A stretch of 32,838 bases of DNA from Acidobacteriota bacterium. Its GTDB lineage: Bacteria; Acidobacteriota; Vicinamibacteria; Fen-336. Of this stretch, positions 1 through 32,838 are shown piece after piece (the first letter of the stretch is position 1; the number at the start of each line of letters is the position of its first letter). The stretch is taken from positions 1 through 32,838 of the forward strand of contig QHVP01000062.1 in assembly GCA_003222295.1 (NCBI GenBank), given 5' to 3'. The notes beneath the pieces are model-generated. The model saw only the letters and a program-made list of their open reading frames with translations. It was not told the DNA's origin and made no database searches. The translations under genes were made by a program, and so were the position numbers.

Positions 1-2
1 GG

Positions 3-671
3 TTCCTCAAGAACGTCATGGGCCTCTGGATCCTCGAACGGTTGCGGAAGAAGTGGGATGAGGAGGGCCTGGCGAGCGGATACGACGCGCTGCTGGGGGC
101 AGCGGCCGCGATCGACCGATCGCCGGGCCTGATCTTCCCCGACGACCCGCGCCTGCTCAACCCGCCGCGCATGACGGCCGCCCTCGCCGAGCAGATGCGC
201 GAGACCGGCCAGGCCGCGCCCACGGCGCCTGCGGCGATGGCCAGGGTGGTGCTGGACTCGCTGGCCTTGCGCTATGCCTCGGTGGTACGAACGATCGAGG
301 TGCTGACCGGCCAGACGATCGCCGGCGTGCAGATCGTGGGCGGGGGCGGCCGCAACGACTACCTCAACCAGGCCACCGCCGACGCCACCGGACGGCCGGT
401 GGTGGCCGGTCCCGTCGAAGCCACCGTGATCGGCAACGTGCTGGTACAAGCGGTCACGGCGGGGCGGTTCGCGTCGCTGGCGCACGCGCGGAGGCACGTC
501 GCAGCCACACCCATCAGTGGTGGCCGCAGTGCAGCCACACCCATCAGTGGTGGCCGCAGTGCGGACCGGATCCAGCCGCGCCGGTTCGAGCCCAGGCCCG
601 CTTCGGCCGGGGACGACATGGCGCGCCGATACCGCGAGCTGGAGGCGCGATACCTGGAGGTCAGAACATGA
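3..671 (+). CDS. Rhamnulokinase-like FGGY-family sugar kinase, C-terminal part (5' truncated by window edge)
   Basis: The reading frame is already open at base 3 and begins FLKNVMGLWILERLRKKW, which matches the conserved block of rhamnulokinases (R/F-L-K-N-x-M-G-L-W). About 222 residues are present. They include the FGGY C-terminal nucleotide-binding segment with the glycine-rich stretch IVGGGGRNDYLNQATADATGRPVVAGPVEAT. Family knowledge: these enzymes phosphorylate L-rhamnulose (or a related ketose) with ATP in the cytoplasm. The N-terminal sugar-binding domain lies outside the window, so the substrate is inferred from similarity only. An exact 30-bp tandem duplication near the C-terminus adds the repeated peptide AATPISGGRS between the usual last helix (RFASLAHARRHV) and the final RFEPRP/RYRELEARY segment. 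The gene ends by overlapping the convergent barrel gene by 11 bp. Confidence 0.8.
   Translation, partial: FLKNVMGLWILERLRKKWDEEGLASGYDALLGAAAAIDRSPGLIFPDDPRLLNPPRMTAALAEQMRETGQAAPTAPAAMARVVLDSLALRYASVVRTIEVLTGQTIAGVQIVGGGGRNDYLNQATADATGRPVVAGPVEATVIGNVLVQAVTAGRFASLAHARRHVAATPISGGRSAATPISGGRSADRIQPRRFEPRPASAGDDMARRYRELEARYLEVRT
501..560. repeat. Exact 30-bp tandem direct repeat, two copies, in frame inside the sugar kinase
   Basis: Bases 501-530 and 531-560 are identical. The unit length is a multiple of three, so the duplication keeps the frame and encodes AATPISGGRS twice. Each unit also contains an imperfect inverted repeat: GCAGCCAC at its start and GTGGCCGC about 11 nt later, with one mismatch. 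It therefore could fold as a small hairpin. Confidence 0.95.
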
Positions 672-3118
672 AGCCGGCGTCGACGTAGAGCCCGGTGCGC
701 TCCTCGCTCGTGGCCACGGCCAGGCTGAGCGTGTTGCGCCGGCTGAGGAACGAGAACCAGACGCCGCCGCCGGCCGCGGTGTGCCACTTGTGCGAGGACT
801 CGCCCTCGAGGAACACGCGGCCGGCGTCGGCCAGCCCGAAGATGCCGAACTCGCCGGGCAGCAGGACCATGAACCGGCCCAGGGCGAGGCGCAGCTCGGC
901 GTTCCCGTAGAGAGAGGCGTCCCCGCCGAACCGCTCCGCCCGCAGCCCGCGCACCGTCGTATGGCCGCCGATGTAGGCGGCCTCGTGGAACGGATAGTCA
1001 CCCCAGACACGCTTGCCCCCGACGCGCAACGCGAGCGTGGGATGAGGAGCGACGGCGGGAGTGAGGTAGGCCGAAGCCTCGCCGTGAACTTCGCCGAACG
1101 TGCTGCGCACGCCCCAGAAGCCCGGGAACGCGCGCGCCTCCGCTTGGACGAGGGCGCCGCGCGTCGGATAGCCGGGGCGGTCGCGATGGTCGAGGGACAG
1201 GCCGAGGCGCCCGCCGACCTGCCCGAAGTCCTCCGTCCCGTACGGCTGCACCGCGCTGATGAGCCGTCCCGCCTCCAACGAGGTCGTCGAGTACTGGACG
1301 ACGGGGCCGACGGTGAGATCGGCGCGGCTCCCGAGGTCGAACACCAGCGCGGGCGCGAACAGGTACTGCTGCTGCTTGACCTTGTGCGCGTCGTCGGAGG
1401 GCAGGCGCAACGTCTCGTTGCCGAGGCCATAGAAGCGCAGGATCTCGATGCCGGAGGCGCGCGCGAAGATCGAGGTGCGCGTGCCGGAATTCTCGTGGCG
1501 GAAATCTCCCTGGTAGTCGAAGCGCACGGCCTGCGCCGTCGTCGCATAGCCGCCGCGCAGCCGCTGATGGGAGGCATACGGATCCTTGCGGAAGCCGTAG
1601 CTCTCCCGCGTCACGCTTGCGCCCAGGAAGAGGCCGAGATCAGGGCCGTAGCTGAGCCAGGGCAGGCTCGTCGTGAGGCCCCCCCAGTCGCGCGGGGGAA
1701 TCCACGGTGCGCGCGGGTTCGTGGGAGGCGGGATGTACGCGCGGCGGTCGAGAGAAGCGTGTTCCGTCACCTTGGTGCAGGACTCGGCATCGGCGACGCG
1801 CACCTCGGGTCCGCCCGTGACTTCGACGGCTTCGCAGCCGGCGTCGCCGATGACGCGCACGGTGATCGGACTCGACGGTCCCTGCGGTGGAAGTAGGGCG
1901 CGGCGCCGGCCGCCGTCTCCGAAACCCTCACCTCGAGGCCGCCGCCGGCCAACCCCGTCAGCTCGACGCGATCGGCACGGTCGGTCGCGTAGACATCCAC
2001 CTTGCCCGCCAGGTGGCGGTAGTAGCGGACCGCTTCCTCGGTCATCGCGTCCCGCCGGGCCTTGAGGCCGGCCAGCAACCGCGCCCCATCGCTCGCCCGG
2101 TACTCCGCCGGCATCCGCGCGACCGCCGCCTGCAGCACGGAGTCGGTCAGACGGCCGCGCAGGTCGCGCGCCACCTCGTCCCACGCGCTCCGGTCCAGCT
2201 CCGTGAGGAGCCGCCGGTCCACCTCCCAGCCGTTGAACGTCACGCCCGCTATCGGGGAGTACTTCGGCCCGAACACCACCAGGCGCGGCTGGCCCTTGCG
2301 GAACATCGAGAGGAAGAGCCCCTCGAAACGCACGAAGGCCTGATCGCGGTCCTCGGGGATGGGCTGCCAGAGCGGCGACGACGGGAGCTTGGCCCAGCGC
2401 CACTGGCCCCGGTGCCGGTCCCAGTCGCCGATGAAGACGTCGAAGAGCCGCGCCTTGAGGAACGCGCGGGCGTCGATGCGGTCGGCGGGCGAGGCCTGCA
2501 GCCGCTTCCAGAGCTCCTCGCCGCTGATGATCTCGGTGGCGCCTTCGAACCCGGGGTTGCCACCGCCGACGGGACGCGGGTAGACCTCGATGGTGCCTAC
2601 GAGGTTCGCGAACACCGGGCGGAACTCGCCCAGGGCGGGATCGTCGGGCATGACGACCATCTCCGCGGTGGCGTGCAGGATGCCCGCCGCCTCGAGGAGC
2701 GGCGGAACGATGACCGCGCCCGCGGGATGGCTCGAAGCGATCTGGTCCTGCACGATGCTGCGGGCCACGCTCTCGCGGAGCTCGGGGGGCAGGACCTCGG
2801 TCGGGTCCTTGTCGAGGCCGCGGAACGTGTAGTCGCGGCCGTCGGCGCCTGCATGGCCAGGCCCTTGGTCTCCTGACCCCCGACGCGGCGAACGGGACGG
2901 AGCCCGCCCGCATAGTGCTGCAGGTCGAGCACCGGCACTTCCACGGGCATGGCCCACAGGTCCCGATAGTCGGCCCCGAAGAGGGCGCGGTGGATCGCGC
3001 CGGCCTGATAGCGCTTGCCGGCCACGACGCGTCGCTTCGGCGGGTCCTCGCCGCGCGCGGCGGGGGCACCGACGGCCACCGTTCCCAGGATCGCCAAGGA
3101 CCACAACACCCGCTGCAT
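661..3118 (-). pseudogene. Broken gene: secreted kinase-like domain fused to a BamA/D15-type outer-membrane barrel
   Basis: One protein can be followed through three frames. The first frame starts at 3118 after GGAGGAG and encodes a signal peptide (MQRVLWSLAILGTVAVGAPAARGE) plus the segment up to ETKGLAMQ. Near 2846-2851 it must shift by one base to continue as GADGRDYTFRGLDKDPTEVLPPELR, as if one G were lost from CAGGGCGCC. The second frame covers about 320 residues with FDVFIGDWDRHRGQWRW and PIPEDRDQAFVRF, which resemble the catalytic and metal-binding loops of atypical (HipA/Fam20-like) kinase folds. Near 1876-1890 the match jumps again, after PYFHR, and about 20 expected residues seem missing. 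The third frame gives about 400 residues of beta-barrel with the surface-antigen signature (YIGGHTTVRGLRAERF) and a terminal Phe. Family knowledge: related proteins join an N-terminal metallophosphatase to this middle domain and barrel; the phosphatase is absent here. Either the gene is decayed or the assembly has errors at two sites. Confidence 0.7.
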
Positions 3119-3182
3119 GAGATCTCCTCCGCCCGAACGGCCAGCGCGGTCGTTTCTATCGCGTTCGGAGGGGCGCGTCCAG

Positions 3183-3635
3183 TTATTCCGCGGGGACCAC
3201 GACGAAATCGCCGCCTTCGGCATGGACGCGGTAGACCGCGTCGAACCCTTCGCCTGCGGTCGGCGGCTGCAGCCGTTTGGAGGTGACGAACACCGCAACG
3301 TCCGGCACGCGACCTTTCCCCACGCGCGACCGGTTGCGGGCGGCGGACTCCCGGGGCGTCGTGTCCAACACATAGGCGACGACGCGCGCGCCCATCTCGC
3401 GGCCGAGAGCGAGGATCGGAGCGCGGTCGGCCACGGTCGGATTCGTGTTGTCGACGACCGCCGAGCGTCCCGCCCGAAGCGCCTTCCGGACCTCGTCGAG
3501 CTGGCGGCGGCTCGCGTCACGCCCGTGGCCGATGACGTCCTTGCTGACGTGCACGTGGGTGGCGGCCAGGCGTGCCTGGAAGAAGCTCGTCTTCCCGGCG
3601 CCGGGCAGTCCGATGAGGATGGCGACCTCGGTCAT
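3183..3635 (-). CDS. Small P-loop kinase, polynucleotide-kinase/zeta-toxin-like AAA ATPase
   Basis: The predicted protein has 150 residues. Walker A GLPGAGKTS lies at residues 9-17. An acidic strand followed by VDNTNPT (61-67) has the pattern seen in T4 polynucleotide kinase-like proteins, and an arginine-rich lid region (ESAARNRSRVGKGRVPDV) follows. The start at 3635 is supported by GGAGGG four bases upstream. It lies 64 bp upstream of the broken kinase-barrel gene on the same strand, so the two could share a promoter. Family knowledge: such single-domain kinases phosphorylate nucleic-acid ends or small molecules. The substrate cannot be read from this sequence, and no antitoxin is adjacent. 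Confidence 0.8.
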   Translation of the reverse strand: MTEVAILIGLPGAGKTSFFQARLAATHVHVSKDVIGHGRDASRRQLDEVRKALRAGRSAVVDNTNPTVADRAPILALGREMGARVVAYVLDTTPRESAARNRSRVGKGRVPDVAVFVTSKRLQPPTAGEGFDAVYRVHAEGGDFVVVPAE

Positions 3636-3745
3636 GACCCTCCTTCCATCTTCCCCCGAGCGAGCGGCGCCACTGCGGCCACCAGCGCGGTGTGTGGCTG
3701 CGCGTGATTTGACCTGGACCGGCCACGCGGTGTACCACGCGCGGC

Positions 3746-4654
3746 ATGAAAGCGATCCTCTTCGTCATGCTGGCCGCGCTGACCGCCGCCTACCTGGCCG
3801 TGTGGGTGCGCAGCGTGTGGCGGGCCGGAGGACGCGGCCCGTCTGGGGAGGGCGCCCGTCCCGGGCCAGGGAACCTGCTCATCGGGTTCGTGACGAACTT
3901 CTTCGACACGCTCGGCATCGGATCCTTCGCCACGACGACATCGCTCTTCCGCGTGCTGGGGGCCGTACCCGACGAGCTGATCCCGGGCACCCTCAACGTC
4001 GGCCATACCGTGCCTTCGGTGACCCAGGCCTTCATCTACATCGCGATCGTCGCCGTCGCCATGCCGACGCTCGGCGCGATGATCGCGGCCGCGGTGGCCG
4101 GAGCCTGGCTGGGCGCGGGCGTCGTGTCGCGCTGGAGCCGCGCGCGCGTCCAGCGCGGCATGGGCTCGGCGCTGTTGGCGGCGGCCGGCCTCATGCTGAT
4201 GACGCAGCTCGGGCTGGTCCCTCTGGGCGGAGAGGCGGTCGGATTGTCCGGCATCCGCCTGGCAGTGGCGGTCGGCGTCAACTTCGTCCTCGGCGCGCTC
4301 ATGACGCTCGGCATCGGCCTCTACGCGCCGTGCATGATCCTGGTGTCGCTCCTGGGAATGGATCCCAAGGTGGCGTTCCCCATCATGATGGGCTCGTGCG
4401 CGTTCCTCATGCCCGTCGGCTCCGTGCGGTTCATCCGCGAAGGGCGCTACGCCCTTTCCGCCGCCGTCGGCCTGGCCCTGGGTGGACTGCCCGCCGTCCT
4501 GCTGGCCGCGTACGTCGTGCGGTCGCTCCCGCTGGGGGCCGTGCGCTGGCTGGTCATCGTGGTCGTGGTGTACACCGCGGTCGCGCTGCTCCGCGCCGCG
4601 CAGCGTGAGCGGCGCCGGGCCGGCCCCTCCGCCGCCACCGCTCCCGGCCCCTGA
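3746..4654 (+). CDS. TauE/SafE (TSUP) family sulfite/anion exporter-like permease
   Basis: The protein has 302 residues with about eight hydrophobic segments. The first half carries GFVTNFFDTLGIGSFATTTSLFR. The second half carries a related stretch, VNFVLGALMTLGIGLYAPCMILVSLLGMDPKVAFPIMMGS. This two-fold internal repeat with G-N/D-x-x-D/T-L-G-I-G motifs is the hallmark of TSUP permeases. Family knowledge: members move sulfite, sulfoacetate or other small organosulfur anions across the inner membrane; the substrate here is unknown. The start is the first ATG in frame and has no clear ribosome site. It is divergent from the P-loop kinase with a 110-bp gap. Confidence 0.85.
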   Translation: MKAILFVMLAALTAAYLAVWVRSVWRAGGRGPSGEGARPGPGNLLIGFVTNFFDTLGIGSFATTTSLFRVLGAVPDELIPGTLNVGHTVPSVTQAFIYIAIVAVAMPTLGAMIAAAVAGAWLGAGVVSRWSRARVQRGMGSALLAAAGLMLMTQLGLVPLGGEAVGLSGIRLAVAVGVNFVLGALMTLGIGLYAPCMILVSLLGMDPKVAFPIMMGSCAFLMPVGSVRFIREGRYALSAAVGLALGGLPAVLLAAYVVRSLPLGAVRWLVIVVVVYTAVALLRAAQRERRRAGPSAATAPGP

Positions 4655-4764
4655 GGCCGGCGAGCAATCCGCGGTCGTTCCCACCCGCGTCCGAGAAACC
4701 TCACTACGATCGAACAAGGGATACGCGCGGCGCGTCGCCGCGGGCCTCCCGCGAGGACAACGCC

Positions 4765-5232
4765 ATGAAACGACGATTCCTGATCCCCCTTCTCCTGCTG
4801 CCCGCGGCCTGCGGCGGCCCGAAACAGCCGCCGGCGTCCACCGCCTCCGTCCCCCCCCTCACCACGCTGGCGGCGGCGCCGTCCCCCGCCGGCCCCTCGA
4901 TCGTGGTGGAGGTCGTGACGATCGACACCGCGGCTCCGAGCATCACGCTCCGCGAGGGAGAGGTGCCGGCGGGGGCGGCGAAGGCGAGCAATCTCAAGAC
5001 GGGGGACCGCACGCTCCGCGTGGAGCCGTCCGCGGCGGCCAGCCTGAGCGGCGTCAAGCCCGGCATGCGCGTGCGCGTGACCTGCTCCGCGCCGGTACCC
5101 GTGGCGATCGAAGCCTCACCCGCGCCGGGCACGGCATCCCCGCGCATGGCGTCGGCCGCGCCTGCGCAAGGCGCTCTGGCGCGCTGTGACTCGATCGTGG
5201 CGATCGCGCCGCAGGAATCGTTGGCCCCGTAG
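4765..5232 (+). CDS. Small putative lipoprotein of unknown function
   Basis: The protein has 155 residues. It opens MKRRFLIPLLLLPAACGG, a short basic-hydrophobic leader followed by a Cys in a lipobox-like setting (LPAAC; Pro at -3 is not ideal). A Pro/Ala/Ser-rich stretch of about 40 residues follows, as is usual for lipoprotein linkers. The central part (IVVEVVTIDTAAPSITLREGEVPAGA...LRVEPSAAASLSGVKPGMRVRVTC) alternates like a small beta-barrel or OB-like fold. The ribosome site GAGGA lies 7 nt before the ATG. I do not recognise the family. It converges on the cyclic-nucleotide-binding gene that ends at 5310. Confidence 0.65.
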   Translation: MKRRFLIPLLLLPAACGGPKQPPASTASVPPLTTLAAAPSPAGPSIVVEVVTIDTAAPSITLREGEVPAGAAKASNLKTGDRTLRVEPSAAASLSGVKPGMRVRVTCSAPVPVAIEASPAPGTASPRMASAAPAQGALARCDSIVAIAPQESLAP

Positions 5233-5309
5233 CCGGCGTTCGTAACTCGACGACCCACCTGGCCACAAGCGCCTTATCCGCTAACCGGGTGAATCGTTCT
5301 GTTCGTCCG

Positions 5310-6731
5310 TCAGCTTTTTTTCGCCATGCGCTGGTTCGCGAACTCCTGAAGGACGTCCCAGACGTGGGGGTGCGTCTGGGTGATGGCGTCCAGCGTCGGC
5401 CGGTCCAGCTCCAGGAGCTCGGAGTGCTCGGTGGCCACGATGGTCGCGGTGCGCGGCTTGCCGGTGAGGATCGAGCCCTCGCCGAAGAACGCGCCCTCCT
5501 CCAGCTCGGCGATCGGGACCTGCTTGCCGTCGCGCTTGACGAAGGCCTTCACCGCTCCCGACGTGAGCATGTAGAGGCTGTTGCCGGGCTCGCCTTCGCG
5601 CAGGATCACCTTGCCGCGCTCGAAGGTCAGGAGCTTGAGGCCGGCGATCACGGCCACCAGCTCTTCCACCGAGAAGTCCTTGAACAGCGGGCTCACCACG
5701 ATCTGCGCGCCCCCGCTGGGCGCGGCCCCGTCGCCGTCCGGCACCTGCTCGCTCGGACCCGGGAACGCATTCTCGAGGACCGAGAACGGCTCGTCCGCGA
5801 ACCGGCTGTCGGACATTGGATCCGACACGGGCTCCTCTTCCGTCGCGGGCTCGGCTTCGAGGACGGCCTCCACGGACTCGAACTCGCCCGTGAACAGGTC
5901 CTGGTCCACGACCGGTTCGGCGAGCTCCGGTATGGGAGCGGGAGCGGCGGCAGGGGTGGGGAGAGGTTCCACCTCGACCAGCGGCAGGGTCTCCGGCTCG
6001 AGCCCGAGGTCCAAGGGCCCCTCTTCGACCACGGGCGTGGCATCGACGCCGAGGTCGAGCTCGACGACCGGCTCCACGGGCGCGGGCGACGGCGTCGCCT
6101 CGATGATCGGGCTCACCGACCCCGACAAGTCCAGCAAGGGAGCGGCCTCCAGCTCGAGCTCCGGCTCGGCGGCAACCGGGGGAGGCACGGGTGCGACGCG
6201 CGCCGGTGGAGGAGCGGGTGCGCGTGCGGGCGCGGGCGGCGGAGCGGCGGGTGGGGGCGGCTCGGGCGCGACGACGCGGGGGGCGGGAACGGGCACGGGG
6301 ACGGACTCCCTGGCGCTCGGCGGCGGCTCGAAGCCGATTTCCTCCATGCCGAGCTCGAGCGCGCCCCCCGAGGGCGGGGTCCCGACCACGGTGGCCAGCC
6401 GCTGCTTGTCCTGGATGAGGGTCGCGAGGCGGGAATCGATGTCGCGCCGGCCGGGGTCGATCCTCTGGACCTTCTTGAGGATGGAGATGGCCTTGGCCGC
6501 GAAGCCGTCCTTGGCGAACTCGTCCGCGAGGGGAAGGAGGATGGTGACCGCCTCCTTGTTCTTGCCCGCGGACACGAGGACGTCCGCGAGCTGCAGCCGC
6601 AGCCGCGGATCGTTGCGCTGGGTCTGGAGCTGCTCGCGGATGACCTCGATGGCCCGGGTGTAGTTCTTCTTGGCGATGAGGGCGCCGACGTCCTCGCCTT
6701 TGCCCTGCCCGCTGAAGCGCCCCAACACCAT
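5310..6731 (-). CDS. TPR-like / disordered linker / cyclic-nucleotide-binding domain protein
   Basis: The protein has 473 residues in three parts. Residues about 12-115 form TPR-like helical repeats (NYTRAIEVIREQL, DPRLRLQLADVLVSAGKNKEAV, AKAISILKKVQRIDPGRRDI). Residues about 140-345 are a Pro/Ala/Glu-rich linker, probably disordered, with recurring LDLG-type acidic motifs. Residues about 345-470 are a cNMP-binding domain (GEPGNSLYMLTSGAVKAFVKRDGK and the phosphate-binding cassette FFGEGSILTGKPRTATI, keeping Gly-Glu and Arg). There is no HTH or enzymatic output domain, unlike CRP/FNR regulators. Inference: a cytoplasmic receptor or adaptor that responds to a cyclic nucleotide through protein contacts. 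AGGAGG lies 11 nt before the ATG. It follows the P1-peptidase gene by 72 bp and is a longer paralogue of the protein at 10785-11618. Confidence 0.85.
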   Translation of the reverse strand: MVLGRFSGQGKGEDVGALIAKKNYTRAIEVIREQLQTQRNDPRLRLQLADVLVSAGKNKEAVTILLPLADEFAKDGFAAKAISILKKVQRIDPGRRDIDSRLATLIQDKQRLATVVGTPPSGGALELGMEEIGFEPPPSARESVPVPVPAPRVVAPEPPPPAAPPPAPARAPAPPPARVAPVPPPVAAEPELELEAAPLLDLSGSVSPIIEATPSPAPVEPVVELDLGVDATPVVEEGPLDLGLEPETLPLVEVEPLPTPAAAPAPIPELAEPVVDQDLFTGEFESVEAVLEAEPATEEEPVSDPMSDSRFADEPFSVLENAFPGPSEQVPDGDGAAPSGGAQIVVSPLFKDFSVEELVAVIAGLKLLTFERGKVILREGEPGNSLYMLTSGAVKAFVKRDGKQVPIAELEEGAFFGEGSILTGKPRTATIVATEHSELLELDRPTLDAITQTHPHVWDVLQEFANQRMAKKS

Positions 6732-6803
6732 CTGTGGTCAGACCTCCTCGCGCCCGGGCGCGTCGCGCCAATCAGGCGAGATTACGGTCCCGGGTCACCG
6801 CTG

Positions 6804-7958
6804 TCAAAAAGAGGCGGGACGACCGTAGCGGCGCAGCACGTCGACCACGCGGCCTATGGGCAGGGCCTCGGCGGTGCCGAGTGCGCTGGTCACGGGCGTG
6901 GCGCGCAGGAGCGAGTTGTAGACGGCCTCCTCGGTGGCTTCGAGCGCGGCCTGGAACAGGGGCGAGGTGGCCTCGGAGAGGAGGAGGGCGCGTCCGCGGG
7001 CCGGGGTGGAGAAGGCGATCGCGTAATCCCCGCTGCCGTGCTCGTACGAGGATCCCGTCCGGGCCAGTCCAAAGATGGCGCGCGCGGCCAGGCGCTCGAG
7101 GTCGCGCGCCGAGAGGGGGGCGTCGGTGGCGACCACGATCATGCAGGATCCACCGGCGAGGTTGGGGGTCCCTCCTCTTGCCTCCGCGACGACGGGACCG
7201 AAGGCGTAGCGGCCGAGGGCGCGCCCCACCGGCGCTCCGTCCATCGTCAGCACGCCGCCAAAGTTCGTCTGCACGAGGACGCCCAGCGTATGCGCGCCGT
7301 AGGGCGCGGGCAGGACGCGCGAGGCCGTCCCGATGCCGCCCTTCCATCCGAAACACCGCGTACCGGTGCCCGCGCCCACCGAGCCCTCGGCCACCGGCCC
7401 CTCGGTGGCGGCACGGATGGCGGCGCGCACGTCGTTGGGCCGGACTCGTAGCGCGCGGATATCGCTGAGCCCGCCGTCGTTGGTCTCGCCCACGACGGCG
7501 TTGACGCTACGCACGTCCTCGTTGCCGTTCCAGGAGAGCACCTCCGCCACCACGCCCTCGACGGCCGCGCCGACCCCCAGCGTGTTGGTGAGCACGATGG
7601 GCGTCTCGATGGTGCCGAGCTCGTGGACCTGCGTCGCCCCCGCGAGCTTGCCGAAGGCGTTGCCGACGAAGACGCCGCCCGCGACCTTGTCGCGGAAGAC
7701 GTTGCCGGGGTGAGGGAGGATGGCGGTCACGCCCGTGCGGATGCGGTCGCCCTCGACGATCGTGAGGTGGCCGACACGGACCCCGGCGACGTCGGTGATC
7801 GCGTCGAGGGCGCCGGGCGGAAAGACGCCCGGGGCCAGGCCGATGTCACGGGCCCGGGGGCGGCCCTCCGGCCCGGCGGCGGTGATCACGGGCAGTGTGG
7901 TCACCGTGGCCACCGCGAAGCTGACGGCGGCCGCGGCTCCGACCAGCGTGCGTGTCAT
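6804..7958 (-). CDS. P1-family (S58, DmpA-like) self-processing aminopeptidase/amidohydrolase
   Basis: The protein has 384 residues. Hallmarks of the DmpA/ornithine-acetyltransferase fold are present: ITDVAGVRVGHLTI near residues 54-67, GVTAILPHPGN, GVFVGNAFGKLAG, ETPIVLTNTLGVG, NDGGLSDIR, and GAGTGTRCFGWKGGIGTASR. The conserved autocleavage region reads NLAGGSCMIVVATDAPLS, so Ser271 is the likely nucleophile and new N-terminus after processing into alpha and beta chains. Family knowledge: members are D-aminopeptidases, beta-aminopeptidases or aminohexanoate-oligomer hydrolases. A hydrophobic leader of about 25 residues (LVGAAAAVSFAVATVTTLPVITAA) suggests export. GGAGGT lies 5 nt before the ATG. 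The gene starts 17 bp after ligD ends, so the two are probably cotranscribed. Confidence 0.88.
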   Translation of the reverse strand: MTRTLVGAAAAVSFAVATVTTLPVITAAGPEGRPRARDIGLAPGVFPPGALDAITDVAGVRVGHLTIVEGDRIRTGVTAILPHPGNVFRDKVAGGVFVGNAFGKLAGATQVHELGTIETPIVLTNTLGVGAAVEGVVAEVLSWNGNEDVRSVNAVVGETNDGGLSDIRALRVRPNDVRAAIRAATEGPVAEGSVGAGTGTRCFGWKGGIGTASRVLPAPYGAHTLGVLVQTNFGGVLTMDGAPVGRALGRYAFGPVVAEARGGTPNLAGGSCMIVVATDAPLSARDLERLAARAIFGLARTGSSYEHGSGDYAIAFSTPARGRALLLSEATSPLFQAALEATEEAVYNSLLRATPVTSALGTAEALPIGRVVDVLRRYGRPASF

Positions 7959-7975
7959 GGCCGACCTCCTTCCGG

Positions 7976-10699
7976 CTAGAGCCCGAGGCGGCGCCGCACC
8001 GCGGCCGTGATCCGCTGGCGGACCGCCCCGTAGCCCTTCCAGGGATCCGCCTTCAACGACTCGAGCCGCGCGCGGATGTTGCCCACGTGGAACTGGTCCG
8101 CCTTGACCCCGCGCTGGAGCTCCTCCCAGGTGATGGGAGCGGACACGGGCGCACCCGGCCGCGCCCGCGTCGAGTAGGCCGCGACCGAGGTGTTGCCGCG
8201 GTTGTTGCGCAGGTAGTCGATCAGGATCCGGCCCCGCCGCTGCGCCTTGGGCATGGACGTCGTGTAGGCGCCGGGCTTCTCGCGCTCCATCTCCTCGGAG
8301 ATCGCGCGCGAGAAGGAGAACGACTCGTCCCAGGTCGAAGCGGGTCGCAAGGGCACCACGACGTGCAAGCCCTTTCCGCCCGTCGTCTTGACGAAGGACT
8401 CGAAAGAGAGCGCGCGCAGCCGCTCGCGCAAGGCCTGCGCGGCCACGGTGACGCGGTCCCAGCCCACGGAAGGATCGGGGTCGAGGTCGAAGACGACCCG
8501 GTCCGGCCCCTCGATGTCGTCGGCGAGGGCGTTCCAGGTGTGGATCTCCAGGATTCCCATCTGCACGAGCGAGACGAGACCCTGCAGGTCGTCCACCACG
8601 AGGTACTCGCCGACCTTCGTCTTTTCCTGGATCTTCACGCGGCGCAGCGCCTCCGGCGCCCACACGCCGCTGTGCTTCATGTAGAAGCAGCCCTTCTCCG
8701 CGCCCTCGGGGCAGCGCACGAGCGTGAGCGGCCGTCCCTTCACGTGCGGGAGGATCCAGTCCGCGATCGTCTCGTACAGGCGCGCGAGGTCCCGCTTCGT
8801 GATCCCTTGCGGCGGATAGAGCACGCGGCCGGCGTGGGTCAGCCGCACGCCGGCCACGACCTCCTCGCCGCCCGTCTTCGGCCCACGCTTCGCGCTCAGC
8901 TCTTGCCCCTCGCGTGACCGTGCGCGCGCGGGCCGCTTGGCCGGCAGGGCCGCCACCTCCGGCCCGTCCGCCTCCGGCGCGTCCGCCACGTCTTCCACGG
9001 GCCGCGGCCGCTCGTGTGTCACGTCCTTCGGGTTCTTGTCCTCGCGCAGGCCCTGGAACGACGGGTGGCGGAGCCGTCCGTCCGACGTCCACTCCGTGAA
9101 GGCCACCTCCGCCACGAGCTCCGGCCGCACCCAATGCGCGCGGGTGACGCCCGGAATCCGCGCCTGCTTGAAGGGCGAGGTCGGCTGCGCGCGCGCGGTC
9201 AGCTTCTTGCGCAGGTCGTCGAGGACCTTGGAGGTGAAGCCGGTGCCCACCTTCCCCGCGAACTCCAGATCGCCGCCGGCGTCGTAGACGCCCAGGAGCA
9301 AAGCGCCCAGGCCGACGCGCGAGCCTTCCGGGTCGGTGTAGCCGCCGATGACGAATTCCTGGCGGTGCAGGCACTTCACCTTGAGCCAGGAGCGCGATCG
9401 GCCCGGCTCGTACCGCGCATCGCGGCGCTTCGACACGATGCCTTCCACTCCCAGCGTGCAGGCCTGCTTGAAGAACTCCGCGCCCGATCCGGCCACGTGA
9501 TCGCTGTAGCGCAGGGGAGAGCCCGGCCGCGGCGTCCCGAGCACGTCCCGAAGCATCGTCTTGCGCTCCTCGAGCGGCGCCCCGGCGAGGGAGAGGCCCT
9601 CGAGGTGGATGAGGTCGAACAGGAAGTAGGCGAGCGGGCTCGGACCCTGGTCGGGGCCGGCGAGCGCGTTCTGCAGGGCCTGGAAGCTGGTCATCCCGCT
9701 CGGCAGCACCACCGCGACCTCGCCGTCGAGGAGCGCGGCTTTCGCCGGCAGCTCTTCGACCGCCGCGGCCACGGTGGGGAAGTGCGCGGTCCAATCCTTC
9801 CCGTTGCGGCTGAGGAGCCGTACGCGTCCGTCCTGGAGGCGGGCGAGGATCCGGTAGCCGTCGAACTTCATCTCGTGCAGCCACTCCGCGCCCTTCGGTG
9901 GCTCGTCGACGAGGGTGGCGAGCTGGGCCGCGATCCTGGCCGGCAGCGGTGCCCTCCGCGCGCCGGGCACGGCGGCGGCGGCCGCGGCCAGATCGCGGCG
10001 CGGCGTCGCGGGCGGGCGTGCCGGCGCGGGCACCGTCGTCTTCGCTTTCGTTCTCGCGACGCGGGCGGCGCGGGGCGACCGCGCCCGTGCCTCCGCCGCC
10101 ATACCGCGGTTCGAGTTCCAGACGCGGTCGCGGTCGGCCGCGATCTGCTCGAGCGTACGCCCGGTGGCCACGCTCTCCGGGCGGTCCTCGGTGATGCTGT
10201 ATACCTTCGACGAGCGCACCCGGTCGTCGCGCTCCTTGATCAGGAGCCAGGTCCTGCCCTCCTCCCGGGGATCGCGCCCCTTGATCCGGACCAGCGTCCA
10301 CTTGCCCTCGAGCTTCTCGCCGTCCAGGCGGAACTTGAGCGCGCCCTTCCGAAGGCCCTGATGCGGATCCTCCAGGGGCTCCCACGTCCCGCGGTCCCAG
10401 AGCAGGACGGTGCCCCCGCCGTACTGGCCCTCCGGGATGATCCCCTCGAAGTCGCCGTAGTCGATGGGATGGTCCTCGGTCATCATGGCCAGCCGCTTGT
10501 CCGCGGGATCGAGGCTGGGCCCTTTGGGGACCGCCCAGCTCTTGAGGACCCCTTCCATCTCGAGGCGGAAGTCGTAATGGAGCCGCGAGGCCGCGTGCTT
10601 CTGGATCACGAAGGACCGCCCCTCACGTTTGGACTCCTCACCCTTCGGTTCGGGCGTGATCGCGAAGTCCCGCTTGCGGTGATACTCGCGCAGTCCCAT
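7976..10699 (-). CDS. ligD: DNA ligase D (PE-LIG-POL order), non-homologous end-joining repair
   Basis: The protein has 907 residues with three domains in the Pseudomonas-like order. The 3'-phosphoesterase domain (about 1-175) keeps H35, H41, D43, R45, H77 and Y81 (KHAASRLHYDFRLE, DHPIDYGDFEG). The ATP-dependent ligase domain (about 250-560) has its adenylation Lys at about K278 in EMKFDGYR. The primase-polymerase domain (about 620-907) has the metal-binding DLDPD at about 738-742 and a further Asp in ILIDYLRNN. Known role: LigD with Ku trims, fills and seals double-strand breaks. The start at 10699 is chosen because AGGAGG precedes it and the conserved N-terminus MGLREYHRKRDF begins there. 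A longer upstream reading would run into the divergent gene. Ku is not in this window. Confidence 0.95.
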   Translation of the reverse strand: MGLREYHRKRDFAITPEPKGEESKREGRSFVIQKHAASRLHYDFRLEMEGVLKSWAVPKGPSLDPADKRLAMMTEDHPIDYGDFEGIIPEGQYGGGTVLLWDRGTWEPLEDPHQGLRKGALKFRLDGEKLEGKWTLVRIKGRDPREEGRTWLLIKERDDRVRSSKVYSITEDRPESVATGRTLEQIAADRDRVWNSNRGMAAEARARSPRAARVARTKAKTTVPAPARPPATPRRDLAAAAAAVPGARRAPLPARIAAQLATLVDEPPKGAEWLHEMKFDGYRILARLQDGRVRLLSRNGKDWTAHFPTVAAAVEELPAKAALLDGEVAVVLPSGMTSFQALQNALAGPDQGPSPLAYFLFDLIHLEGLSLAGAPLEERKTMLRDVLGTPRPGSPLRYSDHVAGSGAEFFKQACTLGVEGIVSKRRDARYEPGRSRSWLKVKCLHRQEFVIGGYTDPEGSRVGLGALLLGVYDAGGDLEFAGKVGTGFTSKVLDDLRKKLTARAQPTSPFKQARIPGVTRAHWVRPELVAEVAFTEWTSDGRLRHPSFQGLREDKNPKDVTHERPRPVEDVADAPEADGPEVAALPAKRPARARSREGQELSAKRGPKTGGEEVVAGVRLTHAGRVLYPPQGITKRDLARLYETIADWILPHVKGRPLTLVRCPEGAEKGCFYMKHSGVWAPEALRRVKIQEKTKVGEYLVVDDLQGLVSLVQMGILEIHTWNALADDIEGPDRVVFDLDPDPSVGWDRVTVAAQALRERLRALSFESFVKTTGGKGLHVVVPLRPASTWDESFSFSRAISEEMEREKPGAYTTSMPKAQRRGRILIDYLRNNRGNTSVAAYSTRARPGAPVSAPITWEELQRGVKADQFHVGNIRARLESLKADPWKGYGAVRQRITAAVRRRLGL

Positions 10700-10732
10700 C
10701 GAGGCCTCCTCTGATGATGGTAGCGCGGCGTC

Positions 10733-10762
10733 TTGACATCTGCCGCGGCCCGACCCTACGCT
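10733..10762 (+). promoter_or_regulatory. Putative sigma-70-type promoter for the short TPR-cNBD gene
   Basis: A consensus TTGACA (10733-10738) is followed after 18 nt by TACGCT (10757-10762). The predicted start of transcription lies just before the AGGAGG ribosome site (10774-10779) of the gene starting at 10785. The element lies in the 85-bp gap shared with divergent ligD. Confidence 0.45.
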
Positions 10763-10784
10763 GCGTTTCTTCCAGGAGGCCCGC

Positions 10785-11618
10785 GTGCTCGATTGGTTCG
10801 GGGGAGAGGCGACCGTCCCCGAGCTCATCCAGCGCAAGAAGTACGGCAAGGCGGAGCGGCTGCTGCGGAAGGAGTTCGAGGCCGGCCGGCGCGATGCCGA
10901 GCTCCGGTTGCAGCTCGCCGACGTGATCGCGCTGGCCGGACGAGGCGGAGAAGCCGTCCCGATCTACATCGGGCTCGCCGACGAGCTCGCGCGCAGCGGC
11001 CACGCGCCGAAGGCGATTGCCGTCCTCAAGAAGCTCGAGCGCATCGTGCCCGGCCGGGGCGACGTGGCCGACCGGATGGCCGCGCTCATCGGCGACCACG
11101 GCGCGGGTGCGGCCACCGAGGTGCCCCCGGTCCCGGAGTTGGCGCCGGACGCGGCCGCCGCCACCGATACCGCGCCCGCCGCACCGGCCGCAATCGATCC
11201 GGCCTTCTCCAGCCCGCTGTTCGGAGACTTCTCGCGAGAGGACCTGCGGGCGGTGATCCGCGGCCTCCGCTTCCTGACCTTCGAGCCCGGCGACATCATC
11301 GTCGGCGACGCCGAGCCCGGCGACAGCCTGTTCGTGATCAGCAGCGGCCGCGTCAAGGCGTTCGTGAAGGGGGCGGAGGGCCGCTATCGCGAGGCGCGCG
11401 AGATGGGGGAGGGGGACTTCTTCGGCGAGATCGCGCTCCTCCACGGCAAGCCGCGCACGGCCACGGTCACGGCGGCGGAGAGCTGCGAGCTGCTCGAGCT
11501 CGAGCGCGAGATGGTGGAGTCGCTGGCCGCGACGCGTCCGCACGTGCGCGAAGTGCTGCACTCATTCTGCAACGCGAGGAACGTGTCCGAGTCACCGAAC
11601 GTCGAGTCTCGCTCCTAG
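10785..11618 (+). CDS. Short TPR-like / cyclic-nucleotide-binding protein, paralogue of 5310-6731
   Basis: The protein has 277 residues. The N-terminal helical repeats (residues about 10-105; KKYGKAERLLRKEFEAGRRDAELRLQLADVIALAGRGGEAV, HAPKAIAVLKKLERIVPGRGDV) align without gaps to the longer protein at 5310-6731. The linker is only about 40 residues and Ala/Pro-rich. The cNMP-binding domain has GDSLFVISSGRVKAFVKG and the cassette FFGEIALLHGKPRTATVTA, with the ligand-contacting Glu and Arg kept. No DNA-binding domain follows. The start is GTG, chosen because AGGAGG sits 5 nt upstream. The stop shares the tetranucleotide CTAG with the stop of the convergent small gene. Inference: the pair arose by duplication on either side of ligD and the peptidase gene. 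Confidence 0.85.
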   Translation: MLDWFGGEATVPELIQRKKYGKAERLLRKEFEAGRRDAELRLQLADVIALAGRGGEAVPIYIGLADELARSGHAPKAIAVLKKLERIVPGRGDVADRMAALIGDHGAGAATEVPPVPELAPDAAAATDTAPAAPAAIDPAFSSPLFGDFSREDLRAVIRGLRFLTFEPGDIIVGDAEPGDSLFVISSGRVKAFVKGAEGRYREAREMGEGDFFGEIALLHGKPRTATVTAAESCELLELEREMVESLAATRPHVREVLHSFCNARNVSESPNVESRS

Positions 11619-11878
11619 CTCTGCGTCTTCGAGTTGCGCATCGGTCGGGCCGTGCGGTCCGAGACCTCGCTCGAGATGAACTCGTCGCGGCGGCCGCCCG
11701 CGTCTCGTGGCGTGCTCTCCGGGCCCTGGCCCGAGCCCGTGCGATCGTCCCGGTCCGTGTCCGTCGGACGCTCGCCGATGCTCTCTACGCTGGCTTCCTG
11801 GGACACGTGTGACGCGGGCGGCGCCGGCGCCGTGCGACCCGCCCGCTCGTCTTTGGCCTCGTGCGTTCGATCTGCCAT
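11615..11878 (-). CDS. Small hydrophilic, probably disordered protein of unknown function
   Basis: The predicted protein has 87 residues, starting MADRTHEAKDERAGRTAPAPP. It is rich in Arg, Asp, Glu, Ser and Thr, with no hydrophobic core, so it is probably disordered. A GGAG element sits about 9 nt before the ATG. It lies 41 bp downstream of the iron-permease-family gene on the same strand and may be cotranscribed with it. I do not recognise a family. The main alternative is that it is a chance frame. Confidence 0.5.
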   Translation of the reverse strand: MADRTHEAKDERAGRTAPAPPASHVSQEASVESIGERPTDTDRDDRTGSGQGPESTPRDAGGRRDEFISSEVSDRTARPMRNSKTQS

Positions 11879-11919
11879 GGCGTGTGCCTCCGGCCGGACC
11901 CCTGCAACCGCCGTGCCGC

Positions 11920-12381
11920 TCACGTCTTGCGTCGGCGCGCCTTGAGCTCGTGGCGACGCTCGGCTTCTTCGATGGAGTGGGACTCGGTGGTTTCCGCCAT
12001 CTCCTTGGCCCTCTTCGCCAGGAGCTGATAATGCTCCCGTAGGATTCGTAGCTCTTCGCTGTTCAGATCCTCGACGCTGATCAGTCGGTTGCTGGCGCCC
12101 TCCAGCGCGGCCACCAGCTCGTTGAGCTTGAGCTGGATGGCCAGGCCGTCCTTGTTCTGCGTCTGCTGGATCAGGAACACCATGAGGAACGTGACGATGG
12201 TCGTCCCGGTGTTGATCACCAGCTGCCAGGTGTTCGAGAAGTGGAACAGGGGGCCCGTGATCGCCCAGACCAGGATGATCCCGAGCGCGACTGTGAAGGC
12301 AGGGACGCTCCCCGTGAACCACGTCGCGGCGGAGGCAAAGCGCTCGAAGACACGAGCGGGGGACTTGTCGTGATGAGCCAT
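11920..12381 (-). CDS. Low-affinity iron permease family small membrane protein
   Basis: The protein has 153 residues. Two adjacent membrane segments span roughly residues 26-46 and 50-70 ([39 protein letters not shown]). A charged C-terminal helix follows, beginning [11 protein letters not shown]. The pattern [31 protein letters not shown] is the signature of the PF04120-type family named after yeast FET4. Family knowledge: the bacterial members are much shorter than the yeast transporter, and iron transport is not established for them. The ATG is preceded very closely by GGAGGTCC. The gene is divergent from the receiver-domain gene. Confidence 0.85.
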   Translation of the reverse strand: [153 protein letters not shown]

Positions 12382-12482
12382 GGACCTCCTCGACTTTGGA
12401 CCATCGTTACACGATGATGTCGCATGGACATGGAGGCACAGCGCTTTACGTGCTGGCCTGGGACTTGCAAAAGCCAGTCGCC

Positions 12483-12947
12483 GTGACGAAGGGGCTCCGG
12501 CTCGACGGCGTCCGGGTGTTGCTGGTCGAGGACGACGAGGACACGCGCGAAGTCCTCACGCTGGGCCTGGAGCTGCAGGGGGCGACGGTGCGGGCCGTGG
12601 GATCGGCAAAGGACGCGCTCCTGGCCGTGGACGGCTTCCTGCCCCACGTCATCCTCAGCGACATCGGGCTTCCTGACGAGGATGGGCTGTCCCTGATCCG
12701 GAAGCTGCGAAAGCTCCCCGCCTCGCGTGGCCGCATTCCCGCCGCCGCGGTCACGGCCTTCACCCTGAGCGACGACGGCCAGGAGCCGATCCGCGCCGGT
12801 TTCCAGCGGCATTTCCGCAAGCCCGTGGAGACGCGGACGCTGTTCGACGCCGTCGCCGAGCTGGCCGCCCTGGGGTTCGTCGAGCGTCGCGCGCGCGACC
12901 GAGAGGCGGCCCCCCCGATGGATCGTCGCGACAGCCTCGGCCGCTAG
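12483..12947 (+). CDS. Stand-alone response-regulator receiver domain
   Basis: The protein has 154 residues from the GTG at 12483. The receiver motifs are complete: acidic pocket E16/D17/D18 (LLVEDDEDT), phosphoacceptor D60 (ILSDIGLPDEDGL), switch Thr91 (AVTAF) and Lys113 (FRKPVE). No output domain follows; the tail of about 25 residues is Arg-rich. Known role: single-domain receivers act in phosphorelays or by protein contact. No histidine kinase lies in the window. The start is uncertain: in-frame ATGs near 12414 would add an N-terminal stretch without homology, and no candidate has a clear ribosome site. The stop overlaps the stop of the convergent gene in CTAG. Confidence 0.85.
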   Translation: MTKGLRLDGVRVLLVEDDEDTREVLTLGLELQGATVRAVGSAKDALLAVDGFLPHVILSDIGLPDEDGLSLIRKLRKLPASRGRIPAAAVTAFTLSDDGQEPIRAGFQRHFRKPVETRTLFDAVAELAALGFVERRARDREAAPPMDRRDSLGR

Positions 12948-13282
12948 GACAATCCCGCGGCCCAGGGGGGGCGGAAAGGGACGGCGCGGCGCGCGAACAG
13001 CCGGAGGAATTCCTCGTCCGTCAGTCCGTCGGCACCGGACAGGTGGCGCTCGATCGCGGAGGCGAGGTCGAGCGGCTTCCGCGGGGCGGGGGGGCAGGGA
13101 TTGCTCCACGCGAGCCTCAGATGCGAGGGCCGAGGGGTGTCCGACACGAACTCCGAGGTCTCGCCGCTCATCCGGCAGTACCGTAGCATCCGGCCCCGTC
13201 CTCGCAGGTCCACTCGAATCCACCGCTTGGCTTGGGCCGGCGCCTTGGGCGCGCGCCGTTCCCGCCCGCCCCGCCTTGGCAT
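12944..13282 (-). CDS. Hypothetical basic small protein
   Basis: The predicted protein has 112 residues from the ATG at 13282. The N-terminus is Arg-rich and the C-terminal third looks like a short helical module (LDLASAIERHLSGADGLTDEEFLRLFARRAVPF). No clear ribosome site precedes the ATG, and an internal Met (RGRGRMLRYCRMSGE) is an alternative start. I do not recognise a family. It converges with the receiver-domain gene, sharing CTAG at the stops. It may be a chance frame in GC-rich DNA. Confidence 0.4.
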   Translation of the reverse strand: MPRRGGRERRAPKAPAQAKRWIRVDLRGRGRMLRYCRMSGETSEFVSDTPRPSHLRLAWSNPCPPAPRKPLDLASAIERHLSGADGLTDEEFLRLFARRAVPFRPPWAAGLS

Positions 13283-13350
13283 TGGTCTTGCTAAATGATG
13301 GCCAGACGCCAGGGGCACCGTGGGGTCCGACCCCGGTGAGGAGGTCAACG

Positions 13351-13629
13351 ATGAGCAGCCAGACCCGGTCCGACGGCCGGCCGGTCCCCCGCTCCAGCGA
13401 GCTTGATGGCGCGCTCCGCGACGCCGTCGAGGACTTCGCCCGACACTCCCGCAAGAATTCCGAGGCGATCGAGGTGATCGTCCACGCTTTGAAAGCCGTG
13501 CACCAGGATCTGCAGGAAGAGAAGGAACGTTCGCAGATCCTCGAAGCGCGCGTCAGGAAGGCGGAGGACGGGCTCCTGGACCTGGCCCGGGTCGTGGACG
13601 CCTGGCGGCGCCAAGGGTGGGTTCAGTAA
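13351..13629 (+). CDS. Small coiled-coil protein of unknown function
   Basis: The protein has 92 residues. The ATG at 13351 follows a strong GAGGAGG element by 7 nt. Residues about 25-85 form a long amphipathic helix with heptad-like spacing (VEDFARHSRKNSEAIEVIVHALKAVHQDLQEEKERSQILEARVRKAED), so a coiled coil is likely. The final segment, LLDLARVVDAWRRQGWVQ, is Trp-containing. It has no signal peptide and I do not recognise a family. The stop lies 1 bp from the stop of the convergent small membrane-protein gene. Confidence 0.65.
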   Translation: MSSQTRSDGRPVPRSSELDGALRDAVEDFARHSRKNSEAIEVIVHALKAVHQDLQEEKERSQILEARVRKAEDGLLDLARVVDAWRRQGWVQ

Positions 13630-13630
13630 C

Positions 13631-13906
13631 CTACCAGAGCTCTCCGAGCGAGTCGTACAACAGCTTCACCGACGACGTGATGATCGCCCAGGCGGCCAGG
13701 ACGGCGCTCGGCTCGCGGGCCCCGGCCAGGGTGAGGCCCAGGACGGCCGCCGCCGAGAGAGCCAGCATCGTCCGCGTCACGGAGTCGGCGCGCAGCACCT
13801 TCAGCGACGGCCACGGCGTCAGGTCGGCCACGTACCCCAGGAGGAGAACGGCGCTCCACGCCACTGCCCACGAATCCACGAAGATCCGGATCTGTTCGCT
13901 CCCCAC
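13631..13906 (-). CDS. Small membrane protein of unknown function
   Basis: The protein has 91 residues from a GTG at 13906 that follows GGAGG closely. Three hydrophobic segments are visible (WAVAWSAVLLLGYVADL, TMLALSAAAVLGLTLAG, SAVLAAWAIITSSVKLLY), so it is probably an inner-membrane protein. I do not recognise the family. It is divergent from the mla operon, with an AT-richer spacer of about 115 bp between. Confidence 0.6.
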   Translation of the reverse strand: MGSEQIRIFVDSWAVAWSAVLLLGYVADLTPWPSLKVLRADSVTRTMLALSAAAVLGLTLAGAREPSAVLAAWAIITSSVKLLYDSLGELW

Positions 13907-14022
13907 TCACTCCTCCGCCGGTCGTCGCCGCCGGAGCGGCGGCATACCCTACCACAGGTTGCGCCTCGTCCCCACCATCGGTGCCTGCCGCGCGGCGTAG
14001 TGCGCTTTTGACTAGTATTGAA

Positions 14023-14814
14023 ATGATGATGACGAAGAGAGCGCCCGGTCTGGTGCGGGCCATCGGTGGCGTGGGCGCGACGGTGGCCCGGCATGCGGGC
14101 GGGATGGGCATCCTGGCCTGGCGCACGCTGGCCGCCCTCGTCCGGGGACAGGTTTCGCTGCGCGACTTCACCGGACAGCTCTTCGCGATGGGGGTCCAGA
14201 GCCTGCCCCTCGTCCTCGTGACGTCGGTCCTTTCCGGCATCGTCACGTCACAGCAGGGCGGCTACCAGTTCACCGGCTCGATTCCGCTCTACGTGCTCGG
14301 CAGCGTCGTGACCTCGAGCGTCGTCCTCGAGCTTGGTCCGGTCCTGACCGCCGTCGTCGTGATCGGCCGCGTCGGGGCCCGCATCACGGCCGAGCTCGGC
14401 ACCATGCAGGTCTCGGAGCAGATCGACGCGCTGTACTCGCTGGGACGCGATCCGGTGAAGGTGCTGGCCGCGCCACGCATCCTCGCCGGGATGCCGGCCA
14501 TGGTCCTCCTCGTCGGGATCTCCAACCTCGTCGGGGTGCTGGCGGGAATGCTGGCCGCCCGCCTGACCGTCGGCCTCGGCCATGCGACGTTCTTCTACGG
14601 TGCGCGCCTCTTCTGGCACAGCTACGACTTCTTCTACTCCGAGATGAAGGCCTGGGCCTTCGGCCTGCTCATCCCGCTCATCTCCGTCCACATGGGACTC
14701 CTGACCCGGGGGGGCGCGGAAGGCGTGGGCCGGTCCACCACCGCCTCCGTGGTCTTCATGATCATCGCCGTGCTGGTGTGCGATGCGCTCTTCCCGCCGC
14801 TCTTCTTGAACTAG
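14023..14814 (+). CDS. mlaE: MlaE-type ABC transporter permease (phospholipid transport)
   Basis: The protein has 263 residues from the ATG at 14023. The MlaE/PF02405 core is evident: FAMGVQSLPLVLVTSVLSGIVTSQQGGYQF, a GPVLTAVVVIGRVGARITAELGTM motif, VSEQIDALYSLGRDPVKVLAAPRILAGM, and a C-terminal GLLTRGGAEGVGRSTTASVVF segment. Known role: with MlaF and an MCE protein it moves phospholipids between the inner and outer membrane. Three consecutive ATGs (14023, 14026, 14029) follow an AT-rich stretch (TAGTATTGAA) without a ribosome site, so the exact start, possibly leaderless, is uncertain. mlaF starts 2 bp after the stop. Confidence 0.9.
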   Translation: MMMTKRAPGLVRAIGGVGATVARHAGGMGILAWRTLAALVRGQVSLRDFTGQLFAMGVQSLPLVLVTSVLSGIVTSQQGGYQFTGSIPLYVLGSVVTSSVVLELGPVLTAVVVIGRVGARITAELGTMQVSEQIDALYSLGRDPVKVLAAPRILAGMPAMVLLVGISNLVGVLAGMLAARLTVGLGHATFFYGARLFWHSYDFFYSEMKAWAFGLLIPLISVHMGLLTRGGAEGVGRSTTASVVFMIIAVLVCDALFPPLFLN

Positions 14815-14816
14815 GA

Positions 14817-15623
14817 ATGATCGAATACCGCGACGTCTACAAGGCGTTCGACGTGCCCGTGCTCTCCGGGGTCAGCTTCACCGTGGAAACGGGCGAGACC
14901 CTGGCCATCCTCGGACCGTCCGGCACGGGCAAGAGCGTCCTCCTGAAAACGACGATCGGCCTCATCGTACCCGACGCGGGCGACGTCTTCATCGACGGGC
15001 AGTCCGTGTTCGCCGCGGACGCCAATCAGCTCCAGACCCTCCGCCGGAAGGCCGGCTACGTGTTCCAGAACGCCGCCCTCTTCGATTCCATGAACGTGTT
15101 CGAGAACGTGGCCTACGGATTGCCGGAGGGGGCGCTCAAGAAGCTGGGCCGCCGCGAGGTGACGCGCCGGGTCGCGCGCTCGCTGGAAGAGGTCAACCTC
15201 GATCCTTCCGTCGTGCTCACCAAGCTGCCCGCGGAGCTCTCGGGCGGCATGCGCAAGCGCGTCGGCCTGGCTCGCGCCATCGTGGGCGAGCCCCAGATCC
15301 TGCTCTACGACGAGCCGGTGACCGGCCTCGATCCCGTCAACGCGGTGGCGGTGGACCGGCTGATCACGGACATCGCGGAACGCACGCACGTCACGTCGAT
15401 CGTGGTGACCCACGACGTCGAGGGGGCGCTCTCCATCTCCGACCGCGTGTCCCTGCTCGAGGGGGGCAAGCTGCGCTTCCTCGGCACTCCGGACGAGTTC
15501 CGCCGCAGCGCCGACCCCCTGGTGCGTGCCTTCGCCGACCGGCAGGCGGCGGTGGAAGCGGCGCTGGCCGGCTCCGCTCGGTCCAGTCGCATGGCCGATG
15601 CCAAGACGCCCGTCCTCCCGTGA
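14817..15623 (+). CDS. mlaF: MlaF-type ABC transporter ATPase
   Basis: The protein has 268 residues. Walker A GPSGTGKS is at 33-40, the Q-loop Gln at about 84 (YVFQNAALFDSMNVFENV), the signature LSGGMRKR at 141-148, Walker B ILLYDEP at 161-167 and the switch His in VVTHD. The LSGGM and DSMNVFENVA forms are typical of MlaF rather than of nutrient ABC ATPases. It supplies ATP hydrolysis to the MlaE permease. The ATG follows the mlaE stop by 2 bp, giving translational coupling. Confidence 0.93.
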   Translation: MIEYRDVYKAFDVPVLSGVSFTVETGETLAILGPSGTGKSVLLKTTIGLIVPDAGDVFIDGQSVFAADANQLQTLRRKAGYVFQNAALFDSMNVFENVAYGLPEGALKKLGRREVTRRVARSLEEVNLDPSVVLTKLPAELSGGMRKRVGLARAIVGEPQILLYDEPVTGLDPVNAVAVDRLITDIAERTHVTSIVVTHDVEGALSISDRVSLLEGGKLRFLGTPDEFRRSADPLVRAFADRQAAVEAALAGSARSSRMADAKTPVLP

Positions 15624-15662
15624 GCCCGATGTCCTTCGACGTGCAACCTGGAGGCACTCCCG

Positions 15663-16649
15663 ATGGCCGAACCTGACGACCGGCCCGAGCGGCAAGAAGA
15701 CGAGGAGGAGCCGCCCGTCGCGCCACCTTCGCACGGCGCAGACCAGGCGGTGTGGGTGGGCTTCTTCCTGGTGGTCGGGATCATCGCGATCTTCGCCGCC
15801 CTCTTCATCCTGACCGACGCCGCGCTCTTCCGCGGGCGCTACATCGTGAGCACCGTCGTCACTGATGCGGGCGGCATCCGCCGCGGCGACCCCGTGCAGA
15901 TGCGCGGCGTCAATATCGGGCGCGTGCAGCGGTTCAGGATCGCGAAGGACAACGTGGAGATCCGGCTGGAGCTGGAAGGCGAGTACGACGTGCCCAAGGA
16001 CTCCCACGTCGAGCTCAAGTCCGGAGGCCTGCTCGGAGGCACGGTCGCCGACATCGTCCCCGGCGACTCCACGGAGTACCTCCGCAACGGCGACCGCATC
16101 GACGGGCGCACGGTGCCCGGCCTGTTCGACGCCGCCAACCGCGTGGCCGGCCAGGTCGAGAAGGTGATGGGCCAGGTCGACAAGCTCATGACCGACGCCA
16201 CGGTGCGGAACTTCTCGGCCACGGCGGAGAACGCGCAGGTGGCCAGCCGGGACATGCGGAAGCTCATCCTGGACGTCTCGACGGCGGTGGGGGAGCAGCG
16301 CAAGACGCTCTCGACGCTGGAAGGCAGCCTCCAGCGCTCGGCGGGCGGCCTGGAAAAGGTCGCGAACGGGCCCGAGCTGGACCGCGCCATGAAGCGCCTC
16401 GATACGCTCGGGGAGCGCATGGACACGGTGACGGCGTCCCTCCAACGCTCCGCCCAGTCCGTGGAGACGATGAGCTCGCGCGCGGCGAAGGGCGAGGGCA
16501 GCCTCGGCAAGCTGATGACGGACGACGAGCTCTACCGGCGGCTCAACGAGGCCGTGAACAACATGAACCAGGCGACGCAGAGCATGAACCGCCTGGCCGA
16601 GGACATCCAGAAGAACCCGAGGAAGTACATCAACCTGAAGGTGTTCTGA
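15663..16649 (+). CDS. mlaD: MlaD-family MCE-domain protein
   Basis: The protein has 328 residues. An acidic N-terminal cytoplasmic stretch of about 28 residues (PDDRPERQEDEEEPPVAPPS) precedes one membrane anchor (about 31-52, VWVGFFLVVGIIAIFAALFIL). The MCE domain spans about 58-140 (TDAGGIRRGDPVQMRGVNIGRVQRF, DSHVELKSGGLLGGTVADIVPG). A long helical region follows with repeated Leu/Val spacing, then LPGLF-like and coiled-coil segments. Known role: the periplasmic MCE ring binds lipid and docks on MlaFE. GGAGG lies 8 nt before the ATG. It is the last gene of the three-gene operon; no MlaB or MlaC is next to it. Confidence 0.92.
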   Translation: MAEPDDRPERQEDEEEPPVAPPSHGADQAVWVGFFLVVGIIAIFAALFILTDAALFRGRYIVSTVVTDAGGIRRGDPVQMRGVNIGRVQRFRIAKDNVEIRLELEGEYDVPKDSHVELKSGGLLGGTVADIVPGDSTEYLRNGDRIDGRTVPGLFDAANRVAGQVEKVMGQVDKLMTDATVRNFSATAENAQVASRDMRKLILDVSTAVGEQRKTLSTLEGSLQRSAGGLEKVANGPELDRAMKRLDTLGERMDTVTASLQRSAQSVETMSSRAAKGEGSLGKLMTDDELYRRLNEAVNNMNQATQSMNRLAEDIQKNPRKYINLKVF

Positions 16650-16688
16650 GTCTTCCGTAGCGCGGCCAGACCGGCCGCAACCGAAGAC
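16650..16688 (+). terminator. Strong hairpin directly after mlaD
   Basis: GTCTTC (16650-16655) pairs with GAAGAC (16683-16688), and inside it GCGGCC pairs with GGCCGC around a short loop. The hairpin begins at the base after the mlaD stop codon. There is no T-run, so it is a terminator-like or mRNA-end-stabilising structure rather than a textbook intrinsic terminator. Confidence 0.55.
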
Positions 16689-16766
16689 GGAATCCCCGGC
16701 GGTTCGCCGCCTTTCCGCGGTTCACCTCTGCCGCCATTCGCGAGGGCGTTGCAGAGCGAATGCGTA

Positions 16767-17786
16767 TTACGGAGCCGAAGCGTTAAAGAGCAGACTGCGG
16801 CCGCCTCTACCACCGAGAAGAGTGAATCGGTCGTGAGAACCCTCGGGTCGGTAGCACATCACAAGATTCTGCACAGGCCCATAGGAGGCCACCTGCCTGC
16901 CGCTCCCGAGGTCATGTACAGCAACCCAACGCACCGAAGGCTGTTTGTCTTGGACCTCATAGATGGCGGCGAGGCGCGGGCCCGATATCTTCAGCGCCAC
17001 GAGGCCCGCACCCTTCTCCGGCGAAACAAGGTGGATCGTCCGGCTGATCTCGGCAGACGGCGTGATCGCGTATGCAGGACCGCTCTCGGGCGCGAAGTAG
17101 ACGTGGCCATCTGTCGCGGGCTCAGCGAAGCTCAAACCGTCCGTGGTGAGCCATGTCGAGCTGCTGAGCGCCGTGGGGGGCACCACGTCCCGTAAAGACT
17201 CGCCGTTCGCGGCCATGACAGCTACCCGAGGTTGTGCCGACCGCGCCCCGTGACCCGATCGGTAGCCCAGGAGAAGGATGTCGCCAGAATCAAAGACAGC
17301 GAATCGCTGCGCGACGATCTGACTGGGGTCCAATTCGACTTTCGACCTGAGCTGGCCGCCGTCGTCGAACGACGCGAGGTACTGACGTGTGCCGGCTTCC
17401 GCTCGGACATCCGCCAGGACAGTCAGCTGGCCTTGGGTGTCGAGCGCCATCGCATTGATGGTGACGTCAGACGAGTCCGCCACACAGAGAGTCGATGGCA
17501 GGCTGAACGTGGTCGGCGACTTTCCGTCAGCCGATACCCGAACGACGATGGCGGGGGCCTTGACGGTGCCTGGTAGCCCCGGGATGAAGAAAACGTTCCC
17601 CTCGGTGTCGCACCGAAACCCACCGACGAACAGCCTGAAGTTGTGGGTATTGAAGGGAGTCTCATCCGTGACTTGAAGCCTGGCCGACCTGACCGACGAC
17701 GTCAGCGATTCCTCGCGGCCCAACTGCCCTGCCAGTGCGAGAGCTGGCACGAAACACAGCGCGTAGATACAGACGGATTGTTTCAC
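16767..17786 (-). CDS. Secreted protein of unknown function, beta-propeller-like
   Basis: The protein has 339 residues. The GTG at 17786 is chosen because AAGGAGG lies 5 nt upstream; an ATG at 17804 would include that site. The signal peptide is MKQSVCIYALCFVPALALAG. The mature part alternates short strands with recurring patterns of the type D-x-x-G-x-(V/L)-x-(F/V/L) (CDTEGNVFFIPG, LDTQGQLTVLAD, FDSGDILLLG, TDGHVYFAPE), which suggests a six-bladed propeller. No catalytic motif is seen and I do not recognise a family. Its codons are less GC-rich than its neighbours, and it sits at the edge of a gene-poor patch. Confidence 0.7.
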   Translation of the reverse strand: MKQSVCIYALCFVPALALAGQLGREESLTSSVRSARLQVTDETPFNTHNFRLFVGGFRCDTEGNVFFIPGLPGTVKAPAIVVRVSADGKSPTTFSLPSTLCVADSSDVTINAMALDTQGQLTVLADVRAEAGTRQYLASFDDGGQLRSKVELDPSQIVAQRFAVFDSGDILLLGYRSGHGARSAQPRVAVMAANGESLRDVVPPTALSSSTWLTTDGLSFAEPATDGHVYFAPESGPAYAITPSAEISRTIHLVSPEKGAGLVALKISGPRLAAIYEVQDKQPSVRWVAVHDLGSGRQVASYGPVQNLVMCYRPEGSHDRFTLLGGRGGRSLLFNASAP

Positions 17787-18600
17787 TGAGCCCTCCTTGC
17801 GCATTCGTTAGGGCGGTTCGCCATCCTCAAAGCCTGTGGTGCATTCCGTGCGGTCGGCTGCCCTCGATCGGCGATCCTAACGCCACGTGGCACACGGGTT
17901 GGCACGGATTCTCTATTGGGTTCACAGCCCGCACAGAACGTGTTGGACGGCATAGTGGAATTGACCCGATTTCGTGGACACCCTGGGAGAGGCGTATATG
18001 GGTGTCCTCATGGCGAAGCGGAAGCGACGGGTGCCTGGGAGGGTGTACGAGGCAATAGGTCTGGCTCTCGGCGGCGCACGGTTGCCACAGCAGCACCACT
18101 ACGGCTGGAACGAAGCGTCCTAGAATTCTCATCGAGTTCCCTCTTATCTCCCAACCGAACCGGCTGCACGTACACGGCGCGGCGGCCATCGAGTGCCGAG
18201 GAGATCGACTTAATCTGAGGTTGGTCTTTGTCCATCACTTGAGAAGACTTGCGAAAAGAGAGACACACTCATCCAATTCTGGCCGACTGGACGTGCCAAG
18301 TTGTGATCACACTCGGCCGTTTTTAGGCCTTTGTGTCAAGTTGGGACCCTGAGCCAATCCTGTCGAGAGGCATTTTCGACGTCCGATTATCCATCGATCG
18401 CCCAAAGCTCACTTAGCCAACCCGCGGCGTTGTGGCGCCGCCTTCTCGCCGTACGGCCGTCTTTCCTCATCGGTGGTCGCGTCTTTAGCGGGCGCTCCCG
18501 AACCACTTCGACGGGCGGTCGCGGCCCCCTCCTGAAATCCCTTATCGCTCGTCGCCGCTGTGCGGCGCCGAGCTCCCCGGTCGGTTCGAGGAGGCGGCGC
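17787..18600. other. Gene-poor, less GC-rich stretch
   Basis: About 800 bp without a convincing gene. Base composition is visibly lower in G+C than in the rest of the window. A weak minus-strand frame (17827-18132, about 101 residues, signal-peptide-like start MRILGRFVPAVVVLLWQPCAAES after AGAGGGAA) may be a small exported protein or a remnant. A perfect 10-bp palindrome TGTGATCACA lies at 18302-18311, and TTGACA lies on the minus strand at 18339-18334. I see no RNA gene or insertion sequence. Confidence 0.4.
17827..18132 (-). CDS. Possible small exported protein (weak call)
   Basis: The predicted protein has 101 residues starting MRILGRFVPAVVVLLWQPCAAESQ, which looks like a signal peptide with a cleavage site after CAA or CAAES. 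AGAGGGAA lies shortly before the ATG. The rest is rich in His, Pro and Cys with no recognisable fold. It is upstream of, and on the same strand as, the secreted protein at 16767-17786. A second overlapping frame on the same strand (18008-18235) competes with it. It may be a remnant. Confidence 0.3.
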   Translation of the reverse strand: MRILGRFVPAVVVLLWQPCAAESQTYCLVHPPRHPSLPLRHEDTHIRLSQGVHEIGSIPLCRPTRSVRAVNPIENPCQPVCHVALGSPIEGSRPHGMHHRL

Positions 18601-19409
18601 CTAAGCGGTCCGCGCCGCGAACCAGCTGACGATTCTCGCAAGCACTTCCTCGCGGCCGATGTCGTTGAGCATCTCGTGGAAGAAGCCGTCCCACCACACG
18701 AACTCGACGACTTCGGGGGCCGCCTGCGCGAACTGCCGGGCGGCCTCCGCGTCGACCAGCCGATCGTCGCCGGAGGCCATGAGCAGGGTGGGGACGCGTA
18801 GCCGCGCCGCGCTTGCCCGCACTTCGCGCTGGGCCCGCCCGATGGCCCGCAGCCATCCCGGGGACGCGGCGTGGCTCACGAGCGGATCGCGCGCGTAGGC
18901 CTCGCCTACGGCCGGATCGCGCGAGAGCACGCGCACGTCGATGTGCTTGGGCATCGGGACGCGGGGGGCGACCCGGAGCATCACGTGGGCCAGGGCCCGG
19001 ATGAATGCGGACGGACGCGAGGAGGGGTGGACGGCCAGGAACGGGGACGTGACCACGAGGCCGTCGAGCAGGCCGGGATCCTCGAGGGCCAGCTTCAACG
19101 CGATGAGCCCTCCCTGCGAATGACCCAGGATGAACAACGGGCGCGCCGGCGGACGTAGTCCTCGATACGGTCGACGTGCACGCGTCCGCCTTCGCTCTTG
19201 CCGTGCCCCCGGTAATCGACGGCATGCACGGCGAAGCCGGCGTCGGCCAGGGCGGCGGCGGTGGCCGCGTATCGCTCGGAGTGCTCGGCCAGGCCGTGCA
19301 CGATGAGAATGGCCGCGCGCGGCGTCCGCGGCCGCCACGACTGACCAAAGAGGGCCGGACCTCCAGGTGCGCGCACCGCCCATTCGCTCCGAACGAGATC
19401 GGCGGCCAT
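18601..19409 (-). pseudogene. Frameshifted alpha/beta hydrolase (monoacylglycerol lipase-like)
   Basis: The N-terminal part from 19409 reads MAADLVRSEWAVRAPGGPALFGQSWRP..., with the oxyanion motif IVHGLAEHSERY and VDYRGHGKSEGGRVHVDRIEDYV. At about 19140-19155 the homology moves to another frame and continues RPLFILGHSQGGLIALKLALEDP (nucleophile Ser), ASGDDRLVDAEAA (Asp) and GFFHEMLND (His). The full catalytic triad is therefore present but split. Compared with the family, the helix between DYV and RPLF, about 12-15 residues, is missing, which suggests a small deletion rather than a one-base error. Family knowledge: serine hydrolases of this type cleave monoacylglycerols or lysophospholipids. 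It lies 31 bp downstream of the HNH gene. Confidence 0.75.
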
Positions 19410-19440
19410 CGCGCGCCGTAGTGTAGATCGGTCCACTTCC

Positions 19441-20607
19441 TCAGGGATTCGCTGGCCTGCGGCCTCCATCTGTGGACGCCTGTCCGCCAAGTGGCCGCGA
19501 TCGACTCTCCGAGTGAGGACTCGTTCCAGAACCAGTTCCGTTTATTCGCATCCGCCGCTTGCCCGGCCCGTAGAACAGATCGGCCTCATGTCCGTTGTGG
19601 GCCCGACACCGCAACTCGATGTTGTCCGCCGTCGCCTTACCACCGGCCCCAAATGGAATGACATGGTGGAACTCCAGGAAGCGCCGCTCGTCGCACCGGC
19701 GACCGTCGGGAGCGACGAAGCCGCACCGGCGCTCGTCGCGCGTTTCGACGAAGCGTTTCACCTCCGCCACGATGTGGCGCGAGTCCGCCGACTGGCCGCG
19801 GCTCCGGCGCGGCCGCCCGGTGGCGGCGAACTTCTTCCTCGAGAGATCGGCGACGAGAAGGGTCAGCGCCCGGTCGAAGACCTGGGCGAGGTCACCGCTG
19901 GGAATGGCGTGCCCAAGCAGGTCCTGCGCGAGACGCAGCTTCTCACGCATCTCCGCGCTGGCCGTGAAGCGGATCTCGTACCGCTCGGGGGCGAGCGGGC
20001 GGACCACCGGCCGCGGAGCCGCCGGCACCGGTAGAACGGGCGGTGCCTTGGCACCAGCGGCGGCCGGAGGCGCCGCCGCGAGCGGCTCGCCACGCACGAC
20101 AGGAGGACAGGTATTCGGCGCGGGCGCGACCGCCGGCGCCACCTCTACCGCGGACGCCACCGGCCGGCTCGGGACCTTGCGCACGCGCGCGGGCACGTCG
20201 GGTTGCGGGAAGCGGCGCGCCAGCAGCTCCTCGACCGCCCGCTTTCCCTTGCCCGAGGCCGCGGCCAGGAGCTCCTCGTGGCTCTCAGGCGTCAGGCGGG
20301 GCGCGAGGAGACGCACGGTGGTGGGGCTCAGCGCGCCGCTCTCGAGCCTCTCGATGATGACGGGATAGTCTCGGGCCGCGCGCGCTGTCTTGATCCGGTT
20401 GTAGACGGCATCCTCGGAGAGATGGAGCACGGCCATGCAGTACTTGAACAGGGAGGAGTATCCCGGGCCCTCGAAGAGGCGGCGCGCGTCGAACTCTGCG
20501 AGATGCACGATCAGGGCCGCCGTGGCCTCGCGCTCGCAGCGGGCGAGGCGGCTGAGCTCGGCGGTGAGCTCGTCGTTGCTGAGGTGCGACGCATGCGTGA
20601 TCTTCAT
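19441..20607 (-). CDS. HNH endonuclease-domain protein
   Basis: The protein has 388 residues. The helical N-terminal region (1-135; YSSLFKYCMAVLHLSEDAVYNRIKTARAARDYP) is typical of a DUF222-like HNH group. A Pro/Ala linker spans about 140-205, and a second helical part (ERYEIRFTASAEMREKLRLAQDLLGHAIPSGDLAQVFDRALTLL) follows. The HNH module is at 290-345 with C295, C305, H314/H315, N329, C334 and H337-N338 (FHHVIPFGAGGKATADNIELRCRAHNGHEADLFYG), so the metal-dependent nuclease site looks intact. The last 35 residues (from about GTGSGTSP) are low-complexity and contain one copy of the flanking repeat. Family knowledge: these proteins occur in many copies in some genomes and their role is not settled. 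Confidence 0.85.
   Translation of the reverse strand: MKITHASHLSNDELTAELSRLARCEREATAALIVHLAEFDARRLFEGPGYSSLFKYCMAVLHLSEDAVYNRIKTARAARDYPVIIERLESGALSPTTVRLLAPRLTPESHEELLAAASGKGKRAVEELLARRFPQPDVPARVRKVPSRPVASAVEVAPAVAPAPNTCPPVVRGEPLAAAPPAAAGAKAPPVLPVPAAPRPVVRPLAPERYEIRFTASAEMREKLRLAQDLLGHAIPSGDLAQVFDRALTLLVADLSRKKFAATGRPRRSRGQSADSRHIVAEVKRFVETRDERRCGFVAPDGRRCDERRFLEFHHVIPFGAGGKATADNIELRCRAHNGHEADLFYGPGKRRMRINGTGSGTSPHSESRSRPLGGQASTDGGRRPANP
19519..19537 (-). repeat. Near-palindromic 19-nt repeat, copy 1 (inside the 3' end of the HNH gene)
   Basis: The plus strand reads ACTCGTTCCAGAACCAGTT, which matches copy 2 at 20680-20698 in 17 of 19 positions and in the same orientation. The half-sites ACTCGTTC and GAACCAGT are inverted with one mismatch. 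Confidence 0.8.
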
Positions 20608-20920
20608 GGGCTGTTGATATCACGGAGACGTGCCAACTAAGGACCGAATGGAAGGTGACTATCAATGTGTTGGTGTCGAACTCGCTCCGGAACCAGTTGA
20701 ATCACGTTCAGAGACTCATTGTGATTCTGGGAAGTGGCAACGACAACTCAAGTCGCCGTAAACCTCCTCGGTGACCCGGCCTCGCCGCAACGCCACATCC
20801 GACCCGCCTGACGTGGCCGACTCCATTCCTCCGACCGCGGCCGTGACGACGGGGTCTCCACGATGGCCGCGACAGCCGCGACGTTGACGCCTGCGCGCCG
20901 CGGCCGTAGTGTTCGCGGCC
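20608..20920. other. Intergenic region between the HNH gene and the polytopic protein gene
   Basis: These 313 bp hold the divergent upstream regions of the HNH gene and the gene starting at 20921, plus repeat copy 2. The first half is less GC-rich than the second. No clear consensus promoter and no small gene is seen. Confidence 0.5.
20680..20698 (-). repeat. Near-palindromic 19-nt repeat, copy 2 (upstream of the HNH gene)
   Basis: The plus strand reads ACTCGCTCCGGAACCAGTT, and with the preceding A it forms AACT...AGTT around a TCCGGA core. It lies 73 bp upstream of the HNH start codon. Confidence 0.8.
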
Positions 20921-23158
20921 ATGACGCCGAGGCACGCGCGCGAGACCGGCGTCGCCCTCGCGCTCTACGCGGTGCTCGTCTTCCTCAGCTTCCTGCCGCA
21001 ATCGCTGCGGCCGCGCGACACCATCGCGTATGTCGGCGATTCGCTGGAGAGCGTGTACATCGTCGCCTGGAACGTGCACCAGTTCTTCCGTTCGCCCGCG
21101 CACCTCTTCGACGCCAACGTCCTCTTCCCGCACGCGCGCGCGCTGGCCTTCACCGACCATCGGCTGCTCCCCTCGCTCGCCGTCGCGCCCGTGCAGTGGG
21201 CGACGGGGGACCCCGTCCTGGCCACGAACGTGGCCCTGGGTCTGGTCTCCCTCCTCGCGGCCATGGGCGGGCGACGGCTGGCCATGGTGCTGGGGCTGCC
21301 GCCGGTGGCGGCCTGGGCCGCGGGCGCCCTCTACGCGTTCCACACGTATCAAGTGAACGAGGGGCCCCGGCTCAACATCGTGGCGCACGGCTTCGTGGCC
21401 TTCGCCCTGGCCGAGCTGGTCCTCTACCTCGAGACGGGCCAGCGAAGGCGCGCCTGGCGCACCGCCGGCTTCATGCTGCTCCAGGGCCTGAGCTCGAACT
21501 ATCACCTTCTCTATGGCGCGCTCGTGATCGCGCTCGTCGTGCTGGGCGCGCTGGCCCTGCGCCCGCGCGTCGTGGCCCCGCGCCTTCCCGTGCTCGGGGC
21601 GGCCGCGCTGGCCGCAGCCCTGCTCTTCGCGCCCATCGCCGCCCCCTACCTCCGCACTGCGCGCGAGCAGGGCTACGTGCGCGAGCTGGGACCGGGCATC
21701 GGCCTCGAGCACTACCTTTCGACGTCGCCGACCAACCTCTTCTATGGCGCGATGGGGACGGAGGTGCGCCTGCAGCAACGGGGTCCGCACTTCGTCGGGT
21801 TCCTCTCCCTGGGACTCGCGCTGTTGGCGCTGGCGGAGTGGGCGCTTCGTCGTCGCCATCACGCCGAAGACGGCGCCGTCCCGCCTTCGATCTGGGTGCC
21901 GGCCGCGGGCGCGTTGGCCCTCGTGCTGGTGCTGCTCTCCCTGGGCCCCGACGTGACGGCGTGGGGCCATCGCCTGGGGCCTGGTCCCTATCGGCTCCTC
22001 TACCGATGGGTGCCGGGCTTCCAGCTCGTGCGCATTCCGGAGCGCCTGGGACTCCTGGCCATGCTGTTCGTCGGCCTGCTCGCGGGACGCGGGCTGTGCC
22101 TCCTGGAGACGCGGGGCGCCCGTGTGGGCGCCGTGCTCCTGGCCGCGCTCATCCCCCTCGAGCACGTCGGCCCCCTGGCCGTCAGTGAGCGCGTTCCCGT
22201 CGGGAGGCGGGTTCCCGAGTACGTGGGCTGGCTGGCCGCCAACCCGGCGCACGCGATCGCCGAGGTGCCGATCCACGGCGAGGGGCTCGTGCGCGAGGAG
22301 ACGGAGGAGATGTATTTCTCCGCCTATCATTTCAAGCCGATCATCCACGGCTACACCGCCTACCCGCCGCTGCTGAGCCGGCTGCTGCGGCGCGTGGCCG
22401 CCGAGTTCCCCTCGGAGACCGCGCTCCAGACCTTCACGCGTCTGGGGATCGACACCGTCGTCGTGCATCATGGGCGGTCCGTGGGCGGCGACCTCGCCCG
22501 GCGCCTGCGGGATACCGGCCAGCGCAGTCCCGAGCCCTTCCGCCGGCTTCTCCGGCTGGCGGATCTTGATCTCGAGAGTCGCCTTCCGGGCGCGGTCGCC
22601 ACCCGCCGTATCGAGCGGCTCGCGCGCTTCGAGGGTGCCCCGGCCCACCTCTACGAGAGCGCGGCGGACGAGATCTACCGCGTGCTTCCGGCCGCGGCCC
22701 ACGCGCCCGCGCCCTTCCCGCGCGGCCAGCGCCGGCTCGATCCCGCCTGGCACTACCGCACCAAGATCGGCGATCCCGCTCCGGCCGCGGACGGCGACCC
22801 CGCGACCTCGTGGCGCGTGCCGCGATTCCTGCTCGGCGACGAGTTCTTCGAGATCACGTTCGACCGTCCGCTGCGCGTGGCCGGGGTCGTCCTGCCCCTG
22901 CGGCGCGACAGCGCCTTCCCGACCCGCTTCCGCGTCGCGGGACGCGTTCCGGGCCGCGGCTGGATGGAGCTGGCGCGCCTGGACGAGGCGCACGTGCTGC
23001 AGCTCGTGGACCGCCTCCGTGGGGACCTCGGGCGCGCGGCCCTCGGCTTCGACCTCGGCGGCCGGCCCCTGGAGGGGATCAGTCTCCTGGTGGACGAGGC
23101 GGGGACGAGCTTCGACGGCTGGTCGCTTCCGGAGGTGGAGGTGTGGACTCCGGAATGA
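20921..23158 (+). CDS. Polytopic GT-C-like membrane protein with C-terminal F5/8 type C (discoidin-like) domain
   Basis: The protein has 745 residues from the ATG at 20921; a GTG at 20909 is an alternative and neither has a clear ribosome site. About ten membrane segments fill residues 10-430. An acidic loop (YVGDSLESVYIVAWNVHQFF) after the first segment is placed like the catalytic Asp loop of GT-C glycosyltransferases. A soluble region follows (VPEYVGWLAANPAHAIAEVPIHGE, GIDTVVVHHG). The last 140 residues contain DGDPATSWRVPRFLLGDEFFEITFDRPLRVAGVVLPL, a discoidin/F5-8C carbohydrate-binding pattern. Inference: a lipid-linked sugar transferase at the inner membrane. The donor and acceptor are unknown. 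It converges with the GT39-type gene. Confidence 0.72.
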   Translation: MTPRHARETGVALALYAVLVFLSFLPQSLRPRDTIAYVGDSLESVYIVAWNVHQFFRSPAHLFDANVLFPHARALAFTDHRLLPSLAVAPVQWATGDPVLATNVALGLVSLLAAMGGRRLAMVLGLPPVAAWAAGALYAFHTYQVNEGPRLNIVAHGFVAFALAELVLYLETGQRRRAWRTAGFMLLQGLSSNYHLLYGALVIALVVLGALALRPRVVAPRLPVLGAAALAAALLFAPIAAPYLRTAREQGYVRELGPGIGLEHYLSTSPTNLFYGAMGTEVRLQQRGPHFVGFLSLGLALLALAEWALRRRHHAEDGAVPPSIWVPAAGALALVLVLLSLGPDVTAWGHRLGPGPYRLLYRWVPGFQLVRIPERLGLLAMLFVGLLAGRGLCLLETRGARVGAVLLAALIPLEHVGPLAVSERVPVGRRVPEYVGWLAANPAHAIAEVPIHGEGLVREETEEMYFSAYHFKPIIHGYTAYPPLLSRLLRRVAAEFPSETALQTFTRLGIDTVVVHHGRSVGGDLARRLRDTGQRSPEPFRRLLRLADLDLESRLPGAVATRRIERLARFEGAPAHLYESAADEIYRVLPAAAHAPAPFPRGQRRLDPAWHYRTKIGDPAPAADGDPATSWRVPRFLLGDEFFEITFDRPLRVAGVVLPLRRDSAFPTRFRVAGRVPGRGWMELARLDEAHVLQLVDRLRGDLGRAALGFDLGGRPLEGISLLVDEAGTSFDGWSLPEVEVWTPE

Positions 23159-25079
23159 GCGGGTGGATGGCGAGACGCGCGCTCCGGCCGTGCACGCGCC
23201 ACGATCCCTCGAGCTGGTAGGGCAGCCAGGTGCGCTTGTACGGCTGGACGACCAGGCAGAGCGCGTGCGTGCCCGGCTCCAGCCGCCACCACGCCTCCTG
23301 GCCTTCCGGCACCGTTTCCGCGCGGCACACTCCGGGGGCCACGAAGACACCCACGTCGGCGGAGCCTTTCGAGACGCGGAAGCCCACGTCCGTATCGCGC
23401 CGGACCTCGGCGCAGGTGATCCAGGTCTCGCCCGGGCGCGGCATGCGGAGGAGTGAGAACGCCGTCTCGCCGTCGCTCGACTGCCGCGTGTAGTCCAGCG
23501 TCGCGGGGCATACCGTGCCCGCGAAGGGATCCGGCACCCGCCGCCGCGCGTCGTAGAGGAATCGATTGAAGGTGTCGTCGTCGATCCAGTACCAGAGCCA
23601 GGTATGGCCCAGGTGGCCGTCCGGCCGCAGGTGCTCGCGCAGCCAGCGGTACTGCTCGAAATCGCCGACGCCGGCGACGAGGTTGAGGTCGATGACGTTG
23701 CGGCCGGGCAGGATGTGGACGGGATCGACGCGCGCGGCGCCCCATTCGCGCGCGGCCAGCCAGTCGTCGATGCGCTCGCGGTTCTGGCCCCAGTCGATGT
23801 TGGAATCGGCGAGCAGCCGATAGGCCAGGCGTTTGGGCTGCACGGCTGCGTTCGTGAACGAGAGCGGGTTGCCCAGATAGGTGGCGTTCTCGGCCAGAGC
23901 CGTGACGACGACGGCCCCGGCCATCGCCGTCCAGAGTCGCCGCGGCGGGAGCGTGGCCACCCCGGCCGCCGCGATCACGTAGGCCAGGGGCAGGGCCATC
24001 AGCACGTAGCGATATCCCACCTGCACTCGGAACAGCACCGAGAAGTACACGAGGATGAAGGCGAGGTTCGCGGCCAGCAGCCGCAGGAGAGGATGGCGTC
24101 GAAGCTCGGGATGCCTCGCCGCGCGCGCGAGGCCCCAGACCTGGGCCGCGAGCAGAAGCACCGGCGTCTTCAGTGCCCATAGGACCGCGAAGTACCACCA
24201 GACGCCGCTTGGGTAGCGCCGGCCGAGGGCGACGACGTTCCAGTCGCGCCGGTCCGTGGCCAGGGTCGCGTCGAACATCGTCAGGAACGGGGCCGGCAAC
24301 GGAACCCGCAGATTCGGAAGGGCAGACGCGGCGCGCAGGAAGGGAGCCGATCTCAGGGCAAGCGAACCGAGGGGCCGCCCCATTTCACGCAGCAGGTACG
24401 CGCCGGAGATCGCGGCCCAGGCACAGAGGAGGGTACCGGCGAGGAACAGGGCAAGGCGGCGTAGGGGCACGGCGCCGGTCTCGTGGCGCGCGACCAGCGG
24501 CAGGATGGCGAGGCCGGGCAGGAGGACGAACGCCGTGACCTTGGCCACGAGCGCGATTCCCAACGTGACGCCGAGCAGGGCGGCGTGGGCCGGCGAAGGT
24601 CGCTCCCAGAGCCGGTGGGCAGCCAGGATCGTGGCCAGCGTGGCGCACGCGAAGGGCACGTCCGAAGTGGCGAGGCTTGCATGCGCGGCCAGGTTCGGAT
24701 CGAGGGCGGCGGCGGCCACGGCGAGCGCGCCGGAAAGGGGCCCGATCTCCCGGCCGGCGGCGTAGACGAGAAGAAGCAGCAAGGCCAGCCAGAGCGCGGA
24801 CGGGGCGCGGGCAAAGAAGCGGAGGGCGCCGGCATCGGTCATACCGGCGGCGCGGGCCGCCTTTCGCGCGAGCACGGCCGGCACCATGATCGGGGTCTTG
24901 GAGTTCAGCCGCTCCTGGCTGGTGCGCTCGCTGACCCCGGTGTCGAGGAAGCGCTCGCTCCACGTCAGGTGGAACGCCTCGTCGTAGGTCCATCCCTCAC
25001 GGGCCGCGGACCAGAGGGCGTGGCCGACGGCGCCGCTGGCGAGGGCCAGGGCCAGCACGTGCGCGGACCACGGGCGCAC
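23079..25079 (-). CDS. GT39/ArnT-like polytopic glycosyltransferase
   Basis: The protein has 666 residues. After the first membrane segment comes GWTYDEAFHLTWSERFLDTG, matching the D-E catalytic loop of GT39/PMT-like enzymes. Next are LNSKTPIMVPAVLARKAAR and many hydrophobic helices through residue about 390 (including FRVQVGYRYVLMALPLAYVIAAAG). A soluble C-terminal region begins near ADSNIDWGQNRERIDDWLA. Known role of the fold: transfer of a sugar from a polyprenyl-phosphate donor on the periplasmic side. The last 25 residues (PPPPEATSRRSSSPPRPPGD at the end) are low-complexity and lie antisense to the discoidin end of the convergent gene, so the native end may be earlier. The start is a GTG without a strong ribosome site. 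Confidence 0.8.
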   Translation of the reverse strand: MRPWSAHVLALALASGAVGHALWSAAREGWTYDEAFHLTWSERFLDTGVSERTSQERLNSKTPIMVPAVLARKAARAAGMTDAGALRFFARAPSALWLALLLLLVYAAGREIGPLSGALAVAAAALDPNLAAHASLATSDVPFACATLATILAAHRLWERPSPAHAALLGVTLGIALVAKVTAFVLLPGLAILPLVARHETGAVPLRRLALFLAGTLLCAWAAISGAYLLREMGRPLGSLALRSAPFLRAASALPNLRVPLPAPFLTMFDATLATDRRDWNVVALGRRYPSGVWWYFAVLWALKTPVLLLAAQVWGLARAARHPELRRHPLLRLLAANLAFILVYFSVLFRVQVGYRYVLMALPLAYVIAAAGVATLPPRRLWTAMAGAVVVTALAENATYLGNPLSFTNAAVQPKRLAYRLLADSNIDWGQNRERIDDWLAAREWGAARVDPVHILPGRNVIDLNLVAGVGDFEQYRWLREHLRPDGHLGHTWLWYWIDDDTFNRFLYDARRRVPDPFAGTVCPATLDYTRQSSDGETAFSLLRMPRPGETWITCAEVRRDTDVGFRVSKGSADVGVFVAPGVCRAETVPEGQEAWWRLEPGTHALCLVVQPYKRTWLPYQLEGSWRVHGRSARLAIHPLIPESTPPPPEATSRRSSSPPRPPGD

Positions 25080-25216
25080 GGGGGTCAGCGCGCTCCGGTC
25101 CGGCGGCCCCGTGGCGGCACGCCGCGGATTCTACACACGCGGCGCGCGTCCCCGCGGCGCTCCTCTCCGTGACACACTGATAAGTAAGGTCGACCGGCCT
25201 TTCGAGGAGTCCCGCC

Positions 25217-28200
25217 ATGCCTCCATCCCGTCTCGCCCTCCGATCGTTCGTGGTCGCGGCCGTCGCCGTGGGCCTGATGCTGGCGCCGTCGCCGGCGGAC
25301 GCCCAGTACTTCGGCCAGAACAAGGTCCAGTACAAGGACTTCGACTTCCGGGTCATGAAGACGCGGCACTTCGACATCTACTACTACCCGGAGGAGGAGG
25401 CCGCCGTCGCGGACGCGTCGAAGATGGCGGAGCGCTGGTACACGCGCCTGAGCCGCGTGCTCAGTCATCAGTTCGGGCAGCGCCAGCCCATCATCCTGTA
25501 CGCCAGCCATACCCATTTCGAGCAGACCAACGTCCTGTCCGGCTTCATCGGCGAGGGGACGGGAGGTGTCACCGAGCTGATGAAGCGCCGGGTCGTGCTG
25601 CCCATGGCGGGGCCGATCGCGGAGACCGACCACGTGCTGGGCCACGAGCTGGTGCACGCCTTCCAGTTCGACATGACGGGGGGCGCCGGTCCGCTCAGCA
25701 GCGGGAACGTGCCTTCCGCCGTCCAGCTTCCCCTCTGGTTCATCGAGGGCATGGCCGAGTACCTCTCGCTGGGCGCCGTCGATCCCCACACCGCGATGTG
25801 GATGCGTGACTCCGTCGAGCGCAACAAGATGCCGCGCGTCGATCAGCTCGACAGCCCCGAGTACTTCCCCTATCGCTTCGGCCAGGCGCTGTGGGCCTAC
25901 GTGGCCGGGCGCTGGGGGGACGAGGTCTGCGCCCGCGCGCTGCGGGCGTCCGTGCGTGGCAACACGGATGCGCAGCGGATCCTGGAGGGCATCACCGGCC
26001 TGCCCTCCAAGGAGCTGTCCAAGCAGTGGCACGAGGCCTTGCAGGCCCAGTACCGGCCGCTCATCGAGGCCAAGCGGACGCCGCTCACCTACGGCCCGGC
26101 CGTGATCACGGAGAAGAACGCGGGCGAGCTCAACGTTGCGCCGGTGCTGAGCCCCGACGGCAACTCCCTGGCCTTCTTCTCGGAGAAGGACCTCTTCTCG
26201 ATCGACCTCTACCTGGCCGACGCGCGCACGGGGCAGATCCGCCGCAAGCTCGTGAAGACGGCGACCGACCCGCATTTCCAGAGCCTGCAATTCATCAACT
26301 CCGCGGGCAGCTTCGACGCCAGCGGGCGGCGGTTCGTCTTCGGCGCGGTCGAGGCGGGCAAGGCGGCCCTCAACGTGCGCGACGCCAGCGGCGGGCACGT
26401 CCACGACTACAAGATCCCGGAGGTGGACGAGATCTTCGATCCCAGCTTCTCGCCCGACGGCCGGCAGGTGGTGTTCTCCGCCCAGACGGGCGGGGTGACC
26501 GACCTGTTCGTCTACGACCTCGAGGCGAGCCGGCTCCGCCGCCTCACCCATGACGCGTACGCGGACCTGCAGCCGTCGTGGTCACCGGACGGACGGAGCA
26601 TCGTGTTCTCGACCGACCGCTTCTCGACCAACCTCGAGACCCTCGGCGCCGGCAACTACCGCCTGGGCCTCATCGATCCCGACGGCTCCGGGATCCGTCC
26701 GCTGCCCAGCTTCGAGGACGTGAAGAACATCAACCCCAAGTGGTCGGCGGACGGGGCCAGCGTCTTCTTCATCTCCGACCGCAACGGGATCAGCAACGTC
26801 TACCGGCTCGACGTGGCCAGCGGGCAGGCCTCGCAGGTCACGGACCTCCTCACCGGCGCCAGCGGGATCACCGCGCTCAGCCCGGCCCTCTCCGTCGCGC
26901 GCGATCGTCTCGTCTACAGCGTCTACGAGAAGGGCCAGAACCGGATCTACGCGATCGAGGGAGCGCGCATGGCGGGGACGGCCCTGAGCGACGCCAGCGA
27001 TCGCGCCCGCGCGGCCATGCTGCCGCCGCGCGAGCGGCCGGGGGCTGAGGTGGCGGCTCTTCACCGCGAGCCGACCTTCGGCCTGCCCGCGAACCAGAAG
27101 GTCGAGACGGAGGCCTACAAGCCAAAGCTCTCGCTCGACTACGTGGGCCAGACCTCGATAGGCGTCGGGACCGGCCCCACGGGAACCTTCGTGGGCGGCG
27201 GCGTATCGTTCCAGTTCAGCGACATCCTGGGCGAGCACAACGTGGGCGCCGTGCTGCAGGTGAACGGCCGCTTCGAGGACTTCGGCGGCATCATCGGCTA
27301 CGAGAACCGGAAGCATCGATGGTCCTGGGGCGCGCAGATCGACCAGATCCCCTACGTGACCGGGTCCTTCTCCACCGGGCAGGACCCGAGCGGCGCCATC
27401 ATCGAACAGTCCGAGCTGTTCCGGGAGACGGACCGCGCGCTGCAGACCTACATCGCCTATCCCTTCAGCCGCGCGTCGCGCTTCGAGCTGGGGGCGGCGG
27501 CGCGCCACATCTCGTTCGGCCGCGAGATCGAGACCCTGGCCTTCGACCCCTTCAGCGGCCAGCTCCTCGCGCAGGACCGGCAGAAGGAGCCCGCTCCCTC
27601 CGGCATCGGGTTCGGGGAGGGAAGTGCCGCGCTCGTGTACGACACCGCGCTCTTCGGGCCGACCAGCCCCATCCTGGGCCAGCGCTACCGGTTCGAGGTG
27701 TTGCCGACCTTCGGCGGCCTGAAGTACACGGGCGTCCTGGCCGACTATCGCCGGTACGTCATGCCCGTCCGGCCCATCACCCTGGCCGGACGGGTGATCC
27801 ATTACGCGCGCTATGGCAGCGGCGGCGAGGACAACCGCATCACGCCGCTCTTCATCGGCTATCCGAACCTGGTGCGCGGCTACGACGTCAACTCCTTCAG
27901 CGCGAGCGAGTGCGGCAGCAACGCGACCACCTGCCCCGTCTTCGATCAGCTCGTGGGAAGCCGCATCGGGGTGGCGAATCTGGAGCTGCGCCTCCCTTTG
28001 CTGGGACTCTTCAATCGGCGCAACCTCTACGGTCCGATCCCCATCGAGCTGATCGGCTTCTCGGATTGGGGCGTGGCCTGGACGGCGAGCGAGAAAGCGA
28101 AGTTCCTGGCCCGCGCAGGCACCCGCCGCATCGTGAAGAGCTATGGCGGGGGCGCGCGCATCAACGTCCTCGGATTCGCGGTGGTCGAGATCGACTACGT

Positions 28201-28264
28201 GAGGCCGGTGGACCGGCCCCAGAAGGGCTGGACCTGGGTGTTCAATTTCAGCCCCGGCTTCTGA
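25217..28264 (+). CDS. Secreted peptidase-MA-like / TolB propeller / BamA-type barrel fusion
   Basis: The protein has 1015 residues. Residues 1-29 are a signal peptide ending SPADA before Gln30. A gluzincin-type protease domain has HELVH at 143-147 and WFIEGMAEYLS around 174-184, so E177 could be the third zinc ligand. TolB/WD40-like blades follow from about 300 to 600 (LSPDGNSLAFFSEKD, FSPDGRQVVFSAQTGGVTDLFVYDL, WSPDGRSIVFSTDR, WSADGASVFFISDRNGISNVYRLD). The last 370 residues form a surface-antigen-like barrel ending FNFSPGF, with the C-terminal Phe used for outer-membrane insertion. Family knowledge: this architecture is seen in Acidobacteria and Gemmatimonadetes-type genomes. The substrate is unknown. 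It is probably anchored by its barrel in the outer membrane. Confidence 0.88.
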   Translation: MPPSRLALRSFVVAAVAVGLMLAPSPADAQYFGQNKVQYKDFDFRVMKTRHFDIYYYPEEEAAVADASKMAERWYTRLSRVLSHQFGQRQPIILYASHTHFEQTNVLSGFIGEGTGGVTELMKRRVVLPMAGPIAETDHVLGHELVHAFQFDMTGGAGPLSSGNVPSAVQLPLWFIEGMAEYLSLGAVDPHTAMWMRDSVERNKMPRVDQLDSPEYFPYRFGQALWAYVAGRWGDEVCARALRASVRGNTDAQRILEGITGLPSKELSKQWHEALQAQYRPLIEAKRTPLTYGPAVITEKNAGELNVAPVLSPDGNSLAFFSEKDLFSIDLYLADARTGQIRRKLVKTATDPHFQSLQFINSAGSFDASGRRFVFGAVEAGKAALNVRDASGGHVHDYKIPEVDEIFDPSFSPDGRQVVFSAQTGGVTDLFVYDLEASRLRRLTHDAYADLQPSWSPDGRSIVFSTDRFSTNLETLGAGNYRLGLIDPDGSGIRPLPSFEDVKNINPKWSADGASVFFISDRNGISNVYRLDVASGQASQVTDLLTGASGITALSPALSVARDRLVYSVYEKGQNRIYAIEGARMAGTALSDASDRARAAMLPPRERPGAEVAALHREPTFGLPANQKVETEAYKPKLSLDYVGQTSIGVGTGPTGTFVGGGVSFQFSDILGEHNVGAVLQVNGRFEDFGGIIGYENRKHRWSWGAQIDQIPYVTGSFSTGQDPSGAIIEQSELFRETDRALQTYIAYPFSRASRFELGAAARHISFGREIETLAFDPFSGQLLAQDRQKEPAPSGIGFGEGSAALVYDTALFGPTSPILGQRYRFEVLPTFGGLKYTGVLADYRRYVMPVRPITLAGRVIHYARYGSGGEDNRITPLFIGYPNLVRGYDVNSFSASECGSNATTCPVFDQLVGSRIGVANLELRLPLLGLFNRRNLYGPIPIELIGFSDWGVAWTASEKAKFLARAGTRRIVKSYGGGARINVLGFAVVEIDYVRPVDRPQKGWTWVFNFSPGF

Positions 28265-28316
28265 TACCTTTGAACCGGTCCCTCGGGCCGCGCGGTAGAG
28301 AGCGGAGGAACAGGCC

Positions 28317-28763
28317 ATGATCCGGACGTGCGCAAGCTGCGGCACCAGGAACCGCATTCCCCCCGAGCACCTGGCCGACACCGGCCGCTGCGGCTCGTGC
28401 AAGGCCCCCCTGCCGCCGGTCAGCGAGCCCATCGACGCGGACGCGGCGCTCTTCGACGAAATCACGGGCAAGGCGGCGGTGCCGGTGCTGGTCGATTTCT
28501 GGGCGGCCTGGTGTGGCCCCTGTCGCATGGCCGCCCCCGAGGTCCATCGCACGGCGACGGACATGGCGGGCAAGGCCGTCGTGTTGAAGGTGGACACCGA
28601 CAAGCATCCGGAGCTGGCCCAGCGCTACGGCGTGCGCGGCATCCCGAACTTCCTCGTCATGAAGGACGGGCAGGTGGTGCGCCAGCAGCCCGGCTACGTG
28701 CCCCACACGCAGCTCGTGAGCTGGCTGGGCGAGGCCGTGGGCGCGACGGCCGCGAAGGCCTGA
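28317..28763 (+). CDS. trxC: Thioredoxin 2 (zinc-binding N-terminus)
   Basis: The protein has 148 residues. The N-terminal zinc ribbon has C5, C8, C25 and C28 (CASC and CGSC), which is characteristic of TrxC. The thioredoxin fold carries the active site WCGPC at 65-69, and the cis-Pro motif is GIPNF. Known role: a cytoplasmic disulfide reductase linked to oxidative stress. GGAGGA lies shortly before the ATG. It follows the barrel fusion by 52 bp on the same strand and could be cotranscribed. Confidence 0.95.
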   Translation: MIRTCASCGTRNRIPPEHLADTGRCGSCKAPLPPVSEPIDADAALFDEITGKAAVPVLVDFWAAWCGPCRMAAPEVHRTATDMAGKAVVLKVDTDKHPELAQRYGVRGIPNFLVMKDGQVVRQQPGYVPHTQLVSWLGEAVGATAAKA

Positions 28764-28771
28764 CCTTCGCG
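28751..28771. terminator. Hairpin between convergent genes, with a third copy of one arm
   Basis: CGCGAAGG (28751-28758) pairs with CCTTCGCG (28764-28771) around a 5-nt loop that holds part of the trxC stop. A second CCTTCGCG lies at 28781-28788, giving an alternative pairing. It sits where trxC and the minus-strand gene converge and could end transcription from both sides. There is no T-run. Confidence 0.5.
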
Positions 28772-28775
28772 CCGA

Positions 28776-29273
28776 TCACGCCTTCGCGATCCGGGCGATG
28801 GCGGCGGCCAGGTCGTCGGAGCGCTGGGAGCCGATCAGCACCCGTTTCCCGTTGGCCAGCGTGATCTCCACGCCGCGATTGCCGCTCACGTTGTAGGCGC
28901 GGCCGCGGGGGCCGAACCTGACGCCCCAACCCCCGTATTCCCGGATGGGCCGATACGTGCGCGCCTCCCAGCGGGCGATCTGCGCGGGCGCGATCGTGCG
29001 GTTGGCGAACGGAAGCATGCGGATGCGGACTCCGGCGTGCTGCACGGTCACGTGCAGCTCGAGGAAGAGCAGGACGGCCACCAGGACCGCGGGGAGGAAC
29101 ATCATCAGTTGACGGTCCGCCGGAAGGTGGCTCCTGAAGTCCTGCCAGACGAAGAGCGTCACCAGGAGGAGCAGGCCCAGGAGCACGAAGCCCAGGATCC
29201 GGTTCACGAAGCGCTGGCGCTCCTCGAACAGGACCGGTCCCGTAGCGCCGGCTCCGCTCAACTCGCCCTCCAC
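28776..29273 (-). CDS. DUF6141-like membrane protein with PH-like domain
   Basis: The protein has 165 residues from a GTG at 29273. Two membrane helices span about 27-47 and 55-75 (ILGFVLLGLLLLVTLFVW, MMFLPAVLVAVLLFLELHVTV). A cytoplasmic PH-like domain follows (ARWEARTYRPIREYGGWGVRFGPRGRAYNVSGNRGVEITLANGKRVLIGSQRSDDLAAAI). The YGGWG...AYNVSGNRGVE-x-L...LIGSQR pattern is the signature of this uncharacterised family. It begins 4 bp after the cupin stop, so the two form an operon. No function is established. Confidence 0.8.
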   Translation of the reverse strand: MEGELSGAGATGPVLFEERQRFVNRILGFVLLGLLLLVTLFVWQDFRSHLPADRQLMMFLPAVLVAVLLFLELHVTVQHAGVRIRMLPFANRTIAPAQIARWEARTYRPIREYGGWGVRFGPRGRAYNVSGNRGVEITLANGKRVLIGSQRSDDLAAAIARIAKA

Positions 29274-29277
29274 CGCC

Positions 29278-29730
29278 TCAGTTCGCGCGGGCCTTCAGCA
29301 TGCCCGGCGAGTTCCACCGCATGACGTGATACACCGCGGGCACGTCGCCCACGTTGCGCATGCCGTGCATCTGGTTCGCGGCCTGGAAGATCACGGAGCC
29401 GGCGCCGACCCGCTTGGTCTCCCCGTTCACGAGGGCCTCGACCGTCCCCTCCTTGATGATGACGATCTCCTCGTCCGCGTGCTTGTGGGGCGGATGAGGC
29501 GACTGGCCGGGGGGCAGGGTGGACACGTGCAGCTCGAGCTCATCGAGGGTTGCGGTGGGATCCTTGAACACCTGCTTGGCCTTCGTGACGCCGGTCCCCG
29601 ACGGCTTGGCCTGGATCTCCTCCCACGAGACGGCGGTCGATCCCATGACGGCGGCGGCGGAGTGTCCCGGCGCCGAGGCGAGGACGCCGATGACCATGCC
29701 GGCGAAGAGAGCCAGAAAAACCTTGCGCAT
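29278..29730 (-). CDS. Exported single-domain cupin
   Basis: The protein has 150 residues from the ATG at 29730, chosen because AGGAGG precedes it by 6 nt. The signal peptide is MRKVFLALFAGMVIGVLASAPGHSAAA. The cupin motifs are PHKHADEEIVIIKEGTVEALVNGE (metal ligands His, His, Glu) and GSVIFQAANQMHGMRNVGD (His). Family knowledge: such small periplasmic cupins bind a divalent metal; their substrates are mostly unknown. It is the first gene of a two-gene unit with the PH-like membrane protein. Confidence 0.85.
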   Translation of the reverse strand: MRKVFLALFAGMVIGVLASAPGHSAAAVMGSTAVSWEEIQAKPSGTGVTKAKQVFKDPTATLDELELHVSTLPPGQSPHPPHKHADEEIVIIKEGTVEALVNGETKRVGAGSVIFQAANQMHGMRNVGDVPAVYHVMRWNSPGMLKARAN

Positions 29731-29809
29731 GCGCGACCTCCTGGACAATGAAGATGCGCGATCCTATCGCACCCAACACGGGGCCGCTCGTTCGCTATAG
29801 TGGGCGTCC

Positions 29810-31237
29810 ATGCTCAGCGGCCCGCGCGGCGTCGTGCCTCGATGGTGGGAAGGCCCAGGCGGCGGCCGCGACGTCCTGGCCCTGGCCTATCCGCTCATCC
29901 TGGCGCACATGTCGTTCACCGTTCAGACCTTCGTCGACCGCTTGTTCCTGACCTGGTACTCGGCGGAAGCGGTGGCGGGCGCGGTGACCGGCCTCTTCAC
30001 GACGCTGGCGGTGATGGCGCTGTTCTCCGGCACCGGCGAGTACCTGACGACCTTCATCGCGCAGTACCTGGGTGCCGGCCGCCCGCTGCGCATCGGTCCC
30101 GTGATGTGGCAGGGCTTCTACTTCGCGCTCGGCGCGGGCGTGATGATCGCCGCCGTCTCGCCCCTGGTCGGGCCCGTCTTCGCGCTGGCCGGGCACGATC
30201 CGGCCGTCCAGCGCAGCGAGGTCACGTTCGCGACCATCCTCATGCGCGGCGCCTTCCCGGTGGTGCTGATGGCCACCCTCGCCACTTTCTTCGCCGGGCG
30301 CGGCCAGACGCGGGTCGTGCTCGCCGTGAACGTCATCTCCACCGCCGCCGACATCGTGCTCGACGCCCTCTGGATCTTCGGCCGCGGGGGCTTCCCGCGC
30401 TGGGGCGTGGCGGGGGCGGCCTGGGCCACCGTCGTCGCGCAGGCCCTGGGCGCGACCATCTTCGCGGTCCTGATCCTGCGGCCTTCCTGCCGCCGCGCCT
30501 ATGCCACCCTGTCCGGCTGGCGCTTCGATCCCGCCCTGTTCCGGCGCCTGCTGCGCTACGGCTTGCCCAGCGGCCTGCAGTACTCGCTCGAGATCCTGGC
30601 CTTCGCCATCTTCATGATGATCGTGGGCCGCATCGGCACCGCGCCTCTCGCCGCCAGCGGTATCACCTTCAACCTCAACATGATCGTGTTCATGCCGATG
30701 CTGGGGCTGGGGGTGGCGGTGAGCGCCCTGGTAGGCCGGTACCTCGGGGCCGATCAGCCCGACGTCGCGGAGCGCGCCACCTGGTCCGCCTTCTGGATGA
30801 GCCTCGTCTACATGACCGCCTGCGGGGCGTTATACCTCCTCGCCCCGCACGCCCTGCTCTTTCCCTACGCGGCCGGCTCCGATCCGGTGGTGTTCACCGA
30901 GATCGAGAGGATCTCCGTGGTGCTGCTGCGCTTCGTGGCCCTGTACTCGTTGTTCGACATGATGAACGTGATCTTCGCGGCCGCCCTGCGCGGCGCGGGG
31001 GACACGTTCTACACGCTGGCCCTGACCGTGGTCCTCTCCTGGGCGGCCATGCTGGCCCCGGCGTATCTCGTCTGCGTCGTGGGCGGAGGCGGCGTCTACG
31101 CCGGCTGGATGACGGCCAGCGCGTACATCGTGCTCCTCGGCATACTGATGATGAGGCGGTTCCGCGCCGGACGTTGGCGAGCGCTCCGGGTGATCGAGCC
31201 GCGCCTTCCCGACCTCGAGATCGCGGCCGCCGGCTGA
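29810..31237 (+). CDS. MATE-family efflux transporter
   Basis: The protein has 475 residues with about twelve membrane segments arranged as two related halves. Typical MATE features are AYPLILAHMSFTVQTFVDRLFLTWYS near the start, GTGEYLTTFIAQYLGAG, and the second-half equivalent GLGVAVSALVGRYLGADQPDVAERA. Known role: Na+ or H+ coupled export of cationic drugs or metabolites across the inner membrane. No ribosome site is obvious before the ATG. It is divergent from the cupin operon, and its stop lies 4 bp from the stop of the convergent outer-membrane protein gene. Confidence 0.93.
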   Translation: MLSGPRGVVPRWWEGPGGGRDVLALAYPLILAHMSFTVQTFVDRLFLTWYSAEAVAGAVTGLFTTLAVMALFSGTGEYLTTFIAQYLGAGRPLRIGPVMWQGFYFALGAGVMIAAVSPLVGPVFALAGHDPAVQRSEVTFATILMRGAFPVVLMATLATFFAGRGQTRVVLAVNVISTAADIVLDALWIFGRGGFPRWGVAGAAWATVVAQALGATIFAVLILRPSCRRAYATLSGWRFDPALFRRLLRYGLPSGLQYSLEILAFAIFMMIVGRIGTAPLAASGITFNLNMIVFMPMLGLGVAVSALVGRYLGADQPDVAERATWSAFWMSLVYMTACGALYLLAPHALLFPYAAGSDPVVFTEIERISVVLLRFVALYSLFDMMNVIFAAALRGAGDTFYTLALTVVLSWAAMLAPAYLVCVVGGGGVYAGWMTASAYIVLLGILMMRRFRAGRWRALRVIEPRLPDLEIAAAG

Positions 31238-31241
31238 GGCC

Positions 31242-32606
31242 TCAGCGCAGCCGCGCGCTGGCGAAGAGCCAATACGAGAGCGGACGCCGCCCGTACTCGT
31301 TGGCCAGGAACTCCGGCAGGAGGGCGATCGCGCCCGAAGCGCCCACCCCCCAGCTCACGCGCCCGGGAACGGGAAGCGCGTATCGGTAGCCGGCCTGGAC
31401 CTCGGCCAGCGGGAACACGCGGACGTGGAACGGATCGTATGAAGGAAATAGCTCGTCCTTCTCCGCGCGCTCCGCGCGAAGGAAGGCCCCGTGGCGCGCC
31501 CCCAGGCGGACGCTCGCCTCCGCCAGCACCGCGTCCGAGACGCGCGAGGGCGCGAACGGGGGGCTCGCGGCCGCGCAGGAGGCCACCCGCGCGGCCGCCG
31601 TCGCCGTGACCGCCAGCGGGCAGCTCGTGGGCAGGTCCGCGCTCCGCACGTTGCGGCCCCAGGCGAGCGTGGCCTGCGTCCGGAGCCGGCCCGTGCCCGC
31701 GAAGCTCACGGAGGCGGTGTACCGGCGCACGTCGATCGTCGGATGGAGGATCTCCGGCCCCCGGAGCTCGGCCGCGCTGGCTTGCGCGGAGAGCCATGGC
31801 CGCGGGTTCACGGACAGGCGCGCGGAGTGTGAGTCGAAGCGGGGCCGTTCGAGGTTCCAGCGCGCCGCGTCCGGCTCGTGGCCGTTGAAGGCGGAGGCCT
31901 CGAGCTTCGCCGGCCCCCAGACGAGGCCCGCCGTGGCCACCCCGAACGAGATGTGCGTGGAGTCCAGCCAATGATGGCTCAGCGGCGCCACCGGCACTTC
32001 CGCCGCGGAGGCGCGGTGCATGAAGGCCGCGGGCCCCACCGCGGGCTCGCCCGGGCACCCGAGATAGGCGAACGCGCTCGCCCGCGTTCCCAGCGGGTGC
32101 GCGTAGATGGCGGCCAGCTCCATCGCGAGGTCGTGCGGGTGCTGGTGGTCCACGAGGTGCGTGCGGCCGTCGGCCGTCTCGCCCGTCTGCAGGAGGAGCC
32201 GATATCCTTTTGGCCCCATCAGGGGCTCCAGGCTGCCCATCGCCCGCAGCGTGAGCATCCCGCCGCCCAGCCTGCGGCTGGCCGCGGCCATGGCCATGTT
32301 CGTGCTGAATCCCTGCCTGCCGCCGCGGGGCCCGCCCTGGTCCGTGAAGACCGCGAACAGGCCGGCGTGGACCATCACGCGCCAGGCGCCCGGGAAGGCG
32401 TGCAGCCCGGGCATCTCCGCCGCCTCCGGCTGCCAGCTCGTGCCCGAGGCGTCGCGGTCCATCGCGTAGTTGCCGAGGACCCCGGCGTGGTCCGGCCCCT
32501 CCGCGGCGCCCGCCCGGGCGGGGGAGGCGAGGAGGAGGCTGGCGAGGGCGAGGGCGGCCCGAACAACCAGGGCGCCGGGGGCAGGCATGCCCGGGAAGGA
32601 TGCCAC
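31242..32606 (-). CDS. Outer-membrane-type secreted protein of unknown function
   Basis: The protein has 454 residues from a GTG at 32606, chosen because GGGAGG lies 9 nt upstream; an ATG at 32588 is the alternative. The signal peptide ends near LLLASPARAGA. The mature part alternates amphipathic strands and turns like a beta-barrel. It has a conspicuous His-rich block (HLVDHQHPHDLAMELAAIYAHPL) and SHHWLDSTHISFGVATAG. The end (FASARLR) lacks the usual terminal aromatic. The His-rich motif hints at metal binding, but this is only a guess. It is divergent from a MarR-type regulator whose likely operator lies in the shared upstream region, so it may be controlled by it. Confidence 0.72.
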   Translation of the reverse strand: MASFPGMPAPGALVVRAALALASLLLASPARAGAAEGPDHAGVLGNYAMDRDASGTSWQPEAAEMPGLHAFPGAWRVMVHAGLFAVFTDQGGPRGGRQGFSTNMAMAAASRRLGGGMLTLRAMGSLEPLMGPKGYRLLLQTGETADGRTHLVDHQHPHDLAMELAAIYAHPLGTRASAFAYLGCPGEPAVGPAAFMHRASAAEVPVAPLSHHWLDSTHISFGVATAGLVWGPAKLEASAFNGHEPDAARWNLERPRFDSHSARLSVNPRPWLSAQASAAELRGPEILHPTIDVRRYTASVSFAGTGRLRTQATLAWGRNVRSADLPTSCPLAVTATAAARVASCAAASPPFAPSRVSDAVLAEASVRLGARHGAFLRAERAEKDELFPSYDPFHVRVFPLAEVQAGYRYALPVPGRVSWGVGASGAIALLPEFLANEYGRRPLSYWLFASARLR

Positions 32607-32622
32607 GAAGTCCGCCCTCCCG

Positions 32623-32649
32623 AAACTACTTGACAGAGTCAAGTAGTTT
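32623..32649. promoter_or_regulatory. Perfect inverted repeat, likely MarR-type operator
   Basis: AAACTACTTGAC (32623-32634) and GTCAAGTAGTTT (32638-32649) are exact inverted repeats separated by AGA. It is AT-richer than its surroundings and lies between the outer-membrane protein start and the MarR gene start. TTGACA (32630-32635) inside it could be a -35 box for the regulator, with CAGACT (32654-32659) as a weak -10 box, so binding would repress the regulator's own promoter. Confidence 0.8.
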
Positions 32650-32669
32650 GGCGCAGACTCCGGCCGAGC

Positions 32670-32838
32670 ATGGGGGAGAAGGCACGGGTCGACGCCGTGC
32701 GGCACTTCAACCGCGACTACACGCGGCGCATCGGCGTCCTGCGCGAGGGGCTGCTCGGCAGTCCCTTCTCCCTCACCCAGGCCCGCGTGCTCTACGAGCT
32801 CGCGCACCGCGAGCCGCCGACGGCCACCGCGCTCGGCC
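32670..32838 (+). CDS. MarR-family regulator, possibly MarR-GNAT fusion (3' truncated by window edge)
   Basis: About 56 residues are visible from the ATG at 32670. They read [39 protein letters not shown], which is the conserved N-terminal helix pair of MarR regulators of the type commonly fused to a C-terminal GNAT acetyltransferase. The wing and any GNAT domain lie beyond the window. The likely operator is the palindrome just upstream. Confidence 0.82.

Follow-up and report, generated by a model that had tools for sequence, protein, structure and literature searches.

CotH has been proved to be an atypical kinase, with Fam20C as a distant relative (PMC7821199). Proteins of the Omp85 superfamily usually assemble or translocate other proteins, and the published scheme that divides them into ten subfamilies accepts members without POTRA domains and names no kinase-like domain (PMC4104836). 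One of these subfamilies, the 'Metallo' group of Heinz and Lithgow, combines a PF00149 phosphoesterase with the barrel, likewise with no kinase-like domain mentioned (PMC4104836). According to a review of 2020, no homologue of the ATP/ADP translocases is known in Gram-negative bacteria, and the route by which ATP might enter the periplasm is unknown (PMC7432876).

Here we report on a gene of an acidobacterial contig in which the two kinds of domain meet. The window, that is, the whole stretch of DNA analysed (32,838 nucleotides), carries on its minus strand, from position 3118 down to 661, three reading frames that join in order into one gene (Table 1). A preliminary description of the same DNA had proposed a kinase-like domain fused to an outer-membrane barrel, interrupted at two points and preceded by a signal peptide. 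The three frames, the PF01103 match of the barrel and the existence of intact relatives confirm this arrangement, and the signal peptide lies in the first frame. To characterize the gene and its family we computed gene anatomy, fold similarity, residue conservation, domain architectures and gene neighbourhood.

Table 1. Features of the kinase-barrel gene in the window; L033 is an intact relative.
Feature	Position	Strand	Description	Basis
First frame	2855..3118	-	ATG, signal peptide MQRVLWSLAILGTVAVGAPAARG, start of the N-lobe; ends ...GGQETKGLA	Translation, alignment to relatives
First interruption	2847..2854	-	Frame change relative to intact relatives	
Second frame	1893..2846	-	Bulk of the kinase-like domain, 318 aa	62% identical to L033
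RGLDK	2808..2822	-	Invariant Arg and Lys, R72 and K76 of the L033 domain	86/86 domains
RGLDK, placement			At and just past the third N-lobe strand	Strand from the L033 model
GDWDRH	2412..2429	-	Catalytic-loop motif	In register with CotH GNWD and HipA NCDDH
DRD (within IPEDRDQAF)	2343..2351	-	Putative metal-binding motif	In register with CotH DYD
Second interruption	1890..1893	-	Frame change and about 25-28 codons missing relative to relatives	
Third frame	661..1896	-	Rest of the beta-rich linker and Omp85 barrel, then stop codon	

Compared with the single, uninterrupted 850-aa protein of L033, the three pieces show 57, 62 and 53% identity, and their first and second codon positions differ less than the third, the usual pattern of a coding sequence that evolves under purifying selection. 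As the pieces align to one relative's protein and bear this codon-position signature, the gene is not a product of chance. The third frame matches the Omp85 barrel family PF01103 (Pfam, E=3.8e-10, at about 1542-796) as well as NF047779 (NCBIfam, E=3.5e-28). Both the catalytic-loop Asp and the metal-binding Asp are present in the window copy, and where many members have a motif of the RGF/RGY type it reads VRGL. Pfam detected no PF00149 phosphoesterase in the window protein or in L033, and no POTRA family match in the window protein or the members checked. Just upstream, on the same strand, lies a gene for a small P-loop protein of the AAA_33 type (3186-3635, minus). Elsewhere in the window, a 30-bp unit occurs twice in perfect tandem (501-560), close to the 3' end of a gene for an FGGY-family carbohydrate kinase (18-671, plus); both copies are in frame and add a repeated stretch of the AATPISGGRS type.

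The window copy is either inactivated or misassembled. Relatives in Acidobacteriota, Gemmatimonadota and Bacteroidota encode the protein uninterrupted, and among the matches listed the matched stretch is free of internal stops; at least one other member, on contig 169 of genome G011 (L027/L031), is split between two frames, and it also comes from a metagenome-assembled genome. That both interruptions arose in assembly or sequencing while the organism's own gene is intact has, in our estimate, a little less than an even chance. The source genome is itself metagenome-assembled, with 704 contigs and 79% completeness, and this fragmentation makes an assembly error about as likely as a real pseudogene; constraint on the coding sequence and the motifs are kept in all three pieces, and the other family members are mostly intact. 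Against an error stand two independent lesions in one gene, which do not compensate each other and one of which removes about 25-28 codons, and the single open frames of the other recognisable genes of the window, LigD (957 aa), Peptidase_S58 and MatE, which favour a real pseudogene. An assembly error in the window would be compatible with the explanation of the family that we prefer below.

The fold of the middle domain was modelled with AlphaFold2 on L033 using an alignment with 18 relatives (mean pLDDT 89, pTM 0.90). When this model was compared with the PDB by Foldseek, all 22 matches with E<0.001 were atypical kinases: CtkA of H. pylori (the best, E=7.2e-6), human PI4KII-alpha, CotH of Bacillus cereus, the Golgi casein kinase Fam20, HipA of Shewanella and another HipA entry, and HipT in the Legionella HipS-HipT complex. 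The structural search thus bears out the likeness to atypical kinases that had been read from two short motifs. The TM-scores for CtkA, 0.36 by query and at most 0.56 by target, are modest, so that the resemblance of fold is a distant one and no sign of a close relationship. Profile-profile alignment brings GDWDRH and IPEDRDQAF into register with CotH, at GNWD and IPYDYDNT (score 40), and GDWDRH with NCDDH of HipA (score 34); the phosphoesterase and the barrel, used as controls, scored 24 and 19. As modelled, the L033 domain has the kinase fold expected of the protein-kinase-like superfamily. Searches of Pfam and NCBIfam gave no confident family match for it; among 19 members neither CotH (PF08757, best E=0.0047, in one member) nor HipA (PF07804; HipA_C best E=0.22, in one member) was matched above the curated Pfam cut-off, a sequence-profile search of the PDB yielded no kinase, and PADLOC returned nothing useful for the domain. 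The absence of a curated family match is what speaks for a chance resemblance, in which two short motifs merely look like kinase loops; with fold, conservation and profile register all concordant, we regard such a coincidence as highly improbable.

Conservation was assessed in 86 domain sequences, a few of which are shortened copies of the same genes, with the numbering of the L033 domain. Both Asp residues of the DRD motif (Asp229 and Asp231) are present in every one of them, as are Arg72, Lys76, Arg24, Arg196, Trp212, Arg327 and Pro104; Asp97 is kept in 85 and Asp204 in 82. The third N-lobe strand bears the invariant Arg72 where a Lys is usual, and the invariant Lys76 stands in the following loop. 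The preliminary description had asked whether the Asp residues of the two motifs are invariant; for DRD they are, and the second Asp of GDWDRH (Asp206) is retained in 76 of the 86; neither position varies freely, and the kinase-like reading stands. The ten exceptions comprise eight Ser and two Gly. The eight with Ser read DWSRR and each forms one partner of a divergent gene pair whose other partner reads GDWDRH; these pairs, whose members lack the barrel, were seen in Rufibacter and in one further genome of Bacteroidota (L040, L041, L043, L045, L046 and L080). Active kinases that have a degenerate partner are known, Fam20C with Fam20A being an example.

The model of full-length L033 is weaker (pLDDT 77, pTM 0.62); in it the domain is followed by a beta-rich linker, in which GGxGxD repeats occur, and by a barrel at the C-terminus. 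This barrel matches SAM50, TamA and BamA, in agreement with the BamA-type barrel of the preliminary description, and the structural match together with PF01103 above its cut-off assigns it to the Omp85 superfamily. Since the kinase-like domain precedes the barrel, as POTRA domains do in other Omp85 proteins, it should, by the general topology of the superfamily, hang in the periplasm.

Family members were found in 20 of the 60 nearest genomes, in 8 of 297 genomes drawn across the organism's own phylum and in over a third (94/248) of the Bacteroidota genomes sampled; named contigs that carry them belong to Acidobacteria, Gemmatimonadetes, Longimicrobiales and Bacteroidetes. Three architectures occur. 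Members of the window type consist of domain and barrel (about 850-960 aa), whereas in Bacteroidota a longer form of about 1200-1300 aa places a phosphoesterase before them; the N-terminal calcineurin-type phosphoesterase PF00149 was detected by Pfam in two members of about 1245 aa, and GDN/GNHD motifs are seen in many of the long ones. The third form, of about 430-580 aa, is the domain alone. On one Bacteroidetes and one Gemmatimonadetes contig (L039 and L037) the family gene has a second, divergently oriented family gene as its direct neighbour.

An objection raised at the outset, that free ATP is scarce on the periplasmic side, is in our view real, and the neighbourhood of some relatives offers a possible answer to it. 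On the acidobacterial side, in five genera, a TLC-type gene lies within 4 kb of the family gene at 6 of 38 loci (27 genomes), where copy number and genome size predict 0.18. The association has p of about 3e-8, or about 1e-7 when loci are collapsed to one per genus (5/25), with the neighbour families chosen from the same loci on which it was tested; it is still significant after correction for a thousand families. The TLC gene is directly upstream of the family gene at L181 (gap about 16 bp) and L185 (about 14 bp), directly downstream at L184 (about 10 bp), about 0.9 kb downstream at L192 and divergent at L187, and in genome G075 it is on the same contig; that the two genes stay together in differing orders speaks for a link that has been maintained. 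These neighbours score 34-61 bits in Pfam against a cut-off of 21, and 37-51 bits with the NCBIfam NTP/NDP-exchanger model, far below its cut-off of 387; from their sequences they are predicted to be ATP/ADP transporters. No such gene was found near the window gene or near most family loci. Where it adjoins the family gene, the transporter suggests how a kinase could work in a compartment poor in ATP.

Recurrent neighbours in Bacteroidota are an HD-PycTM protein, a class III cyclase with TPR repeats, the polyphosphate kinase PPK1, a SixA-type phosphatase, PAP2 (at several loci) and an SdiA-regulated/phytase-like propeller. PPK1 is encoded within the sampled 16-kb stretch at eight loci (L144, L150, L151, L155, L161-L163 and L174), which often also carry the SixA-type phosphatase and the HD-PycTM gene; the SixA-type phosphatase is near seven sampled loci. 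Of 40 sampled genomes, 35 encode PycTM, as a rule once, and 27 have it no more than 12 kb from a family gene. PADLOC recognised PycTM, a Pycsar-type cyclase weakly, and the kinase-Omp85 protein not at all. A Pycsar defence reading was set aside, as PADLOC matches these neighbours by domain only and lists no system that includes the kinase-Omp85 gene; we treat them as context. At L148 (G353) a CotH gene (4502-5629, minus) lies close upstream of the kinase-like-Omp85 gene, and genes related to it occur near the family gene at L144 and L151.

Taken together, we think it probable that the window holds a copy, broken or misassembled, of a gene for a periplasmic kinase anchored in the outer membrane. 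In the mechanism that we infer from the intact relatives, the signal peptide would export the protein and the C-terminal Omp85-type barrel would settle in the outer membrane, leaving in the periplasm a domain that shares fold and loop motifs with the HipA/CotH/Fam20/PI4KII group and could carry out phosphoryl transfer. GDWDRH would serve as the catalytic loop and DRD would hold the metal, and the phosphate might be accepted by an envelope protein, a lipid or a sugar. In some relatives the neighbouring TLC-type nucleotide transporter may supply the periplasm with ATP as donor, and in many Bacteroidota the fused phosphoesterase could reverse the reaction. More broadly, and as a speculation that we hold to be rather unlikely in its entirety, free-living Gram-negative bacteria might possess a dedicated system of periplasmic phosphorylation, in which a TLC carrier imports ATP, the outer-membrane kinase modifies the envelope and the fused phosphoesterase of Bacteroidota undoes the modification, the whole being linked to the cyclase/HD-PycTM pair.

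The domain might, alternatively, be a pseudokinase that has kept the fold, and perhaps the binding of metal, and mainly provides docking or regulation, on the periplasmic side, to a pore that serves assembly or translocation at the outer membrane, much as POTRA domains do in BamA. The scarcity of periplasmic ATP, the replacement of the third-strand Lys by an invariant Arg, the ten domains that lack the catalytic-loop Asp and the usual role of Omp85 proteins in assembly and translocation (PMC4104836) would all suit such a scaffold; but the invariance of the DRD Asp residues and of the Arg/Lys pair and the retention of the catalytic Asp in most domains go beyond a scaffold's needs, a predicted ATP/ADP transporter adjoins the gene in several genera, and secreted members without any barrel exist, so we consider it unlikely. 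An active enzyme with another donor or another chemistry, such as adenylylation, glutamylation or polyphosphate-driven transfer, appears to us distinctly improbable. Proteins such as SelO and SidJ combine a kinase fold with a different chemistry, and PPK1, the SixA-type phosphatase, PAP2 and PycTM recur beside the family gene as described above, which would fit; on the other hand, the order and spacing of the motifs match those of true phosphotransferases such as CotH, and PPK1 is cytosolic, so that its link may reflect general phosphate metabolism.

A kinase-like domain and an outer-membrane barrel are joined in one polypeptide in over a third of the sampled Bacteroidota and in many relatives on the acidobacterial side; this combination is without an entry in Pfam or NCBIfam, and in the literature searched, with subscription journals and preprints mostly outside it, no prior description of the fusion was found. 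The fold class and the barrel were known already; what we did not find described there is that the two are fused, how common the fusion is and which genes surround it. With a TLC-type gene 10-16 bp away from a kinase-like gene of the outer membrane, the question of periplasmic ATP becomes directly testable.

Among known systems, CotH (PF08757; B. cereus structures 5JD9 and 5JDA) shares with the family the kinase-like fold and the GNWD...IPYDYDNT register, whereas the family, which is not a member of the Pfam CotH family, has the fused barrel and often a phosphoesterase. HipA, CtkA and HipT (PF07804) include the best structural matches (CtkA), and the DxH loop aligns with that of HipA; these proteins have no barrel, and HipA_C is not significantly matched by the family. 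Fam20 and PI4KII match the domain structurally below 1e-3, and Fam20 likewise acts outside the cytosol, but both are eukaryotic and without a barrel, and a family-level sequence match to the domain is absent. The family's pairs of an apparently active and a degenerate member recall Fam20C with Fam20A. A Riemerella metallophosphoesterase, also followed in the literature, was dropped, since citing papers suggest a different, type IX-related enzyme. The 'Metallo' Omp85 proteins share their barrel and N-terminal PF00149 with the family's Bacteroidota members, and differ from the window protein, which lacks phosphoesterase and POTRA. As the members of about 1245 aa that were checked have this same composition, the published 'Metallo' subfamily probably contains the kinase-like domain, unrecognised, and its sequences would then be the same proteins as the family's long form. 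The patatin-Omp85 protein PlpD likewise carries an enzyme domain before its Omp85 barrel (PMC4104836), a lipase in that case, whereas the family has in this place a kinase-like domain.
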